Origin: Akkermansia sp.
GTDB lineage: Bacteria > Verrucomicrobiota > Verrucomicrobiia > Verrucomicrobiales > Akkermansiaceae
Direction of reading: 5' to 3'
DNA length: 64,000 nt
NCBI GenBank assembly: GCA_017549485.1
Contig: JAFYUT010000096.1
Location: forward strand, 1-64,000
The notes beneath the pieces are model-generated. The model searched no databases. It saw only the letters and a list, made by a program, of their open reading frames with translations, and was not told the origin of the DNA. The position numbers were made by a program, and so were the translations under genes. Positions 1-64,000 of this stretch are shown here, piece after piece (within the stretch, counting starts at the first letter, position 1; each line of letters begins with the position of its first letter).

Positions 1-360
1 GGGGTTGTTTTTGGTAGGCAGCTCACCTATGTAGAAATAGGTAGCCGTTATATCAAAATGCCACGGGTAAGCCCCCGGTCGCTTTGGCGTGGGGGTGGTT
101 TTAGGGTCGGGAAAGTTGCTGCGGTGGCTTTGATCTATGCTGGGTTTAATGGGGCCGGCTTTTATGGCGGCCTTGCGCATTGCCTCGCTGTCAACTTTTT
201 TGAGCGTTTCTGTAGAGGCTTTCGGTACAAGCTGTTGGCGTCTTTTCAGCTCGGCTTCTACCGCCTTGCCGGAGGAGCCTCCTCTTAACGTGGCGGCTTG
301 TACGGGGGTGAGTATGCTCAGCCCAAGCACCAAGGAGATGATGTGCAACAGAAACTTCAT
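1..360 (-). CDS. Secreted protein of unknown function, C-terminus cut by window edge
   Basis: The visible 120 codons start at the ATG complementary to 358-360 and stay open to the left edge, so the C-terminus is missing. The N-terminus is a signal peptide: Met-Lys, a hydrophobic stretch to about residue 20, then a cleavage-like VQA-A at residues 20-23. The mature part is basic and Ala/Lys rich, followed by a Pro/Thr/Lys tract around residues 85-97 and a more hydrophobic, aromatic stretch at the edge. The start lies 10 nt after the nadB stop, so it is probably the second gene of the nadB transcript. I do not recognise the family; periplasmic or outer-membrane export is the only functional inference. 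Confidence 0.75.
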   Translation of the reverse strand, partial: MKFLLHIISLVLGLSILTPVQAATLRGGSSGKAVEAELKRRQQLVPKASTETLKKVDSEAMRKAAIKAGPIKPSIDQSHRSNFPDPKTTPTPKRPGAYPWHFDITATYFYIGELPTKNNP

Positions 361-370
361 GCTCGTGTCT

Positions 371-1966
371 TTACCAGTTGTGAATGACACTGGGGCGTGC
401 CATGGGCAGTTTATCGGGGGCGTCCAGCGTGTAGTGCAGGCCTCGGGACTCTTGGCGTCGTATGGCGCAATCCACGATAAGAGACGCGGTAAGGGCAAGG
501 TTGCGCAGGTCGATAATCTCCGGCGTGACTCGGTAGCCCCAGTAGTATTCGTTAATCTCTCGGTTGATATTGCGCAGGCGGGTGGCGGCGCGTTGCAGGC
601 GGTGGTTGGTGCGTACAATGCTCACATAGTCAGTCATGGTGCGGCGCACTTCATCCCAACAGTGGTAGAGAATGGCAAGGTCGTCTCGCTCTGCTTTTTC
701 GCCATGCACCCACTCGGGTATGGGGTATTCCTCCATCTTGTGGGCCAGCGGTAAGCGGGTCAGCATGGTTGCCAAGGCTCTCTTAGAACATACCACGCAC
801 TCCAGCAAAGAGTTACTGGCCAAACGGTTGGCGCCGTGCAGCCCTGTGCAGGCACACTCACCGGCGGCAAAGAGCCCGCGCAGGCTTGTTTGCCCGTTGG
901 TATTGGTTTGAATGCCGCCACATTGGTAGTGGGCAGAGGGTACCACGGGTATCATATCCACATCTGCATCTATGCCGTAACTCTTGCAGGTTTCGTAAAT
1001 GTAGGGGAAACGCTCTGCCATGAATCCCTTGGGCTTGTGGGTCATGTCCAAATACATGCAGGGATGGCCAGTGCGCAGAATCTCGCTGTTGATGGCGCGC
1101 GCCACAATGTCTCTCGGGGCCAGACTTTTACGTTCATCGTATTTCTGCATGAACTCCTTACCGCTCGGGCCACGCAAAATGCCGCCCTCGCCACGTACGG
1201 CCTCCGAGATTAGGAATGTCAGCCCCTCTCTGTCGGAGCTCTTGGGGTTGTACAAGGTGGTGGGGTGGAACTGCACGAACTCCATGTTGGAGATATTGGC
1301 ACCCGCACGCCAAGCCATGGCCACGCCATCGCCCGTTGCGGTTTGCGGGTTGGTGGTGTACATGTACACGCGCCCCGTGCCGCCGGTAGCCAACATCACG
1401 CGGTCGCAGCGGAAAATATCTACCTCTCCCGTGGCGGGGTTCAGTACGTAGGCTCCCAGCACGCGATCCTCCGTTACGCAGCCGAGTTTGGCTGTTGTAA
1501 TGAGGTCTATGGCAATACGGTGGTCCAGAATCTCAATGTTCGGATGGCGTTTGGCACACTCCAGTAGTTTGGAGGAAATCTCTAACCCGGTGGTGTCTTT
1601 GGCGTGCAGAATGCGGCGCTTACCGTGTCCACCCTCGCGCCCCAGAGAGAACTCGCCATCTCGTTGGTCAAAGTCTACACCCCATTCCAACAGCTCGCGT
1701 ATGGCTTCGGGAGCCTCTGTTACAATAGTGCGCACGGCGGCTTCATCGCACAAGCCGGCACCGGCGTCCAGCGTATCAGCCACGTGTTCTTCAAACGTGT
1801 CATTCTTATCCATCACAGCGGCAATACCGCCTTGTGCCTTGGCTGAGCTGGAGACGAGGGGGGCGCTCTTGCACAGTACGATGACCTTACCGTGTTCTGC
1901 CGCGCGCAAGGCAAAACTAAGCCCTGCCACACCACTACCGATTACTAAGAAATCCGTCGCTATCAT
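371..1966 (-). CDS. nadB: L-aspartate oxidase
   Basis: Flavoprotein that oxidises L-aspartate to iminoaspartate, the first step of de novo NAD synthesis; NadA then condenses it to quinolinate. The N-terminal FAD-binding glycine motif GSGVAG is at residues 10-15, and the succinate dehydrogenase/fumarate reductase flavoprotein family signatures follow (the SSSAKAQGGIAA segment, the HPTT region, and the GLHGANRLASNSLLE segment that closes the active site). The length of 531 residues is normal. A frame extending up to 2026 exists, but a promoter (1992-2020) lies inside that extension, so the start at 1966 is preferred. nadA and nadC are not in this window. The truncated secreted gene at 1-360 follows after 10 nt. 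Confidence 0.95.
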   Translation of the reverse strand: MIATDFLVIGSGVAGLSFALRAAEHGKVIVLCKSAPLVSSSAKAQGGIAAVMDKNDTFEEHVADTLDAGAGLCDEAAVRTIVTEAPEAIRELLEWGVDFDQRDGEFSLGREGGHGKRRILHAKDTTGLEISSKLLECAKRHPNIEILDHRIAIDLITTAKLGCVTEDRVLGAYVLNPATGEVDIFRCDRVMLATGGTGRVYMYTTNPQTATGDGVAMAWRAGANISNMEFVQFHPTTLYNPKSSDREGLTFLISEAVRGEGGILRGPSGKEFMQKYDERKSLAPRDIVARAINSEILRTGHPCMYLDMTHKPKGFMAERFPYIYETCKSYGIDADVDMIPVVPSAHYQCGGIQTNTNGQTSLRGLFAAGECACTGLHGANRLASNSLLECVVCSKRALATMLTRLPLAHKMEEYPIPEWVHGEKAERDDLAILYHCWDEVRRTMTDYVSIVRTNHRLQRAATRLRNINREINEYYWGYRVTPEIIDLRNLALTASLIVDCAIRRQESRGLHYTLDAPDKLPMARPSVIHNW

Positions 1967-1991
1967 TTTGTTTGACTGCGTTACAGCGCCG

Positions 1992-2020
1992 ATTCTACCA
2001 TATTTTACGCTGCCCGTCAC
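1992..2020 (-). promoter_or_regulatory. Sigma-70-like promoter of nadB
   Basis: Read on the minus strand: -35 GTGACG (2015-2020), 17-nt spacer, -10 TAGAAT (1992-1997). The predicted transcript starts near 1985, giving a leader of about 19 nt before the ATG at 1966. It overlaps the upstream extension of the nadB frame and so argues for the shorter protein. Confidence 0.6.
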
Positions 2021-2063
2021 GCACAATGTCTTGATTTGTGCAATTTTTGAATCTCCCTGACAT

Positions 2064-2096
2064 AAAAAATGACCCGGTGCCGATGGGCTCCGGGTC
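2064..2096 (-). terminator. Rho-independent terminator after ilvN
   Basis: A perfect 7-bp GC-rich stem (GACCCGG/CCGGGTC, 2071-2077 with 2090-2096) and a 12-nt loop are followed on the minus strand by ATTTTTT. The plus strand also has an A/T run after the stem, so it may work in both directions. Confidence 0.8.
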
Positions 2097-2120
2097 GTAA
2101 AAAAGGGTTAATGGGCGGGA

Positions 2121-2621
2121 TTATGCGTTAGGCTTCACCACGGCAATCTTACCGGAGCGGGTGAGCATCGTTACATCATAATCCTGCATCAGGTTCAGGA
2201 ATCGGTTCAGACGGAACACTCCTCCGCAAATCTCAATGGTGAGCAGCTCACGCGTTGCATCCAAAATACGTGCGCCGAAGATGTTGCACAGCTCCAGAAT
2301 CTCTTGCTTCTTCTCGCCGAAGCGCACGCGCATCAGCACTACTTCGCGGTATACGGTAGGCTCTTGGCGGAAGTCGATAACTTCTACCACGTTTACAAGC
2401 TTGCTGAGCTGCTTGATAACTTGGTCGAGCTTCTCGCTTGCTTCGTTCACGTCAATGGTCATGCGAGAGAATCTTGCATCCTCGCACGGAGCCACATTGA
2501 GAGAATGGATGTTGTAACCGCGACCGGAGAACAACCCGGCCACGCGAGAAAGCACGCCAAACTTGTTCTCTACCAGTACAGAGATTGTGTGTGAATGTGT
2601 CGGCATGATATTGGTGTCCAT
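2121..2621 (-). CDS. ilvN: Acetolactate synthase small (regulatory) subunit
   Basis: Regulatory subunit of acetohydroxyacid synthase, which makes 2-acetolactate and 2-aceto-2-hydroxybutyrate for branched-chain amino acids. It carries valine feedback control through an ACT domain. Residues about 10-85 form the ACT domain (VENKFGVLSRVAGLFSGRGY, typical of IlvH/IlvN), followed by the C-terminal domain with GARILDATRELLTIEI. At 166 residues it matches the family length. The catalytic subunit gene ilvB/ilvI is not next to it, which is unusual because the two are normally paired. The start at 2621 is set by a promoter ending 9 nt upstream; a second Met at residue 6 is the alternative. ilvA, for the same pathway, is at 18.9 kb. 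Confidence 0.95.
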   Translation of the reverse strand: MDTNIMPTHSHTISVLVENKFGVLSRVAGLFSGRGYNIHSLNVAPCEDARFSRMTIDVNEASEKLDQVIKQLSKLVNVVEVIDFRQEPTVYREVVLMRVRFGEKKQEILELCNIFGARILDATRELLTIEICGGVFRLNRFLNLMQDYDVTMLTRSGKIAVVKPNA

Positions 2622-2630
2622 TGCGCGTCA

Positions 2631-2659
2631 AGTCTACATACATTATCTTCCAACGTCAA
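2631..2659 (-). promoter_or_regulatory. Promoter of ilvN, near-leaderless
   Basis: Minus strand: -35 TTGACG (2654-2659), 17-nt spacer, -10 TAGACT (2631-2636). Only 9 nt separate the -10 from the ATG at 2621, so the leader is predicted to be about 3 nt. No Shine-Dalgarno is present. Confidence 0.6.
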
Positions 2660-3064
2660 GCTTAAACTTCGCTTTTCTCTTTGAATGTCACAGCTAAGTG
2701 CCTCCTACCTCTTACTTTTTCGTCATTTGGGCCGAACTGTTGAGTTTTGTTGTTTATATCCTGTTGGCCACATTAGCTATGTATATGGGGCAAAGTGGAC
2801 GAAAATTTTGAGTAACCCGCTCCACGTGTAGCTCTTGACCATGCTCATCCCGTTGCCTTGAAATTAGTTTTATCACCATTGTGGGGGCGAGTCAATCCGA
2901 CAAGACAACTCCGGCTCGGCATTTATACCAGGATGATGATTATGTGTGCATGGAGGATATACTCGAGCTCCAATGTTCTTCCTGTATCTCTTTCAAACGT
3001 ATGTAGATTGTTTCATTGAGGTTTGTCCTACGGAATCTGCCGCGTTGTTTTGGATCTGAGGGGT
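2660..3064. other. Long intergenic stretch without a recognisable gene
   Basis: About 400 bp between the divergent ilvN and rubrerythrin promoters. It is AT-richer than the surroundings and has no open frame of useful length on either strand. The longest Met-initiated piece I saw on the minus strand is 23 codons (2777-2848, reading MSMVKSYTWSGLLKIF at its start), which could be a remnant of a lost gene. I saw no tRNA fold and no strong hairpin with a T-tract. A small RNA or a decayed gene are both possible; nothing here decides between them. Confidence 0.5.
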
Positions 3065-3105
3065 AGCAGGCATGCAAAAAATACGTCACGCATCAAAAGC
3101 CTGCT
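3065..3105. repeat. Inverted repeat upstream of rubrerythrin promoter
   Basis: AGCAGGC (3065-3071) and its exact complement GCCTGCT (3099-3105) are 27 nt apart, and the right arm abuts the proposed -35 box at 3105. It could be an operator, for example for a peroxide or redox regulator, but no regulator is encoded nearby and the arms are short. Confidence 0.3.
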
Positions 3106-3132
3106 TGCAAAGTGGGAAAAATGTGGTAAATT
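3105..3132 (+). promoter_or_regulatory. Possible promoter of the rubrerythrin operon
   Basis: -35 TTGCAA (3105-3110), 16-nt spacer, -10 TAAATT (3127-3132). Each box matches consensus at 4 of 6. The predicted leader is about 46 nt, longer than for most genes in this window. Confidence 0.4.
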
Positions 3133-3185
3133 AAGGAAAGCCGCAGAGTGAAAGCGGGAAAATCTACTAACACGACAACACGATT

Positions 3186-3728
3186 ATGAAGGACCTTAAA
3201 GGCACCAAGACGGAGCAGAACTTGGCCACCGCATACTCCGGTGAGGCTCAAGCTTATACCAAGTATCAGTACTATGCATCCAAGGCTAAGAAGGATGGCT
3301 ATGTGCAGATCAGCAAGCTTTTTGAAGAGACCGCTCACAACGAGAGCGAGCACGCCAAGATTTGGTTCAAGTTGCTGCACGGTGGCAAGATTCCCGCTAC
3401 CACGGAGAATTTGTCAGACTGCATTGCCGGTGAGAACTACGAGTGGACAGACATGTACAAGACCTTTGCCGAGGAGGCTCGTGCCGAGGGCTTTGACAAG
3501 ATTGCCGAGCTGTTCGAAGGTGTTGCCAAGATTGAGAAGGAGCACGAGGAACGCTTCCGCAAGTTGTTGTCCAACATTGAGGAGGGTGTTGTATTCTCCC
3601 GCGATGGTGAGCAGATATGGCAGTGCGGCAACTGCGGTCATATTTGCGTAGGTAAGAAGGCCCCCGAGGTGTGCCCCGTGTGCGATCATCCGCAGGCCCA
3701 CTTTGCTATTTTGGCCCAGAACTACTGA
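3186..3728 (+). CDS. rbr: Rubrerythrin
   Basis: Non-haem di-iron peroxidase that reduces hydrogen peroxide in the cytoplasm of anaerobes and microaerophiles. Residues about 8-140 form the ferritin-like four-helix domain with the ExxH iron-ligand motifs ([12 protein letters not shown] and [10 protein letters not shown]). The C-terminus is a rubredoxin-like domain with the Fe(SCys)4 site C147-x2-C150 and C163-x2-C166. The 180-residue length is standard. A small membrane protein gene follows after 12 nt and is probably co-transcribed. The presence of rubrerythrin fits an anaerobic, oxygen-exposed niche such as the gut mucus layer. Confidence 0.96.
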
Positions 3729-3740
3729 TAAGTTTTGCGT

Positions 3741-4004
3741 ATGTTGCAGGCCAATAAATGGGGAATCATTGCACTGCTGGCAGGCTTGTTTGCCGTGGGT
3801 GCCGCTTATTTTAAGCTGCACGCTGCCGGCAATGCAGATTTAGCCGACAAGGTAGGAGCAACCGGCGTGTGCGCCGTGCTTTTCATTGTGGGGCTTGCTA
3901 CGTATCTTGCCGCCCGTAAAGGCATGGCTGCAGCTGATGATGCCGCCGACAACGATGTTGCCGATGATGCCGATTGCGGGGATGACGGCGGCGATGGTGA
4001 ATAA
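3741..4004 (+). CDS. Small two-helix membrane protein with acidic tail
   Basis: An 87-residue protein with two predicted transmembrane helices (about residues 7-24 and 39-58) and a strongly acidic, Asp/Ala-rich C-terminal tail from about residue 63 (repeats of AADD, DVADDAD and GDDGG). The start is the ATG at 3741; a TTG six bases upstream is less likely. It follows rubrerythrin after 12 nt and precedes a terminator, so it belongs to that operon. I do not recognise the family. The low-complexity tail could bind metal ions, but that is speculation. Confidence 0.7.
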   Translation: MLQANKWGIIALLAGLFAVGAAYFKLHAAGNADLADKVGATGVCAVLFIVGLATYLAARKGMAAADDAADNDVADDADCGDDGGDGE

Positions 4005-4034
4005 TATTGCTCGCTGCGTTATATTCAAATAAAA

Positions 4035-4066
4035 AAGAGCCTCGGTGCGTTAGCTTCGGGGCTCTT
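4035..4066 (+). terminator. Probable terminator after rubrerythrin operon
   Basis: Hairpin AAGAGCC...GGCTCTT with additional inner pairing (CG/CG). It is followed by a short mixed CTTGTA run rather than a clean T-tract, so it is weaker than the other terminators here. Confidence 0.55.
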
Positions 4067-4120
4067 CTTGTATCAAGTTCTCTCGTGTACGGGGGAAATA
4101 GGCTAGTTCTCGTATGTTAC

Positions 4121-4158
4121 AAAAAACAGGGCCGAAGCAGCAACGCCTCAGCCCTGTT
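4121..4158 (-). terminator. Terminator of the kdsA-lpt operon
   Basis: On the minus strand AACAGGGC (4151-4158) pairs with GCCCTGTT (4125-4132) and is followed by a run of T (complement of 4121-4126). It lies 20 nt after the lptB stop and closes the operon. Confidence 0.85.
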
Positions 4159-4177
4159 GATGAAAAATGGAGTGAGC

Positions 4178-4918
4178 TTACATTTTGAAGTCCTCGCCCA
4201 GATAAATCTTGCGGGTCTTGGGGTCGTTGGCAATTTCCTCTGCATTGCCTTCTTTAATCACCTTGCCCTCAAAGAGAATGTAGGCGCGGTCCACAATGCC
4301 GAGGGTTTCACGCACGTTGTGGTCGGTAATGAGAATGGAGAGCCCATCTGTCTCTCGCAGAGAGGCCACGATGTTCTGAATATCTTGCACGGCGATGGGG
4401 TCTACACCGGCAAAGGGCTCATCAAGCATGAGTAACTTGGGGTTGCTGGCCAGAGCACGAGCAATGGTCAAGCGGCGTTTTTCACCGCCGGAGAGTTGAA
4501 TGGCGTGGCTCTTTTGGAGCTTGGTGATGTGGAATCGCTCCAGCAGCTCCATCATCTTGTCTTTCTTTTCCTTGCGGGAGAGGTCGGCTCGGGTCTCCAG
4601 AATAGCCATGAGATTTTCTTCTACCGTCAGCTTGCGGAAGATGGATTCTTCCTGCGGCAGATAGCCCATACCCAAGCGGGCACGGATATGCATGGGAAGC
4701 CCGGAGACGTCTTTCCCGGTGAACATGACGCTGCCGGTATCAGGACGTACCAAACCGGCTACCATGTAGAACGATGTTGTTTTGCCGGCACCGTTGGGAC
4801 CGAGCAGGCCTACGATTTCGCCGGCGCCGATTTCCAAGCATACGTTGTCAACAACCTTGCGTTCGCCGTAGGTTTTGCAAAGGCCTTGAGCTTTGAGAAG
4901 AAGTCCGCTGTTTTCCAT
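4178..4918 (-). CDS. lptB: LPS export ABC transporter ATP-binding protein LptB
   Basis: Cytoplasmic ATPase of the LptB2FGC complex, which extracts LPS from the inner membrane and pushes it along the periplasmic bridge. Walker A GPNGAGKTT is at residues 40-48. The ABC signature LSGGEKRR, the Walker B LLMLDEPFAGVDP and the H-loop ITDHNVRE follow in order. At 246 residues it has the usual length, and the LptB-type C-terminus is present. The start lies 2 nt after the stop of the LptA-like gene, so translation is likely coupled. The permeases LptF and LptG are not in the window. Confidence 0.95.
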   Translation of the reverse strand: MENSGLLLKAQGLCKTYGERKVVDNVCLEIGAGEIVGLLGPNGAGKTTSFYMVAGLVRPDTGSVMFTGKDVSGLPMHIRARLGMGYLPQEESIFRKLTVEENLMAILETRADLSRKEKKDKMMELLERFHITKLQKSHAIQLSGGEKRRLTIARALASNPKLLMLDEPFAGVDPIAVQDIQNIVASLRETDGLSILITDHNVRETLGIVDRAYILFEGKVIKEGNAEEIANDPKTRKIYLGEDFKM

Positions 4919-4920
4919 AA

Positions 4921-7218
4921 TTATTTTTTAGATTTCTGCTGTTTTTCGATTTGATTGCGGAGGTTGGAGGCAGATGTGCTCTGCTTGGCGCCGGTGACGC
5001 GTACGTTGTTCTTTTTATCAAGGATAATGGCCGCACCGGCACCGGATGCGGTGTGGGTGTTGTCTTTATCCTGCAAGATGACCTTGCTGCCGCTGAGGCA
5101 TTTTTCTCCGGTTTTACCGTTGATGCTGAGTTTGTCGCCGTATGCAGTGAGCATGCGACCGGTTGCGTCCTTACCGGTGACTGCAATATCTCCCTCTGCC
5201 GTGGCTAATTCAATGCCGGCAATGGGGGAATTGTCGCCAGCCGTTTGGCTCATGACAACATGAATCTTGCCGGAGCATCGCATCGAGGCTTGCTTGCTCT
5301 GCACAGTGCCGCCTTGCTCGGTATCGGCCTGTTGCAGCCCATTGTAATTGTATACCAAATGCGGGAACTGTGGCAAAAGGGGGCGGGCCTTGTCTTCCGG
5401 ACCTTGGCTCAGGGTGATATAAAGGGGGCCATTGGCAGTGAGTCTGCCTTGGGGGGCCTCTACGCGGGCTCCGGCACCCAGTTCTAAGCGCCCGGTTGTA
5501 CGTACCAGCGTCAGGGCATCGGTGCAGTGTACGGTGGCCGGGCCGTCGTTTGTGGGTAATGTGGCCGTAAGCTTTTCGCCATGCATGCTCAAGTTACCCT
5601 CGGGGTCGAGCACCAGCGCGGTGTCACCTTGCTCGGATTCAGCTGTAAGGTTGAACTCTGCGTAGGTGACCTGCGTTTTGCCTGCGGAGGAAGAGGTGAG
5701 TGCTGCGGAGCCGTTTGCGAGGTCTATGTTTGCCTCGTCGGCAGTAATGGAGAGCTCTTGTTTTTCTGCACCTTGTACATAGCGCAGGCTTATGCCACCG
5801 GTGGCTTTGATGGATTCTACCTCGGAGTATGCGGCGATGGCCGTGTTAATCATGCCCATTTCCGAGCGCTCGGGGGGAGTGTACCCCGGCTTTTCTGCCA
5901 ATTTGATTTCTACGGCTCCGCCGACGTTGAAATCACAAAGTTCATCTTTGATGTTGATACCACTCGGTATGCTGACTATACCGTTTGCAGCGTTGAAGTG
6001 AATTTTGCCGGATGTTGAGAATGAGCCGGGCAGGGCGGGGGCATCTTTATCTTCGGCCGGGCGGGTATATTGCCCGCCGATGGTATCACCTTGCAAGGTA
6101 ATATCGCCATTGCCGGCAAGTTGAATGGAACCGTTGGTTGAAAGGGTGTTTTCTCCGTATTGCAAGGTGGTGTTTTCACCACTGATAGAGCATTCTCCCG
6201 TGGTGCCATTGTATACCAAATTTTCACCCGTAACGGCAGCGGACGGAGTGGTAGCATTTGCCACACGTGTGGCTCTTACATTGCCTTGCGCAGTGACTCC
6301 GTTTACCCCAACAATGCGTACACTGCCGAACTGCGGCATAATGCTTTCTTCTTCATCATGCTCACGTGGCTCTTGTTTGAGAGTTACGCATATTTCTTTC
6401 GTGCAGGCAATGCTGCCTTCAGCCATTTCAAGCTGAGATTCGCCCGTCAGCAGCAATTTGCCGTCTGCTGCGCGGTAATAGGCAGTTCCCCCGCTGTTTG
6501 TGAGTTTGTTTAGGTTACCGCGGTCGTCTTTCCATTGCAAATCCATGGCACCGGCTGTTATGTAAATATCGCCGTTGTCATCAATCAAGGCTTGTGCCGG
6601 GGCATCATTTGCCCCTTGCAATATCATGTGGGTATCACCCTGTACAATGGAGATGGATGCATCGCTCCCGCTGTTGCCGATGAGCAGAGCTTTGTGCAGT
6701 ACGGTATTCACCATGGCGGTGTGTACCGCAATTTCTATCGCCCCTCCGCCGAATGGTGCTTCGGGAGGGCTGATTTCGTCTTCCTCCGTTGCGCGAGGAG
6801 ACTCAACAGTGCCGGGAGTTACGGCTTCCTTTGCCTCTTCTTCGCCTTTAGCAAGAGTCTCTTCCGGTAATTGAATATAAAGCCTGTCTGTACAACGCAA
6901 GCGTACTCGCGGGTCATTGACTCTGACGTTGTGGATGTATACCATGCGTGCATGGAGTACATCGAACAGCATGCCGCTGTCCGATACAGCCACAGTCTCA
7001 CCGGGTTCACCCTCGGGCATAGAGGTATCAGCCTCCGTCGGCGGAGTTGGTAATTCATCTATGAGCCGTTGCAGTACAGCATCGCTACCTCTGCGGTTTT
7101 CGGCAAAAAAACGGAGAGTGGCTTCTCGCTCTTGTACAGCGGCATCAAGCCAGTTTTCTTGAGCGCCGGCATAGCTGCAGCATGCAAGAATAGCCGTGAC
7201 CGATAGAGAAAGTTTCAT
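4921..7218 (-). CDS. Large LptA/OstA-like periplasmic LPS-bridge protein
   Basis: A 765-residue exported protein (signal peptide MKLSLSVTAILACCSYAGA, cut near residue 19). Most of it consists of repeated short beta segments of the OstA type (patterns such as ADEANIDLANGSAALTSS, DPEGNLSMHGEKLTA and DKKNNVRVTGAK), which suggests a stacked beta-jellyroll. Canonical LptA is about 185 residues, so this is roughly four times longer. An acidic, Glu/Pro-rich insert sits around residues 110-150. The position directly between an LptC-like gene and lptB supports a role in carrying LPS across the periplasm. No LptD-type barrel domain is visible. The exact role, LptA or a combined scaffold, is inference. 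Confidence 0.75.
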   Translation of the reverse strand: MKLSLSVTAILACCSYAGAQENWLDAAVQEREATLRFFAENRRGSDAVLQRLIDELPTPPTEADTSMPEGEPGETVAVSDSGMLFDVLHARMVYIHNVRVNDPRVRLRCTDRLYIQLPEETLAKGEEEAKEAVTPGTVESPRATEEDEISPPEAPFGGGAIEIAVHTAMVNTVLHKALLIGNSGSDASISIVQGDTHMILQGANDAPAQALIDDNGDIYITAGAMDLQWKDDRGNLNKLTNSGGTAYYRAADGKLLLTGESQLEMAEGSIACTKEICVTLKQEPREHDEEESIMPQFGSVRIVGVNGVTAQGNVRATRVANATTPSAAVTGENLVYNGTTGECSISGENTTLQYGENTLSTNGSIQLAGNGDITLQGDTIGGQYTRPAEDKDAPALPGSFSTSGKIHFNAANGIVSIPSGINIKDELCDFNVGGAVEIKLAEKPGYTPPERSEMGMINTAIAAYSEVESIKATGGISLRYVQGAEKQELSITADEANIDLANGSAALTSSSAGKTQVTYAEFNLTAESEQGDTALVLDPEGNLSMHGEKLTATLPTNDGPATVHCTDALTLVRTTGRLELGAGARVEAPQGRLTANGPLYITLSQGPEDKARPLLPQFPHLVYNYNGLQQADTEQGGTVQSKQASMRCSGKIHVVMSQTAGDNSPIAGIELATAEGDIAVTGKDATGRMLTAYGDKLSINGKTGEKCLSGSKVILQDKDNTHTASGAGAAIILDKKNNVRVTGAKQSTSASNLRNQIEKQQKSKK

Positions 7219-7220
7219 TA

Positions 7221-7682
7221 TTATTTTTCTTTCTTAGAGGTGCGAATGGTCGTGCGCACGGGCCCTTTAATGTAACCCATTCTGCCGGCCGTGCTGAAAA
7301 TAACGCCTGAGCCCGATGCGGAAAAATTGGGGTGCTTTACGGCAGCCCCGCTTTGTGCGACAACGGCCTTCTTCTTGAAGTCATATCCGGCTTCTTTGCA
7401 ATCTACGGTGGTAATCTCACCGTTTTTTGCATAAAGTGCCGCATGAATAGCTGTTAAGACAATTTCTCTGCGAGAAATGACCTTCAACTCGTCAGCCTGC
7501 AACAGGGCCACCACGCGGTGGTTTTCATAGCGGGGAAGCGAAAGCCCCTTGACAACGCTGCCCGGGGGCAATAATTGCAACCCGGGAAACTCATCCTCGG
7601 CGCGGTTGACGTTGGTGGACTGCGCCCCGAGCGAAGCGCTCAGGGCACAGAAAAGAGCAATGCTGACGAGTTTGCTTTTCAT
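7221..7682 (-). CDS. LptC-like exported protein
   Basis: A 153-residue protein with a signal peptide (Met-Lys-Ser-Lys, hydrophobic to about residue 19, ending LGAQ). The mature part contains beta-strand-rich sequence with a basic end (GYIKGPVRTTIRTSKKEK). The length and the slot between kdsA and the LptA-like gene suggest the LptC position of the pathway, but the sequence match to LptC is weak by eye and the N-terminus looks cleavable rather than a membrane anchor. It may instead be another small OstA-type protein. It is 2 nt from the next gene and shares its transcript. Confidence 0.6.
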   Translation of the reverse strand: MKSKLVSIALFCALSASLGAQSTNVNRAEDEFPGLQLLPPGSVVKGLSLPRYENHRVVALLQADELKVISRREIVLTAIHAALYAKNGEITTVDCKEAGYDFKKKAVVAQSGAAVKHPNFSASGSGVIFSTAGRMGYIKGPVRTTIRTSKKEK

Positions 7683-7685
7683 GTT

Positions 7686-8504
7686 TTACGACATTTGGTC
7701 GTAGGCGTTGCGAACAAGCTGCATATTGGTGATGATGCGCTCCAAATCAGACAATTTTACCTGGTTGGGGCCATCACTCATGGCGTTGTCGGGGTCGCTG
7801 TGTACCTCCATGAACACGCCGTCAATGCCGGTTGCCATAGCAGCATTGGCCAGTACGGGGGCAAGGTCTCGGTCGCCACCGGTTGCACCACCCAGACCAC
7901 CGGGACGCTGCACGGAGTGAGTGGCATCAAATACTACGGGGCAGCCGAACTGGCGCATCCAGTACATGCCGCGCATGTCTACCACCAAATTATTGTAGCC
8001 GAATGTGGTGCCGCGCTCACAGAGCATGTATTTATCGCAGCCGAAAGCCTGCATCTTTTCACAGATGTTCTTGCAGTCCCAAGGGGCCAAGAACTGGCCT
8101 TTCTTGATGTTGACGGGGCGGCCGGTCTTGGCGCATGCCTCAAGCAGGTCGCTCTGGCGGCAAAGGAAAGCGGGAATTTGCAGCAAGTCAATGTACTGAG
8201 CAGCGTATTCGGCCTGCTCCTCAGTGTGTACATCTGTTACTACGGGAATTTGCAGTTCTTTACCGATTTCGGAGAGGATGCGGCAGCCCTCTTGAATACC
8301 CAGCCCGCGGAAGCTCTTAACGCTGGTGCGGTTCGCTTTGTCGTAAGAAGCTTTGAAGATGAAAGGAACACCCAGCTTTGTGCAGATTTCTTTAATGCTG
8401 CGAGCCATCTGCCAAGCAAATTCTTCATTCTCTAAAGAGCAGGGCCCGAGCAGGTAAAACGGAGCCTTGCCGCCGATTTCTACATTCTGAATATGGAAGG
8501 ACAT
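7686..8504 (-). CDS. kdsA: 3-deoxy-8-phosphooctulonate synthase (metal-dependent class)
   Basis: Condenses arabinose 5-phosphate with phosphoenolpyruvate to Kdo 8-phosphate, the committed step of the LPS inner-core sugar. The 272-residue protein has the GPC motif with Cys22 where the metal-independent E. coli enzyme has Asn. The other metal ligands (His in DATHSVQ, Glu in FMEVH, Asp in AMSDG) are also present, so it belongs to the metal-dependent class. KASYDKANR and RGTTFGYNNLVVD are the substrate motifs. A 12-residue upstream extension is open, but its start lies in the promoter, so 8504 is used. It heads the LPS operon. Confidence 0.95.
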   Translation of the reverse strand: MSFHIQNVEIGGKAPFYLLGPCSLENEEFAWQMARSIKEICTKLGVPFIFKASYDKANRTSVKSFRGLGIQEGCRILSEIGKELQIPVVTDVHTEEQAEYAAQYIDLLQIPAFLCRQSDLLEACAKTGRPVNIKKGQFLAPWDCKNICEKMQAFGCDKYMLCERGTTFGYNNLVVDMRGMYWMRQFGCPVVFDATHSVQRPGGLGGATGGDRDLAPVLANAAMATGIDGVFMEVHSDPDNAMSDGPNQVKLSDLERIITNMQLVRNAYDQMS

Positions 8505-8531
8505 AATATGCACGTATGCTGTTGCTCTTAT

Positions 8532-8560
8532 ATTATGCACAAATCCCCCCCTTAAGTCAA
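8532..8560 (-). promoter_or_regulatory. Promoter of the kdsA-lpt operon
   Basis: Minus strand: -35 TTGACT (8555-8560), 17-nt spacer, -10 CATAAT (8532-8537). Predicted start near 8525, leader about 21 nt to the ATG at 8504. It is divergent to the promoter at 8656-8684. Confidence 0.65.
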
Positions 8561-8655
8561 TGAGATTTCTCAGTATTCATGCCAATCTGTGTAAAAAAAT
8601 GAGAGCTAAAACGCGAAAGGGCCTTTTCCGTGATTGCGGACGCTTTTCTCAGCTA

Positions 8656-8684
8656 TTGACAATCATAGTAGCGTATGTTATGGT
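8656..8684 (+). promoter_or_regulatory. Promoter of the GtrII-like gene
   Basis: Perfect -35 TTGACA (8656-8661), 17-nt spacer, -10 TATGGT (8679-8684). An ATG at 8675 lies inside this promoter, so the coding start is moved to 8723, leaving a leader of about 30 nt. Confidence 0.65.
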
Positions 8685-8722
8685 GCACTGCGTACGCAGA
8701 CAATAACAGCCGTATCGTTAAG

Positions 8723-10210
8723 ATGAATTGTAAGCAAACCGTATCTACGCTGATGCAGCGTGTGCAGGCTTCCCCCGGCAGAAATGTGTGGGTTTGGTGT
8801 ATTTATATTCTCATTTTTCTGCTGATATACGGTGCCATGTTGGTGCGTGGTGGGTATCATTGGGATGAAACATTGGATTTTTCCGGTGGAGCATTGGATA
8901 CCTATGTTGCCAATGGGCGTTGGGGGTTAGTATTGTGGCGGTGCGTATTCGGTATGGGCTGTGCCGTGTGGACCTCCGGCTTGTTGGCCGGTGTGTTGCT
9001 GACTGTTTCTTTGGTGTTGCAAACACGTTTGTTGAAACTTGAGACACCGGGGCTGCAATTGTTGTATGGCTTACTGTACATGGTACAGATACAGTTTGCC
9101 TATCAGATGGATTACTTCTTTTTGTGTGATGCTACAGCGTTCGGATTGTTAGCGGTAACATGGGCTGTTATGTTAGTGGAGCGCGGGGGGCTCCGTCGGT
9201 TGTTGCTTGCGGCTGCTGCGGTAACTTTTGCCGTTGCTGTATATCAGTGTTTGGTGCTTAATTTTTTTGTGTTGATGCTCCTGTTGATGCTCAAACGCTT
9301 GATTCTCGGTGAGTCTTTGCGTGTGGTGCGTAAGGGGCTTGTTACCGTTGGAGTCAGTTTTGCTGCGGTGGTTGGGTGGTATCTTATCAAATTGCCTGTA
9401 CAGCTGTTTGTCCCTGTAGATGCAGATGCCCTCGCGTTTTGTCAGGAGTATGCCGAACGATTGAATTACAGGGAGCAGTTATTCAGTGCTGAGTGGTATT
9501 TGTATGTGGGGCGCATGTTGCGTATTATGGCAGAGCATGCCATGGTACCCTTATCTTATGATGGAGAGTTGTTTTATGCGTCTGCTACGGTGCCGTTGAT
9601 TTTGCTTGCCGTATATACGGTTCGCAAGGTGCAGGGGCGTTCACGTCAAGTGTTGGCCTTGTCGTTATTGGTGTTGCTTTGGTTATCTCCGTTTGCCATG
9701 TATATGGTTATAGGCGAGACGTGGCCCTGTTACCCTCATACTAAGTTGGCGCAACCCTTGGTGATGGCTGCTTTTTGGGTAATAGCCATTCCCTTGATTA
9801 AATGGTCTGTTGTGTGGCGTTATGTGGGTGGTGCTGTGCTTGTTGTCTGTGTGGTTCAAGCCTCGGCCTTGGTATCACGGCATGCCGGCAAGATGCAAGC
9901 CTCTTTTGAGGAACGTTTGCTGCGGTTGCATCATACTGAAACCGATGGAGTGCGCGTTGCTGTGCAGAATGGTATCCCCCTGCGCAAAGGGTGTATTCTT
10001 TATTATCCCGCCTCACATAATTGGGAGAAAAATGGTTATGTGGATTTCAGCGGTGATTATCCTGCGCTGCTGTATATGGAGGGGGCCACAAGTGCCCGGC
10101 TGTACCGCAGCCGCCACAGAGAACATTTATTGCAAATGCCTGTGTGGCCTGCAGAGGGGGCCATACGTGTGGTGGATGATACTGTTATTATCAAAGGGCC
10201 CGAAATCTGA
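8723..10210 (+). CDS. Multi-pass membrane protein, GtrII-like glucosyltransferase
   Basis: A 495-residue protein with around ten hydrophobic segments. The first loop, after the first helix, carries a WDET...GRWG pattern, as in the Glucos_trans_II (GtrII) family and other GT-C enzymes that move glucosyl groups from a lipid carrier to surface glycans in the periplasm. The acidic pair in that loop would be the catalytic site by analogy. The C-terminal ~90 residues are soluble. The neighbouring LPS genes are transcribed divergently, so a role in modifying LPS or another surface glycan is plausible but not shown. A GtrA-type flippase is encoded far away at 46.7 kb. Confidence 0.6.
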   Translation: MNCKQTVSTLMQRVQASPGRNVWVWCIYILIFLLIYGAMLVRGGYHWDETLDFSGGALDTYVANGRWGLVLWRCVFGMGCAVWTSGLLAGVLLTVSLVLQTRLLKLETPGLQLLYGLLYMVQIQFAYQMDYFFLCDATAFGLLAVTWAVMLVERGGLRRLLLAAAAVTFAVAVYQCLVLNFFVLMLLLMLKRLILGESLRVVRKGLVTVGVSFAAVVGWYLIKLPVQLFVPVDADALAFCQEYAERLNYREQLFSAEWYLYVGRMLRIMAEHAMVPLSYDGELFYASATVPLILLAVYTVRKVQGRSRQVLALSLLVLLWLSPFAMYMVIGETWPCYPHTKLAQPLVMAAFWVIAIPLIKWSVVWRYVGGAVLVVCVVQASALVSRHAGKMQASFEERLLRLHHTETDGVRVAVQNGIPLRKGCILYYPASHNWEKNGYVDFSGDYPALLYMEGATSARLYRSRHREHLLQMPVWPAEGAIRVVDDTVIIKGPEI

Positions 10211-10233
10211 CTTGTTGCGTACAGATAAAACGC

Positions 10234-10262
10234 TTGCTTTCATTGCCAACCGATAGTATGCT
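10234..10262 (+). promoter_or_regulatory. Possible leaderless promoter before the sugar isomerase gene
   Basis: -35 TTGCTT (10234-10239), 17-nt spacer, -10 TATGCT (10257-10262). The GTG start at 10269 is 6 nt beyond the -10, so the message would start at the start codon. The -35 is poor, hence the modest confidence. Confidence 0.4.
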
Positions 10263-10268
10263 CTTGCC

Positions 10269-11210
10269 GTGAACGTTTTTTCTACATGCTGGAACAGCTC
10301 CCGCCACAATGAGGGAGGCCCTATGTGCGATGAAATCCGCGAGCTGGGCTTTGAGTATATTGAGGCCTCTCACGGCTTGCCTCTCTCTAAGTTACCCGGA
10401 CTTATTACGGCTGTTGAAGAGAAACGGATTCGCGTAGCCGGTGTGCATAATTTTTGTCCGGCTCCGATTGATATTCAGGGGGATGCTCCGGATGCTTTCA
10501 GATTCACATCTCACCGCTCCGAGGTGCGTGAGCGTGCCATGAGGTTGAGTCTAGAGACATTGCAGGCTGCAGCTCGTTTGGAGGCTAAGTATGTGGTGTT
10601 GCACATGGGGGAGGTAGAACTGTTTCAAGGGCACGAGGCTACTCGCACCTTGCAACGCATGGCTCGCCATGGCTATGTGGGTACAGCGGAATACGCCAAG
10701 GTGAAAGGAGAGGTGGTACGCCGCCGCATGAAGTTGGCCCCTATTTATCTGAATCGCGCCAAAGAGGCTCTTTATCAACTGGCTGAAAAAGCTAAAGAAT
10801 ATAATTTGGTGCTGGGGGTAGAGGGGCGCAGCCATTTTGAACAAGTGCCGGGAGAATGCGAATTCCCGGATTTGATGGCAGAGTTTGCAGATAATCCCCA
10901 TGTTCGTTATTGGCATGATTTCGGACATATTCAACGTAAACATAACTTGCTGTTGCTGAATCATGACCAGTATCTTGCCGGCCTTAAGCCGTATCTGTAC
11001 GGGGCTCATGTGAATGATGTGCAGTGGCCGCAGCGTGACCACCGTGCCCCATTCTTTGGGGGAGATGTAGATTTTGACCGCCTTTTGCCTAAATATTTTA
11101 CACAGAGCATGCCGCTGACATGGGAGTTGTCAAAATCCGTGACCAAAGAGCAAATATTGCAGGCCAAAGCTCGCTGGGATGCTTTGCATGCTACTCTGCC
11201 TGAAGCGTGA
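10269..11210 (+). CDS. Sugar phosphate isomerase/epimerase (AP endonuclease 2-like TIM barrel)
   Basis: A 313-residue protein of the xylose-isomerase-like TIM-barrel superfamily. The typical metal ligands appear in order: Glu in LGVEGRSHFEQ, His/Asp in RYWHDFGHI, His in GAHVND and Glu in TWELSKS. These enzymes isomerise or epimerise sugars or act on related substrates; the substrate cannot be read from the sequence. The start is a GTG supported by a possible leaderless promoter; the first in-frame ATG is at codon 19 (10323). It lies 58 nt after the GtrII-like gene and could also be read through from it. Confidence 0.75.
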   Translation: MNVFSTCWNSSRHNEGGPMCDEIRELGFEYIEASHGLPLSKLPGLITAVEEKRIRVAGVHNFCPAPIDIQGDAPDAFRFTSHRSEVRERAMRLSLETLQAAARLEAKYVVLHMGEVELFQGHEATRTLQRMARHGYVGTAEYAKVKGEVVRRRMKLAPIYLNRAKEALYQLAEKAKEYNLVLGVEGRSHFEQVPGECEFPDLMAEFADNPHVRYWHDFGHIQRKHNLLLLNHDQYLAGLKPYLYGAHVNDVQWPQRDHRAPFFGGDVDFDRLLPKYFTQSMPLTWELSKSVTKEQILQAKARWDALHATLPEA

Positions 11211-11218
11211 GTCTTTTT

Positions 11219-11839
11219 TTATCGGGGCATATATGTTTTGAGCAAGGCAACGGTATCAGCCGCTAGACGACGGATAGCCGATTCTTTGCCTTGGATGGCA
11301 GGTAAGCTCCACAGTGTAAAGTCATTGTGTGCTACTATATTGAAATACATGCCGCGCAGGCAAGTGAGGCACCATAACCAATCTGCCCGATTCATACCCG
11401 GAAAGTGCGCTTGTAGGGCGTCTTGCCACTCTTGTAAGGCATAGGAGTAGTGAGACTCGTATACGTCTCTCGTCAGTTCGGGTGGTTCATAGCCCATTTT
11501 GTTGAGAAAACACAGCACCTCCTCTCCGGTTGCTACGGTGGAGTCTTGCCAATGAGTGATGGGGGCAGAAAGCCAGGCGTAGATAATCTGTTCCGGGCTG
11601 TTACTGTTCCTTGCTTCCTCAAGCGCGGTCAAGCACACTTCATTGTATTGCTCTGAGATGTAAGCGAGGGTGTCTCGGTACAAATCCGCCTTATGTCCGA
11701 AGTGATAGCGTATGAGCCCGATGTTGACGCCTGCTTCATTAGCAATATCGCGTACGGCGGCGCCCTCATACCCCAAGCGGGTAAATTGGGTAATGGCTGC
11801 CCGCATGATAACGGCTTTTGTGGCGTCGGATTTGTTCAT
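11219..11839 (-). CDS. TetR-family transcriptional regulator
   Basis: A 206-residue regulator. Residues about 8-55 form the TetR helix-turn-helix (AAITQFTRLGYEGAAVRDIANEAGV then IGLIRYHFGHKADLY). The C-terminal all-helical ligand domain contains several Trp residues. It is the last gene of the minus-strand mazG operon, 9 nt after the SHD1-like lipoprotein gene, so its own promoter may be absent. No palindromic operator is evident next to it. The ligand and targets are unknown. Confidence 0.9.
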   Translation of the reverse strand: MNKSDATKAVIMRAAITQFTRLGYEGAAVRDIANEAGVNIGLIRYHFGHKADLYRDTLAYISEQYNEVCLTALEEARNSNSPEQIIYAWLSAPITHWQDSTVATGEEVLCFLNKMGYEPPELTRDVYESHYSYALQEWQDALQAHFPGMNRADWLWCLTCLRGMYFNIVAHNDFTLWSLPAIQGKESAIRRLAADTVALLKTYMPR

Positions 11840-11848
11840 GGCTTGTTC

Positions 11849-12799
11849 TCAGCGAGTAGAGGCGTCTTGAGAAATAGAGTCCAGATAGGAGATGTCTTCT
11901 TTGGAGAAGCTCTCAAGCCTTGTTTTGGTAACTTTGCCACCCGGTTCTTTGAGGTAGACATAGTTGTTTTTCTCGTCGAAACGCATGAGTTTTGCGAAGA
12001 TGGTGGCTTTGCCACGGCGCTCTGTCCACTCGCGATAGCCCTTGGTTTTAAGTTCTTTTTGGTGGGCTCGGTAATCGGCCTCAGCCTTTTCTACGCCTGC
12101 TTCAATTTCGGCGTGTACATCGTAGAGATAATCGCTCATGCCGTTGATACGTGCTGTTACCTTACCGCCATAGGGGGATATAACCACAATACCCGGGCGG
12201 CGGTCTATTCCGTATTTGTTGGCAAGCCGATTAATGGAGCTGAGGCTGTATCGGGTAGATTTACCGGGGCTGTCGTCAATGGCGGCACCGGAGTCAATCT
12301 TCATGCGTATGACGCGTCCTTCACAATAGGTGTCAAACTTTTGTGTCTCAAGCAGAGTGCGCCCCAACTCTTTACTTTTGGGGCTGGTAATGGAGTCATG
12401 AAACCAAATGATGAGTGGCAATCCTTGGCGGCGGGAGAGCTTGAGGGCTTGCCCGTAGTTGTTGAGCCACCCGTTGCCTTGGCGTTTTTTCTCGAAAACG
12501 GCGTTGAGTTCTGCCATGGATTCATTGAGATTGTCCGGGTCTGTCCAAATGATTTCGTCCTCATCGGTGCTGCCTTCTACTTTTTTAAGGTCTGCCTCTG
12601 AGGTCACCTTCATGTTGATGGCATCCGGATTATTGGCCCCGGGTAACAGGGTGTTTCCCATGAATCCTGCCATATCCTGCGGCAAATCTTTCGTGGCATT
12701 GGTGGATTCCTCTGTTACGGTGCGTTGCATAAATACGGAGCATGCCTGTAACAGAATCAGTCCGCACAGAATCAACGATTTCGTGAATACGGATTTCAT
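11849..12799 (-). CDS. Lipoprotein with thioredoxin-like and SHD1-like domains
   Basis: A 316-residue predicted lipoprotein: the N-terminus MKSVFTKSLILCGLILLQAC has lipobox Cys20. A middle region (about 100-225) looks like a thioredoxin fold of the DUF255/thioredoxin_7 kind (GLPLIIWFHDS..., RPGIVVISPYGGKV) without a CxxC active site, so it is probably not a redox enzyme. The C-terminal ~60 residues (YREWTERRGKATIFAKLMRF... GGKVTKTRLESFSKEDISYL) match the SHD1-type small beta-barrel common in planctomycetal and verrucomicrobial secreted proteins. A longer frame starting at 12877 would overlap mazG and lose the lipobox, so 12799 is chosen. It starts 16 nt after mazG. Confidence 0.75.
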   Translation of the reverse strand: MKSVFTKSLILCGLILLQACSVFMQRTVTEESTNATKDLPQDMAGFMGNTLLPGANNPDAINMKVTSEADLKKVEGSTDEDEIIWTDPDNLNESMAELNAVFEKKRQGNGWLNNYGQALKLSRRQGLPLIIWFHDSITSPKSKELGRTLLETQKFDTYCEGRVIRMKIDSGAAIDDSPGKSTRYSLSSINRLANKYGIDRRPGIVVISPYGGKVTARINGMSDYLYDVHAEIEAGVEKAEADYRAHQKELKTKGYREWTERRGKATIFAKLMRFDEKNNYVYLKEPGGKVTKTRLESFSKEDISYLDSISQDASTR

Positions 12800-12815
12800 G
12801 GCAAACGGTACAGAA

Positions 12816-13640
12816 TCACTTGTTTTCTTGCTGTTTGGCGCGTTGCCATGCTGCCTCCATTTGTTCTGTTGAGGCATCTTGCAGAGAAATTCCCTGTGCT
12901 TTCAGATCCTTCTCCAGCATGTTGAATCGGCGCTCAAATTTGCGGTTGGCTGCATCCAATGCTACCTCGGGATCAATGCCGCGGCGGCGGCACAGATTCA
13001 CCGTGCAGAATAGTAAATCTCCAAGCTCTTCTTCTACTTGTGGGGCAGTGTCGGGCAAATCTAAGGTAGCGGCAACTTCATCTGTTTCTTCGCGTATTTT
13101 TTCTACAACACCGGCATGGTCAGGCCAGTCGAAGCCTACTTTTGCTACCTTTTTGGTAATTTTGGCTGCTTTCAGCAGAGAGGGGAGCCCGTTTCCGCAG
13201 TTTTTGAGATATGGTTTATCTTCAATGGATTGCTCCTTACGTTTAATGGCATCCCATTGATTAAGTACACCTTCCGTATCTTGAACATCCGACGTGCCGA
13301 ATACGTGGGGGTGGCGGCGTACCAGTTTGTCGCTGAGCTCGCAGGCTATATCGTTGATATCAAATGCATCTTGCTTGGCCTCTGCAGCAAGCTCGGCATG
13401 AAAGAGTACCTGTAACAGTACGTCTCCCAGCTCCTCTCGCATATGCGGTTGGTCATTGGCACGTATGGCATCAATACACTCGTATGCTTCCTCCAGAAGG
13501 TTTGGTATTAAACTTTCATGTGTTTGCTCAGCATCCCACGGGCAGCCTCCGGGAGCGCGCAGTCTGTGCATGACGGCAATGGCTCGCTCCAACTGCCGCT
13601 GAGGTTCGCGGCAGTGTTTCATTTCATCGTCTGTCATCAT
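12816..13640 (-). CDS. mazG: Nucleoside triphosphate pyrophosphohydrolase MazG
   Basis: Hydrolyses (d)NTPs to monophosphates and pyrophosphate as a housecleaning enzyme. It has two tandem all-alpha MazG domains: an N-terminal one with GGCPWDAEQTHESL...LEEAYE...EELGDVLLQV and a C-terminal one with KIREETDEV...VEEELGDLLF. The EExxE and ExxD Mg-binding motifs are complete. The 274-residue length is standard. Its start overlaps the stop of the upstream small gene by 4 nt (ATGA), so translation is coupled. Confidence 0.95.
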   Translation of the reverse strand: MMTDDEMKHCREPQRQLERAIAVMHRLRAPGGCPWDAEQTHESLIPNLLEEAYECIDAIRANDQPHMREELGDVLLQVLFHAELAAEAKQDAFDINDIACELSDKLVRRHPHVFGTSDVQDTEGVLNQWDAIKRKEQSIEDKPYLKNCGNGLPSLLKAAKITKKVAKVGFDWPDHAGVVEKIREETDEVAATLDLPDTAPQVEEELGDLLFCTVNLCRRRGIDPEVALDAANRKFERRFNMLEKDLKAQGISLQDASTEQMEAAWQRAKQQENK

Positions 13641-13930
13641 TTTTTGCGTTGGTCTCGGCGTTCATTAGTGGCTTTGCCTGCTAATATGTCGTCAATATGC
13701 TCTACCAAATCCCATGAGACGCGGCGGCGTTGGTATTTGCGCCACAAAAGGTCACGCAGGGTGCGCCAGTGGTCCTCGGTAAAGTCGGCCGGGGTGGGGA
13801 CTACTTCATCTTTCATGGAGCGGCCCACCTTGGGGGTGCAGGTTAATTGCCACCAACCACCGAAGTGGCTTGCTTCGTAAATGACTTTGTTGCCGTCTTC
13901 GTCGCGGTCTTGCCAAGAGAATGTTTCCAT
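13637..13930 (-). CDS. Small cytoplasmic protein of unknown function
   Basis: A 97-residue soluble protein rich in Trp and charged residues (ASHFGGWWQLTCTPKVG, then a basic C-terminus ending ERRDQRKK). There is no signal peptide or transmembrane segment. It overlaps the mazG start by 4 nt and follows the secreted gene at 13952 by 21 nt, so it is co-transcribed. The C-terminal half looks helical. I do not recognise a family. Confidence 0.75.
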   Translation of the reverse strand: METFSWQDRDEDGNKVIYEASHFGGWWQLTCTPKVGRSMKDEVVPTPADFTEDHWRTLRDLLWRKYQRRRVSWDLVEHIDDILAGKATNERRDQRKK

Positions 13931-13951
13931 ATCTGTGTGTTTGTGTGTTTA

Positions 13952-14470
13952 TCAGCGTTGACCACCGCGGGGCAGGTTGCGGTGGGCGTTTTCTACATCG
14001 GCATTCATGGTGGGTGCTATGCCTACTGCGCCGTTGTTAAGAGATACAATCAAGGGCTTGGCTCGCTCTCCATCTGCATTGTATCGGTAAATGACTCGCT
14101 GAACAAGCTTTTCATCATGAACGGAATACATGCGTTCTTCCACCAGACGGGCCTGGCGGTCATAGCCGTACGCTACCTTGTAAATGGGTTGGCGGTTCCC
14201 ATCGTAAATGGTACAGCCGATCAGCTGCCCGTATTTGCCCTCTGTATAGTCGTTGATGGCTGCTAATTTCCCGTTGGAGGCGTAGGTTGCGCAGCGCATA
14301 CCTTTCCACCCGGCTTGGCGCTTGTATACGGAGCGAGAGCCGTCGGGGTGGCGCATCACGCGTACCACATCACGGTCTTCATGAGAGATGTCGGGGCTCT
14401 GAGCAAGTGCAACCGGCATAACAGATGCGGCGGTTATTGCGGCCATGGCAATAAGGAGCTGTTTCTTCAT
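13952..14470 (-). CDS. Secreted protein of unknown function
   Basis: A 172-residue protein with a clear signal peptide (MKKQLLIAMAAITAASVMPVALA, cleavage after ALA near residue 23). The mature part has repeated Tyr/Gly/Asp strands (TIYDGNRQPIYKVAYGYD, then RQARLVEERMYS) that resemble a YD- or MORN-like beta-meander, but no named domain is certain. An ATG three codons upstream falls inside the -10 box, so the start at 14470 is used. It is the first gene of the mazG-tetR operon and divergent from ispH. Confidence 0.75.
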   Translation of the reverse strand: MKKQLLIAMAAITAASVMPVALAQSPDISHEDRDVVRVMRHPDGSRSVYKRQAGWKGMRCATYASNGKLAAINDYTEGKYGQLIGCTIYDGNRQPIYKVAYGYDRQARLVEERMYSVHDEKLVQRVIYRYNADGERAKPLIVSLNNGAVGIAPTMNADVENAHRNLPRGGQR

Positions 14471-14477
14471 GCCCCCC

Positions 14478-14506
14478 ATTGTACTATGATAAAACGGTTA
14501 AATCAA
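14478..14506 (-). promoter_or_regulatory. Leaderless promoter of the mazG-tetR operon
   Basis: Minus strand: -35 TTGATT (14501-14506), 17-nt spacer, -10 TACAAT (14478-14483). The ATG at 14470 is 7 nt beyond the -10, so the leader is about 1 nt. Confidence 0.65.
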
Positions 14507-14537
14507 GCGTTAAGTATGGCTGTTCCGGGCATTTTTC

Positions 14538-14566
14538 TTGACAGTCGGGCTAAGAATCGTCACAAT
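14538..14566 (+). promoter_or_regulatory. Leaderless promoter of ispH
   Basis: Perfect -35 TTGACA (14538-14543), 17-nt spacer, -10 CACAAT (14561-14566). The ATG at 14573 is 6 nt beyond, so the transcript should begin at or next to the start codon. Confidence 0.6.
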
Positions 14567-14572
14567 ATTCTC

Positions 14573-15775
14573 ATGCAAGTAAAAAAGCCCGTTAATGTGC
14601 GTCGTCGCGATGTGTTGGAGCGTATTCGTGCTCAGGTAGACCGCTATAAGAGTCCCTTGGTTCAGCATATTCGCGAGAATAATGATGTACTTGTCTGCGG
14701 CAATACCGAGGTTTTTTTGGCTTCTTCGTTCGGTTTTTGTGACGGCGTGAAGCGCGCTATTGAGATTGCTCATGCTGCGTGTGATATGTTTGCCGGTAAA
14801 CGTATATGGCTTATCGGTGAGATTATTCACAATCCCGTAGTGAATGCACGCTTGGATGCTATGGGCTTACTGCATCTGCCGTTCCGTACCGATGACCCTG
14901 CTTATGATGCGTTGATTGAGGAGGATGTGGTTATCATACCTGCTTTTGGCGTGCCGGTGAAATTGCGTAAAAAGCTTGAGGATAAAGGAGTGCAATTGGT
15001 TGACTCTACTTGCGGTAATGTGATGAAGGTGTGGACGCGTGTGCGCTCTTATGCTCGCGCCGGTATCACCAGTATTATTCACGGTAAGGCCAAGCATGAG
15101 GAGAGTATGGCTACTGCCTCTCACAGCATGGGGGATGATGGCTTGGGAAATTACTTGGTCATTTTCTCTGAGGCTGAGGCCCGTATGTTGGTTGATTATT
15201 TGTCGGGTAAGGGAAATCGAGAGGAGTTTATGGCTCATTTTGCCTCAGCATGTTCACCCGGGTTTGATCCCGATATACACTTGCAGGAAATAGGCATGGC
15301 TAATCAAACAACGATGCTCAAGAGTGAGACTGCCCATATTCAACAGATGTTGCGTGCCGCGGTAGTTGAGCGAGATGGCGATGACGCCCGTTTCCATGTG
15401 TTCGATACCATTTGCGGGGCGACTCAAGACCGCCAAAATGCCCTTTTTGAGCTGCTGGAAAAACCGCTTGATGCTATGTTTATCATTGGCGGGTACAACA
15501 GCTCCAATACAACTCATTTGGCTCATATTGCTGCACGCCGTTTACCCACGTTCTTTGTGAAATCTGCTGATTGCTTGCTTAATCTGCATGAAATCAAGGC
15601 GTATGATCTTTCTGCTCGTGAGGAACGTACCGTGCAGTTGCCCGGTGAAGTTGCTGACCCTGATAGAGTTTGGCGTATTGGCATCACTGCCGGGGCTTCA
15701 TGCCCCGACAATGTGATTGAGGAAGTCCTGCGCCGATTATCCGAGCTGAGAGGCTTCCCATTGCCGTTGGTATGA
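14573..15775 (+). CDS. ispH: 4-hydroxy-3-methylbut-2-enyl diphosphate reductase, long form
   Basis: Last enzyme of the MEP pathway, an Fe-S protein converting HMBPP to IPP and DMAPP. The three conserved cluster cysteines are in FGFCDGVKRAIEIA (Cys56), DSTCGNV and GASCPDNVIEE. The substrate-binding His is in GEIIHNPVV. At 400 residues it is the long form, as in cyanobacteria, plants and some PVC bacteria, rather than the ~315-residue E. coli form; the extra sequence lies in the N-terminal ~40 residues and internal loops. The frame is open far upstream, but the promoter at 14538-14566 and the lack of family similarity before residue 1 support 14573. Confidence 0.94.
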   Translation: MQVKKPVNVRRRDVLERIRAQVDRYKSPLVQHIRENNDVLVCGNTEVFLASSFGFCDGVKRAIEIAHAACDMFAGKRIWLIGEIIHNPVVNARLDAMGLLHLPFRTDDPAYDALIEEDVVIIPAFGVPVKLRKKLEDKGVQLVDSTCGNVMKVWTRVRSYARAGITSIIHGKAKHEESMATASHSMGDDGLGNYLVIFSEAEARMLVDYLSGKGNREEFMAHFASACSPGFDPDIHLQEIGMANQTTMLKSETAHIQQMLRAAVVERDGDDARFHVFDTICGATQDRQNALFELLEKPLDAMFIIGGYNSSNTTHLAHIAARRLPTFFVKSADCLLNLHEIKAYDLSAREERTVQLPGEVADPDRVWRIGITAGASCPDNVIEEVLRRLSELRGFPLPLV

Positions 15776-15854
15776 GTTTCATACGATTAATTTGTTAGCT
15801 GTATGAATATAAAGCCTTTTTTGAGGTGAGTATTTCTTTTTTGTAGTGTGATTT

Positions 15855-17918
15855 ATGTCTTCTGAAAGTAAAAAGAGTTTTTTACCCCACATTAATGGCC
15901 TGCGTTGCGTGGCCATCATGATGATTGTTCTGTTTCATATATTCCCCCACAAGCTTACTCAAGGCTTTTTAGGGGTAGAGGTTTTTTTTGTAATCAGCGG
16001 CTATCTATTATTTTATGGGTACAAAAGAGATGAAGCGTTTTCATTTGTTTCCTTTATCCGCAAAAAGATTTTGCGGATTATGCCTCCTTATGTGTGGATT
16101 CTCTTTATTGTAAGTATTTTGAGTTTCCCTTTGTTGTTTGGAGATGGTGAAACCAACATTTTAGGTAAGTCTGTTTTGTATTCTTTGTGCGGAGTGTCTA
16201 ATTATTATTATGATTACGAATATTCCGATTATTTCAGTGCCGGGGCTAATATGAATCCTCTATTACATACATGGTATTTATCTATTATTATACAGGTATA
16301 TGTAATATGGGCTTTAGGGTGTAAGTTGTTTTCATTGAAAAGTGTAGACAAAAATAGAGCCTTGGGCATATGCCTAGTGGTGATAATCGCTCTAGTGTCT
16401 TTTACTTATTGGTCTTCATATGATATTAAGACTATATTGGAACAATTAAGCTTTCCTGTATGGGAACAAATAAAAGCACCATCATACTATGACACATTTG
16501 GTCGTTTGTGGCAGATATTGGCCGGTGGTTTGGTCTTCTATTTGCCTCGAATGAGAAATGAAAGTATGAATGCTTTATTATCTCTTCTTGGTTTGCTGAT
16601 TATATTAGTAATTGGTTGCCAGAGTTGTGTGATAAATTATTGGAACTCCATTGTGGTGGTGTTGGGAACTATATTGGTGTTGCGATATGGCTCAAATGGT
16701 TTGATTAGTAAGCTTTTAGCAAATCGCTGTGTGCAGTTGGTTGGTACAATATCTTTTTCATTGTATTTAGTTCATTTTCCCATTATTGCAATCTATAAAC
16801 TGTGGGAGAAAGCGTTTCCGGATAAGTATACTGGAATTTTATTATTTTGCTTCTCTTTGGTCATAGGATGGTTGTTTTGGTTTGTAGTAGAAAAACGTAA
16901 ATTTAAGTTTTCTTTTACATGCATTTCAATGTCATGTGCATTTGCGGTGGGAACAGTCATCTGTTCTGCTGAGCAAATAGGAATAGCTCCATCGGTTTGT
17001 AGTAACGTTAAATATCCTACATATTCTATACCGAAAGTTGCAATTCCTGATTCTGTGTGGGGTGGTTTTAATAGAGCGTTATTAGATCCGCATTGTGGTA
17101 TAAAATTATTGATGCTTAATGACTCTTCTGGAAGTGTTCCTCATGCATCAGCCTTGGGCGGAATTGGTAATCCTGAGTTTGTTTTTATCGGCGACAGCAA
17201 TGCTCACCACCTGTATTCTGGTATGCATGAGGTGTGTTTGGATAAAGCGATTTCGGGTATACAGTTAAATACTATTGTTTTCTCGTTTGAAGACAGATAC
17301 GTTGATTTGAATATTAAGGGGTATGATTGGACTTCCGAAAAGGCTAACGCTTTCTACAGTTGGTTAGAATTACACCCCGAGATTCACACAGTGGTTATAT
17401 CTCAACTGTGGGATAAGCTTTTTGACGGGCCTCGTGTCAATTGGAATTTACAAAAGATTGAAACAACATTTGGAGATAATAGAGAAATGTTGGAGAAGTT
17501 TTGTTTGCGAATCAAACAAATGGGTAAGAATGTGGTATTAGTTATGCCTTCTCCCTATTTCCACTTAAATAAAGATATACATGGCAGTGGCGTGGCGTAT
17601 GCACGCTGGCTGGAAAAACGGAAAAATGGAGAACTAGATGAATCTGATACCAGTTCTCCGTTTGTGTTAACAAGAGATGCTTATTATAACTATTATAAGG
17701 ATGTTATAGAACTTTTTAATCTGCTGGAAAAAGAAGGGTTTTGCGATGTCCTTCACTTGGAAGAACAGATTTTTGCAAACGGAAATTACTTGGGAATCAA
17801 AAACGGTGTGTTATATTGCCGTGATGCAACTCATATTACGCCTCCTGCTGCCATTGAGCTGATGAAAGGCTTAGCTGATGATTTTGCTGCACTTATAAGG
17901 AAAGGTAGAAAGAAATAA
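15855..17918 (+). CDS. Acyltransferase-SGNH membrane protein (OafA/YrhL type)
   Basis: A 687-residue integral membrane O-acyltransferase. Residues about 10-345 form the acyltransferase 3 domain with ten or so helices; the early motif LPHINGLRCVAIMMIVLFH contains the conserved His. The C-terminal ~270 residues are an SGNH-hydrolase-like domain: block I FIGDSNAHHL with the nucleophile Ser, and block V DATHITPPA with Asp/His. Such proteins O-acetylate LPS, O-antigen or peptidoglycan, with the SGNH part on the periplasmic side. The gene is clearly AT-rich (for example 20 G/C in the 60 bases 16201-16260, against 33 in 15001-15060 within ispH), which suggests recent transfer. I could not place a convincing promoter. 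Confidence 0.88.
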   Translation: MSSESKKSFLPHINGLRCVAIMMIVLFHIFPHKLTQGFLGVEVFFVISGYLLFYGYKRDEAFSFVSFIRKKILRIMPPYVWILFIVSILSFPLLFGDGETNILGKSVLYSLCGVSNYYYDYEYSDYFSAGANMNPLLHTWYLSIIIQVYVIWALGCKLFSLKSVDKNRALGICLVVIIALVSFTYWSSYDIKTILEQLSFPVWEQIKAPSYYDTFGRLWQILAGGLVFYLPRMRNESMNALLSLLGLLIILVIGCQSCVINYWNSIVVVLGTILVLRYGSNGLISKLLANRCVQLVGTISFSLYLVHFPIIAIYKLWEKAFPDKYTGILLFCFSLVIGWLFWFVVEKRKFKFSFTCISMSCAFAVGTVICSAEQIGIAPSVCSNVKYPTYSIPKVAIPDSVWGGFNRALLDPHCGIKLLMLNDSSGSVPHASALGGIGNPEFVFIGDSNAHHLYSGMHEVCLDKAISGIQLNTIVFSFEDRYVDLNIKGYDWTSEKANAFYSWLELHPEIHTVVISQLWDKLFDGPRVNWNLQKIETTFGDNREMLEKFCLRIKQMGKNVVLVMPSPYFHLNKDIHGSGVAYARWLEKRKNGELDESDTSSPFVLTRDAYYNYYKDVIELFNLLEKEGFCDVLHLEEQIFANGNYLGIKNGVLYCRDATHITPPAAIELMKGLADDFAALIRKGRKK

Positions 17919-17978
17919 CTTCCTACATCCTTATTCTTATTTCAATGCGTTTTGATTGATCTAAATGATGAAGGCTTT

Positions 17979-18725
17979 TTACGGCAGGCGCCAGTTTTGG
18001 CGTAGGCGAGCGTACTCTGCACGCGGCAAGAGTATGTAAACAGGGGTGCGCGCGGGATTGATGCGGGCTATGATAGTACGCAGGTGATTTTCGGCCAGAG
18101 ATGTGCACCCCGCAGTGGGGGATTTCCCATCGTTACGCCAGATGTGAAAGAAGATGGATGAACCACCGCCGACAACGACACCGCCTTTTCGCTCATGAGT
18201 GTTGTGGCAAATGAGCATTTTGATGCTGTGGGGATAATCGGTTTGTCTCATTTGCTCCTTAAGTTCCCAAGCCGTGCGGGCAGGGTGATCCAAGCGTACG
18301 TGGCGGTTGTAATAACGCGCGTCAGTAGTATTTGTGACCCACAAGTCATTGGGGCTTACTTTGACGTAGGGGATACCGCTGTGGTGTTTGACCGGTGTTT
18401 TGTGTGTAACCCAAAGCCCGCCGAGAGCAAATACACCGGCGGGAGAACGTCCATCGCCTTCTTTTTTGAGCGTTACTCCTTGCGTGTTAGTGTGGAGCCC
18501 GAGCCCCCAAACAAGGCCGTTTTTGCCGAGTCTGCCCGGGTAGGGCCCCAGTACACGCACCCATTGACCTTTAGCGTTTTTTTCTACAACGGAAAGCGTA
18601 ACCTGAGAGGAATTCCAGCCATCTGCAATGCCTATGATGGCTTGAGTGCATTCACGGGGTACTGCGGCTCTTGCCATTGATAACAGCACCGTCAACAAAA
18701 GCACTAAACATAAAAATTTCTTCAT
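17979..18725 (-). CDS. L,D-transpeptidase (YkuD-type) family protein
   Basis: An exported 248-residue protein with a signal peptide (MKKFLCLVLLLTVLLSMARA). The C-terminal half carries the YkuD catalytic motif: His194 in FFHIW and the nucleophile Cys207 in SPTAGCTSL. It is closest to the YafK-like branch. Enzymes of this family cross-link peptidoglycan or attach proteins to it; some YafK-like members cleave such links. Upstream Met codons at 18737 and 18764 fall inside the promoter, so 18725 is the start. It is divergent from ilvA and convergent with the acyltransferase gene. Confidence 0.85.
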   Translation of the reverse strand: MKKFLCLVLLLTVLLSMARAAVPRECTQAIIGIADGWNSSQVTLSVVEKNAKGQWVRVLGPYPGRLGKNGLVWGLGLHTNTQGVTLKKEGDGRSPAGVFALGGLWVTHKTPVKHHSGIPYVKVSPNDLWVTNTTDARYYNRHVRLDHPARTAWELKEQMRQTDYPHSIKMLICHNTHERKGGVVVGGGSSIFFHIWRNDGKSPTAGCTSLAENHLRTIIARINPARTPVYILLPRAEYARLRQNWRLP

Positions 18726-18735
18726 ATCTCTTGGC

Positions 18736-18764
18736 ATTTTAACAGGGGAAAAGCAGTGCTGCAA
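18736..18764 (-). promoter_or_regulatory. Near-leaderless promoter of the L,D-transpeptidase gene
   Basis: Minus strand: -35 TTGCAG (18759-18764), 17-nt spacer, -10 TAAAAT (18736-18741). The ATG at 18725 is 10 nt beyond the -10. Confidence 0.5.
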
Positions 18765-18830
18765 GGTTACTTCATGTCAGTAAAACGAGTGAAAATCTTC
18801 TCTTTTCATCAGTTGTGTCGCAATACACGC

Positions 18831-18859
18831 TTGCTATCGGTGGCGTATACGGGTATATT
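18831..18859 (+). promoter_or_regulatory. Promoter of ilvA-maf-GH20
   Basis: -35 TTGCTA (18831-18836), 17-nt spacer, -10 TATATT (18854-18859). The ATG at 18874 is 14 nt beyond, giving a leader of about 8 nt and no Shine-Dalgarno. Confidence 0.6.
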
Positions 18860-18873
18860 AGGTTCGTCAAGTT

Positions 18874-20436
18874 ATGAGCCAAATGAAAGACCTACTGTTT
18901 GAAGAAATTTTGCAGGCCCGCCAACGCGTGTATGCTGTGGGTGAGTCTACTCCGCTCAATAGGTTGAACTTACCCGGTGTAGATGCCGTAGTGTTCGCTA
19001 AGCGAGAGGACCTCGGGCCCATTAAGGCTTATAAGTGGCGTGGTGCCTATAACTGCATGGCCAAGCTTTCACCGGAGCAACGAGCCGGTGGTGTGGTTGC
19101 CGCCAGTGCCGGTAATCATGGCCAAGGTGTGGCTTTGGCTGCGGCTCGTCTCGGTTGTAAAGCTCACATTTTCATGCCTCGTTCTACACCTGCCGTTAAG
19201 CAGAACTCTGTGCGCATGCACGGTGGTGATAATGTAGAGATTGTATTGATTGGAGACTCCTATGATGCCGCCTCTGCCGCTGCGCATGAGTTTGCAGAGG
19301 TGAATCATCTTACCTTTGTGCATCCGTACGATGACCTTGCAACCATGGGGGGGCAAGGTACTTTGGCCGATGAAGTCGTGATGAGCGGACAGGGGCCATT
19401 TGATCGAGTATATCTTCAAATCGGAGGTGGCGGCTTGGCCTCCGGTGCTGCATGTTGGTTCAAAAAGTTCTGGCCGCATTGTAAGTGTATCGGGGTAGAG
19501 GGGGTGAATCAAGCCTCTATGAAACTGGCTGTTGAGAGCGGTGAGCGCCGAGAGCTTTCTTATGTAGACGTGTTTTGTGATGGCACCGCTGTGCGCAAAG
19601 CCGGTGAAAACACATTTGAGTTGTGCCGCGAATTGTTGGATGGTTTCGTAACCGTTACCAATGATGAAGTGTGCCAAGCTATCCGTGCCCTTTGGAACAG
19701 CTTGCGCGTGGTTCCGGAGCCCTCCGGTGCCATGGGATTAGCAGCCTTGCTGCAAGATTGGGATGCCGGCAATATCTCGCCCGGGGAGAAATGCTTGGTT
19801 GTGTTATCCGGTGGTAATATGGATTTCTCTCAGCTGGGGGTGGTTGCGGCTCGCGGCGGTGTGCGTGAAACGAACCGTAGTTTGCGCTATTTGCGTATCC
19901 CCATGGAAACCAAACGCGGACAAATCCTCAAATATCTCTCTCACATACCGGCCGGTGTACAGCTTATGGATGTGCAGTATGGCCGTATAGGTGGTGATAT
20001 TCAATACCCCGTGTTCGGAGTGTTGGGTACAGATGAACAATTTGACCAGATTCGTGCCGGCTTGGCAGAACACGGGTTGGCTGCTCAGGATGTTACTAAT
20101 GACGATGATGTGGTTTTCCGCATGATTTCCTATGACCGTGTGCACATCAGTCATCCTGCTTTCTTTGTGATAGAATTCCCCGAGCGTCCCGGTGCTTTCC
20201 AAGAGTTCATGAGTGCTATGGGCAAATATGCAAATCTTTGCTACTTCAATTACAAATACTCAGGTGAGCATGTGGGCCGTGCCATGGTAGGGCTTGAGTT
20301 CCAAACCCGTGAGGATCGCGATGCTTGCCGTGCACTGGCAGAGCAAATGCAAGGTACCACGATTCAGCGTATTCATGAAATGCCTGATGAGGTGCGCCGC
20401 CGTGTGTTGGATAATATGTCTCCTTCCTCTCTGTAA
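18874..20436 (+). CDS. ilvA: Threonine ammonia-lyase, biosynthetic
   Basis: PLP enzyme that deaminates threonine to 2-oxobutyrate, the entry to isoleucine synthesis. The cofactor Lys54 is in KAYKWRGAYN; the phosphate-binding glycine loop is QIGGGGLASG and the SGGN motif is near residue 310. The C-terminus (about 330-505) holds two ACT-like regulatory domains, so the enzyme is the isoleucine-inhibited biosynthetic type. The length of 520 residues is normal. maf follows after 15 nt. With ilvN at 2.1 kb, two branched-chain amino acid genes lie apart in this region. Confidence 0.95.
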   Translation: MSQMKDLLFEEILQARQRVYAVGESTPLNRLNLPGVDAVVFAKREDLGPIKAYKWRGAYNCMAKLSPEQRAGGVVAASAGNHGQGVALAAARLGCKAHIFMPRSTPAVKQNSVRMHGGDNVEIVLIGDSYDAASAAAHEFAEVNHLTFVHPYDDLATMGGQGTLADEVVMSGQGPFDRVYLQIGGGGLASGAACWFKKFWPHCKCIGVEGVNQASMKLAVESGERRELSYVDVFCDGTAVRKAGENTFELCRELLDGFVTVTNDEVCQAIRALWNSLRVVPEPSGAMGLAALLQDWDAGNISPGEKCLVVLSGGNMDFSQLGVVAARGGVRETNRSLRYLRIPMETKRGQILKYLSHIPAGVQLMDVQYGRIGGDIQYPVFGVLGTDEQFDQIRAGLAEHGLAAQDVTNDDDVVFRMISYDRVHISHPAFFVIEFPERPGAFQEFMSAMGKYANLCYFNYKYSGEHVGRAMVGLEFQTREDRDACRALAEQMQGTTIQRIHEMPDEVRRRVLDNMSPSSL

Positions 20437-20451
20437 TCAGTTGTTATCTGC

Positions 20452-21000
20452 ATGCTGATACTGGCTTCTCAATCCCCGCGTCGTCGTGAGTTGATGGCTC
20501 GCGAAGGTTTGGAGTTTACCGTAGTGGTGCGTGATACGGAGGAAGTGCATGATGCCTTTTTATTGCCGGAAACACTGTGCGCCTGTAATGCTTCCGCTAA
20601 AGCAGAGGCCGTAGCTGCCGAGTTTCCGGAAGCAACCGTTATAGGGGCAGATACCCTTGTATTCATTGATGATACCCCGCTCGGTAAGCCTGCCGATGAA
20701 GCTGAGGCGGTGGCAATGCTGTTGCGATTACAGGGGCGTACACATTGTGTGTGCACTGCCGTAGCTGTGGTGATGCCGGGGGGCACGCGCCGTGACTTTG
20801 CCGAGAAAAGCTATGTTACGTTTCGCCCCCTGACGCGTGAGCAAATTTTGCATTACATGAGCTTGGTTCATGTGTATGATAAAGCCGGGGCTTATGCCGT
20901 ACAAGAGCACGGTGAGCTTATTATAGAAAAGGTTCAGGGCGATTTAGACAATGTTATCGGATTGCCGGTTAAGCGTTTAGCCCAGATATTAAAATCATGA
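20452..21000 (+). CDS. maf: Maf-like nucleoside triphosphate pyrophosphatase
   Basis: Cytoplasmic enzyme that hydrolyses non-canonical or excess nucleoside triphosphates to monophosphates. Family motifs are all present: the N-terminal ILASQSPRRRELM, IGADTLV with the catalytic Asp, GKP, YDKAGAYAVQ with the Lys/Gln pair, and the final NVIGLPV. The 182-residue length is usual. Its stop overlaps the start of the GH20 gene by 4 nt (ATGA), which couples an intracellular housecleaning enzyme to a secreted glycosidase. Confidence 0.93.
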   Translation: MLILASQSPRRRELMAREGLEFTVVVRDTEEVHDAFLLPETLCACNASAKAEAVAAEFPEATVIGADTLVFIDDTPLGKPADEAEAVAMLLRLQGRTHCVCTAVAVVMPGGTRRDFAEKSYVTFRPLTREQILHYMSLVHVYDKAGAYAVQEHGELIIEKVQGDLDNVIGLPVKRLAQILKS

Positions 21001-22301
21001 AGGTTTATCATCTTCTTGTTGCTTGTTTGTGCTGCGTTGCAGATGCTGCGTTGCCATTGCCCCAATATACGGGGGGTACCTCGCCCGCTCAGCCTTTGCC
21101 GTTGATTACGGGTGCATACGAGCTTTCTCTCTCTTCACAGGGGTGGCAGTGTAATGCCGCTGATGATGCCGGTAGATTTTATGCAGAGCAGACCAAGCAG
21201 CAGTTGCTGCATCAATATGGTGAGGCTCTGCCGGATTCCCTTTATGTGCAGGATTATCCTGAATATGAATGGCGTGGCTTGCATCTGGATGTTTCCCGCC
21301 ATTTCTTTGATAAAGCCACGGTTATGCAGTTATTAGACCGCATGGCCGAGCTTAAATTGAATCGTCTTCATTTACATTTGACTGATGGCCCCGGTTGGCG
21401 TATAGAAATTAAAAGCTATCCCTTGTTGACGCAGCAGGGAGCTTGGCGTAAAAAATTGCATACATCCGGCTGGAATTGGCATGATAATCGCCTCGGTACG
21501 AATTATCCTGAGCTGTACGGAGGTTTCTATACGCAGGAGGATATGAAAGAGCTGATTGCCTATGCGGCAGCTCGCCATATCATGATTGTGCCCGAGGTGG
21601 ACATGCCGGGGCATTTCGCGGCTGCGCTGGAGGCTTATCCTCATTTAGCGCATCCGGCATATAAAACGGGTAATTGGCCTTATTCTTATGATTTTCTGAA
21701 TGTGCAGGAGCCTTGCGTATTGGAATTTGCTTACAGAGTGTTAGATGAACTCATGGCGATATTCCCCAAGGGAACCCCTATTCACGTAGGCGGAGATGAA
21801 GTGGATTTGCATTTTGTCTCTGCCGAACAACAACGCGTTTTTGTTCAAGCCTTGGTAGATTATCTTCAACAACACGGTTATCCTGCTATTACGTGGGATG
21901 AAGCCGCAACCCACGGTGTGCGCGGTCAAATTGTCATGCTTTGGCGGGGTGAAAAAGCGGAAGAGGTGCTGAGCTTAGGTTTGCCTACAATTCTTTGCCC
22001 CAATTCCCATTTCTATTTTGATTATCCGCAGAGCGATTCTCCGTCGGAGCCGGAGTCTATGCCGGCCCCGGTTATTTCAACGGAAAAAGTATTCGGATAC
22101 ACCCCGCCTTCTTCCTCCACAGTTATCGGTATTCAAGGTAATTTGTGGTCGGAGTACATTTACACTCCCGAGCTGTTATTTTACAAGGCCTTCCCGCGAG
22201 CTGCAGCTATGGCAGAGCGCGCATGGGGAAGCCCTTTGCGTCCATTTTCAGAGTTTTATCGAGATTACGTGCACTTAATCGATAAAGGGCGGCAAGAGTG
22301 A
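20997..22301 (+). CDS. GH20 beta-N-acetylhexosaminidase, secreted
   Basis: Removes terminal GlcNAc or GalNAc from glycans such as mucin O-glycans or chitooligosaccharides. It has a signal peptide (MKVYHLLVACLCCVADA). The catalytic pair Asp267-Glu268 is in HVGGDEVD, the substrate-assisted mechanism signature of GH20. Other barrel motifs are RGLHLDVSRHF, LHLHLTDGPGWRIE, PEVDMPGH and ITWDEA. The N-terminal GH20b-type domain is much reduced (about 75 residues before the barrel), so the 434-residue protein is shorter than typical. Its end overlaps the convergent FHA gene by 27 nt. Confidence 0.94.
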   Translation: MKVYHLLVACLCCVADAALPLPQYTGGTSPAQPLPLITGAYELSLSSQGWQCNAADDAGRFYAEQTKQQLLHQYGEALPDSLYVQDYPEYEWRGLHLDVSRHFFDKATVMQLLDRMAELKLNRLHLHLTDGPGWRIEIKSYPLLTQQGAWRKKLHTSGWNWHDNRLGTNYPELYGGFYTQEDMKELIAYAAARHIMIVPEVDMPGHFAAALEAYPHLAHPAYKTGNWPYSYDFLNVQEPCVLEFAYRVLDELMAIFPKGTPIHVGGDEVDLHFVSAEQQRVFVQALVDYLQQHGYPAITWDEAATHGVRGQIVMLWRGEKAEEVLSLGLPTILCPNSHFYFDYPQSDSPSEPESMPAPVISTEKVFGYTPPSSSTVIGIQGNLWSEYIYTPELLFYKAFPRAAAMAERAWGSPLRPFSEFYRDYVHLIDKGRQE

Positions 22302-22907
22302 CCCGCCGTGAAGGAAATTGTACAGAGCCAAGCCCCCGTAAAAGGTAATTACCAGCACCAGTAGGATTTCAATAATATGCACGGAGCTGTTGCTGACATC
22401 TTTTGTAACCGGTGAGAGCTTTTTCAAAAGAGCCATCCTCGCTTTCCATCGAGCAACGGAACCTTTTGTTTTGCTTTTGAGCCGGGGCGCAGGTGCTTCT
22501 TTTTCTTGCGGCGTAGGTTTCGGTGCTGTCGGTTTGTCGTCCTTCTTTTTATCTTCGGGCTCAGCCGGTTGTTCTTGTTTGGTTTCCTTCTTTAACAGGT
22601 TGACCAAGCCCAGTCCCATAACATGAAAGTCGGCATTGCCTATGGTGTATTTAACACCTTCTTTCAGTATTGTTTCTTTTTCAACTTTAACCGCATCTGC
22701 ATAGGTCCCGTTGGTGGAGCCCAAGTCTTTCAGTTTAAATCCCTCTTCCGTATAGGTGATGCTGCAATGCTGGCGGGATAATCCTACCGCTTCAGGCAAG
22801 GCCACATCGCATTCTTCATCTCGCCCTATAATGACAACCTTGCCCGGGGTAGCTTCTAATATAGCTCCCTTTTTTTCATTGTTTACATTAATGATGAGTG
22901 CCGGCAT
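22275..22907 (-). CDS. FHA-domain protein with C-terminal membrane anchor
   Basis: A 210-residue protein. Residues about 20-95 form a forkhead-associated domain with the phosphothreonine-binding signature (GRDEECDVALP, LSRQHCSI, DLGSTNGTY). A Pro/Lys/Glu-rich linker (about 110-145) and a basic segment lead to one transmembrane helix near residues 177-195, so the FHA domain faces the cytoplasm and the protein is tail-anchored. FHA domains bind Thr-phosphorylated partners, but no Ser/Thr kinase is encoded in the window. It is the last gene of the operon starting at 26591, 17 nt after the thioredoxin-like gene. Confidence 0.88.
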   Translation of the reverse strand: MPALIINVNNEKKGAILEATPGKVVIIGRDEECDVALPEAVGLSRQHCSITYTEEGFKLKDLGSTNGTYADAVKVEKETILKEGVKYTIGNADFHVMGLGLVNLLKKETKQEQPAEPEDKKKDDKPTAPKPTPQEKEAPAPRLKSKTKGSVARWKARMALLKKLSPVTKDVSNSSVHIIEILLVLVITFYGGLALYNFLHGGSLLPPFID

Positions 22908-22924
22908 GGTGATAATGGATGGTA

Positions 22925-23944
22925 TCAGTTGACTTCAATGTGGCGTTCCTGGCGTTTTTTCTCACGCTTTTCCTTCTCTTTCGTTTTTTTCTTATTTCGC
23001 TCCGCTCTTCGTTCTTCGGGAGTAGTTTTGTGTTTAAGGCTACCCCACAAGTTCATGAGCGTGGGGGAGAGCTGGCCGTAATCCGTATCGGGGTCAAGTT
23101 TATTGACTTTGCGTATGAGACCCTTGAGACGGTTTCCTTGTATGTGCTCTCTGCGGGATTGACCGATGTAGAGATTGTATACCGCCTGACGGTCTCTGCT
23201 GCGCAGTGCATCATCCCGAAACACGGCTTCACAGTCTTTCATCATCTTGGTGTAATCCGGTTCAAAATCGGGGTGCAGGAAACCGTCTTTCGTATCCAGC
23301 TGGTCATACATGAACGCTCTTGCATTGAATTCAAGTCTGCGAGCATATCCCAGCTTGTCTTTCGGATCCGCCTCTTTGATTTGCTGTAATAAGCCATCGG
23401 GGGATTTGATGGGCAACTCGGCAACTTGTGCCAGTATTTTAGCTTTTTCTTCTCCCTGTGCGCTATCCGCTTTTGCCATTAACTGCTGCTGAGTGCGCAG
23501 TGCTTGCAAATACTTCTGAACATTTTTAACGCCTTCCGTGCAGGCCGCGTCAGTCCCTAAGTAGTCGTTGCCTTGCATGGAGGCATACATGCGCCCGTTC
23601 TTGTCAAAGAACATGACTGTCGGGCATACGGAAAATGCCGGATTCGGCATACCGCTGCCTATGTGTGAGTGCCGTGAGGCTTCGGCACTATGCTTATCTT
23701 CGTAGAATGGCACGGCTACCAATATGGCGTCTCCTGCGGCTTCTGACAACTTTTCAGATTTCCAGAATGAATTGAGCAGCATTACGCTGCGCCTGTTCCA
23801 GTCCGGTCCGTAGCAATAGGCTATCACCCCATCGCTACCGGCCATGTTCAGCGCATTTTGATAGGTTTCTGCCCGTTGTGCCGCATGGCTTGAAAACACC
23901 ATGCTCAAGCAGGCTATAAGATTACTTAGCTTTCTTATTGTCAT
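22925..23944 (-). CDS. Secreted protein with degenerate thioredoxin-like domain
   Basis: A 339-residue protein with a signal peptide (MTIRKLSNLIACLSMVFSSHA). Residues about 35-150 look like a thioredoxin fold (GVIAYCYGPDWNRRS, ILVAVPFYED, PTVMFFDKNGRMYASMQG), but only single Cys residues occur in place of CxxC, so it is unlikely to be a disulfide oxidoreductase. The rest is helical and ends in a very basic Lys/Arg/Glu tail. Its first 23 nt overlap the end of the transglutaminase-like gene. The role is unknown; the overlap suggests it works with its neighbour in the periplasm. Confidence 0.75.
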   Translation of the reverse strand: MTIRKLSNLIACLSMVFSSHAAQRAETYQNALNMAGSDGVIAYCYGPDWNRRSVMLLNSFWKSEKLSEAAGDAILVAVPFYEDKHSAEASRHSHIGSGMPNPAFSVCPTVMFFDKNGRMYASMQGNDYLGTDAACTEGVKNVQKYLQALRTQQQLMAKADSAQGEEKAKILAQVAELPIKSPDGLLQQIKEADPKDKLGYARRLEFNARAFMYDQLDTKDGFLHPDFEPDYTKMMKDCEAVFRDDALRSRDRQAVYNLYIGQSRREHIQGNRLKGLIRKVNKLDPDTDYGQLSPTLMNLWGSLKHKTTPEERRAERNKKKTKEKEKREKKRQERHIEVN

Positions 23945-26591
23945 ATACGAGAATGGCTTTCAGGTCAATTTGAGCTTCGCCGGAAATTGCGTTATCAGTA
24001 ATACGGACAAATTTGGCGGGCGGGTGGTTTTGTTTGAGATTAAGGCGTACTATCTCTTTGCCGCATTCTTCTCGGGAGAGTTCAACCAAGTGTTTCCACG
24101 TTTTGCCGTCGGTCGAAATTTCTACCACAAGATATCCGCGGCGAGAGAGTGCCCCTCGTCCAACCAGTACCATGCCGCCTATATTTTCTCTCTTAGGCAG
24201 CTCTACGGTGACGTGTGCTGCTGTGTTCGGTTCAGAGCTGATGCTTCCGCCCTTTTCTGTAAGAGCCGCGGCATGGTAGAGAACCAAGTTTTGGTCGTCT
24301 GCGTAAGACCCTAATTTGACCAAACCTCCGGCTGATATCAGATTGCCCCCCAGCGGTTCGAATGACGGCATGTTCGTGCCGGAATTGAGATAAGAGGTAC
24401 TCCACAGATTGGCTAACTCAATATCCCCGATTTCCTCGGCTCCACGAATTATACCACTGCTGATGCCATCTTTCGCTTCGGGGTGACGCGCTACCGCATC
24501 ATGAGCCATAGCTACAACCTTTTTGTAGAAACTCTTGTTTTCTGCATGTGCTGCAATGACGGCCCATGCCATCCACGGTCCGAAATCCGGATTTTTTGCC
24601 ACCGTATCTACCAGCATTTGCATGTAGCGTTCTTTGTGGGCCAACGCTTTGCCGAGTGAGTCATATTGCATGCTCAGCAGGGCTCGGTAATTCCACTGCT
24701 CTTTTTCGGCTGTGGACAAGTTGTTGAAATAGCTTTCAAAAGCCGCTAATTTCTGTTTGGGGGAGCGCAGGGCTTTAAGCATACCGGGGTACACTTTCTC
24801 TTGCAATAACAGTGCGCATGATTTTGACTGCTGAGGTGCAATGGTGCTGCATACAAACTCATTGACTCCCAGCCAGCGGCGCGGGCGACGCCCCAGTGAT
24901 TTACCGGCGGCTTCCATGTACAGACTCCACACCGGTTTATAGAGCGGTTGCATTTGCACTGCCAGTTCGTATACCGGTAATGCATGAACGGGGTTGCGTT
25001 GGTCTGCCAGAATAGATGCCAAGCTGATGGCCATTTGGGCGTCTCGGGTAATGGCGCCATTGCTGTACATGTCCTCTTGCATTTGTAGGGCACTCCATGT
25101 GTATTCACCCCATATACTCCAATGCGGACTGCGGCGCTCCTCCGGGTTCAGGGAGTTTGCCGGGTGCCAGGAGCCATCAAAATACACGGCATACGCACAG
25201 TGTCCGGGTTCGCCCATGGTAATGGCCGGCACACCATTGGCGCAGGCGGATGATGCCCCGAAGTGTGATAACCCACCACATACTGCACCTACATCTCGTG
25301 TTTCTTTTGCAAAGTTGCCGGGATAAAGCACATCAAAAGGTTGGTAGTACCATTCGCTGTGAATGGAGTCTCCGTACACGTTGGTAGGCAGATACGGAAC
25401 CTGTGAGCACATACTTACATAGGCTGATGCCGGTGCGGCACAGTTATCTCTTAACCAGCGCATGGTAGAAGCCGTGCCGAACGGGCTGTTGCCTTTCCAA
25501 CCGCATACATAGCGCAATTGCCAGTCCGGTAATTGCCAGAACTTGGAGTGCAAGGAGCCTTGGTCGATACTTTCGGCAAAATAAAGGTAGCGTTCGCGAG
25601 CCGCTCGGTACACGTCTTGTTTATTGCGCCCGCGGCTGCGCGCTCCGGGAAGAGTCGGCATGAAATACCCCAATTTCTTCATCTCTGCCAACTCTTCTCG
25701 GGTCAGTTCTTTTTCTTCGCCGTACCAACCTTGGCGGGCAAACTCTGCTGCCACGGCTCCGGCCACGCGGCGTTTCAGTAAGGGACAGGGCGTTATCCCC
25801 TCATGGGTCACAGCCTTGTCCATGTTGGGATCTACTTGGCGAAAATGGGCCACCATGGCCAATGCAATTTCCGCATTTTGCAGCTCTCCGTCATAGACAA
25901 AACCACTTATCCACTCCAAGTCATTCAAGAGCGGTGTGAGAGCGTCTCTTGATTTCGCATTGCGCATGACTTTCTCTAAGTCATCTAAGTTGGAGCGGTT
26001 CAGCAGCTCCCATTGGGTCAGCATGAGTCGCACCTCGGGATCAAGCAATAAGTTTTCTACATCTTGTTGGCTCGTACCTTTCAATCGTGCTCTCACCTTT
26101 GCTCCCAAATTGCGTTTAAGCGTTTTGGGAGAGTTCCACGCAGTGGTGGCACCTTTTCCGGTGAATGTTTGCTCGCGGAAAGGTTTGTCTGCTTCATTGG
26201 CAATGGGGACGCGAGGTTGATACTTCGTGATACTGTTAGGTGTGGTATTCTCTCCCGTTGGGTCATCATCCTCTACCTCTCTCTCAAGGGAGGGGAAATC
26301 GGCTATCTCTGTATCATCGGCCAGCGCATCATCATCAACGGTCGGTGGGGTATCTCCCTCATCTGTTGCCGTGATACTCGGCGTCGGTTGTATGGCGGGG
26401 GCTACGGTTTCCGGTGTCGTGACTTCCTGTTCATTTTCCGTCGTGGTGACAGGGGATGGCTCCACCTGCTCATAAACCTTATACAGGCCGTGTTGCATAA
26501 GGGGAAGCAACGACGGCGCACTGAGATAACCTGCCGTTATCCCGATGACGGCAGTCAGAAGAAGCGCGTGTGAAGGTTTGATGCGGCTCAT
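23922..26591 (-). CDS. Membrane-anchored transglutaminase-like protein with C-terminal discoidin-like domain
   Basis: An 889-residue protein. An N-terminal hydrophobic helix (about 10-30) is an uncleaved anchor or signal, followed by an acidic, Thr/Pro-rich linker to about residue 110. Around 430-480 lies a transglutaminase-like core: VCGGLSHFGAS with Cys438, GVPAITMGEPGHCAY with His464, then FDGSWHPAN, where the third catalytic position would be Asn479. A TPR-like helical region follows (about 530-740). The last ~130 residues look like an F5/8-type (discoidin) beta-sandwich. Family members are cysteine proteases or cross-linking enzymes; the substrate is unknown. A frame starting at 26633 lies within the promoter and is rejected. 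Confidence 0.75.
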   Translation of the reverse strand: MSRIKPSHALLLTAVIGITAGYLSAPSLLPLMQHGLYKVYEQVEPSPVTTTENEQEVTTPETVAPAIQPTPSITATDEGDTPPTVDDDALADDTEIADFPSLEREVEDDDPTGENTTPNSITKYQPRVPIANEADKPFREQTFTGKGATTAWNSPKTLKRNLGAKVRARLKGTSQQDVENLLLDPEVRLMLTQWELLNRSNLDDLEKVMRNAKSRDALTPLLNDLEWISGFVYDGELQNAEIALAMVAHFRQVDPNMDKAVTHEGITPCPLLKRRVAGAVAAEFARQGWYGEEKELTREELAEMKKLGYFMPTLPGARSRGRNKQDVYRAARERYLYFAESIDQGSLHSKFWQLPDWQLRYVCGWKGNSPFGTASTMRWLRDNCAAPASAYVSMCSQVPYLPTNVYGDSIHSEWYYQPFDVLYPGNFAKETRDVGAVCGGLSHFGASSACANGVPAITMGEPGHCAYAVYFDGSWHPANSLNPEERRSPHWSIWGEYTWSALQMQEDMYSNGAITRDAQMAISLASILADQRNPVHALPVYELAVQMQPLYKPVWSLYMEAAGKSLGRRPRRWLGVNEFVCSTIAPQQSKSCALLLQEKVYPGMLKALRSPKQKLAAFESYFNNLSTAEKEQWNYRALLSMQYDSLGKALAHKERYMQMLVDTVAKNPDFGPWMAWAVIAAHAENKSFYKKVVAMAHDAVARHPEAKDGISSGIIRGAEEIGDIELANLWSTSYLNSGTNMPSFEPLGGNLISAGGLVKLGSYADDQNLVLYHAAALTEKGGSISSEPNTAAHVTVELPKRENIGGMVLVGRGALSRRGYLVVEISTDGKTWKHLVELSREECGKEIVRLNLKQNHPPAKFVRITDNAISGEAQIDLKAILVYDNKKAK

Positions 26592-26621
26592 ACAAAGATT
26601 CGGTAAAATCTGTCGGAAATA

Positions 26622-26649
26622 CTTATAACACATTCATAACATAATTCAA
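26622..26649 (-). promoter_or_regulatory. Promoter of the transglutaminase-like/FHA operon
   Basis: Minus strand: -35 TTGAAT (26644-26649), 16-nt spacer, -10 TATAAG (26622-26627). Predicted leader about 24 nt to the ATG at 26591. It is divergent from the M50 protease promoter. Confidence 0.55.
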
Positions 26650-26681
26650 GCTCGTTTTTTCGCGCCGTTCTGAAAATGCTC

Positions 26682-26710
26682 TTGTAACAAGGGGAAATCA
26701 GGTGTATAAT
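26682..26710 (+). promoter_or_regulatory. Near-leaderless promoter of the M50 protease gene
   Basis: -35 TTGTAA (26682-26687), 17-nt spacer, perfect -10 TATAAT (26705-26710). A GTG at 26702 lies in the promoter itself; the next in-frame GTG at 26720 is 9 nt beyond the -10. Confidence 0.65.
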
Positions 26711-26719
26711 CGACCCGCT

Positions 26720-27415
26720 GTGATTTATTTTTCTCTCTTCGGTGTACAGGTTAAGATTCATCCATCTTTATGGGTGACGCTGACACTTATGGCGTTTTTA
26801 CTTTGCCGCGGAGAGCAGGGGGGCTTGGGGATAGCTCTTTTTGTGGTTGCCGGTTTTTTATGCATTTTTGCTCATGAAATGGGGCATGCTCTTGCCGGTC
26901 GCTGGTTGGGCGGTTGCCGACCGGTGGTTGATATGGCTTGGTTGGGCGGTTCTTGCACTAATAATGTGTGTAATTTTACGCGTTTTCAGTTGATTCTTAC
27001 TGCGTTGTCCGGCCCCATTGCGTCTATGGCTCTGGCTTTTCCGGTGTTGGTGTGGATGATTTTTTCGTATGGTGATGCGGATGGTGCGGCACTGCGCATG
27101 GTTGCGTTGGTATGTGGCATAGTGCCTGCCTCTATGTTTGAGTTTTGTCCGCCTATGATTGTCTTGTTCTGCACCTATGTGGTGCAGGTAGCCGTATGGT
27201 GGTCATTGTTGAATCTATTGCCCATTTTTCCTCTGGATGGAGGGGTTGTGCTGTATCACTTGCTGAATGCGCCTCGCAAGCTGCATACCGTTTGCATGGC
27301 AGTGGGGGGAATACTGGCGCTCGTATTCTTTGCACTTGGGTTTTATGCCATGTTTTTCATTCTTCTTTTCCTTATTTTTATCAATTACCATGGCTTGAAA
27401 CACTCGCCGTATTGA
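26720..27415 (+). CDS. M50-family (site-2-type) membrane metalloprotease
   Basis: A 231-residue membrane protein with about six hydrophobic helices. The zinc motif is HEMGH (His52, Glu53, His56) inside the second helix. The third ligand is in LLPIFPLDGG, the conserved NLLPxxPLDGG motif of M50B proteases. Such proteases cut membrane-bound substrates, often regulators, within the bilayer. There is no PDZ or CBS domain, so this is the minimal form. The start is taken as the GTG at 26720 on promoter evidence. proS follows 45 nt later with its own promoter. Confidence 0.85.
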   Translation: MIYFSLFGVQVKIHPSLWVTLTLMAFLLCRGEQGGLGIALFVVAGFLCIFAHEMGHALAGRWLGGCRPVVDMAWLGGSCTNNVCNFTRFQLILTALSGPIASMALAFPVLVWMIFSYGDADGAALRMVALVCGIVPASMFEFCPPMIVLFCTYVVQVAVWWSLLNLLPIFPLDGGVVLYHLLNAPRKLHTVCMAVGGILALVFFALGFYAMFFILLFLIFINYHGLKHSPY

Positions 27416-27422
27416 AAAGGTA

Positions 27423-27450
27423 TTGACTTTTTTTCATAATACATTAGAAT
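27423..27450 (+). promoter_or_regulatory. Near-leaderless promoter of proS
   Basis: -35 TTGACT (27423-27428), 16-nt spacer, -10 TAGAAT (27445-27450). The ATG at 27461 is 10 nt beyond, so the leader is about 4 nt. Confidence 0.65.
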
Positions 27451-27460
27451 CTCCACCCGT

Positions 27461-28981
27461 ATGGCACAACAGAACGCAATTTCACCCACCCGCGCGGAAG
27501 ATTTCCCCGAGTGGTATCAGCAAGTTATCAAAGCCGCCGACCTCGCAGAAAACTCTGAGGTGCGCGGTTGTATGGTTATTAAACCTTGGGGCTACGCTAT
27601 TTGGGAGCTCATTCAGCAACAAATGGATGCTGAGTTCAAGCGTACCGGGCATACCAATGCTTATTTCCCCATGCTCATTCCCGTTTCTTACCTTGAAAAA
27701 GAGGCTGAGCATGCCGAGGGCTTTGCTACTGAATGTGCCGTGGTAACTCACCACCGTTTGGAGGCTGTAAAAGACCCTGAAACCGGTAAGACTAAAATGA
27801 TTCCTTCCGGTGAGCTGACGGATAAGTATGTGATTCGTCCCACCTCTGAGACCGTAATCGGTGCGGCTTTCTCCCGCTGGTTAGAGAGCTACCGTGATCT
27901 CCCCTTCAAAGTGAATCAGTGGTGCAATGTGATGCGTTGGGAGATGCGTCCGCGTATTTTCCTGCGTACGGCAGAGTTCTTGTGGCAAGAGGGCCACACC
28001 GCACATGAAACACGCGAGGAGGCCGAAGAGGAGACTGCCGTTATGCACAAGGTATACGAGGACTTCCAGCGTGATGTTCTTGCCGTGCCCTCCATCCCCG
28101 GTGAGAAAACCGCCCATGAGCGTTTCCCCGGTGCCGTGCGCACCTTTACGGTAGAAGCCATGGTGCAGGACCGCAAGGCTATTCAGGCCGGTACCTCACA
28201 CTTCCTTGGTCAAAACTTCGCCAAGGCTCAGAATATTTCATTTGCCGGGCGTAACAATGAGCGTCAGTTTGCTTGGACCACTTCATGGGGTGTATCTACC
28301 CGCATGATTGGTACGCTTATTATGGCTCATTCTGATGACGATGGCCTTGTGTGCCCGCCGCGTGTGGCTCCCAAGCAGATTGTCATTATCCCTGTTACCC
28401 CCAAGGCTGATTCCAAGCAAGCTATTCTTGACCACTGCCAAGAGCTTGCCGATAAGCTCAGTGCCATGAGCTTCCACGGCTTGCCTGTGCGTGTGCAGGT
28501 TGATACCCGCGACCTTAACGGTGGTACCAAGAAGTGGGAGTGGGTTAAGAAAGGCGTGCCTCTGCGTGTGGAAATCGGCCCGAGAGACCTTGAGAAGGGT
28601 TCTATCTGTTTGGCACGCCGAGATCAAGCTTCCAATGAAAAGAGTTTCATTTCTGAGGAAGAGTTCCTTGCCAATGCCGTTTCTCTGTTGGATGATGTGC
28701 AGAACAGCTTGTTGCAGCGTCAGCTCAACTTCCGTGATAGCCATATCCGTCCCTGCGATAATTTGGAGGACCTCAAGGCAAACTTTGCCGGTGGTACGGA
28801 TGCCGACTGGTTGCTTTGCCCGTGGGATGGCTCTCCCGAGGAAGAAGAGGAGCTCGGCAAGAGCTTGCGTATCTCCATTCGCTGCATTCCGCATGGTGAG
28901 ATGGGGGTAGGCCCTGAAGCCCCGTGTATTCTTACCGGGCGTCCTACAACGCGCCGTGTGCTGTGGGCTCGCAGCTATTGA
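27461..28981 (+). CDS. proS: Prolyl-tRNA synthetase, archaeal/eukaryal-type (ProS type 3)
   Basis: Class II aminoacyl-tRNA synthetase charging tRNA-Pro. Motif 2 (VMRWEMRPRIFLRTAEFLWQ) and motif 3 (GVSTRMIGTLIMAHSD) are present. The anticodon-binding domain begins near residue 305 (KQIVIIPVT), and a C-terminal zinc-like domain ends in RRVLWARSY. At 506 residues and without the ~180-residue editing insertion, it is the archaeal/eukaryal type and not the long E. coli type. A strong terminator follows. Confidence 0.95.
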   Translation: MAQQNAISPTRAEDFPEWYQQVIKAADLAENSEVRGCMVIKPWGYAIWELIQQQMDAEFKRTGHTNAYFPMLIPVSYLEKEAEHAEGFATECAVVTHHRLEAVKDPETGKTKMIPSGELTDKYVIRPTSETVIGAAFSRWLESYRDLPFKVNQWCNVMRWEMRPRIFLRTAEFLWQEGHTAHETREEAEEETAVMHKVYEDFQRDVLAVPSIPGEKTAHERFPGAVRTFTVEAMVQDRKAIQAGTSHFLGQNFAKAQNISFAGRNNERQFAWTTSWGVSTRMIGTLIMAHSDDDGLVCPPRVAPKQIVIIPVTPKADSKQAILDHCQELADKLSAMSFHGLPVRVQVDTRDLNGGTKKWEWVKKGVPLRVEIGPRDLEKGSICLARRDQASNEKSFISEEEFLANAVSLLDDVQNSLLQRQLNFRDSHIRPCDNLEDLKANFAGGTDADWLLCPWDGSPEEEEELGKSLRISIRCIPHGEMGVGPEAPCILTGRPTTRRVLWARSY

Positions 28982-29001
28982 TATCAATCCAAGCTTTTTC
29001 C

Positions 29002-29045
29002 TGCGGGGGTGTTACTTTTGAGGTAACTCCCCCGCATTGTTTTTT
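29002..29045 (+). terminator. Rho-independent terminator of proS
   Basis: A stem of GCGGGGG and GTTAC paired with GTAAC and CCCCCGC, with one T-T mismatch and a short loop, followed by ATTGTTTTTTG. It lies 20 nt after the proS stop. Confidence 0.9.
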
Positions 29046-29063
29046 GCGCTCTCCTAATGATAT

Positions 29064-29111
29064 AAAAAAAAGATTCTGATGTATGGTATGAGCCCGATAC
29101 ATCAGAATCTT
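29064..29111 (-). terminator. Rho-independent terminator of eno
   Basis: On the minus strand AAGATTCTGATGTAT (15 bp) pairs perfectly across a 12-nt loop and ends in a run of T (complement of 29064-29070). Confidence 0.92.
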
Positions 29112-29129
29112 AATTGAATTGAGCAGTGT

Positions 29130-30416
<1,287 letters not shown>

Positions 30417-30463
30417 CTATTTTTTTTGTTGAAATTAGATTAGGCTAACTCTTGTTGGTGGAA

Positions 30464-30491
30464 ATTATACATGAAAAATAGGAAATAGCAA
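30464..30491 (-). promoter_or_regulatory. Promoter of eno
   Basis: Minus strand: -35 TTGCTA (30486-30491), 16-nt spacer, perfect -10 TATAAT (30464-30469), in a strongly AT-rich region. Confidence 0.65.
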
Positions 30492-30560
30492 GAAGAAATA
30501 TTAGTCTGCGCTAACTTTTTTTTATAAAAAGTCTACCAAGGCATAAAATAAGGGCCAAAA

Positions 30561-31127
30561 TCAGTATCCTTGAGCGAGTTTCTTCAGCTTTTTGGTGAGT
30601 GTGAGCTTAGCCGCAGAGGAAACACGGTCAACAAAGAGGAATCCGTTGAGGTGATCACACTCGTGCTGGAGGCAACGCGCAAGCAAGCCGCCGCAATCGA
30701 TTTCGAGCACAGAGCCATCGAGCTGGGGAAGTGACGCTTTAACACGGTCGGGGCGGGCAACATTGGCACGAATGTTGCGCACACTCAAGCAACCTTCCGT
30801 AAAGAGGTATTGTTTACCGTACGGCTCAATGGTGGGGTTGATGAAAACAAGCGGCATAAGAGTGCTGATAGGGCGCTCCTCGCCGTTAACAATAGCCATT
30901 TCAGGTTGCTCTCCTTCTTCTTCCTCATCTTCCGGTATATCTATGACAACCAGTTGAATGTTACGCCCGATTTGCGGGGCTGCCAAGCCGATACCGTTAG
31001 CCTCATGAGTAGTCTCAATCATATCGGCAACAAGTGTACGAAACTTGTCGTCAATTTGCTCGGGGGTTACGGGCTCGCACTTAACTCTCAGAACCGGATT
31101 GCCGTATTGTGTGATGGGAAGAATCAT
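30561..31127 (-). CDS. def: Peptide deformylase
   Basis: Metalloenzyme removing the formyl group from nascent N-termini. All three motifs are complete: GIGLAAPQ (motif 1), EGCLSV with the metal Cys (motif 2), and QHECDHLNG with His155, Glu156 and His159 (motif 3). At 188 residues it is slightly long. The extra length is an acidic loop (DIPEDEEEEGEQPEM) between the strands after motif 1, which could change substrate or ribosome contacts. No fmt gene is adjacent. Confidence 0.96.
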   Translation of the reverse strand: MILPITQYGNPVLRVKCEPVTPEQIDDKFRTLVADMIETTHEANGIGLAAPQIGRNIQLVVIDIPEDEEEEGEQPEMAIVNGEERPISTLMPLVFINPTIEPYGKQYLFTEGCLSVRNIRANVARPDRVKASLPQLDGSVLEIDCGGLLARCLQHECDHLNGFLFVDRVSSAAKLTLTKKLKKLAQGY

Positions 31128-31142
31128 GATAAATCGGGTGCG

Positions 31143-31171
31143 ATTCTAGCTCAGAGGTGGGAGCGTGTCAA
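31143..31171 (-). promoter_or_regulatory. Promoter of def
   Basis: Minus strand: perfect -35 TTGACA (31166-31171), 17-nt spacer, -10 TAGAAT (31143-31148). The ATG at 31127 is 15 nt beyond; leader about 9 nt. Confidence 0.7.
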
Positions 31172-31203
31172 GATTAATCACTATTTTACCGGGTAAATGT
31201 GAG

Positions 31204-31776
31204 TTACAGTTTGGGCCTGTAGTGCCCGGTCAAGGTATAGGTGAATAAATCGTCTTCTTCTTGAGTACCTGCACCGATATTGTGGATAATGAGAGGAACC
31301 CCATCTGCGTTTTTGCGGTCACTCACAATCATAATATGGGGTAACGTATCACCCAACAGGCAGGTCACGATGTCTCCGGCTTGATAATCTGCCGGATTTT
31401 CGCTAACCGGCAAACTCCAACCTTTGCGTTTGAAAAATGTTTGCAGATTCGGCACTCGGCGGTGGTCAATGTTACGGTCGGTGCGTTTCAGTCCCCAATT
31501 TTTTCTGCTGGGGTAAGCAGAGAAATTTTTTTTCATGTCCTCATGCACCTCTTTCTGTAGGTCGAAATGGAGTTGGCGCAGGGCTCGTATCACGACGTCG
31601 GTGCACACACCTCGATCCATGGGTACGTCTCCTCCCGGGTATGTCATGGAGACATACGAGGGGTCATATTCAATCGTAACGCCTATTTGCTCGCGGGCAA
31701 GGGCGGGCAATCTGCTGTCAGCATATAAGCTGCTGCCAATCAGAAAAAACAGGGTAATCAGGGGAGTTTTGTTCAT
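31204..31776 (-). CDS. DUF1287-family secreted protein (copy 2)
   Basis: A 190-residue exported protein with a signal peptide (MNKTPLITLFFLIGSSLYA). DUF1287 landmarks are GVCTDVVIRALRQL with the putative nucleophile Cys, IDHRRVPNL, AGDIVTC and PHIMIVSDRK with His, a Cys/His arrangement like NlpC/P60 cysteine peptidases. A cell-wall hydrolase role is therefore plausible but unproven for the family. It overlaps the stop of the upstream DUF1287 gene by 1 nt and is clearly its paralogue: the blocks VHEDMKKNF and IDHRRVPNL are identical in the two. It is the last gene of the six-gene operon. Confidence 0.88.
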   Translation of the reverse strand: MNKTPLITLFFLIGSSLYADSRLPALAREQIGVTIEYDPSYVSMTYPGGDVPMDRGVCTDVVIRALRQLHFDLQKEVHEDMKKNFSAYPSRKNWGLKRTDRNIDHRRVPNLQTFFKRKGWSLPVSENPADYQAGDIVTCLLGDTLPHIMIVSDRKNADGVPLIIHNIGAGTQEEDDLFTYTLTGHYRPKL

Positions 31777-32483
31777 TACTTTTTTTTCTTTTGTTGAGAT
31801 TTTTCTGGCTCCGGTAGCTGAATAGGTTGGTCGAAGACCGGGCGAAAGTGCCCGGTAATCGGAAACTCAAAAAGGTCATCATTTTCTTCTGTGCCTTTAC
31901 CGGAGTTATGAATGACTTTAGGAACCCCGGTTTCAGCGTGTTTCCTATCACTCACAATCATGATATGAGGGCGGCCGTGTGCTGCATCATAACAGGTTAC
32001 GAGGTCACCCGGTTTGTAGTCATCGGGATTGTCGGTCGGTTTTTCGGTTACAGTCCAACCGATGCGGGCGAAAAACAGCTCCAGATTCGGCACGCGCCGG
32101 TGATCGATGCTGGGGTCTGCGGTACGTTGGCGCCACAGTTTTCTGCCCGGGTAGCTGCGAAAGTTCTTCTTCATGTCTTCATGTACCAGCTCTTGCAGGT
32201 CTAATCCTTTCAGTCGCAAGGCACGTATGATGACATCCGTGCAAACGCCACTCTCTATGGGGACGTCTCCCATGGGGTATTCCAAATCTACATAATCCGG
32301 CGTATAGCTCACGGTAACGCCGATTTGCTGTCGCGCTAAGGCCGGCAAACTGTCCTTGTCCGGAGCAGGGGAGGGCGGTGCAATGGGCGCTTGCTGAGGC
32401 ATGAAAAAATACAGCCCGGCGCCCCCCGCACCGGCAAGCAGCAGGAGCACGCAACTGAGTATGAGTAAGCTTTTTTTCTTCAT
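31776..32483 (-). CDS. DUF1287-family protein with N-terminal membrane anchor (copy 1)
   Basis: A 235-residue paralogue of the next gene. It differs at the N-terminus, where a transmembrane helix (about residues 5-27, Leu/Ala/Gly rich) is followed by a Pro-rich linker, so it probably stays anchored and faces the periplasm. The same Cys/His blocks occur (GVCTDVIIRALRL, IDHRRVPNL, PGDLVTC, PHIMIVSDRK). The C-terminus ends in a basic QQKKKK tail. An upstream start at 32525 would overlap the nuclease-like gene and is not needed. The pair, one anchored and one secreted, suggests divided roles at the wall. Confidence 0.87.
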   Translation of the reverse strand: MKKKSLLILSCVLLLLAGAGGAGLYFFMPQQAPIAPPSPAPDKDSLPALARQQIGVTVSYTPDYVDLEYPMGDVPIESGVCTDVIIRALRLKGLDLQELVHEDMKKNFRSYPGRKLWRQRTADPSIDHRRVPNLELFFARIGWTVTEKPTDNPDDYKPGDLVTCYDAAHGRPHIMIVSDRKHAETGVPKVIHNSGKGTEENDDLFEFPITGHFRPVFDQPIQLPEPEKSQQKKKK

Positions 32484-32499
32484 GATGTAGGGGGCCGGT

Positions 32500-33264
32500 T
32501 CAGTTTTTCTTGCGGCGGTCGGCATGGTTGCCGCTCATGCCGGCTTTTCTTTCTTCTGCGCGTTGTTTCCAAAGCGGAATATCGGATTTGCGCGCTTTTC
32601 TTTGTTTTTTTGCAGCTTGTTTTTCTGCGTGGCGCGCTTGCTCTTTTGCCAACTTTGCTTCTTTTTCTCGAGCAAGCTTAGCTTCTTCCATGCGTTTCTG
32701 AATGCGAGAGGAGTGCGCATCTCCGGCAGAGGTTATGCTCCATGGCCCAATGCCGCCTGATTCTGTAATAGGCAGGCACAGCATATCCGGGTCTATGAAC
32801 CGAATCTGCCTGTACAGCAAGTCTTTGATGGTAGCCAGCAGGCTTTTCGGGGGGAACAAGCCCGTGCGTCCCAATTCTATGGTGAATGCCACGCGTATGC
32901 GTTTGGCTTGCAAACTCATTCGTGCTATATCCCGCAAGGATATGCCCTCTGCCGGTGTTTCTTCGGGGGCACAGAGAGCTGCTGCCCTTAATAAGAATAA
33001 GCAGTCTCTTACCTTGCGACACAGTTTTTCAACCAAGTCTTTTACCTTGGGCCGTGCATTGAATCGGTAGTCTTTCACCTCTACCAGCCATAATTCTTTT
33101 TTGCCGGGATGGTAGAGCACGAAGTCCATCTCCTTGCAGCTGTTACAGAAGTTTTGAGCATGGTGAGAGTAGAAAGGCGAGCATTCAAACCGACACACAT
33201 AATACCCCGCTTCAAAATTGAAGCGGTGCAATCCTTCCACACAGCTGGTACCGACCTGAAACAC
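32500..33264 (-). CDS. Putative PD-(D/E)XK-type nuclease, partner of the AAA ATPase
   Basis: A 254-residue protein without signal peptide. It shows a nuclease-like core: Asp47 in KEMDFVLYHP and Glu62-x-Lys64 in LWLVEVKDY, the D-x14-ExK spacing of PD-(D/E)XK enzymes, with candidate helix acids Glu18 or Glu27. Four Cys (24, 28, 40, 43) just before the core could bind zinc. The middle is mixed alpha/beta, and the C-terminal ~75 residues are a highly charged Lys/Ala/Glu coiled coil. It starts 2 nt after the stop of the ATPase gene, so the two are translationally coupled. The nuclease assignment rests on the motif alone. The pair resembles ATPase-plus-nuclease immune systems, but I cannot match it to a named one. 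Confidence 0.55.
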   Translation of the reverse strand: MFQVGTSCVEGLHRFNFEAGYYVCRFECSPFYSHHAQNFCNSCKEMDFVLYHPGKKELWLVEVKDYRFNARPKVKDLVEKLCRKVRDCLFLLRAAALCAPEETPAEGISLRDIARMSLQAKRIRVAFTIELGRTGLFPPKSLLATIKDLLYRQIRFIDPDMLCLPITESGGIGPWSITSAGDAHSSRIQKRMEEAKLAREKEAKLAKEQARHAEKQAAKKQRKARKSDIPLWKQRAEERKAGMSGNHADRRKKN

Positions 33265-33266
33265 GC

Positions 33267-34355
33267 TCAGGCTTCCTCCCCGGGGTTGTAGTTCATATTC
33301 AGGTAGCGGTCGGCTTGCTCCATTTCGGCATCAAGGCTATCGATATGGTCTATCTCTTCCAGAGAGTTTCCAGCCGAGGTGCGTACCCCCTGTGTGGATG
33401 AAAAGGAGGGTTGCATGCCGAAGAAACGTCTGCTGATTTCAGCATGCCGTTTTTCAGCAAGTTGAATCACCAGCTCACGCAGCATGAAGAGACTGTGAGT
33501 TGTAAGCATTACCTGAACACCCGCACGGCATAAGCCCATCAAAATACGTACCAAGAGTGGTAAATGCGAGGTGTTGAGGTTCATTTCAGGCTCATCCCAG
33601 AACAGCGCTGTGCCTGCGCGCACCGTGCCGTTGCCGATAAGTAATCCCAAGGTGCCGATGCGTTTGAATCCCTCTGCTACCAAATTCAGCTCTAAAGGTT
33701 CTTGCCCCGGGCGTTTCAGGAAGAAGCGCCCATTCATGCGTTGCAATCTGCCCGAGAGCAGGGTTTCGATTTGCTGTAATACATATTGCAGCGTCTCGGG
33801 GAGTACGGAGCCGTTCGGTTCTTCTTCCAAAGCGCGGCACAGTTCCCAGCTGGCGGAGTCCAGCAGCTCGGGATATCGCTTGCCGGCCTGCATGTAACAT
33901 GGGTATATGGAAAGTACCTCGCGGGGAGAGATGAATACTGCGTTCTCTGTTAAAAAACGCTGCGGTAATTTGTCGATATGCAGCCCCTCTTCCTCATTGT
34001 CGGCTTTGAACCCGAAACTGAGGTCTGCGGAACCGAGGGGGACTTTGTAGCCCTCCAATGAGGCCTTGATATGAGCCGTAGAATTACCGCGATTACGGGC
34101 GGTGAGAGATGTGAGGTTATGGGTGCCGTATACTCGCAGCAAGTCGCGGCGCAGTCGCTTTTCCTCAGCCCATACCTCGGGTAATTCACGTCTGGCTCCG
34201 TCGCATCCCCACTTGGTAATGGCATAGCAGAGCTTCATGAGGTGACTTTTGCCGGAGTCATTGCCACCCACAATGATATTGAGTCCGGGGACAAAGGAGA
34301 ATGTCTCCCTGTTCGGGAAAACCGTCACTCCCTCCACTACCAGTTTACGTATCAT
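33267..34355 (-). CDS. AAA/SMC-like ATPase
   Basis: A 362-residue ATPase of the AAA_15/AAA_21 (SMC-related, OLD-like) type. It starts with the typical VVEGVTVFPNRETFSF strand, then Walker A GGNDSGKS near residues 30-37 after LNIIVG. Late in the protein follow FWDEPEMNLN (Walker B with the catalytic Glu) and MLTTHSLFMLRELV (switch His). No TOPRIM domain is present, unlike OLD nucleases; the nuclease function may be supplied in trans by the next gene, 2 nt downstream. It lies 20 nt after the nitroreductase gene inside a chromosomal operon. The role could be defence, DNA repair or an unknown one. Confidence 0.8.
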   Translation of the reverse strand: MIRKLVVEGVTVFPNRETFSFVPGLNIIVGGNDSGKSHLMKLCYAITKWGCDGARRELPEVWAEEKRLRRDLLRVYGTHNLTSLTARNRGNSTAHIKASLEGYKVPLGSADLSFGFKADNEEEGLHIDKLPQRFLTENAVFISPREVLSIYPCYMQAGKRYPELLDSASWELCRALEEEPNGSVLPETLQYVLQQIETLLSGRLQRMNGRFFLKRPGQEPLELNLVAEGFKRIGTLGLLIGNGTVRAGTALFWDEPEMNLNTSHLPLLVRILMGLCRAGVQVMLTTHSLFMLRELVIQLAEKRHAEISRRFFGMQPSFSSTQGVRTSAGNSLEEIDHIDSLDAEMEQADRYLNMNYNPGEEA

Positions 34356-34375
34356 AATTGATGGGGGGAGGATAA

Positions 34376-34897
34376 TCAGGCGCGAATGACATACCCCTCG
34401 CGGCGGGGTTTTACGGGGGGAATACCGCCCTCTGCCGCATAACCGAGAATGCAGATGGCCAAGCCCTCGTATTTTTCATCTACTCCCCATTGTTGCATGA
34501 TTTCTTTGCCTTCAGGTAATTCGAACATTCCTTTGCCTCGGTTAATCCAGCAAGAGGCAACACCCACGGCATGTGCGGCCAGCATGAGGGTGCCCATGAG
34601 CAAAGAGGCATCGAGTATGCCGTTTTCATTAGAGGAATCCGCAAAAACGACAACGGCGGTGGGGGCGCCGTACATGGGGTCACTGTCGGTACCCATGATT
34701 TGAGCATTGAGTCGGGAGAGCTTGCTGAGCATCTCTGCATCTTGCACGACAACCATTTGCGGGGATTGTTTGCCCCGGCCCGTGGGGGTCCAGGTGGCGG
34801 CTTCAAGTATGGCATCCAGCTGGGCGTTTGTAATCTGCTCGGGCAGGTATTTACGGCAGCTACGGCGCGTGCGAATATCTATAAGTGTTTCTTGCAT
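34376..34897 (-). CDS. Nitroreductase-family FMN protein
   Basis: A 173-residue flavin-dependent NAD(P)H oxidoreductase. The N-terminal IRTRRSCRKYLPEQI is the FMN phosphate-binding motif of the family. ATWTPTGRGKQSPQMVVV and the later GVASCWINRGKGMF and ICILGYAAEG complete the fold. Substrates cannot be predicted; nitro compounds, quinones or flavin recycling are typical. It starts 6 nt after the thioredoxin-like gene and is followed by the ATPase gene after 20 nt, all in one transcript. Confidence 0.9.
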   Translation of the reverse strand: MQETLIDIRTRRSCRKYLPEQITNAQLDAILEAATWTPTGRGKQSPQMVVVQDAEMLSKLSRLNAQIMGTDSDPMYGAPTAVVVFADSSNENGILDASLLMGTLMLAAHAVGVASCWINRGKGMFELPEGKEIMQQWGVDEKYEGLAICILGYAAEGGIPPVKPRREGYVIRA

Positions 34898-34903
34898 GGT
34901 GTT

Positions 34904-35407
34904 TTAATGAGTTTTTTTAGTGTATTCTCTCCAATTTTTGAAAGTGGAGGCATGCCCTGTGTGTACCGTGTTGCCTTGGGCATCAACAACAACGATATAA
35001 GGTATACCCATCACGTTATCCGGAGCTCCGGGTAATTTGGTGCGCTCGGTGCTTTTGTACATGACGGCAGAAAACGGCATGGAGTACAACTCCATATAGC
35101 GTAATGCCCCTTTTACGGTGCGTTCATGACTCAGCAGAATAACCTCTATATGGTTATCTTTTCGCATCTCTTCATATTCTGCTATGATTTGAGGCATGAT
35201 GCGGCGGCACGGTCCGCACCAGTAGGCGGAATTAACGTACATGTAATATGCCGCATTCGGATCGGGTTTGCATTCGGTTAAAAAGCTGATTTCTGCCGAT
35301 GCTTGAGCCATGGCACTGAGGGGGGCTGCAGGGCACGGTGCATCTTGAGCCGGAGCCGTTGTAACGTTTGCGACCACCGCAGCTATCAGTAAAGAAAAAA
35401 ACTTCAT
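34904..35407 (-). CDS. Secreted thioredoxin-like protein (TlpA-type)
   Basis: A 167-residue exported thiol-disulfide protein. The signal peptide is MKFFSLLIAAVVANVTTAPA, and the redox motif is WCGPC at about residues 63-67 within YMYVNSAYWCGPCRRIMPQI. A cis-Pro is in MGIPYIVVVDAQGN. It probably acts as a periplasmic reductase or oxidase; the partners are unknown. It is the first gene of a six-gene operon running to 31204, from a strong promoter ending 8 nt before the ATG. Confidence 0.88.
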   Translation of the reverse strand: MKFFSLLIAAVVANVTTAPAQDAPCPAAPLSAMAQASAEISFLTECKPDPNAAYYMYVNSAYWCGPCRRIMPQIIAEYEEMRKDNHIEVILLSHERTVKGALRYMELYSMPFSAVMYKSTERTKLPGAPDNVMGIPYIVVVDAQGNTVHTGHASTFKNWREYTKKTH

Positions 35408-35415
35408 ACCCTGTC

Positions 35416-35444
35416 AGTATATCATAGGGGACACGCGGTGTCAA
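35416..35444 (-). promoter_or_regulatory. Near-leaderless promoter of the six-gene operon (thioredoxin-like to DUF1287)
   Basis: Minus strand: perfect -35 TTGACA (35439-35444), 17-nt spacer, -10 TATACT (35416-35421). The ATG at 35407 is 8 nt beyond, leaving a leader of about 2 nt. It is the only clear promoter for the ATPase/nuclease pair. Confidence 0.72.
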
Positions 35445-35477
35445 TTTTGAAAGGCCGTTAACATGAAACAATCTCCA

Positions 35478-37115
35478 TTAACGGGGCAAAATAGATGAAA
35501 TTTGACGTGTGATGTTGAGGTGGCGTTGTTGCAGGGGCTTAAGCAGGGAATCATTGCGCTCCACCTTGCGTCTGGGCTCGGTGTAAAGCTGGCGGTACGC
35601 CGCAACACGCGAAGTGAGGAGTGCTTTAATATCTTCTCCCATGCCGGTAAGCATGGTTTCTTGCAGCTTTTCTGCTAAATGGACAAAATCTTTGCGAATG
35701 GAACGCGCTGTTGATAAATGCAAAAGACTCCCGATGACCCATACGATACCGGTGCTCACCAGCATCCAAGTGGCGGCCATGGTCATGTTAAGAAATCCCA
35801 GCACACCCGCGCTGATTAAGCAAAGGCAAATGATGAAGATGAAAAGCTGCATCCATTGTGTACATGACTCGAATATCTCAGAAATGCGGCGGCGCATTTT
35901 GTCTTGTGAGAACGGTTTGTAGAGATTGCGGCTTAAACGGGTGCGTAAGTTGCTGAGTTCTTTGTGAAGCTCTTGTTCCGGAAAATCACCGATTTCGCAC
36001 TCCATGGATTTTTTCATGCGAGGGCGCACATGGGCCCAGTGCCCGGCGCATGAGGCAACAAAGTTGGCATCGCTCACCTCTTGCCGACTGAGAATTTCTT
36101 TGCAAAGTTTGTTGTAATAATACTGCTCTGCACCCGGCCCGAAGCGGTTGAGCCGCACTAGCGTTACCGGTGAAAGCCAATGCCCGAAAGCTCGTTTCAA
36201 CGCAGTCAATGTGGCGGGCAGGGCTTGGATGGCGGCGTCGGAGTATGCATCGGTATAATTTTTGATGCCCGTCAATTGGTGTGAAAGGAAATTGTCAATT
36301 TCGCGGTCAATGCTGTTCAGGAAACCATTGTCATTTTGAGAGACAGCTTCACGCGCTCGCAGAATTTGGTATTGACGGTTGAGGAGGTCATTGGACAAGT
36401 CGATGACTTTTCGTATGGCGGCGCGCAAGCCGTAGGGGGAGTTCAAGGCTTCTTGTACGCGTTGGGTGAAGCCCTCCATGCCTTTCATGGTTGTGGGGCT
36501 GATAAAGTACAACGCCGGGGTGCTGCTCAGTCTCTTGCGGCAGAACTCTCTCAGACTGTCTTTAAGTCTCAGTGCGTCTTCTGCTGCTAATTTATCCGTG
36601 TGAGTAATGGCAATCAAGGCAGCGCTGCGGCGTTCTTGCGGCAGTGCTGCCAGTATATCCCATACCGCAGCTTCATCTGTTTTGCGGGCATCTACCACGG
36701 CAATTACCACATCTGCTGTTTGGGCGAGAGCCAGTAGTGTCTCGCGTGCGCTTTCTTGTTCGGCTCCGGTGGTGTCGGTCAATTCCAAGCCTTCCAAGTT
36801 TTCCAGAGGAATGAAAGTAGAACAGGTGGCATCTCCATCATTATTGCGATATCGCCAGCAGCGGTAATCGTCCGTCATTTCTGTTTTGGCTATGGCCGGG
36901 TACTGAAGCAACCCGGCAAGCAGTGAGGATTTGCCACTTTTGCTGTCGCCCAAAAACACAACGCGCCTATCTCTGTCCAATACTTTTATGGCATCTTCGA
37001 TAGGTTTTGTGTATTCTGTAAGGGTTTCATCATCAATGTCTGTACAAAGTTCTATCACCTGTCCTGCCCAATGGCGCGTCAGGCTTTCTTCTTTTCTGTA
37101 CCCTCTTTGCAGCAT
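35478..37115 (-). CDS. Dynamin-like membrane GTPase
   Basis: A 545-residue GTPase. G1/P-loop GDSKSGKSS is at residues 56-64, a conserved Thr in CSTF may be G2, DTTG is G3, and THTDKL takes the place of the usual N/TKxD at G4. After the G domain (to about 240) comes a long helical region, then two adjacent transmembrane helices around residues 418-436 and 444-463 and a final helical segment. This G domain, helical stalk and paired membrane helices are as in bacterial dynamin-like proteins, which remodel or protect membranes. Many such proteins come in pairs; here only one is encoded. The promoter lies 11 nt before the ATG. Confidence 0.75.
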   Translation of the reverse strand: MLQRGYRKEESLTRHWAGQVIELCTDIDDETLTEYTKPIEDAIKVLDRDRRVVFLGDSKSGKSSLLAGLLQYPAIAKTEMTDDYRCWRYRNNDGDATCSTFIPLENLEGLELTDTTGAEQESARETLLALAQTADVVIAVVDARKTDEAAVWDILAALPQERRSAALIAITHTDKLAAEDALRLKDSLREFCRKRLSSTPALYFISPTTMKGMEGFTQRVQEALNSPYGLRAAIRKVIDLSNDLLNRQYQILRAREAVSQNDNGFLNSIDREIDNFLSHQLTGIKNYTDAYSDAAIQALPATLTALKRAFGHWLSPVTLVRLNRFGPGAEQYYYNKLCKEILSRQEVSDANFVASCAGHWAHVRPRMKKSMECEIGDFPEQELHKELSNLRTRLSRNLYKPFSQDKMRRRISEIFESCTQWMQLFIFIICLCLISAGVLGFLNMTMAATWMLVSTGIVWVIGSLLHLSTARSIRKDFVHLAEKLQETMLTGMGEDIKALLTSRVAAYRQLYTEPRRKVERNDSLLKPLQQRHLNITRQISSILPR

Positions 37116-37126
37116 ATCCGCCTTTC

Positions 37127-37155
37127 ATTATAGCTATATCGCTGCGCTCTGTCCA
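37127..37155 (-). promoter_or_regulatory. Promoter of the dynamin-like gene
   Basis: Minus strand: -35 TGGACA (37150-37155), 17-nt spacer, perfect -10 TATAAT (37127-37132). The ATG at 37115 is 11 nt beyond; the short leader contains an AAAGG. Confidence 0.65.
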
Positions 37156-37223
37156 ACACAAAAATTACAATTTTGCGTACGTATGCGACATCCCGTGAAT
37201 GGTAGATTCTTTGAGAATGATTC

Positions 37224-37253
37224 TTGACAGATGCGGACAGAGGCTGGTATGAT
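37224..37253 (+). promoter_or_regulatory. Promoter of the small gene at 37292
   Basis: Perfect -35 TTGACA (37224-37229), 18-nt spacer, -10 TATGAT (37248-37253). Leader about 32 nt. Confidence 0.65.
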
Positions 37254-37291
37254 AACAAGCAGTCAATTAACACATAGAAATACACATTATT

Positions 37292-37585
37292 ATGGGGATT
37301 TTTCAGTTTTTTAAAAGCCTTGCCGTTCGTAATAAAGTAGTAAGCAATTTGCGTGCCAATTGTCCGGATGGTATTAAGACCGAGCTTGAATCGCTGTTGG
37401 CAGATAAAACGGCCGTTTGTATTGTAAAAAACATCATGGTAGAGGCCGTAAAAAACGGTGGAAAAATCAAGCCTGATGCCGTGGCGTCTCAGCCCTTCCC
37501 CGATTCTGTTAAAAAGTTGTTGGTTGATACGCCCAAGCTTTTGACGTATATTGTATTGGCTGCTCGTATGATTGGTAAAAAATAA
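37292..37585 (+). CDS. Small conserved-looking cytoplasmic protein, function unknown
   Basis: A 97-residue basic protein (MGIFQFFKSLAVRNK start, ending AARMIGKK). It looks helical, with an amphipathic N-terminus that could touch membranes, but it has no clear transmembrane segment or signal peptide. It has its own good promoter, divergent from the dynamin-like gene, and is separated from glnA by 156 nt. I do not recognise a family. The divergent arrangement with a membrane GTPase may be chance. Confidence 0.7.
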   Translation: MGIFQFFKSLAVRNKVVSNLRANCPDGIKTELESLLADKTAVCIVKNIMVEAVKNGGKIKPDAVASQPFPDSVKKLLVDTPKLLTYIVLAARMIGKK

Positions 37586-37682
37586 TGTCCGTCAAGGAGA
37601 AAAATCGTTTCTCTCTGAATCATCATCCGGAAGAAAAAAGATGATAACAGATGGTTGTGCGGTGCCCTTGCGGTAAAAGAGA

Positions 37683-37711
37683 TTGACAACGGCATCTAAA
37701 CGTATTACAAT
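37683..37711 (+). promoter_or_regulatory. Promoter of the type III glutamine synthetase gene
   Basis: Perfect -35 TTGACA (37683-37688), 17-nt spacer, -10 TACAAT (37706-37711). Leader about 24 nt, no Shine-Dalgarno. No NtrC or sigma-54 site was seen. Confidence 0.75.
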
Positions 37712-37741
37712 GACGCGCACACCGCTAAAAACACACAATTT

Positions 37742-39847
37742 ATGGTAACAGAAACATTGACGGACGCTGAAGCTGCGCTGAACGCCCTGTACGGAAGTGA
37801 TACTTTCGGTATTAAGACCATGGAGAAATATCTCTCCAAGAGTGCATTCAAGAAAATGATGCTCACGGTTCAAAAGGGCGGTAAACTTGATACCGGTATA
37901 GCGGACGAAGTGGCCCAAGCCATGAAAGTGTGGGCACTCTCCAAGGGGGCAACTCATTACACACACTGGTTCCAGCCTTTGTCTGATGCCACGGCTGAGA
38001 AGCATGATTCCTTTGTGGAGCCGGATGGTAAAGGCGGTATGATATGCGAGTTTACGGGTAAAAACCTCATTCAGGCTGAGCCCGATGCTTCTTCTTTCCC
38101 CTCCGGTGGTATTCGTGCAACGTTCGAGGCCCGCGGCTACACCGCGTGGGACCCCACCAGCCCTGCCTTCATCAAGCGTACTGCTAACACTGTAACGCTT
38201 TGTATTCCCACGGCGTTTTGCTCCTATACAGGTGAGGCGTTGGATAAAAAGACTCCTCTGTTGCGCTCTATGGCTGCCGTGGCTCAGCAAACCTCTCGTG
38301 TGTTGCATTGCTTTGGTATTGAGCCCTCCTATGTTGTGAGCAACTTGGGGGCAGAGCAAGAGTATTTCCTCATTGATCGTGACCTCTACCTCCGTCGTCC
38401 CGACCTCATTGAGACCGGGCGTACACTCTTCGGGTGTCTGCCTCCCAAGCACCAGCAGATGGAGGACCACTATTTCGGCTCCATTAAAGAGCGTGTGTTG
38501 GAGTTCATGATGAGTGTGGACCGTGCTTTGTGGACGCTTGGTGTGCCTGCCAAGACCCGCCACAATGAGGCAGCCCCCGGGCAATTTGAGATTTGCCCGT
38601 TGTTTGAGCCCTGCAATGTGGCTGTGGACCATAATGTGATGATTATGGATATTTTGCAGCGTCAGGCACTCAAGTTCAATTTGGTGTGTTTGCTGCACGA
38701 AAAACCCTACGCTCACGTCAACGGCAGCGGCAAACACAACAACTGGTCACTCTCTACGCCGGAGCTGGGTTCCCTGTTCTCCCCGGGTAAGACCCCGCAC
38801 AGCAACCTCTTGTTCCTGACGTTCCTGAGCGCCGTGCTTGCTTGTGTGGATAAGCATGCCGACCTGCTGCGTGCCTCTACTTCCAAGGCCGGTAATGACC
38901 ATCGTTTGGGTGCGGCAGAGGCACCGCCCGCCATCATTTCCATCTTCCTCGGTGATCAGCTTACCGATATTATTGAGCAGATTAAAGCCGGTGGTGCTAA
39001 GTCTTCCTCCTCCAAGACCACCATGGAGCTTGGTGTGGATGTGCTGCCTGAACTGCCCAAGGATACGACAGACCGCAACCGTACCTCGCCCTTCGCGTTC
39101 ACCGGTAATAAGTTCGAGTTCCGTGCCGTGGGCTCGTCCCAGACCTGCGCATGGCCCATGGCTGTGTTGAACACCATCATGGCCGAGGCTTTGGATGAGG
39201 TTGCCACTCGCTTGGAGCCGTACGCCGGCACGCCTGAGTTCAAGAACGTAGTGCGTGAGCTTATCCGTGAGCTTGTTACCAAGCATGACCGTGTCATCTT
39301 CAATGGCAATGGCTATTCTGATGAGTGGGTGCAAGAGGCAGAGAAACGCGGGTTGCCGCATATCAAGACCACGCCTGAGGCGTTGGAGGTGCTTTCTCGC
39401 CCCGATACCATCGCTCTGATGGAGAAATACGGTGTGCTTTCCCGCTCTGAGTTGCTGGCCCGTAAGGAGATTCAGTTGGAGAGCTTCGAAAAACTTATCG
39501 ATATTGAGGCTAAAACATGTTTGAACATGTTGCGCACCATTTACCTGCCCGCCATCGCCACGCAAATGACCGAAATATGCGGCACGGTGGGTGCCATTCA
39601 GGCTGCCGGTCTTACCGCCGGGCTGAAGGCAGCTACGCAAAAGGCTAATGAAATCGGTGCGCTGTATGATGCTCTTGCTCCGCAGGTGGAGGCCTTGGCC
39701 GCAGCCATAGAAGAAGGTGCCCCCTTTGCGATGCGCTCTGCTATGGAGCAAGCTCGTGTTACGGTGGATGCCCTTGAGGCAGTGGTGGATGCCTCCCTCT
39801 GGCCCGTGCCCACTTACGCACAGATGCTCAATATCCACAGCAAATAA
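37742..39847 (+). CDS. glnN: Glutamine synthetase type III
   Basis: ATP-dependent synthesis of glutamine from glutamate and ammonia. At 701 residues with motifs ATFEARGYTAWDPTSPAFI, GAEQEYFLID (metal Glu), HNEAAPGQFEICPLFE, NGSGKHNNWSLST and FRAVGSSQTCAWPM, it is the GSIII class, as in Bacteroidetes, cyanobacteria and other groups. GSIII forms double-ring dodecamers and lacks the adenylylation site of GSI. rarA lies 58 nt downstream, perhaps on the same transcript. No amt/glnK genes are nearby. Confidence 0.96.
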   Translation: MVTETLTDAEAALNALYGSDTFGIKTMEKYLSKSAFKKMMLTVQKGGKLDTGIADEVAQAMKVWALSKGATHYTHWFQPLSDATAEKHDSFVEPDGKGGMICEFTGKNLIQAEPDASSFPSGGIRATFEARGYTAWDPTSPAFIKRTANTVTLCIPTAFCSYTGEALDKKTPLLRSMAAVAQQTSRVLHCFGIEPSYVVSNLGAEQEYFLIDRDLYLRRPDLIETGRTLFGCLPPKHQQMEDHYFGSIKERVLEFMMSVDRALWTLGVPAKTRHNEAAPGQFEICPLFEPCNVAVDHNVMIMDILQRQALKFNLVCLLHEKPYAHVNGSGKHNNWSLSTPELGSLFSPGKTPHSNLLFLTFLSAVLACVDKHADLLRASTSKAGNDHRLGAAEAPPAIISIFLGDQLTDIIEQIKAGGAKSSSSKTTMELGVDVLPELPKDTTDRNRTSPFAFTGNKFEFRAVGSSQTCAWPMAVLNTIMAEALDEVATRLEPYAGTPEFKNVVRELIRELVTKHDRVIFNGNGYSDEWVQEAEKRGLPHIKTTPEALEVLSRPDTIALMEKYGVLSRSELLARKEIQLESFEKLIDIEAKTCLNMLRTIYLPAIATQMTEICGTVGAIQAAGLTAGLKAATQKANEIGALYDALAPQVEALAAAIEEGAPFAMRSAMEQARVTVDALEAVVDASLWPVPTYAQMLNIHSK

Positions 39848-39905
39848 AATATTATTAGCCGTATGAAATCGGTGCGGCTCTTGAATCCGAACCCTCACGC
39901 TTAAC

Positions 39906-41276
39906 ATGGACTTATTTACGCCATTCGGTAAAGCAGAGGCTCCGGAACAAGAGCGCGCCGATTTAAGCATGCCGCTTGCGGCCAGAATGCGCCCGCAAAC
40001 TTTGGCCGAAGTGGCCGGCCAAAAGCATTTGTTGTCAGAGGGTAAGTTGTTGCGTCGCGCCATTGAGACGGATCGTTTCTCGTCTCTCATTTTTTATGGT
40101 CCCCCCGGTGTGGGTAAGACTACGCTGGCATCTGTCATAGCCAAACAAACGAGCGCCTACTTTGTGATGCTCAATGGCGTAGAGTCCAATGTCAGCGATA
40201 TTCGCGAGAAAATTGCCGAGGCCAAGGCTCGTCAAACGCTGCATGGGCAGAAAACCATCCTTTTCGTGGATGAGTTGCACCGTTTCAATAAGGCTCAGCA
40301 AGATGTGTTGTTGCCGCATTTGGAGCGCGGTACGGTACGCTTTATCGGTGCCACTACAGAGAATCCTTACTTTGCCATTAACTCGGCCATGTTGTCTCGC
40401 TCTCAGATTTTCCCGCTGGAGTCAGTGCCGGATGCCGAGATTATTGCACTACTGCGCCGCGCCATGGCCGATACTCAACGCGGCTTGGGTTCTCTGAATC
40501 TGGCAGTAGATGATGATGCCTTACAGCATTTGGCGCTCAAAGCCGATGGAGATGTGCGCAAAGCCCTCACGGCATTGGAGGTTGCAGCCATGTCTACCCC
40601 GGCCGATGCAACAGGTCAGATACGTGTGACTCTAGAGGTTGCCGAGGAGTCTATCCAGAAAAAAGCCATCCGCTATGATCGCATGGGGGATGCTCATTAC
40701 GATACCATCTCGGCCTTTATCAAATCCATGAGAGGCAGTGATCCCGATGCTGCGTTGTACTGGTTGGCCTTTATGCTCAATGCGGGTGAGGATATCCGAT
40801 TCATCGCCCGCCGTATTGTTATTTGTGCCAGTGAAGATGTGGGCTTGGCGGATTCCAATGCGTTGCGTGTGGCGCTGGCTGCTGCGCAGGCCGCAGAAAT
40901 GCTCGGCATGCCCGAGGCCCGCATTCCCTTGGCTCATGCCACGGTCTACATTGCCACGGCCCCCAAGAGTAATGCCGCTTATATGGGGATTAACGCCGCA
41001 CTTAAAGATGTGCAAGAGGGTAAAACCTTGGCGGTGCCGGATCATCTGGCCACTCCTACCCGTAAAAAGTTGGCAAAATTGCGTGGCGCCTCGGACGAGG
41101 ATGTGAATTACAAATACGCGCACGATTTCGGGGATGACCACTTTGTCCCCCAAGCCTATTTGCCCGAGGGGCGGGTATACTACCACCCCACCACCAATGG
41201 CATGGAGCTTCGTATCACGGAGCGTATGAATTATTTGCGCCGTAACAGCGGTGTCGGCCCTTCGAACAATTCCTGA
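39906..41276 (+). CDS. rarA: Replication-associated recombination protein RarA (MgsA)
   Basis: AAA+ clamp-loader-related ATPase acting at stalled replication forks, the homologue of Mgs1/WRNIP1. Walker A GPPGVGKTT is at residues 65-73, Walker B is FVDELHRFN, and the sensor/arginine motifs GATTENPYF and SRSQIFPL follow. The C-terminal tetramerisation domain contains GSDPDAALYWLAFMLNAGED and ends with HDFGDDHFVPQ. The 456-residue length is standard. The start is the ATG at 39906; it has no visible Shine-Dalgarno. Confidence 0.96.
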   Translation: MDLFTPFGKAEAPEQERADLSMPLAARMRPQTLAEVAGQKHLLSEGKLLRRAIETDRFSSLIFYGPPGVGKTTLASVIAKQTSAYFVMLNGVESNVSDIREKIAEAKARQTLHGQKTILFVDELHRFNKAQQDVLLPHLERGTVRFIGATTENPYFAINSAMLSRSQIFPLESVPDAEIIALLRRAMADTQRGLGSLNLAVDDDALQHLALKADGDVRKALTALEVAAMSTPADATGQIRVTLEVAEESIQKKAIRYDRMGDAHYDTISAFIKSMRGSDPDAALYWLAFMLNAGEDIRFIARRIVICASEDVGLADSNALRVALAAAQAAEMLGMPEARIPLAHATVYIATAPKSNAAYMGINAALKDVQEGKTLAVPDHLATPTRKKLAKLRGASDEDVNYKYAHDFGDDHFVPQAYLPEGRVYYHPTTNGMELRITERMNYLRRNSGVGPSNNS

Positions 41277-41336
41277 GAGTTGCTCCTTAATTCACAGCCG
41301 TTTATTGTGACGCCGTTTCGGGCGTGTGTAGGATTT

Positions 41337-41459
41337 TTATAACTCCGACATGGGTGTGGCAACCTCGAATCCGCCGTGGAAAATACGCTTGGGCTGGGTG
41401 CAGTTGCTGAGGAGGGTGGAGGTAAGGGCAGCGGTAAGAATAATGATACAGGTTTTCAT
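41337..41459 (-). CDS. 40-residue predicted lipoprotein
   Basis: A very short gene starting at the ATG complementary to 41457-41459: 40 codons with a signal-like N-terminus (MKTCIIILTAALTSTLLSNC) ending in Cys20 as a lipobox, although Asn at -1 is atypical. The mature 21 residues are TQPKRIFHGG... ending SEL. It begins 21 nt after the lipoprotein gene at 41481 and is read in the same direction, so it is the likely last gene of the operon starting at 44789. The function is unknown; small lipoproteins of this kind may be entericidin-like or structural. Confidence 0.55.
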   Translation of the reverse strand: MKTCIIILTAALTSTLLSNCTQPKRIFHGGFEVATPMSEL

Positions 41460-41480
41460 AATAATTAAAAGGGGTATGTG

Positions 41481-42248
41481 TTATTTTTTCCAAGAAGGTG
41501 CTTCTTGAGCAAATTGCTCGAACTGTTGATGTTGCTGTTGAGGTTGAGCCGCGTAGATTATTTCATCTATGGGGAAGGAGATGAGCCCCATAGCCGCATA
41601 CAGACAACCTTCAGCAGCAAAAAAACTCAATGTAGCTATGCCGTCCACCAGCTCCAGCGGAATACTTGCCGCAACGCGCAGGGGAGACTCCGTGCCCGGT
41701 TTGTCATTGAGCGGCAGAGCACATAAGGAGCGGCAAGATGATGTCTTCTTTACTTTTTTGGCGCGTTTGAAGTCAAATTGCTCTGCCGGTATGCAAACGT
41801 ATCGCTCATTGTTCAGTACGGCCGTTTCATCCGTAGAGACCGGCTGCATCCATATTTCCGTGGGGATGCTTTTATCTATGGTAAATTGTTTGTTATGGTC
41901 ATCTATGTGCAATGCCGGGGCTTCCGCCACATCATCTCTGCGGATAATGGGACGATTGGCTACTGCGTACTGTATGTATCTTTTTTGATACAGAATATGG
42001 TTCCACTCATACAAATAGTTCTCCGCATCCGAGCATGGTGCGAAAATATCCGTTGAGTAGGCATCTGACCATACGCGAACGCAGTGTTCCTCGTTTCCGA
42101 AGTCAATGGCTCGCCCGGGGAAAAGCCCCTCTGCCATGGCCACGCGGGCATCCGGCGGGGCAACCAGCTCGTGCAAGTTGAAGGTTAAAGGTGCGTAGCA
42201 GCTGCTCAGAGCAAATGCGGCACAAATCGGCAGGATGCTTTTTTTCAT
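41481..42248 (-). CDS. Predicted lipoprotein of unknown function
   Basis: A 255-residue lipoprotein: MKKSILPICAAFALSSCY has the lipobox Cys17. The mature part contains several Cys residues, aromatic-rich segments (NYLYEWNHILYQKRYIQYAV) and, near residues 200-240, a hydrophobic stretch that could be membrane-embedded. It ends in a Gln-rich segment. A start seven codons upstream exists, but the ATG at 42248 overlaps the adh stop by 4 nt (ATGA) and gives a correct lipoprotein signal. The general plan (lipoprotein Cys, then a late hydrophobic helix after a basic Arg/Cys stretch) is like the gene at 59347, though sequence similarity is weak. Confidence 0.75.
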   Translation of the reverse strand: MKKSILPICAAFALSSCYAPLTFNLHELVAPPDARVAMAEGLFPGRAIDFGNEEHCVRVWSDAYSTDIFAPCSDAENYLYEWNHILYQKRYIQYAVANRPIIRRDDVAEAPALHIDDHNKQFTIDKSIPTEIWMQPVSTDETAVLNNERYVCIPAEQFDFKRAKKVKKTSSCRSLCALPLNDKPGTESPLRVAASIPLELVDGIATLSFFAAEGCLYAAMGLISFPIDEIIYAAQPQQQHQQFEQFAQEAPSWKK

Positions 42249-43435
42249 GCTGTTACAGAGTTTGTGCAAGCACGGTAAACCTCTTCTGCTTCAGTAACAT
42301 TCAGTACACGCACACCGGGCAGTAACCCACCTGCGCGAACGGAACACGCTCCGTGAGCCATGGCTGCAAAGTCGGCATCTGCGGGTATGCCCAGCTCTTG
42401 CATGGTTTGGGGTAACCCCAGTTCTTTGTACCAAGCGCGCAGACGCTGTATACCTTCTTTCACCACGCGCTCCGTATTGCGGGACGGCGTAACGCCCATG
42501 ACATTCACGGCCCATTGAGCAAAAATGCCGGGGTTGGCTTGCCATACGGCATCAAAATAGGCCGGCACAATCACGGCTAACCCGGCACCGTGGGCTACAT
42601 CGTACACGGCACTCAGCTCATGCTCAAGGGCGTGGCAGGTCCAGCTTTGCTCTCGACCCAATCCCAGAATATTGTTGTGAGCAACAGTACCGCTTAACGC
42701 CAGCTGTGCCCAAGCTGCTTCATTTTGCGGCTCGTGGCGCAGAATAGATGCCTGCTGCATGATGGTGCGCATGGTGGCCTCGCACAAGGCATCAGTGAGC
42801 TCCGTGTCTTGAGTGTTGGTGAAGTAACGCTCAAAAATGTGGCACAGCATATCACAGGCACCGTATGCCATTTGCTCGGGGGGCAGTGTCAAGAATAGTT
42901 CCGGGCTTACAATGCTGAGCATGGGGCGCAGTAGCTCATGCCCGTAGCCCAGTTTTCGCCCTGTTTCTTCATTTGAAATGACGGTATTGGGGCTGTTTTC
43001 GCTGCCGGCGGCTGGCAGGGTGAGAATCGTAGCAACGGGCAGGGGAGTTGCCGTCAATGTCTCCTCATGAGTGTAAAGCTTCCATACATCCCCCTCATGA
43101 ACCACGCCGGTGGCAATGGCTTTGGCGGAGTCAATCACACTGCCTCCTCCTACGGCCAGCACGCAGTCTACCCCGGAGTTTCGGCAAAGCTCCACACCCT
43201 CACGAACCAGGGTGAGGCAGGGGTTGGGCTTAACTCCTCCTAGTTCAATGAAATCAATTCCGGCATCTTGCAGGGCTTTCACCACGGCATCGTACAGTCC
43301 ACTGCGCTTAATGCTGCCGCCACCGTAGTGCAGCAACAACTTTTTGCATTTACCTTGCAGCAAGGTGCCGATGTTGTTGTATTCTCCGTGCCCGAAGACG
43401 TAGCGTGTTTGATTATAATAGGTAAAGTTATTCAT
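42245..43435 (-). CDS. Iron-containing alcohol dehydrogenase, YqhD/BDH type
   Basis: A 396-residue NADPH-dependent aldehyde reductase or butanol dehydrogenase of the group III (Fe/Zn) family. The cofactor loop GGGSVID is at residues 97-103. The metal ligands fall at Asp195, His199, His268 and His282, offset by one from E. coli YqhD (194, 198, 267, 281). Such enzymes reduce toxic aldehydes or carry out the last step of alcohol fermentation. Its start overlaps the end of the membrane-protein gene by 8 nt and its stop overlaps the lipoprotein start, so it is tightly coupled to envelope genes. Confidence 0.93.
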   Translation of the reverse strand: MNNFTYYNQTRYVFGHGEYNNIGTLLQGKCKKLLLHYGGGSIKRSGLYDAVVKALQDAGIDFIELGGVKPNPCLTLVREGVELCRNSGVDCVLAVGGGSVIDSAKAIATGVVHEGDVWKLYTHEETLTATPLPVATILTLPAAGSENSPNTVISNEETGRKLGYGHELLRPMLSIVSPELFLTLPPEQMAYGACDMLCHIFERYFTNTQDTELTDALCEATMRTIMQQASILRHEPQNEAAWAQLALSGTVAHNNILGLGREQSWTCHALEHELSAVYDVAHGAGLAVIVPAYFDAVWQANPGIFAQWAVNVMGVTPSRNTERVVKEGIQRLRAWYKELGLPQTMQELGIPADADFAAMAHGACSVRAGGLLPGVRVLNVTEAEEVYRACTNSVTA

Positions 43436-44789
43436 GGCTGTTATCTGTTGAGGTGTTTTCTTCTTCTGATTCTTCTTCGGCTACGATATCGTATATGTCA
43501 AATGAATCATGTTGTTGAATGGTTGCATCACTGCGCAATATGAGTTCGTGGTGAATGCCGTTTTGTAGGCAAATGCACATATAAACCGGGCAGAATGCGC
43601 TGCGATTTTTCAGCAGGGGGTGAAAGTCCGGTTCATAAATGTGGGTGAAAACCTCTTCCACGGGCTCATCCGCAGGCAACTCTGCCAGCGCCAAGGCATG
43701 GCGATGGTCTTCATCCATATGATTGAGCACGCAGTATAAATGCCAGGGATTCGTGAACGTAAAGGCATAGCATGCAGCACCCAGGGTGGTTGCCAATATC
43801 AACAGCAGCACATAGGCTTTGGCCGGTTTGGGGGCCTTTTGTTCAGGTGCTTGCATGTTGGGCGGTAATACGGAATCCGGATCTACCCCCAAATAGATAT
43901 TGTTACCGAAATTGATAAGCAGATTGTGCTCCGTTTTGTAGCAGGCCTCGGCCCGTGGCTTTTTGAGCAAAATCCAGCATTTCCCTTGTTTTAACAGCAC
44001 GCGCTTGCCGTCGGTATGCATGGTGTAGGGTCGAAAACGGTTGACACTCTTTTGTGTGCCACCCGGGCGCCAACGTAAGTAGAGAGCCCCCAGCAGCATC
44101 AGCAACATGAATGCCATGGTGCCGTAGTCTGCCAAAAAGGCTCCGTTAATGAACCCGAGTATCCAGAGGCTCAGCAAACCATAGCGCAAGTATTGCAAGA
44201 AACGGGGAGTTTTTAACAAGGCACCGGCATCTGCTGTTTCTCTCAACTGTTCCGGGGTGGCAGAGTATTGCAGCTCGGGTTCTTGCGGAATATCGAACGG
44301 GGCAGGAATAAGCTCAGAATCATTCTGTTTGCCGATACGGGATTGGATGTAGCGCAGTGCCTCACGTCGGCGAGCCTCACTCTCATGCTTCAATATCAGG
44401 TTGACACCATGGCCGTGGGCCAGTTGTAAGCCTATATTGCTGCCGGAGCGTCTCACCCAAGTAATTTCATCCCATGTGTAAAAGTTGCTGAAAAGGTCAT
44501 TTTCACAGAGAAAACCACTTTCGGTAAGGGTGTAAAAGGAGTTGTCCAACAGGAGGATGTACGTCTGTATTCTTTTGCCTATGTATATACTGCACACCCC
44601 TGATATCAGAATAAAAAACAGCAGCATCGGTATGTCTGTATAGGGGGTAAACCCGTCATTACTGCTTCCTCCCGTAATCTCTTTCATGAGGAAGTAGAAC
44701 ACCACCATGAGCGCCAGCATGATGAAGAAGGTGCGTATGATTGTGGTTCGTTGCCACTGTGTATCCAATTTTCCGCTGCGGTAGACCAT
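43428..44789 (-). CDS. Multi-pass membrane protein with PH-like (bPH) domain
   Basis: A 453-residue protein. Two helices (about 20-38 and 55-73) are followed by a domain of about 75 residues (SFYTLTESGFLCENDLFSNF, then YTWDEITWVRRS) that looks like a bacterial PH-type beta domain. A second pair of helices (about 205-245), a second similar beta region, and a further helix near 320-340 precede an acidic C-terminal tail rich in Glu/Ser/Thr. No enzyme motif is visible. It is the first gene of an operon with the YqhD-type dehydrogenase and two lipoproteins. The role is unknown; sensing or scaffolding at the membrane is only a guess. Confidence 0.7.
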   Translation of the reverse strand: MVYRSGKLDTQWQRTTIIRTFFIMLALMVVFYFLMKEITGGSSNDGFTPYTDIPMLLFFILISGVCSIYIGKRIQTYILLLDNSFYTLTESGFLCENDLFSNFYTWDEITWVRRSGSNIGLQLAHGHGVNLILKHESEARRREALRYIQSRIGKQNDSELIPAPFDIPQEPELQYSATPEQLRETADAGALLKTPRFLQYLRYGLLSLWILGFINGAFLADYGTMAFMLLMLLGALYLRWRPGGTQKSVNRFRPYTMHTDGKRVLLKQGKCWILLKKPRAEACYKTEHNLLINFGNNIYLGVDPDSVLPPNMQAPEQKAPKPAKAYVLLLILATTLGAACYAFTFTNPWHLYCVLNHMDEDHRHALALAELPADEPVEEVFTHIYEPDFHPLLKNRSAFCPVYMCICLQNGIHHELILRSDATIQQHDSFDIYDIVAEEESEEENTSTDNSHE

Positions 44790-44860
44790 GGTTGCTTGTG
44801 GGGTGCTGCTTTGAATATGTCTTGTTATGTATGAATCCTACGTGATTCAAAAGCGGGCAC

Positions 44861-44889
44861 ATCTTATCAGGAATCTTCTCATTATGCAA
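44861..44889 (-). promoter_or_regulatory. Possible promoter of the PH-like/adh/lipoprotein operon
   Basis: Minus strand: -35 TTGCAT (44884-44889), 17-nt spacer, -10 TAAGAT (44861-44866). Both match at 4 of 6. Leader about 64 nt. Confidence 0.4.
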
Positions 44890-44924
44890 GCATATGTTCC
44901 GTTCGTTTGTTCTTAATTTTTTTC

Positions 44925-44953
44925 TTGAAATAGAGGAGAAGAAATGCTAGCCT
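44925..44953 (+). promoter_or_regulatory. Possible promoter of the CPA2 antiporter gene
   Basis: -35 TTGAAA (44925-44930), 17-nt spacer, -10 TAGCCT (44948-44953). The -10 is weak. Leader about 10 nt. Confidence 0.35.
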
Positions 44954-44969
44954 GAGAGTCAAGCATATT

Positions 44970-46676
44970 ATGGAACACGCACTTGTCATCGGCCTATCTC
45001 TCGCGTTGATATTGGGTATATTGGCGCATAAGCTGAAGTTGTCTCCCTTGGTCGGTTATTTGATTGCCGGCATGCTTGCTGCCCAGCCATGGTGGGGCCA
45101 ACCTGTGGATAGCCACATTGTAGAGGGCTTTTCTCACTTGGGCGTGATACTGTTGCTGTTCGGCGTTGGGTTGCAATTTCACCTTAAAGATTTGTTGGAT
45201 GTGCAAAAAGTTGCCGTTCCCGGGGCTTTGGTGTGCATGACGGTATCTACCGTGATGGGGGCAATGGTGTTTTATTGGTTAGGAGGCGATGGCAACTGGA
45301 TAAGTGCACTGATGTTCGGCTTGTGTATTTGCGTTTCAAGTACAGTGGTGCTTACTCGTGTATTGGGCGACAATCGTTTGTTGCAAACTCCAACCGGGCA
45401 TACGGCGCTGGGGTGGCTGGTGGTTGAGGATATATTCACTATTTTGATGTTAGTGTTGCTGCCGGTCATCATCAGCGGGCAAGAGCTTGTGCCCGCTTTG
45501 GGGAGCGCTGCGGTCAAATTAACATTGTTGGTGTTGTGTGTGGCTTTTGTGGGGCGCAAAATTATCAAAAAAGTGCTTACTTATGTGTCCAAGAGTGCCT
45601 CCGGCGAGCTTTTCACTCTTGCCGTGTTGGTTTTTGCTTTGGGCTTTGCCGTGCTGGCAGCCAAAGGCTTTGATGCCAGTATGGAGTTCGGGGCTTTCCT
45701 GTCGGGTATGGTCGTAGGGCAAAGCAAGTTTGCCTCTCGCGCCGCCAGCGATGCCTTGCCCATGAAAGATGCTTTTGCCGTGTTGTTCTTTGTATCCGTC
45801 GGTATGGGCTTTGATATCGGCGGCATGTTGGAGCATTGGGAGCTGACGCTGTGTACTTGCGTGGTGGCGTTCTTGATTAAGCCTATAGCCGCATTTATTG
45901 TTATTACATTGTTGGGTAAGCCCTTGCGTATGGCTCTTAAAACTGCGGGTTCTCTGTCGCAAATAGGCGAATTCTCATTCATCTTGGCAACCCTTATTGC
46001 CTCTCAATATCACATGTTGCCGGCATACGCTGCGAATGTCATTACCGGTGTGGCTATTATCACCATTACGCTGAATGCTGCACTTTACCGGTTTATACCC
46101 ATGCTTGCCGGGCATCTGGAGAAAAAGGAAATCGGCCGTCGGCCTAAGGTTGCCGGTAGAGTGCCTGCTCCTTCTATTGATAAGCACCGTATCATTGTGG
46201 TTGGTTATGGCCCCTGTGGCGAAATTATGACCGATATCCTCTTGAAATATGATTTGGAGGTCGTGGTGTTGGAGATGAATATAGAAACTGTTAACCGTTT
46301 GGAAAAGAAAGGTATACCGGCCTTGCACGGGGATGCGCGTCGACGTAGTATTTTGCGGATGGCCGGTGCAGAGCAGGCAAAGGCCATCATCATTACCTCG
46401 GCTGCTGCTCCGTCTCATGATATTGCGGAGAGTGCTCGTGAGGTCAACCCGCAAATCTCGGTCATGGCCTATACCACTTATATCAGTACGGCTCAGTTGT
46501 TGCGCCGCCAAGGCGCGGAAACCGTATTCAGCGGTGAAGAAGAGGTTGCCCTCAGCATGACATCTCATACTTTACTTTCTCTCGGCGCTACGGAAGAGCA
46601 GGTTGCGCGCGAACGTTACGAAAATCGCCGTCGTCTGGCCGGAGTATATGCAGATAATATTCCATCGGGCGTGTGA
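44970..46676 (+). CDS. Monovalent cation:proton antiporter-2 (Kef/YbaL type) with TrkA-N domain
   Basis: A 568-residue inner-membrane transporter. About 12 hydrophobic segments occupy residues 1-385, with the CPA2 features GYLIAGMLAA near the start and the AKGFDASMEFGAFLSGMVVG region. A cytoplasmic TrkA-N (RCK) domain from about residue 405 has the Rossmann motif VVGYGPCGEIM and a conserved Asp in HGDARRRSIL. Such proteins exchange K+ or Na+ for H+, gated by nucleotides or glutathione conjugates. The closest by plan are YbaL and RosB. It is followed by gtrA after 47 nt with a separate promoter. Confidence 0.92.
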   Translation: MEHALVIGLSLALILGILAHKLKLSPLVGYLIAGMLAAQPWWGQPVDSHIVEGFSHLGVILLLFGVGLQFHLKDLLDVQKVAVPGALVCMTVSTVMGAMVFYWLGGDGNWISALMFGLCICVSSTVVLTRVLGDNRLLQTPTGHTALGWLVVEDIFTILMLVLLPVIISGQELVPALGSAAVKLTLLVLCVAFVGRKIIKKVLTYVSKSASGELFTLAVLVFALGFAVLAAKGFDASMEFGAFLSGMVVGQSKFASRAASDALPMKDAFAVLFFVSVGMGFDIGGMLEHWELTLCTCVVAFLIKPIAAFIVITLLGKPLRMALKTAGSLSQIGEFSFILATLIASQYHMLPAYAANVITGVAIITITLNAALYRFIPMLAGHLEKKEIGRRPKVAGRVPAPSIDKHRIIVVGYGPCGEIMTDILLKYDLEVVVLEMNIETVNRLEKKGIPALHGDARRRSILRMAGAEQAKAIIITSAAAPSHDIAESAREVNPQISVMAYTTYISTAQLLRRQGAETVFSGEEEVALSMTSHTLLSLGATEEQVARERYENRRRLAGVYADNIPSGV

Positions 46677-46684
46677 ATCCGGGT

Positions 46685-46713
46685 TTGACAATTTCGTTGT
46701 AATGGTGTATATC
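46685..46713 (+). promoter_or_regulatory. Near-leaderless promoter of gtrA-tatD
   Basis: Perfect -35 TTGACA (46685-46690), 17-nt spacer, -10 TATATC (46708-46713). The ATG at 46724 is 10 nt beyond. Confidence 0.6.
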
Positions 46714-46723
46714 GCTGCGTGTT

Positions 46724-47155
46724 ATGGCAGATAATTGCGCAGTGAAAAACCTCGTCGGTTCTTTTATCAAGTATCTGATAGCAAGTGGAATTGCTTTTGT
46801 GGTTGATTTGGCCGCAATTTCCGTTTGTACACGTGTGTTTGGGGTGCACTATTTGGTAGCTACTGCCATTGGGTTTATGCTCGGCGTGTTGGTTGCCTAC
46901 GTTTGCAGTAATAAATTTGTTTTTTCTCACCGCAAAATGGAGGATAAACAAAAGACCGAGTTTGCGATTTTTACCATCATCGGCATTGTCGGTCTATTGC
47001 TTGACCTCTTGTTCATGTGGCTTTTTGTGAGTGTTTTCGGCTTTGTATGGGCGGGCTTGGGGCTCGCTTTTTATGCAGTGGAACTTTCCAAATTGGTAAC
47101 GCAGAGCATTGTTGTGCTCTGGAATTTCGGTGCTCGTAAGATTATTCTTTATTAA
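46724..47155 (+). CDS. GtrA-family membrane protein
   Basis: A 143-residue protein with four predicted helices. GtrA-family features are visible: FIKYLIASGIAFVVDLAAI at the start, SNKFVFSHR after the second helix, and the final ELSKLVTQSIVVLWNFGARKIILY. Family members are thought to flip undecaprenyl-linked sugars for surface glycosylation. The GtrII-like glucosyltransferase at 8.7 kb could be a functional partner, though the two are far apart. tatD follows after 9 nt. Confidence 0.88.
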   Translation: MADNCAVKNLVGSFIKYLIASGIAFVVDLAAISVCTRVFGVHYLVATAIGFMLGVLVAYVCSNKFVFSHRKMEDKQKTEFAIFTIIGIVGLLLDLLFMWLFVSVFGFVWAGLGLAFYAVELSKLVTQSIVVLWNFGARKIILY

Positions 47156-47164
47156 TTCATCGTC

Positions 47165-47968
47165 ATGATTATTGATACGCATTGTCACTTGGTTTCCCGT
47201 AAGTATGAGGATTTGGCTCAGGTTCGTGCCGATTCCGTAGCATTGGGGGTAACACATTGCATCTCTCAAGGTACAAGCGCAGATGATTGGGAACCCCAGT
47301 TGCAGATTGCCCGCAGCATGCCCGATTTCGTTTCCTCATGTCTTGCCGTGCATCCCAGTGAGGTGACGGAGGTGTCAGATGTGCAGTTGGCATATATGGA
47401 GGAGCTCTGCCACCAATACCCGCAAGCCGCAATCGGTGAAACCGGGCTTGATTATTTTTGGCCGGCTCCCGAGGGGTGGTCCGAAGACGACTACCGCGCC
47501 CGCCAGCGTGTCTTTTTAGAACGTCATTTTCAGTTGGCTCAAAGCTTGGGGCTCAATATTTCCCTTCATACAAGAGATAAAAAGGGCCTTGCCAGTTTTG
47601 AAGATGCTTTTGCCATCGCCCGCAATTTCCCTAAGGTGCGCCCGGTGTTTCATTGCTTTATCGGCAACCGTGAGCAGGCAGAACGCATTTTTTCTGAGCT
47701 GGATGGCCTGATTTCTTTCACCGGATTACTTACCTTCAACAAGACAGAGGATATTCAGGCCGTAGCGGCTTGGTGCCCGTCTGACCGCTTTATGGTAGAG
47801 ACGGACTCCCCCTATCTCTCACCCACGCCTTTCCGTGGTATTACCAATATACCCGGCCGCACCAAGTATGTAGTTGATAAAATTGCAGAGCTTCGGCACG
47901 TGACCCCTGAGGAGATTGCAGCCTGTACCACTGAAAACGCCAAGCGCTTTTTCCGCCTGAGCCTGTAA
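47165..47968 (+). CDS. TatD-family metal-dependent deoxyribonuclease
   Basis: A 267-residue TIM-barrel hydrolase. Metal ligands are visible in IDTHCHL at the N-terminus, Glu in AIGETGLDY, His in ISLHTRD, His in PVFHCFIGN, and Asp in VETDSPYL. TatD enzymes are 3'-5' exonucleases on DNA or RNA and act in repair, and some remove D-amino acids. The length is typical. It is convergent with mscS, with 10 nt between the stops and no evident terminator. Confidence 0.93.
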   Translation: MIIDTHCHLVSRKYEDLAQVRADSVALGVTHCISQGTSADDWEPQLQIARSMPDFVSSCLAVHPSEVTEVSDVQLAYMEELCHQYPQAAIGETGLDYFWPAPEGWSEDDYRARQRVFLERHFQLAQSLGLNISLHTRDKKGLASFEDAFAIARNFPKVRPVFHCFIGNREQAERIFSELDGLISFTGLLTFNKTEDIQAVAAWCPSDRFMVETDSPYLSPTPFRGITNIPGRTKYVVDKIAELRHVTPEEIAACTTENAKRFFRLSL

Positions 47969-47978
47969 GACTCATTTA

Positions 47979-48809
47979 TTATTCCGTGGGTGTTTGCTGC
48001 GGGGGGCTTTGTTGTTGCAGTACGGTGCGTATCGGGAAAGGAATGTTAATGCCTTCTTTGGCAAAGCGCTCCAACAATGCCGTAGCAAAACGATAACGCA
48101 GGCCGTGGTATACCTCTGTCTTGCACCATGCACCTATGCGCAGATTCAGTGAGCTATCCCCGAACCCGGTGAACATAACCACGGGTGCAGGGTCATCCAT
48201 CAACTCGGACTCTTGCTTAATAACATCCAAAATCACCTCTTTCACCTTGCGGAGATCGCTACTGTAGTCTACACCTACATCCAAATCAATTCTGCGTCGT
48301 GGGGAGCCGGTGATATTGGTTACGGGGTTTTTGATGAGGCTTTCGCAGGGAATGCGTACCAATGCGTTATCCGGGCGGCGCAGGAAGACTGACAACAGGT
48401 TGATACTCTCTACCGTTCCTTCCTCTCCCTCTACCCTTATATAGTCACCAATCTTGAAACTGCGCTCAGATATCAAGAATATACCGCTGATAAGGTTACT
48501 GAGAGAGGTTTGAGAGGCAAATCCTATGGCCACACCCATAACACCCGCGGCTCCCAATATACTTACAACGTCTATCCCCAAGGCGCGCAATCCCTGTATG
48601 AGGGCAATGGCACATATAATCCCCTTGAGCGCACGCGATAAAAGTTTTAACATCTGGGTAGGCAGCCTTTTCGTGTTCTCCAATCCCGTGAAAACTCGCC
48701 CTACCACCGTGCACAGTATCCACCCCAAAGCTAAGTAAACGATCAATTCTATCCAACCGTGTGTGGCCATGTGGGCCCAAATGATTTTGCTCTGCTCCAT
48801 CCAGTCCAT
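47979..48809 (-). CDS. mscS: Small-conductance mechanosensitive channel (MscS family)
   Basis: A 276-residue channel that opens under membrane tension to release solutes during osmotic down-shock. Three N-terminal helices end in the pore helix region with the Gly/Ala pattern GAAGVMGVAIGFASQTSLSN. The beta domain (FKIGDYIRVEGEEGTVESI) and the alpha/beta cytoplasmic domain follow. The C-terminus ends in a Gln/Pro-rich tail. Its promoter ends 6 nt before the ATG, so the mRNA should be leaderless. Confidence 0.94.
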   Translation of the reverse strand: MDWMEQSKIIWAHMATHGWIELIVYLALGWILCTVVGRVFTGLENTKRLPTQMLKLLSRALKGIICAIALIQGLRALGIDVVSILGAAGVMGVAIGFASQTSLSNLISGIFLISERSFKIGDYIRVEGEEGTVESINLLSVFLRRPDNALVRIPCESLIKNPVTNITGSPRRRIDLDVGVDYSSDLRKVKEVILDVIKQESELMDDPAPVVMFTGFGDSSLNLRIGAWCKTEVYHGLRYRFATALLERFAKEGINIPFPIRTVLQQQSPPQQTPTE

Positions 48810-48815
48810 ATCTCT

Positions 48816-48844
48816 ACTTTACATAATGTGCTTGTTCTTGTCAA
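48816..48844 (-). promoter_or_regulatory. Leaderless promoter of mscS
   Basis: Minus strand: perfect -35 TTGACA (48839-48844), 17-nt spacer, -10 TAAAGT (48816-48821). Exactly 6 nt separate it from the ATG at 48809. Confidence 0.6.
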
Positions 48845-48886
48845 CGCGTTATTAGGATTCCGGGCTTGGTAAGTCACAATGATTTC

Positions 48887-50311
48887 TTATTCAGGCATAT
48901 CCTCTTGAAGCAGGTCTTCCAGTTCTGCAAGGTTTCGGTCAATTTCGACTTGAATGCTTCGAATATCGCTCAGAATATCGGCCGCAGGCGGGTATTCAAC
49001 GCGGGTATGTTGACTTTTTTTGTATTTATTGATAGAGAGCTCGTAATCATTGCTTGCAATTTCTTGTTTGGGAACCAAGAAAGAGACATCGGTGCGGTGG
49101 CGGGTAATTTCAGCCTCAAGATTGTGGAATCTGGCAATGATATCGGGGATGTCGGTGCATGCTGCGGGTGTGCGTTTATCATCCAGTGTATACCCGTCTG
49201 CCTGCATATCATAGAACCACACGTTTTCTGTACCACCGTGGCCGGTTTTGGTAAAGATGAGAATGGCGGTAGAGACCCCGGCATAGGGCCTGAAAACGCC
49301 CGACGGCATGGAAATGACGGCTTGCAGGCAGTGGTCTTCCACTATGGTTTGACGAATGGCTTTGTGAGCGGCCGATGCCCCGAAAAGAACGCCATCCGGT
49401 ACGATACAGGCGCAGCGGCCCCCTACTTTGAGTAGGCGCAGGAAGAGTGAAAGGAAAAGCAGCTCTGTCTTTTTGGTCTTGCGGCCTTTTTGCAGCCCTT
49501 TGTGAACGGTGTCGGTATTGAGTGAGCCTTTGAATGGCGGATTCGCTAAGAGGAGAGAGTAACACTCAGTATCCGTATTTTGAGCAGAGAGACTATCGCG
49601 GTATTGGATATCAGGGTGTTCAATACCGTGGGCCATCATATTCATGGCGCCTATGCGGAGCATGGTGCGGTCCATTTCATAACCGTGAAACATGCCCGAC
49701 ATGAAGTGTTTACTTTTGGCTTGATCAGCGTAGATTTCTTGCCTGTGGTGGGTCTTGAGGAATTCTCCTGCCTCTACCAAGAATCCCGAGGTGCCGCACG
49801 CGGGATCGCAAATGGTATCGGTTGGGGTGGGGCGCATGAGCTCTACCATCAAACGGATGATATGCCGTGGTGTGCGGAACTGCCCGTTTACCCCGGCCGT
49901 GGCAAGCTTGGAGAGCAGGTACTCATAGACATCCCCACGGGTGTCGGCTGCTCGGAGCTGTTCCATTTTCGCATATAAGTCATCCATGGCGGTGACAATG
50001 CGCTCCAGCATGTGGGGGGTAGGGATTTTGAAAACGGCATCCCCCATGTATTTAGAGTAGGCGCTGTGTTTATCCTCGTGCAGGTTTTTGATAAGGGGGA
50101 ATACCTGTTCCTGCACGGTGGCGTACATTTGTGCGGCAGGTAGTTCTTTCAGGTAGCTCCATTGGTGTAAGGGGGTAACTTTATCCTCTATGTCGTGTAT
50201 GAACATGAGGTAGGTCATCTGCTCAATTACGTCCAGAGGATTGGTCAAACCTCCCGTCCAGAAGATATCCCAAAGTCTGTCGATTTTATTTTTGAGCTCG
50301 CCTGTCAACAT
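48887..50311 (-). CDS. N6-adenine DNA methyltransferase, HsdM-like, without HsdS/HsdR partners
   Basis: A 474-residue type I modification subunit. The N-terminal helical HsdM_N domain begins MLTGELKNKIDRLWDIFW. The SAM motif DPACGTSGFL is at residues 169-178 and the catalytic NPPF at 257-260. A C-terminal coiled segment (residues 440-474) would normally contact HsdS. Type I systems need a specificity subunit and a restriction subunit; neither is in the flanking 10 kb on either side. The gene may be an orphan methylase, a remnant, or use a partner in trans. A DUF4236 gene lies 19 nt upstream in the same direction. Confidence 0.9.
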   Translation of the reverse strand: MLTGELKNKIDRLWDIFWTGGLTNPLDVIEQMTYLMFIHDIEDKVTPLHQWSYLKELPAAQMYATVQEQVFPLIKNLHEDKHSAYSKYMGDAVFKIPTPHMLERIVTAMDDLYAKMEQLRAADTRGDVYEYLLSKLATAGVNGQFRTPRHIIRLMVELMRPTPTDTICDPACGTSGFLVEAGEFLKTHHRQEIYADQAKSKHFMSGMFHGYEMDRTMLRIGAMNMMAHGIEHPDIQYRDSLSAQNTDTECYSLLLANPPFKGSLNTDTVHKGLQKGRKTKKTELLFLSLFLRLLKVGGRCACIVPDGVLFGASAAHKAIRQTIVEDHCLQAVISMPSGVFRPYAGVSTAILIFTKTGHGGTENVWFYDMQADGYTLDDKRTPAACTDIPDIIARFHNLEAEITRHRTDVSFLVPKQEIASNDYELSINKYKKSQHTRVEYPPAADILSDIRSIQVEIDRNLAELEDLLQEDMPE

Positions 50312-50330
50312 ACAGCGTGAAGAAGATGCC

Positions 50331-50582
50331 TTATTCTTCCTTATTCTTTTTACCGAAGAGTTTGCCGAGCTTGGAGAAGCTGAATGATTTGCCGATGCGG
50401 AACCCGCCGATACTTTTATTGAGATTTACCCCATTTTCATTAACCGTGGCACGTCCGGTAGAGGAAGAACCGAAACTGAGAGAAACGCCTGATGCGCTGA
50501 GGTTGATATACAGAATACCCGGGATAATCGGGATTCTCTTGTAAACGGTAGAATTACGATATGAACGTCTGCGTAAACTCAT
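50331..50582 (-). CDS. DUF4236-like small protein
   Basis: An 83-residue protein with the DUF4236 pattern: a basic N-terminus, then IPGILYINLSASGVSLSFGSSSTGRATVNENGVN. The usual opening and the second half (normally ending in a GTGLSY-type motif) are altered to FRIGKSFSFSKLGKLFG, and the end is basic. The function of this family is unknown; members often sit near mobile or defence genes. The promoter ends 9 nt before its ATG, and hsdM follows after 19 nt, so the two are likely co-transcribed. Confidence 0.7.
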   Translation of the reverse strand: MSLRRRSYRNSTVYKRIPIIPGILYINLSASGVSLSFGSSSTGRATVNENGVNLNKSIGGFRIGKSFSFSKLGKLFGKKNKEE

Positions 50583-50591
50583 GACTTATCA

Positions 50592-50620
50592 AATATAAGT
50601 TCGTTTGCTCAAGATGTCAA
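50592..50620 (-). promoter_or_regulatory. Near-leaderless promoter of the DUF4236-hsdM pair
   Basis: Minus strand: perfect -35 TTGACA (50615-50620), 17-nt spacer, -10 TATATT (50592-50597). The ATG at 50582 is 9 nt beyond. Confidence 0.7.
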
Positions 50621-50639
50621 TCTTTCTTTTTTTTGTGCA

Positions 50640-51206
50640 TCAGGGCTCTTCCTTGACCATTTCACCGATTTGTCGGTAACTGACACCTTGGGCTGAAATG
50701 GTGGCACGGTAGGGGGCCATCCATCCTGATAGCCCTGCTTTGAAGGTAAAGGTGTTATCGGGTTCCCATCGGCCTCCTTTCAGAAAGTACTTGTATTGTT
50801 GTACCGCAAGCGTGTTGAAGTTATCGGTGCCGAAATGTGCATAGGATATAGCGGCAACGGGGTAGAAACAGTATGCGCGGCGACTTTGCGGGAATACAAG
50901 CCATTGTCCATCAGGTGACCATGGTTGTTTGATGATGTTATCCCGATAAAGACGAGTGGTGCAGAAAAGACCGCTGAGTGGGATTTCATGCCCTTTATCA
51001 ATGAGTACCAACTCATTTACAACGCTGATTTCCGCTTGCTCTTTGTGCCGAAGCCCCCGGTATACAAGTTCTCTCTCTCCATCAGGGGAGGGACACCGCA
51101 ATTCTGTGCTTACAAAGCTGTCTTCCTCATAAATTAAATGGGGAGTGTTATCCTCTGCACAGCATAGAGGCGTAAATAGCAGGCTGTAAAATAAGATTGT
51201 TTTCAT
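50640..51206 (-). CDS. Secreted protein of unknown function
   Basis: A 188-residue exported protein (signal MKTILFYSLLFTPLCCA). The mature part has two segments like the beta-propeller PD40/TolB repeat, PSPDGERELVYRG and WSPDGQWLVFPQSR, but is too short for a propeller. An upstream start at 51245 would overlap hrpB and lose the signal peptide, so 51206 is used, 14 nt after the hrpB stop. It is the last gene of the long operon from 58214. Confidence 0.7.
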   Translation of the reverse strand: MKTILFYSLLFTPLCCAEDNTPHLIYEEDSFVSTELRCPSPDGERELVYRGLRHKEQAEISVVNELVLIDKGHEIPLSGLFCTTRLYRDNIIKQPWSPDGQWLVFPQSRRAYCFYPVAAISYAHFGTDNFNTLAVQQYKYFLKGGRWEPDNTFTFKAGLSGWMAPYRATISAQGVSYRQIGEMVKEEP

Positions 51207-51220
51207 GATGATTCGGCGGA

Positions 51221-53746
51221 TTAAAGAGGTGCTTCGTTGGGCCAATTATGTTTGGGGTAACGGCCTGCAAGGTCTTTTTTCATTTGAGGGTACCCGTTTT
51301 TCCAGAAAGATGCGAGGTCGGATGTCAGCTGGTAGGGGCGCTGGTTAGGGGCAAGGATTTCTACCAAACATTTGATGCGACCTTCGGCAATGGTGGGCGT
51401 TTGTGCCACGCCGAAAAGGAGCTGGCATTTAAGCCCGAATGTAGGGGTGCCGTCCTCTCGGTACAGTAGCTTGACCTCGCGCCCGTTGGTCAAGCGTATA
51501 GCTTTGGGAGCGTAGCGATTAAGACAATCCTGTTGCCATGGGGATAGCCATTCGTTCAAAATGGGCAGCACGGGGCGTGTGGCAATATCTTTATAGCTCA
51601 CCGCCCTCTCACACAGCATGGTAATGGCAACTAATCGGTCTTCCTCGCCGAAATCGGGCATTTCCAATTCGGGCATGGCATTTCGCAGGCAAGTGAGGCG
51701 ATTAATCCACTGTAATACATGGCCATCCCAGCCCTCCAAGCGCAGATTACCGCGTATCACTTGGTCGGCCAAAAGTGGGGCGGCTGCATCGGGGTGGGCA
51801 TCTCCCGTTTCTTTTTCCGTGAGTACGAGGTCCCGATACAATACACGGTGGTAGTTGAGCACTCTTTTTCTGCTTGGGTCATACACGGCGGTATCGTCTT
51901 CATGAGTGGATAAATCCGCAATGCTCAGTTTAGTGCATCGCGAAATACGTGTTTCAACATTTTTACCCCCAATTTCGGCAATTTCTGCCGCCAGAACAAG
52001 CTCGGTATCGGCATGCAAAGCTACGCCGTCTGCCAATTTGCCACTGCGGCGTTGGGTGAGTCTGGCTGTGTGAACGGCGGTATTATTGCGGGCTGCTACA
52101 TTGTCGGGATACGCGGTAAGCAGGGCTCGGATAATTCCGTTCCGGTGTGCCTCAAAATCAGGTTCTGCGTAGTGCCCCAGTAATTGGCGGAAAGCTGCGC
52201 GAATTTCTCTTGCTGCTCTTCCCATGATGCCCAGCGCATTACAAGCCGCAGAGTCTCCTTTGAGCTGTTCCGCTCGTTCAAGAGCGCGCCATTCTGCCTG
52301 AAAATCAGTAAAATCCGATTCTTGCCGCAAGCTCTCATGCAAACCACAGTTCATGGCAATGTTTTCGCTTTGCGTCAGCGCGGCAATGGCAGCCATCTCT
52401 GTCTCGCACTCATATTCTTGCCCTGCTACCAGCATGCGGGCTGCCACAGGGGGCAGGGGATAGCGCATCATTTGTCGCCCGGTGGTTGACAAGGCCCCTT
52501 TTTTGTCTACTGCGCCCAGATTCACCAGCAGTTGCCACGCTTGGCTGAACTGAGCCTCAGTAGGGGCATCCGGCCAGGCAAATCGGCGCAGCCCTTCCTG
52601 TCCCACGGCTCCCCATGCCAGCAGATTGAGGAACGCGGCTGAGATGTCGGCCCTGTGAACATCGGGCGAGGGGAAGGGGGCTCGGCGGCGGTGGTCTGCC
52701 TCGCTCCATAGGCGTATACAGCGTCCCGGTCCCAATCGCCCGGCGCGGCCTGCACGTTGTTCTGCCTGCGCGCATGAAATCGGCACAATATGCAGGGTTG
52801 AAAGCCCACGCACGGAGTCCCAACGGGCCTCGCGGGCGGTGCCACTATCCACTACGGCGCGCACTCCTTCAATGGTGAGCGATGTTTCAGCAATGTTGGT
52901 GGATACGATAACGCGCGGGCAATGGCCTTTTTCTACGGCGGCAGCTTGCGCTTCGGGAGAGAGTTGCCCGTGCAGGGCGTATACCTCTCTCCCACGCATC
53001 CAATGCACATTTTCCAGAATCTCTACCGTACGTCTTATTTCATAAGCACCGGGCAAGAATACCAAGATATCTCCCTTTGTTTCTTCCGTAAGCTGACGCA
53101 CAGCGGTGGCGCATTGCTCCCATACGGGCGGGGCATTCACATATCCTCGGCTGTCTCTTACGGGGATGGGGGGCATGTAGTTTACCTCTACCGGGTACAG
53201 GCGGCCTTCTGCTCGCAGAACGGTGGCCTGCGGCAGGTAGTGTTGGAGTTTATCCAGCTCCAGCGTGGCCGACATAACAAACACACCTAAATCCTTGCGT
53301 GTACTGCGTTGCAGTTCTAAAGCCCGCGCTAAGCACAAGTCGCTCGACAGTCGGCGCTCGTGCACTTCGTCAAAAATGATGGCACTTATACCATTGAGTT
53401 GCGGGTCATCTGTGAGACGTCGTTCCAAAAGACCGTCAGTCATGAACAGAATGCGGGTTTCGGCACTGCACCGTGAGTCAAAACGCACGGTATAACCTAC
53501 TTCTGCTCCCAATTTACAGGGAAATTGTCGTGCGACGAATCCCGCCAGCAAACGGGCTGCCAGCCTACGTGGCTGTACCACAATGATGGTGCCGCGTTCA
53601 CCTACACCGGCCTCCAACAACATACGGGGTATGCGGGTGGATTTACCGCTGCCAGTGGGGGCACTCAGCAGTACGCAGAACCCGGGGCTTTGCACGGCTT
53701 GCAATACTTCGTCCTTAATCGCGTCTATGGGGAGAGCTGTGTTCAT
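51221..53746 (-). CDS. hrpB: ATP-dependent helicase HrpB
   Basis: An 841-residue DExH-box helicase. Motif I GSGKST is at residues 32-37, followed by DEVHER (motif II), SATLE (III), and STNIAETSLTIEGVRAVVDSG with QRAGRAGR (V/VI). The helicase-associated region and the HrpB-specific C-terminal domain (EWLSPWQQDCLNRYAPKAIRL, ending GRYPKHNWPNE) are present. The cellular substrate is not established; RNA helicase activity is assumed from the DEAH family. Its start overlaps the GH36 stop as ATGA, which excludes the longer upstream extension to 53857. Confidence 0.94.
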   Translation of the reverse strand: MNTALPIDAIKDEVLQAVQSPGFCVLLSAPTGSGKSTRIPRMLLEAGVGERGTIIVVQPRRLAARLLAGFVARQFPCKLGAEVGYTVRFDSRCSAETRILFMTDGLLERRLTDDPQLNGISAIIFDEVHERRLSSDLCLARALELQRSTRKDLGVFVMSATLELDKLQHYLPQATVLRAEGRLYPVEVNYMPPIPVRDSRGYVNAPPVWEQCATAVRQLTEETKGDILVFLPGAYEIRRTVEILENVHWMRGREVYALHGQLSPEAQAAAVEKGHCPRVIVSTNIAETSLTIEGVRAVVDSGTAREARWDSVRGLSTLHIVPISCAQAEQRAGRAGRLGPGRCIRLWSEADHRRRAPFPSPDVHRADISAAFLNLLAWGAVGQEGLRRFAWPDAPTEAQFSQAWQLLVNLGAVDKKGALSTTGRQMMRYPLPPVAARMLVAGQEYECETEMAAIAALTQSENIAMNCGLHESLRQESDFTDFQAEWRALERAEQLKGDSAACNALGIMGRAAREIRAAFRQLLGHYAEPDFEAHRNGIIRALLTAYPDNVAARNNTAVHTARLTQRRSGKLADGVALHADTELVLAAEIAEIGGKNVETRISRCTKLSIADLSTHEDDTAVYDPSRKRVLNYHRVLYRDLVLTEKETGDAHPDAAAPLLADQVIRGNLRLEGWDGHVLQWINRLTCLRNAMPELEMPDFGEEDRLVAITMLCERAVSYKDIATRPVLPILNEWLSPWQQDCLNRYAPKAIRLTNGREVKLLYREDGTPTFGLKCQLLFGVAQTPTIAEGRIKCLVEILAPNQRPYQLTSDLASFWKNGYPQMKKDLAGRYPKHNWPNEAPL

Positions 53747-55785
53747 GAACAAGGGGTAAGCAGGATAACGGCAGATTGCAACGGACGGTTCCAGCGTAAT
53801 GGCAGCCCGTTGTAAATCAACTCTTTGCCTTGTATGCCAATGCCGTTGGCAGGGCAATGGTTGCCGGTTGCATCAGGCATGAGTTCCTCAATATGGTAGA
53901 CTGTGTTTTCTTCGATTCCCCGCAGCAATATGCGGGTGCATTGGTCAGTAAAGGCGCGTTCTGTGGTATATGCTAACAGCAGAGCCTGCTTACCATCGGT
54001 ATACAACAAGGCGCAGTCGGTGCTTTCGTAGGGCGAGACCAATCGGAACAAATCTCCTTGCTGGGTAAGCGGCGCAAGTTTGCGGTACAAGCTCAGGCGT
54101 TGTTGAATCTCTGCTGAATCTTGCTCGCTGAGGTGGCGTGGATCCAGCTCAAAACCGAGCCTACCGGCCATGGCTACGTCAAACCGGAACTTGAGTGAAG
54201 TTTTGCGGCCCGTATACAGATTGGGGCTGGCGGTGACATGAGCTCCCACGGCATTGGCCGGGAAAAGGTGAGAGGTGCTCCACTGCATGCGTAAGCGGTC
54301 AAAGGCATCTGTATTATCGCTCAGCCAGAACTCCTCGTGGTATTGGGCAGCACCGTGGTCCATGCGCCCCCCGCCGGCGGAGCAGCATTGGAAGGTTACC
54401 TCGGGGAAAGCAGTGCGCAGACTGCACATGATACGGTAGTAAGCCGCTATATAGTCGAAATAAAGATTGGGGTGCGGGGCTTCTGTAAGCATGCGGTTGC
54501 AATCCCACTTCACATAGCTGATGTTGTGGTAGGTGCTTAATATATCAGCCACGCTCTTGATGATGTAATCCTGAACCTCGGGCAGGGCAAGATTAAGTAC
54601 CAATTGATGGCGTTGTTGTGTTGGCTCTATGCCGGGCAGGTGTATAGCCCATTCCGGGTGTTTGTTGTACAACTCGCTATGCGGGCTTACCATCTCCGGC
54701 TCCATCCATATCCCCATGCTCAGCTTCATCCTCTCAGTTGCCTCGTTGTGGGGGGTAAGGCCATGGGGTAAGCGAGATGTATCGGGGTACCAGTCACCTA
54801 AAGAGGTGGTGTCGTCCGTGCGTTTCCCGAACCATCCGTCATCCAGTACGAACATGTCAATGCCGAGGTCTGCGGTTGCTTGCATCATGTCCAGCAAGGC
54901 TTGCTCGCTGATGTCAAAATGCACGCCCTCCCAGCTGTTCAGCAGGGTACGGCGTATGTGCTCGCCGTGGGGAATTACTTGACGCCGCAAGTAGCGGTGT
55001 AAGCGGCGTGTTGCGTCGCCTTTACCTTGTACCGAGCATAGCAGCAACGCTTTGGGTAAATCAATGCGTTGTCCGGCGGCCAAGGTGTAGGGCGCTTGTG
55101 CAAAATCGTGTCCCATGCCCCAAAATCCTATCCCTTGGGCATTGTGAGTGAAACGTATGCTGTAATTACCGCTCCAACACAGAGATGCCAGCAGGCATGT
55201 GCCGCTTTCTTCTTGTGCCGGGGTGTTAAGGGAAAGCAGCATGGCAGGGATGCCCTCTTGAGCCACTTTGATGCCGGGGCTGGCATCGGCGCAAAGGGTG
55301 TTGCCTCGTTTTACTTCTTCCTCCTGCAGCATGTGTTCCCCCGCCCAAACTCCACGGAAGGTGGTGACATGGTAGCTATGCGCCTGCTGTTGCAGGGTGA
55401 GTGAATAAGCGCGTATGATTTGCAGCGTGTTTGCCGTACCGTTGGTGATGCTGACCTGCTGGGAATAAACGCCTTCCTCAGAAAGTTGTGCTGCAATATG
55501 AATTACAATATCCGGGTAACGGGTATCTGCCAGTTGTACCGTCAGTAAACCGTTTTCCGCTTGGTGTGAAATAAGTTGAGGATTCAGCCCCATACTGCCA
55601 TCCTGTAGCAACACTTGCAAAGCGTACTCACCCGAAAGATGTTTGGAGGGGTACCCGATACGAGATTGGTAATCCGTCAGATATTCACAGCGTATGCTTA
55701 CCGAGTTTTGATGGGTAACAATAAAGCACCCGTTATCCCATGTGATACGGCCGTGAGGATAGGCGATGAAAGCTGATGGGTTCAT
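53743..55785 (-). CDS. GH36 alpha-galactosidase
   Basis: A 680-residue glycosidase releasing terminal alpha-galactose from oligosaccharides such as raffinose-family sugars or host glycans. The nucleophile Asp428 is in YVKWDCNRM and the acid/base Asp490 in WLSDNTDAFDR, both GH36 hallmarks. The N-terminal beta-sandwich (about 1-290), the catalytic barrel and a small C-terminal sheet are present. There is no signal peptide, so it acts on imported oligosaccharides in the cytoplasm. Its start and stop both overlap neighbours by 4 nt. No galactoside transporter or galK is close by. Confidence 0.94.
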   Translation of the reverse strand: MNPSAFIAYPHGRITWDNGCFIVTHQNSVSIRCEYLTDYQSRIGYPSKHLSGEYALQVLLQDGSMGLNPQLISHQAENGLLTVQLADTRYPDIVIHIAAQLSEEGVYSQQVSITNGTANTLQIIRAYSLTLQQQAHSYHVTTFRGVWAGEHMLQEEEVKRGNTLCADASPGIKVAQEGIPAMLLSLNTPAQEESGTCLLASLCWSGNYSIRFTHNAQGIGFWGMGHDFAQAPYTLAAGQRIDLPKALLLCSVQGKGDATRRLHRYLRRQVIPHGEHIRRTLLNSWEGVHFDISEQALLDMMQATADLGIDMFVLDDGWFGKRTDDTTSLGDWYPDTSRLPHGLTPHNEATERMKLSMGIWMEPEMVSPHSELYNKHPEWAIHLPGIEPTQQRHQLVLNLALPEVQDYIIKSVADILSTYHNISYVKWDCNRMLTEAPHPNLYFDYIAAYYRIMCSLRTAFPEVTFQCCSAGGGRMDHGAAQYHEEFWLSDNTDAFDRLRMQWSTSHLFPANAVGAHVTASPNLYTGRKTSLKFRFDVAMAGRLGFELDPRHLSEQDSAEIQQRLSLYRKLAPLTQQGDLFRLVSPYESTDCALLYTDGKQALLLAYTTERAFTDQCTRILLRGIEENTVYHIEELMPDATGNHCPANGIGIQGKELIYNGLPLRWNRPLQSAVILLTPCS

Positions 55786-56294
55786 GGTATGTTAGGATGG
55801 CGTTCTTTCCATTCATCGAAAGAAAACGGTGTCTCTTTATTTTTGACACTGAGCAGATATTCCAGAAACGCGGCGTCAGCCGCCGTTGCCGACCTGCCGT
55901 AACGAAACGTGCGGTGGTCATCGTTCTCCGGAAAAATGGTATAGGCAAAGTGAATACGATTATGGGCTTCGAATGTGACAGTCAAGTTGCGGGAAAGAAT
56001 GAATTTTACCCCCTTAGTGCCGTAGGGTATGATGTATTCCGTCCCGAAATCATCAGTAGCCTGCCACCATGCAGAGATTCGCTCCAAGTGTTCCTTTTTG
56101 TTCAAATCCCAATAGGCAGAGTGATTAAAGCCGTCTTCTTTTTTGATACTGTCGTATAGATAAGGCGTGGCTTCTTTCAAATCGATATCCGGTCTGCTTT
56201 TACTGAAAATACAGTGAATGGAGAGCCCGGGATAATTGCATGCCGTAAGCCCGATGCCGGACCATAACAGGACGATGGCGAGCAATTTATTCAT
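55782..56294 (-). CDS. Predicted lipoprotein of unknown function
   Basis: A 170-residue lipoprotein (MNKLLAIVLLWSGIGLTACN, lipobox Cys19). The mature part is aromatic-rich and mixed alpha/beta (SAYWDLNKKEHLERISAWW, then FGTEYIIPYG), with no domain I can name. A start 16 codons upstream would disturb the lipoprotein signal; 56294 overlaps the end of the preceding gene by 8 nt. It sits between a secreted protein and the alpha-galactosidase in one operon. Confidence 0.75.
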   Translation of the reverse strand: MNKLLAIVLLWSGIGLTACNYPGLSIHCIFSKSRPDIDLKEATPYLYDSIKKEDGFNHSAYWDLNKKEHLERISAWWQATDDFGTEYIIPYGTKGVKFILSRNLTVTFEAHNRIHFAYTIFPENDDHRTFRYGRSATAADAAFLEYLLSVKNKETPFSFDEWKERHPNIP

Positions 56295-57030
56295 ACTTGC
56301 GGGCTTCTCTGCGGGCGCGGCGCAAACGCTCGCGTTCATCAAATGCTTGCTTGCCTAGTTTTGTCTCTCGGTTCAAATCGCGGGCTGCTTCCAAGGCGGC
56401 AATTGCTTCTAACAGTTTGGCCTCGGTGTATGGTGTATGGGCGCCGGTGTAGCCTCGGCTGTATTGCAGCAATAGAGCAGGGTACAGACAGCGGTAGCCT
56501 ATGAATTGCTTATGCTCCTCTGTTGCTTGGCTGTGTTCCATCAGTGCGCGGCATTCTGTTACGAGCCCGGCCAGCGTGTCGTCATCTGCCTCTTCTACAC
56601 ATAAGGATGCACATAACAGGTAGAGCCGTGCATAAAAATCACGCTGTGCAGCCTGGGCTGCTCTTTCTGGGGTGGCAGCGTGAGTTTTAGCCTCTTGCAC
56701 GCCATTGGTTGTAAGCCCTTCTATGCGTAGGACGGCGTAGGGGCCTTGCTTGTCACTTACAACTAAGCAAGGCAATTCCGTAACGCCTGCTTGCATGGCT
56801 TCTGCTTGAAGTTTGGCATCGGCTCGGTTTTGGCAGGCAGTGGGCAGCACTTTCACCTCAAATGGTGTATCCGCCGGCAGAGCAGAGCGTAAAATTTGTT
56901 CAGCATCAGATTGTTGCTGCTCGCTTTGCAAATAAACACAGTAGGTGTCGGCTTGGCTGGGCGTGTGCAAAAAAGCCGCTGTTGTTCCGCAGAACAACAG
57001 GCGGCTGCAAATCTGTTGAACAAGGCTCAT
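56287..57030 (-). CDS. Secreted helical protein, possible thioredoxin-like N-terminus
   Basis: A 247-residue protein with a signal-like N-terminus (about 1-27, ending PSQA). Residues about 30-110 alternate strands and helices, with a VTELPCLVVSDKQGPY segment that resembles the cis-Pro region of a thioredoxin fold but lacks CxxC. The rest is helical and Ala/Glu/Arg rich, perhaps TPR-like, with a very basic C-terminus (RERLRRARREARKYE). Its start overlaps the stop of the KH/R3H gene by 1 nt. The function is unknown. Confidence 0.7.
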   Translation of the reverse strand: MSLVQQICSRLLFCGTTAAFLHTPSQADTYCVYLQSEQQQSDAEQILRSALPADTPFEVKVLPTACQNRADAKLQAEAMQAGVTELPCLVVSDKQGPYAVLRIEGLTTNGVQEAKTHAATPERAAQAAQRDFYARLYLLCASLCVEEADDDTLAGLVTECRALMEHSQATEEHKQFIGYRCLYPALLLQYSRGYTGAHTPYTEAKLLEAIAALEAARDLNRETKLGKQAFDERERLRRARREARKYE

Positions 57031-57506
57031 TAGCAGGATTCTGTCACACGGCTGATGGTGATGCGCTTGAATCGGGATTCCGTATCCTCGGATTCGGTTG
57101 CAATACCGGGTATTTTTGCCAGCTCGTTGTGTACCAAGCGGCGTTGGTATGCATTGAGCTTTTCCATGAGCAAAGGTGAGCCGGTTTGCAGAACTCGCTC
57201 GGCACGAGACCTGGCACGGCGCAGCAATTTTGCCTCGGCGCGGGCGCGGTAGAGGTCACAATCCACTCTCACGCGCGGAGCATCCTCCCATTTGGCTTGT
57301 ACCAATCGGTTAACCAAGTATTGCAAATCATCCAGCCTGTCGCCTTCATCGCCGATGAGGAATCGGGCATCAGGGCTGGTTATCATGACGCATACGCCTT
57401 CCTCTGAGGGTTCGGTGCTCAGCTCAAACTGAAATCCCAGGGAGCGAAGAATCGAGTCGGCAGCTGTAACCGCCAACTCGGTAAGATTATATTCGGGCGT
57501 TTCCAT
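57030..57506 (-). CDS. KH-R3H RNA-binding protein (Jag/KhpB-like)
   Basis: A 158-residue RNA-binding protein. A type II KH domain (about 20-95) has the loop DARFLIGDEGDRLDDLQYLVNRL, where the usual GKxG motif reads GDEG. An R3H domain follows (about 110-155: AYQRRLVHNELAKIP, SRFKRITI). The Jag_N domain is missing. Jag/KhpB proteins are normally encoded beside yidC and mnmE, but here the neighbours are a BAX-inhibitor-1 gene and secreted proteins. A role in RNA metabolism or membrane-protein synthesis is inferred from the family only. Confidence 0.88.
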   Translation of the reverse strand: METPEYNLTELAVTAADSILRSLGFQFELSTEPSEEGVCVMITSPDARFLIGDEGDRLDDLQYLVNRLVQAKWEDAPRVRVDCDLYRARAEAKLLRRARSRAERVLQTGSPLLMEKLNAYQRRLVHNELAKIPGIATESEDTESRFKRITISRVTESC

Positions 57507-57512
57507 GAATAA

Positions 57513-58214
57513 TTATTCTCTGTCGCCCAAGAAGCGCAACAAGTACAGGAAGATGTTGTAGAAGTTGATGTAGAGGCTGAGCGCACCGAGAATGGCACCC
57601 TTCTCACGGTCAACGTCATCCTCAAGATAGGCTCCTTCGGCTTGCAATCTCTGGAAGTCGTATGCTGTGAAAAGACTGAAAATCACGATGCCTGCTATGC
57701 AGATGACGAAATTTAACGAGCTGCCGCCGATGAAAATATTAGCGATGCTGGCAATGATAAGGCCGATGAGCATCATCATTAAGGTGCGGCCCAGTCCGCT
57801 CAGATTGCGCTTGGTTGTCATGCCGTACAAGGCCATAACACCGAACATACCTGCCGTGCATGCAAAGGTAAGCCCCAATGATTCATTGGTGTAAATATGC
57901 ATCAGCGGGCTGAAAAGAGCACCTTGCAGGGCAGAGTATGCCAGCATTAAAACTTTAAGCGCACCCGAGGTAAGCTTGTTGGCCGCAAAGCACATGACCA
58001 CAACGATGCCGAGCGTTACCAGGCCCAATGCCATGTAGTTTTCTGCGACTTTGAGCATCAGTGAAACATCACTCTCAATGTAGATGGCCAATCCGGCGGA
58101 TACCACCATGGAAAGTGCCAACCATGTGTAAACCTTGTTGAAGTAGGCACGCACATTGGTTGCAATTTGGTCTGCCGTGCGTACGGGAAGGGTTGTTTGC
58201 TGTTGATAATCCAT
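57513..58214 (-). CDS. BAX inhibitor-1/YccA family membrane protein
   Basis: A 233-residue protein with seven hydrophobic helices, the plan of the BI-1/YccA/YbhL family. The family's conserved ends are seen: FNKVYTWLALSMVVSAGLAIY near the start and the final ILGALSLYINFYNIFLYLLRFLGDRE with the conserved Asp nearby (SLFTAYDFQRLQ). Bacterial members such as BsYetJ are pH-sensitive calcium leak channels, while YccA modulates FtsH. It is the first gene of a seven-gene operon. The ATG at 58214 lies 6 nt after a perfect -10, so an upstream start at 58238 is ruled out. Confidence 0.92.
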   Translation of the reverse strand: MDYQQQTTLPVRTADQIATNVRAYFNKVYTWLALSMVVSAGLAIYIESDVSLMLKVAENYMALGLVTLGIVVVMCFAANKLTSGALKVLMLAYSALQGALFSPLMHIYTNESLGLTFACTAGMFGVMALYGMTTKRNLSGLGRTLMMMLIGLIIASIANIFIGGSSLNFVICIAGIVIFSLFTAYDFQRLQAEGAYLEDDVDREKGAILGALSLYINFYNIFLYLLRFLGDRE

Positions 58215-58220
58215 GCGCCC

Positions 58221-58248
58221 ATTATAACACACGCGCACGCGATGTCAA
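58221..58248 (-). promoter_or_regulatory. Leaderless promoter of the BAX1-to-hrpB operon
   Basis: Minus strand: perfect -35 TTGACA (58243-58248), 16-nt spacer, perfect -10 TATAAT (58221-58226), 6 nt before the ATG. The best consensus promoter in the window. Confidence 0.78.
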
Positions 58249-58272
58249 GCACTGAGTTTCGCCGAAAAATAC

Positions 58273-58301
58273 TTGATTTTTGGTAGGTAGTTGTGTATAT
58301 T
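58273..58301 (+). promoter_or_regulatory. Promoter of the ankyrin-repeat gene
   Basis: -35 TTGATT (58273-58278), 17-nt spacer, -10 TATATT (58296-58301), followed by a Shine-Dalgarno-like AAGGGAG 6 nt before the ATG at 58321. Confidence 0.65.
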
Positions 58302-58320
58302 CTCAACAAGGGAGCGCTAT

Positions 58321-59337
58321 ATGACAGAACAAGATGCCGAGACGTTGTATAAAGTATTGAGAGCCGGTAGATACAAGCTCATGTGTGAGTTTATGGATTC
58401 CGGTGAACTTACGGCCGATTGTTTGCTGAAACACCAGGGAGGTTTCACAACCCCAATGCATGTGGCTGCGTTGAATATACGTGGCGATAGCATTAAAATG
58501 GTGCAGCATTTGCTTAATGCAGGTGCAGATGTAAATGCCGTAGATTCGGAAGGTAATACCCCCTTGTTTCACGCAGTGATGGGGTCTGACCCGGCGATGG
58601 TGACTTTAATGCTGGGTGCAGGAGCGCAGGTGAATGTTAAGAATCACCACGGCATGACACCCTTGCATGAGGCTGCCGCGTATGGTGCCCTTGACAATGT
58701 TAAACTTTTGTTGAAAGCCGGTGCAGATGCCACTGCCGAATCCAAAGAAAAAGAGACTCCTTTACACGGTGCTGCCATGGCCGGTAATGTAGAGATAATG
58801 CAGCTGCTGGTAGCTGCCGGTGCAGATGTGAATGCGCGTGAGATTGATGGTTTGTCCGTGCTGGGGCGTGCGGCCGCCTATCAGACCTCTGCCAATCCGA
58901 TTCTTTATTTGATTTCTCAGGGGGCGGATGTCGGTGTCGGCACCCATTCCGGTAATAAGCCATTGCATCATGCTGCAATGAGAGGGAACACGGACGTGAT
59001 GAACGCTTTGCTGGATGCCGGCGCGGATATCAATATGCCCGGTGTGGGGAATGTAACGCCACTTTGTTTGGCTGTCATGAAGGAAATGATTCCCTCTGTT
59101 CAGCTGTTATTGTCTCGTGGCGCTTCTTGCTGTTGTAATGGAGATTCCGGTGAATTACTGTTCTCTCTCGTTCTCAAAATGGAGAATGCGCAAATTATAC
59201 AGTTGATGCAGCAGCAATTCCCGCCTTTTGCGAAAATATATGCCGATTATCGCCGAACTAATCTGCTGAAGAAAGTGAAGTGGTTGGTTGCTGCGCTACT
59301 TGGGGTATTAGTTGCTTGTTGGTTTTTATCCCGTTGA
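58321..59337 (+). CDS. Ankyrin-repeat protein with C-terminal membrane anchor
   Basis: A 338-residue protein with about seven ankyrin repeats between residues 40 and 300; the clearest is TPLHEAAAYGALDNVKLLLKAGA, near residue 115. The last repeats are degenerate, with a CCC run. A single transmembrane helix near the end (VKWLVAALLGVLVACWFL) makes it tail-anchored with the repeats in the cytoplasm. Ankyrin repeats mediate protein binding; the partner is unknown. It has a Shine-Dalgarno, unlike most neighbours. A lipoprotein gene follows after 9 nt. Confidence 0.92.
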   Translation: MTEQDAETLYKVLRAGRYKLMCEFMDSGELTADCLLKHQGGFTTPMHVAALNIRGDSIKMVQHLLNAGADVNAVDSEGNTPLFHAVMGSDPAMVTLMLGAGAQVNVKNHHGMTPLHEAAAYGALDNVKLLLKAGADATAESKEKETPLHGAAMAGNVEIMQLLVAAGADVNAREIDGLSVLGRAAAYQTSANPILYLISQGADVGVGTHSGNKPLHHAAMRGNTDVMNALLDAGADINMPGVGNVTPLCLAVMKEMIPSVQLLLSRGASCCCNGDSGELLFSLVLKMENAQIIQLMQQQFPPFAKIYADYRRTNLLKKVKWLVAALLGVLVACWFLSR

Positions 59338-59346
59338 GGATTAAAG

Positions 59347-59898
59347 ATGAAAAGAAATTTTTGTAAAATATTATCTCTGTTATGTGTATGTGTGTTGTTG
59401 TTGCTGAACAGCGCTTGTTCTCGCACATACCAGCGTTGTTATTATCATGCTTTTTCTACGGATGGCGTGTATAGTGCAGAGGATACTGTTTATCGCGTGA
59501 ACGGCAAATATTATGTGCAAGGGCAGCGTGCTCAACTGCGCCGTGAACGCTATCGCTCATGGGAAAGCTTTTATGAGTGGTATTGGAATAAAGGCTGGAG
59601 CATGAATCTCATCCCCGGCACTGAGGGCGAAATCGTGTATCGCGAGTTAGCGCCCGAGGAGGATGGAACATTGTTCTTCAAAGCCGGTAGCGAGTGGCAA
59701 GAACTGAATGGTCAAAAGCTTACACTGTGCCCGGATAAGGAAACAACAAGATCGTGTACCTCGTATGATGTTTCTACTCGGCGTTTGACTTGGCGCGGGC
59801 TGTATGCCCTGCCTGCTGCTTTAGCTTGTTTTGCTGTGGAAGTCCCCATCAATGTAGGTAGTGTCACCCTGTTTTTATTGGGTGAAATTTTCATCTGA
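59347..59898 (+). CDS. Predicted lipoprotein of unknown function
   Basis: A 183-residue lipoprotein (MKRNFCKILSLLCVCVLLLLNSAC, lipobox Cys24). The mature part is Tyr/Arg/Trp rich (RTYQRCYYHAFSTDGVYSAE, then WESFYEWYWNKGW) and ends in a hydrophobic stretch (about 150-183) that may insert in a membrane. It is co-transcribed with the ankyrin gene. Its plan resembles the lipoprotein at 41481. No known domain. Confidence 0.75.
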   Translation: MKRNFCKILSLLCVCVLLLLNSACSRTYQRCYYHAFSTDGVYSAEDTVYRVNGKYYVQGQRAQLRRERYRSWESFYEWYWNKGWSMNLIPGTEGEIVYRELAPEEDGTLFFKAGSEWQELNGQKLTLCPDKETTRSCTSYDVSTRRLTWRGLYALPAALACFAVEVPINVGSVTLFLLGEIFI

Positions 59899-59902
59899 AA
59901 GC

Positions 59903-59928
59903 AAAAACTCGCCCACAAAGTGGGCGAG
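59903..59928 (-). terminator. Terminator of the AP2-like gene
   Basis: A perfect 9-bp stem CTCGCCCAC/GTGGGCGAG with an AAA loop (59908-59928), followed on the minus strand by TTTTTG. It lies 30 nt beyond the AP2-like stop. Confidence 0.85.
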
Positions 59929-59943
59929 CCTATGGCATGGGTG

Positions 59944-59966
59944 AAAAGTAACCTCGGGTTACTTTT
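59944..59966 (+). terminator. Hairpin, probable terminator of the ankyrin-lipoprotein operon
   Basis: A perfect 10-bp stem AAAAGTAACC/GGTTACTTTT with a 3-nt loop, ending in TTTT on the plus strand. It includes the stop codon region of the convergent AP2-like gene, so its stem could also affect that message. Confidence 0.6.
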
Positions 59967-60234
59967 CTGTGATTACGGTAGCAGCTGTTGCGTCTTCCTC
60001 CAGCCCGTTCTTGAATCTCTCAAATACGGCACGGGGATCATCCGGGGTTTTTCGCAGAGCGTCAAAAATGCGGTCTCTCATGTCAATGGCTGCTTTGAAT
60101 GCTTCTTCCTCGCTGCCATATTGACGGTCGGAGAAGTATTTGGTGAACTGATTCCACTTGCGGCAGATGCTGAGTCTCCAGCCTTGGAATGAGGTGGTCT
60201 CGTATGTATAGCGGGTGATATTGCGTTGGGTCAT
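59959..60234 (-). CDS. AP2-like small DNA-binding protein
   Basis: A 91-residue protein. Residues about 5-55 (ITRYTYETTSFQGWRLSICR, then a YF...YGSEEEAFKAAIDMRD segment) resemble the bacterial AP2 domain, a three-stranded sheet followed by a helix, found in phage endonucleases and integrases. There is no nuclease or integrase domain attached, so it may be a stand-alone DNA-binding protein. A frame from 60297 exists but starts without a signal; 60234 is preferred, though no convincing promoter was found for either. It is convergent with the ankyrin operon. Confidence 0.6.
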   Translation of the reverse strand: MTQRNITRYTYETTSFQGWRLSICRKWNQFTKYFSDRQYGSEEEAFKAAIDMRDRIFDALRKTPDDPRAVFERFKNGLEEDATAATVITEK

Positions 60235-60411
60235 GGTATTGTATGTTTGGTTTGTTGTTAATCTGACGGAAGGTAGTCGGGCTCCCGTTCGCTGCATAAA
60301 ATGCCAGATATATCACGCTACAGCAACCTAATTTTCAAATTGTTAGTATGTGGCTCCACCCGTTCGGTTTTTCTTTTGCAACAGGGGGATTATTTAGATG
60401 CCATTGAGGCA

Positions 60412-60445
60412 TAAAAAGGCCCCCGCTCCGAGAACGGGCGGGGGC
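60412..60445 (-). terminator. Terminator of the CBM9/GHL10 gene
   Basis: On the minus strand GCCCCCGC (60438-60445) pairs with GCGGGGGC (60419-60426), loop of 11 nt, followed by CTTTTTAT. Confidence 0.85.
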
Positions 60446-60451
60446 GGTAAA

Positions 60452-62512
60452 TTATTTCTCCATCTGCTTGTCAAGCCAATCTCTTAGGGCTTGCTGAAAG
60501 GCCGGTGTAAAGAGGTCATCACAGAAGATGCCGATACCTGCCGGGGATGCAGCATGAAGTCGCGAGAGCTCTGCGGGAAACTGCTCGGGTGTCGTGTCGG
60601 GCAGGTGCAGGCCGGGTGCAAGGGGGATTCTGCCTTGCGTTTGTTGCGCTGCTTGTATGGTGCAGTCGGCAGACCACTGAGGCGTTTCGTTGTAGAAAGA
60701 GTAGTAAACCATGGGCAGCGCCAAGTCTATGCAGAAACGGCTCCAATCTTGGCGCACTAATTGAGCCGCCAGCTCCGGGGTGGGGAACACGGCGCTGGCG
60801 GTGTGCAGGTTATGCTCCCTGATGCGGTTTGTGAGGGCATTAGCATAATTAGCAACGCTTTGCAAGCGGAACTCTCTCCAGTCGGCATCGGTGTCGGCAT
60901 CGGGGGAGATGTTTCGGCCATAGCGGTTGCGGAACAGCTCTTGGCAGCGGGCACAGTAACAATAGTCGTATTCCGGCAACTCCGTGCTCATATCCAAGCC
61001 GTAGTTCTCCCAGAGGCCACGGGGCAGAATAACATCCGGCAGGCGCATGTAGTCCAGCTGAATACCGATGATGCCGGGAAGCGTGGCGAGTTTGTCCACC
61101 TCTGCCAGCAGGTGGGTGCGTGCTTCCTCGCAGTTGGGACACAAGAATTGATAATATTCTACAAAGGGACGGTCTTGCGGGGCGTGGCATGATTTGCCGA
61201 TGCGATTGACGGCATACCAATCCGGGTGTTGCAGGGCGGTTTCATCGCCGGGGCGGTTAACAGCCCACAGCCAAGCGTATACTTGCATGCCGTGCTGAGC
61301 AGCCAGTGGGGTAAGGGCTGCAATTTGGTCTGCCGTGCCGCCGATGATGAGTACATTAACACCGGCTGCTGCGTAGTTGGCAAACTCTTTGCCCCAGAAA
61401 TCGGTGTCACCGGGGTGGTTGTTACCGTGTACCCACAGGTAAATCTCGGGAATGTTGCGGGAGGCCGGTGTACGGGTAAGGGTTGCGTTGCTGTCTAATC
61501 GAATGGTTTCTCCGGTGCGGGCTACGGTGCCTTGAACGGCAAAGTATTCGGGGGTAAGAATGGGTGCCGATATGCCAACCGGAGTTTTCAGGGCGGTGTT
61601 GTACACACCATGTTTGTTTTTGTATGCCAGTTGTTTGTTGTAGTAGGCAAAGAGTTGTTGCTCTGTGGCGTGCGCTGCCGGTACTGGTAGGGTTTCCCAT
61701 GTGCCTGCGGGATTGTTACTGAGCTTGATATATCCCCAATGCTCCGGCATGTGAATATTGATTTCGCCCGTGGCTGCCCATACATGGTTGCTTTCCGGCA
61801 GAGTTGCGCCCAGCGAATCAGTCTTTTTGCTGTAACCGCAGGCTGAGGTGTCAACTGGCTGTACCTGCCAGTTGACGCGTGAAAAATTCATACGCATGGT
61901 GGTGCCGGGGGCAGGGGGCTGTACGGTTCGCGGGTGGTTGGAGTGCCCCGTGATGCTGGCCCACGGGATAGCCATTTCTACACTCCAGCCATCATCAATA
62001 TCCTTGGGGTTGTTTAAAGTGCCACGCAGGTGTACGGCATGTTTGAGCCCCGGGATATTCCAATCATGCAGGGCTAGGTTGCCGCTGCGGTAGGGTTCGG
62101 TGAGCAGTAAATCCCACACGGTGTTGAGCGCGTTAATCTCTATCTCTACATAGTTTTTCGTGTCTCCATCGGAATCTATGAATACCTCAAAATCCGGGTC
62201 ACGGTAAATGACGGAATCTCGCTCGGTGAGGGTTGCCCACAGGTGAGACTCTTGCATGTCTGCATACACGTACAGGTATTCATTATCCCACAACATTTTG
62301 ATTACGGTGTGGTTGGGTATGCATGCGCCTTCTATGTCTCTCATGGGGCTTAATGCTGAGACTTTTTGCCAAGCTTCTTCGTGTGCCTTGCCATCTATTT
62401 GTACCGGAGCATCTGTGCGCTGGCACACGTATGTGGGTGGTTGTATGGTGGTGGCAGTGGCATAGCTGCTCAGCAACCCGAGGCTTAGGGCAAGTGCGGT
62501 TTGTCTCTTCAT
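60452..62512 (-). CDS. Secreted CBM9-like and GHL10-like (DUF187) glycoside hydrolase-like protein
   Basis: A 686-residue exported protein (signal MKRQTALALSLGLLSSYATA). Residues about 25-270 match the carbohydrate-family-9-like beta-sandwich (DAPVQIDGKAHEEAW, DNEYLYVYADMQES, DPDFEVFIDSDGD). From about 340 on is a TIM-barrel of the GHL10/DUF187 type (YLWVHGNNHPGDTDFWG, GIIGIQLDYMRLPD, LALPMVYYSFY, GIFCDD). In that family the catalytic acids are in segments like QLDYMRLP. There is a CxxC-x2-type cluster (YCYCARCQELF). It probably binds and cuts a glycan outside the cytoplasm; the substrate is unknown. The promoter is 6 nt before the ATG. Confidence 0.75.
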   Translation of the reverse strand: MKRQTALALSLGLLSSYATATTIQPPTYVCQRTDAPVQIDGKAHEEAWQKVSALSPMRDIEGACIPNHTVIKMLWDNEYLYVYADMQESHLWATLTERDSVIYRDPDFEVFIDSDGDTKNYVEIEINALNTVWDLLLTEPYRSGNLALHDWNIPGLKHAVHLRGTLNNPKDIDDGWSVEMAIPWASITGHSNHPRTVQPPAPGTTMRMNFSRVNWQVQPVDTSACGYSKKTDSLGATLPESNHVWAATGEINIHMPEHWGYIKLSNNPAGTWETLPVPAAHATEQQLFAYYNKQLAYKNKHGVYNTALKTPVGISAPILTPEYFAVQGTVARTGETIRLDSNATLTRTPASRNIPEIYLWVHGNNHPGDTDFWGKEFANYAAAGVNVLIIGGTADQIAALTPLAAQHGMQVYAWLWAVNRPGDETALQHPDWYAVNRIGKSCHAPQDRPFVEYYQFLCPNCEEARTHLLAEVDKLATLPGIIGIQLDYMRLPDVILPRGLWENYGLDMSTELPEYDYCYCARCQELFRNRYGRNISPDADTDADWREFRLQSVANYANALTNRIREHNLHTASAVFPTPELAAQLVRQDWSRFCIDLALPMVYYSFYNETPQWSADCTIQAAQQTQGRIPLAPGLHLPDTTPEQFPAELSRLHAASPAGIGIFCDDLFTPAFQQALRDWLDKQMEK

Positions 62513-62518
62513 GGATGC

Positions 62519-62548
62519 ACTCTAACATATTTAATCCTGATTCGTCAA
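62519..62548 (-). promoter_or_regulatory. Leaderless promoter of the CBM9/GHL10 gene
   Basis: Minus strand: -35 TTGACG (62543-62548), 18-nt spacer, -10 TAGAGT (62519-62524). Six nt separate it from the ATG at 62512. Confidence 0.5.
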
Positions 62549-62649
62549 GTAGGAATTGTTCGGGCTCATTTCCAATGCGTTTTTTCCGAGAATCGGTTTC
62601 GGGTGAGAATCGTTGTTTTTTGTCAAAAAAAATCAACGGAATGAATTGT

Positions 62650-62674
62650 GTTTGTGTCAAAGTAAGTCACAAAC
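62650..62674. repeat. Inverted repeat upstream of the rpiB-glyA promoter
   Basis: GTTTGTG (62650-62656) and CACAAAC (62668-62674), 11 nt apart, centred 28 nt upstream of the -35 box. A regulator site is possible; the arms are short. Confidence 0.3.
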
Positions 62675-62689
62675 AGTCGCAATATGCGC

Positions 62690-62718
62690 TTGCGTGCGCG
62701 GGCGCCTTGTGATAGAAT
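62690..62718 (+). promoter_or_regulatory. Promoter of rpiB-glyA
   Basis: -35 TTGCGT (62690-62695), 17-nt spacer, -10 TAGAAT (62713-62718). Leader about 26 nt to the ATG at 62751. Confidence 0.5.
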
Positions 62719-62750
62719 GCCGCCCGACAGGGGATTTAACAGATACATTT

Positions 62751-64000
62751 ATGGATACAAACCTTCGCATCGTCATCGGTTCAGACCACAAAGGTGTGGA
62801 ACTGAAGGAAGCCGCCGTAGAGCTCCTTACATCATGGGGGTACACGGTAGAAGACATCGGGCCTTTCACCAAGGAATCCTGCGATTATTCTGACTATGCC
62901 AATGCTGTTTGCAAGCGCGTGGTAGATGGTCGAGCCGACCGTGGTATTTTGGTGTGCTTCTCCGGTATCGGTATGAGCATTGCTGCAAACCGTTGGAAGG
63001 GTATACGCGCCACGTTGGTACGCTCCCCTCAGGTTGCTGCGCTGTCTCGCCAGCACAACAACTCCAATGTGATGTGCTTGGCCTCTGCTTTCGTGAACAA
63101 CGATATGCTGGAGGAGATTCTTTCTACTTGGATGAATGCCGAGTTCGAGGGTGGGCGCCATATTTCCCGTTTGCTCAAGGCCTCGGGCTCACCGCTTTCT
63201 GTTACCGACCCTGAACTGGCAGACTTGATTGAGGAGGAGCGTGCTCGCCAGAACAACAATATTGAGCTTATTGCCTCTGAGAACTTTGCATCTCCCTCTG
63301 TGATGGAGGCCCAAGGTTCTATCCTCACCAACAAGTATGCCGAGGGGTATCCCGGCAAGCGCTGGTACGGTGGTTGTGAGGTGGTAGACAAGGTTGAGCA
63401 GTTGGCCATTGACCGCGCCAAAGCCCTCTTCGGGTGCGACTTTGCCAATGTGCAGGCTCACTCCGGTTCTCAGGCCAATATGTCTGTATACCATGCCTGC
63501 ATTAACCCGGGTGATACCATTCTGACCATGGACCTTGCCTGTGGTGGTCACCTTTCTCACGGTTTCTTTGCCAATTTCTCCGGTAAGCAATACAATGTGG
63601 TGCACTACGGTGTGAATCCCGAGACGGAGTGCATTGACTACGAAGAACTCGAGGCCAAGGCTAAGGAGGTGAAACCCGCCCTTATTCTTGCCGGTGCTTC
63701 TGCCTACTCCCGTAGTATTGACTTTGCTCGCATTCGCCGTATTTGCGATGAGGTGGGCGCTATCATGTTCGTAGATATGGCTCATATCGCCGGTTTGGTT
63801 GCTGCCGGTGTTCATCCCTCTCCCGTTCCTTATGCCGACTTTGTATCCACCACCACTCACAAGAGCCTCCGTGGCCCTCGCGGTGGTATGGTGCTTTGCA
63901 AGGAAAAGTGGGCCAAGAAGCTCAACAGCGCCACATTCCCCGGTTTGCAGGGTGGTCCGCTTATGCACGTGATTGCGGCTAAAGCTGCTTGCTTGGGTGA
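62751..64000 (+). CDS. Ribose-5-phosphate isomerase B fused to serine hydroxymethyltransferase, C-terminus beyond window
   Basis: One open frame of 416 codons up to the right edge. Residues 1-145 are RpiB: SDHKG at 11-15, CDYSDYA at 44-50, catalytic Cys69 in [23 protein letters not shown] at 100-106 and FEGGRH near 132-137. The anion-loop reads CFSG instead of the usual CGTG or CGSG. From about residue 152 it is SHMT (GlyA): [20 protein letters not shown], and the PLP-binding Lys371 in TTTHKSLRG. RpiB interconverts ribose and ribulose 5-phosphate; SHMT makes glycine and methylene-THF from serine. The fusion would supply both glycine/one-carbon units and ribose phosphate for purines. The SHMT C-terminal domain is not visible. 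Confidence 0.92.

Follow-up and report, generated by a model that had tools for sequence, protein, structure and literature searches.

An ATPase and predicted nuclease gene pair of the HEC-02 kind, fixed in the genus Akkermansia

Two adjacent genes of Akkermansia, encoding an ABC/SMC-head ATPase (A) and a predicted PD-(D/E)XK-type nuclease (N), form a genus-fixed variant of HEC-02, that is, of the kind in which an OLD-ABC ATPase is coupled to a PD-(D/E)XK protein. The kind is known; what is new here is the fixation, for in Akkermansia the pair belongs to the core genome and is inherited vertically. It probably serves as a stand-alone anti-phage effector of the HEC-02 type, ancient and fixed, in which A would hold and trigger N. 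Most anti-phage modules are gained and lost between strains, and a defence-type module inherited vertically across nearly a whole gut-bacterial genus is uncommon; such a module can be set cleanly against its mobile relatives.

The pair lies in the window, by which is meant the whole stretch of 64,000 nucleotides that was analysed (contig JAFYUT010000096.1, positions 1 to 64,000). When the sequence was read again, the coordinates of the open reading frames, their spacing of 2 nt and the named motifs of A and N were all as the earlier note had given them. The parts of the unit are as follows.

33267..34355, minus strand: gene A, start ATG, 362 aa; ABC/SMC-head (OLD/PtuA-type) ATPase, the ATPase component of HEC-02 (from the open reading frame, profile and structure)
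32500..33264, minus strand: gene N, start GTG, 254 aa; predicted PD-(D/E)XK-type nuclease, the partner component of HEC-02 (from the open reading frame, profile and model)
33276..33280, minus strand: Shine-Dalgarno-like GGAGG for N, within the 3' end of A and upstream of the GTG (from the sequence)

In the window both genes are on the same (minus) strand, and the 2 nt separate the end of A from the GTG start of N. The layout is much the same in the 67 core Akkermansia loci surveyed: both reading frames are open, and the genes share up to 11 nt or leave a gap of no more than 18 nt, a single gap of 101 nt excepted. Once duplicates and one locus cut by a contig end are removed, these loci yield 62 distinct pairs.

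As for distribution, the pair is present in 69 of 76 Akkermansia genomes, always adjacent, and in 53 of the 55 of good quality (counted from tables); the strict co-occurrence of N with the ATPase, which had been set beforehand as a check, is thus what the genus displays. Sampling of other genera of the Akkermansia family turned up no such pair, and the nuclease profile was seen in 7 of the 152 genera of a phylum sample. In genome G073 the pair is at 413070-414918. In the tree, the core ATPases make up one clade (support 100/100) on a long branch. When the trees of A, N and the marker glutamine synthetase III are compared, 62-76% of quartets agree, against about 33% when labels are shuffled, which implies that the pair has been passed on mainly vertically and is as old as the sampled genus. 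A recent horizontal gain by the window's genome is ruled out by this agreement and by the genus-wide presence. The pair is also under purifying selection, with median dN/dS values of 0.28 (A) and 0.19 (N). Along N, the ratio of dN to the dS of the gene is 0.10 over residues 1-180, 0.58 in the charged linker and 0.24 in the last 26 residues. Both the vertical inheritance and the purifying selection are established by computation.

Could such a pair persist simply because it is difficult to lose? The tight translational coupling and strict pairing would suit a toxin-antitoxin-like or addiction pair, in which free N would be toxic, A would restrain it and the genes would persist by post-segregational killing; PARIS AriA-AriB acts in a related way. 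This explanation is improbable. Alone, it leaves unexplained why a pair on the chromosome should be inherited vertically throughout the genus and keep constrained residues, and no lone A or lone N, as partner loss would leave, was seen in the core clade.

The identity of the pair follows from profile searches. A matches the PADLOC profile HEC-02B (PDLC04146) at 1.8e-66, with residues 1-354 aligned to positions 1-342 of 344, and N matches HEC-02A (PDLC04145) at 9.5e-22, with residues 9-159 aligned to positions 6-150 of 170. Assignment to HEC-02 means matches to both PADLOC profiles together with gene adjacency, all of which were found, N being longer than its profile. HEC-02 is Hma-embedded candidate 02 of PADLOC; the HEC candidates reportedly come from a guilt-by-embedding approach described in a preprint. 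A literature search returned no paper naming HEC-02. According to a 2026 survey of BREX, the nucleases that accompany OLD-ABC ATPases in BREX and BREX-related (BR) loci are of PD-(D/E)XK and further alternative types; the survey proposes that the OLD-ABC protein senses the phage and that the nuclease acts as a backup effector, perhaps a suicidal one (PMC12839542). Because of the HEC-02 matches and of the pairs in that survey, the Akkermansia genes are not undescribed as a kind, and the candidate undescribed system of the earlier note is ruled out. Its two-gene unit of ATPase and nuclease is borne out by the motifs, the HEC-02 profiles and the pairing; homology, motifs and pairing are computationally established. 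With HEC-02 the genes share their make-up, an ATPase beside a small partner of the PD-(D/E)XK type, and both match its profiles. The Akkermansia form differs in being chromosomal, genus-core, outside Hma and in a clade of its own, and its N is longer and has, besides, four cysteines and a conserved motif in the tail.

The ATPase carries the following motifs, scored over 18 diverse sequences.

34245..34268, minus strand: Walker A GGNDSGKS, A residues 30-37; G30, N32, G35 and K36 invariant
33660..33683, minus strand: LVAEGFKR, resembling an ABC signature, A residues 225-232; A227, E228 and G229 invariant
33573..33602, minus strand: Walker B FWDEPEMNLN, A residues 252-261; D254, E255, P256 and E257 invariant
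33495..33497, minus strand: switch histidine H287 of A; invariant

A is an ABC/SMC-head ATPase of the OLD/PtuA group: Walker A, Walker B (in a stretch that reads LFWDEPEMNLN over residues 251-261), the switch histidine and the head fold are all present. It matches the AAA_21 profile at 8.3e-16, and the closest solved ATPase by sequence profile is PtuA of the Septu/retron type (4.4e-14). The model of A matches ABC heads with Z scores of 15.7-18.7 over 247-301 residues; the heads of SMC, PtuA and Rad50 are tied at about 17-19, with 17.8 for Septu/retron PtuA. Of the label AAA/SMC-like that A had been given, the SMC-head part is upheld by profile and structure, and "AAA" is loose.

Several known systems are close to the pair. 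PtuA of Septu and of retron Eco7 (Ec78) is like A by profile and tied for best in structure, but its partner PtuB is an HNH nuclease, whereas N is of the PD-(D/E)XK type; the HNH partner that defines Septu is missing from the pair. PARIS AriA-AriB and Gabija GajA likewise couple an OLD-type ABC ATPase to a nuclease, but theirs is a TOPRIM domain, as in OLD nucleases, and neither A nor N gave a match to one. Rad50-Mre11 and SMC share the ATPase head fold of A, with equal structural scores, but N is not an Mre11-type nuclease and A has no long coiled coil. In profile searches neither A nor N matched TOPRIM or HNH, and a TOPRIM, HNH or UvrD-like partner is ruled out, in keeping with the absence of such signatures remarked on earlier.

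The conserved positions of the partner are these.

33124..33126, minus strand: D47 of N, catalytic-type; invariant in 21 diverse sequences
33073..33081, minus strand: E62-V-K64 of N; E62 invariant and K64 in at least 90% of 21 diverse sequences
33013..33015, minus strand: K84 of N, lying in the helix that follows the motif; unchanged across 21 diverse sequences
33136..33195, minus strand: region of four cysteines of N (C24, C28, C40, C43), a possible metal site; invariant in 62 distinct Akkermansia sequences
32503..32724, minus strand: charged helical tail of N, residues 181-254, in the Akkermansia core form only; helix over 186-225 in the model
32548..32577, minus strand: PxWKxRxxxR, N residues 230-239; P230, W232, K233, R235 and R239 invariant in 62 distinct sequences

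N has the D ... (D/E)-x-K core of the PD-(D/E)XK superfamily, here with 14 residues between D47 and E62 (D-x14-E-x-K). The 21 diverse sequences comprise 13 relatives outside the core clade and 8 core sequences, with identities to the window down to 17%; K64 is present in 19 or 20 of them, an R being aligned in the BREX-2 protein of Polaromonas. D47, E62, K64, D65 and K84 are kept in the 62 distinct Akkermansia sequences. The pattern is not due to chance, since the four cysteines together with D47, E62, K64 and D65 are invariant in the 62 distinct pairs. The PD-(D/E)XK-type core that the earlier note had read in N is upheld by the alignment, and the conservation of D47, E62 and K64 in homologues, one of its checks, came out in favour. 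The four cysteines themselves are not conserved among the outside relatives of the 21-sequence alignment. As a separate observation, the nuclease homologues at two loci (L153, L154) have a Cys-rich stretch of their own inserted before the catalytic D, where N has C24-C43.

With regard to the fold of N, the model has a pLDDT of 75.9 and was built from 31 sequences, the alignments for the structure models being shallow (window sequences and related loci found here). D47 opens the first of two strands (48-52) and E62 closes the second (57-62), a helix follows at 74-98, and this order of elements fits the PD-(D/E)XK core. In a VIA comparison of residues 8-180, many PD-(D/E)XK enzymes are among the best matches (Z 4-7, top 7.2), including the nuclease domains of FokI, CdiA-CT, Can2, BsmI, XisH, LmuA, HamA, McrC and Shedu. 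Such Z scores, at most 7.2, are insufficient on their own to prove the fold of the modelled protein, and Foldseek with the model gave no match at E <0.001. Searches of PDB sequences with N or its family profile gave nothing significant, the best being Shedu SduA at 0.37 over a stretch that spans the motif. The structural check proposed earlier thus speaks for the fold in element order and in the kind of enzymes matched, and falls short in Z and in Foldseek E. A PD-(D/E)XK fold is likely for N, not proven, and the conserved motif is the stronger evidence for it. The moderate fold match would also agree with an N that is no longer a nuclease and whose PD-(D/E)XK-like domain persists to bind DNA or to partner A structurally. 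That is very hard to credit, because D47, E62, K64 and K84 stand in all 62 distinct core sequences and in nearly all distant relatives.

The tail of N, about 75 aa, is missing in 13 of the 13 outside relatives aligned, and N is accordingly about 250-265 aa long in Akkermansia versus 166-195 aa in most outside relatives. Its linker is variable and its end more constrained. What had been called a charged coiled-coil tail is charged and, in the model, helical.

Relatives outside the core clade were found in several contexts. Pairs like HEC-02 lie between HmaB and HmaC genes (G320, L151), between a DUF1156 methylase and HmaC (G109, L084), after brxC (G135, L086) and, on viral contig L162, between brxC-like and pglX genes, these four contexts having been checked by profiles. 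By eye, from sequence resemblance, another on viral contig L160 lies between brxC-like and pglX-like genes, and one in G363 (L154) adjoins an HmaC-like gene; according to the record annotation, a further one (L149) is flanked by pglX and pglZ in a BREX-2 locus on a plasmid. More such pairs occur on other plasmids, on a viral contig and also alone. Scanning viral contigs with the window's own A returned nothing, and with the family alignment it returned 7 loci. The Akkermansia pair shows that pairs of the HEC-02 type exist outside Hma and BREX loci, and presumably act there too.

Three Akkermansia genomes have a second HEC-02-like pair, of another clade (L081 in G058, L082 in G034, L083 in G064). 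It lies outside the core clade, its ATPase is about 30% identical and its nuclease has no long C-terminal tail. In the Hma-type loci L151 and L154 the ATPase reading frames start with about 85-130 additional residues, which may be a fused domain.

The surroundings of the Akkermansia pair are of another sort. In the window, a nitroreductase gene, A, N and two DUF1287 genes form a co-directional run, so that the "housekeeping-like operon" of the earlier note holds for this genome; conservation of the neighbours beyond near relatives does not hold, and the flanks change between clades. In other Akkermansia clades the pair adjoins ribosomal protein genes or lies near ftsH and mutS. A functional link with neighbouring housekeeping genes is ruled out because they differ between clades. 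The neighbours, not being conserved with the pair, do not favour a repair role. The pair of the window is not in a defence island, as had been stated, and no recognised defence gene is beside it. Two genes nearby may be recorded in their own right. A 545-aa GTPase (35478-37115, minus strand), with a possible C-terminal membrane segment, matches MMR_HSR1 (6.6e-6), weakly Dynamin_N, and LeoA of PADLOC (8e-4), and is near the pair only in the nearest clade. The tandem DUF1287 genes (31204-32525, minus strand), directly downstream of N, are found there only in the window's part of the genus.

The BREX/BR auxiliary effectors of the survey share the domain pair, and relatives found here do lie in such loci; the Akkermansia pair does not. 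No BREX or BR/Hma genes are near it in the window, and the markers searched are missing in nearly all Akkermansia: DUF499 is present in 2 of 76 genomes and PglZ above the cut-off in 5 of 76, neither of them in the window's genome (G000). For want of such a locus nearby, and with the markers so rare, the pair is not classed as an auxiliary effector, as its relatives are. Dependence on BREX/Hma in trans is ruled out by the marker counts, and the pair must act by itself or through partners of another kind; its independence of BREX/Hma is a computed result.

Anti-phage modules are seldom core and vertically inherited, and a gene set of that sort fits a cellular role equally. For this reason a serious rival is a domesticated genome-maintenance pair, a former defence module now in repair or damage processing, where A would play the part of a Rad50/SMC head and N would supply the nuclease. 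The strong constraint on the nuclease domain, the lack of defence genes beside the pair and the structural closeness of A to Rad50 and SMC heads as much as to PtuA are all in its favour. It is nevertheless rather unlikely: all relatives with informative context are in defence loci or mobile elements, and the neighbours are neither repair genes nor conserved. Moreover, two genomes of good quality, G028 (98% complete) and G030 (93%), yielded no such pair although their sister species carry it, which argues against an essential role; an empty-site comparison for G030 found a single flanking gene shared.

How, then, would a stand-alone anti-phage effector work? For the pair we infer ATPase and nuclease activity, a complex, a trigger, a target and a protective effect. 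PtuA-PtuB, AriA-AriB and the BREX-embedded pairs suggest by analogy how A most likely acts: it would keep N in an ATP-bound complex and, on an infection cue, free or activate it. A would bind ATP as a dimer or higher oligomer and hold the predicted nuclease. A trigger made during infection, perhaps a phage protein or an abnormal DNA structure, would alter the state of A; N would then be released or activated and would cut DNA, either that of the phage or, abortively, that of the cell itself. Once mobile, the module would have been fixed in the ancestor of the genus as a stand-alone chromosomal pair, and N would have gained its basic helical tail, which probably binds A or DNA.

A broader proposal, possible but not probable, is that the Akkermansia ancestor domesticated, on a single occasion, a mobile defence module that became an always-present pair, serving either as an innate anti-phage layer independent of BREX/Hma or in genome maintenance, and that the genus-specific tail and Cys site altered the control of the nuclease by the ATPase. 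Among the species of the genus is A. muciniphila, for which transposon mutants have been used (PMC13343947), so that phage protection versus cellular service of a fixed pair is directly testable.

A last, minor observation concerns a short dispersed repeat of about 40-65 nt beside the pair in G003 (L091, about 7999-8065). It occurs in tens of copies per genome, on both strands, in G001, G003 and G030, and resembles a REP-type element of this clade.
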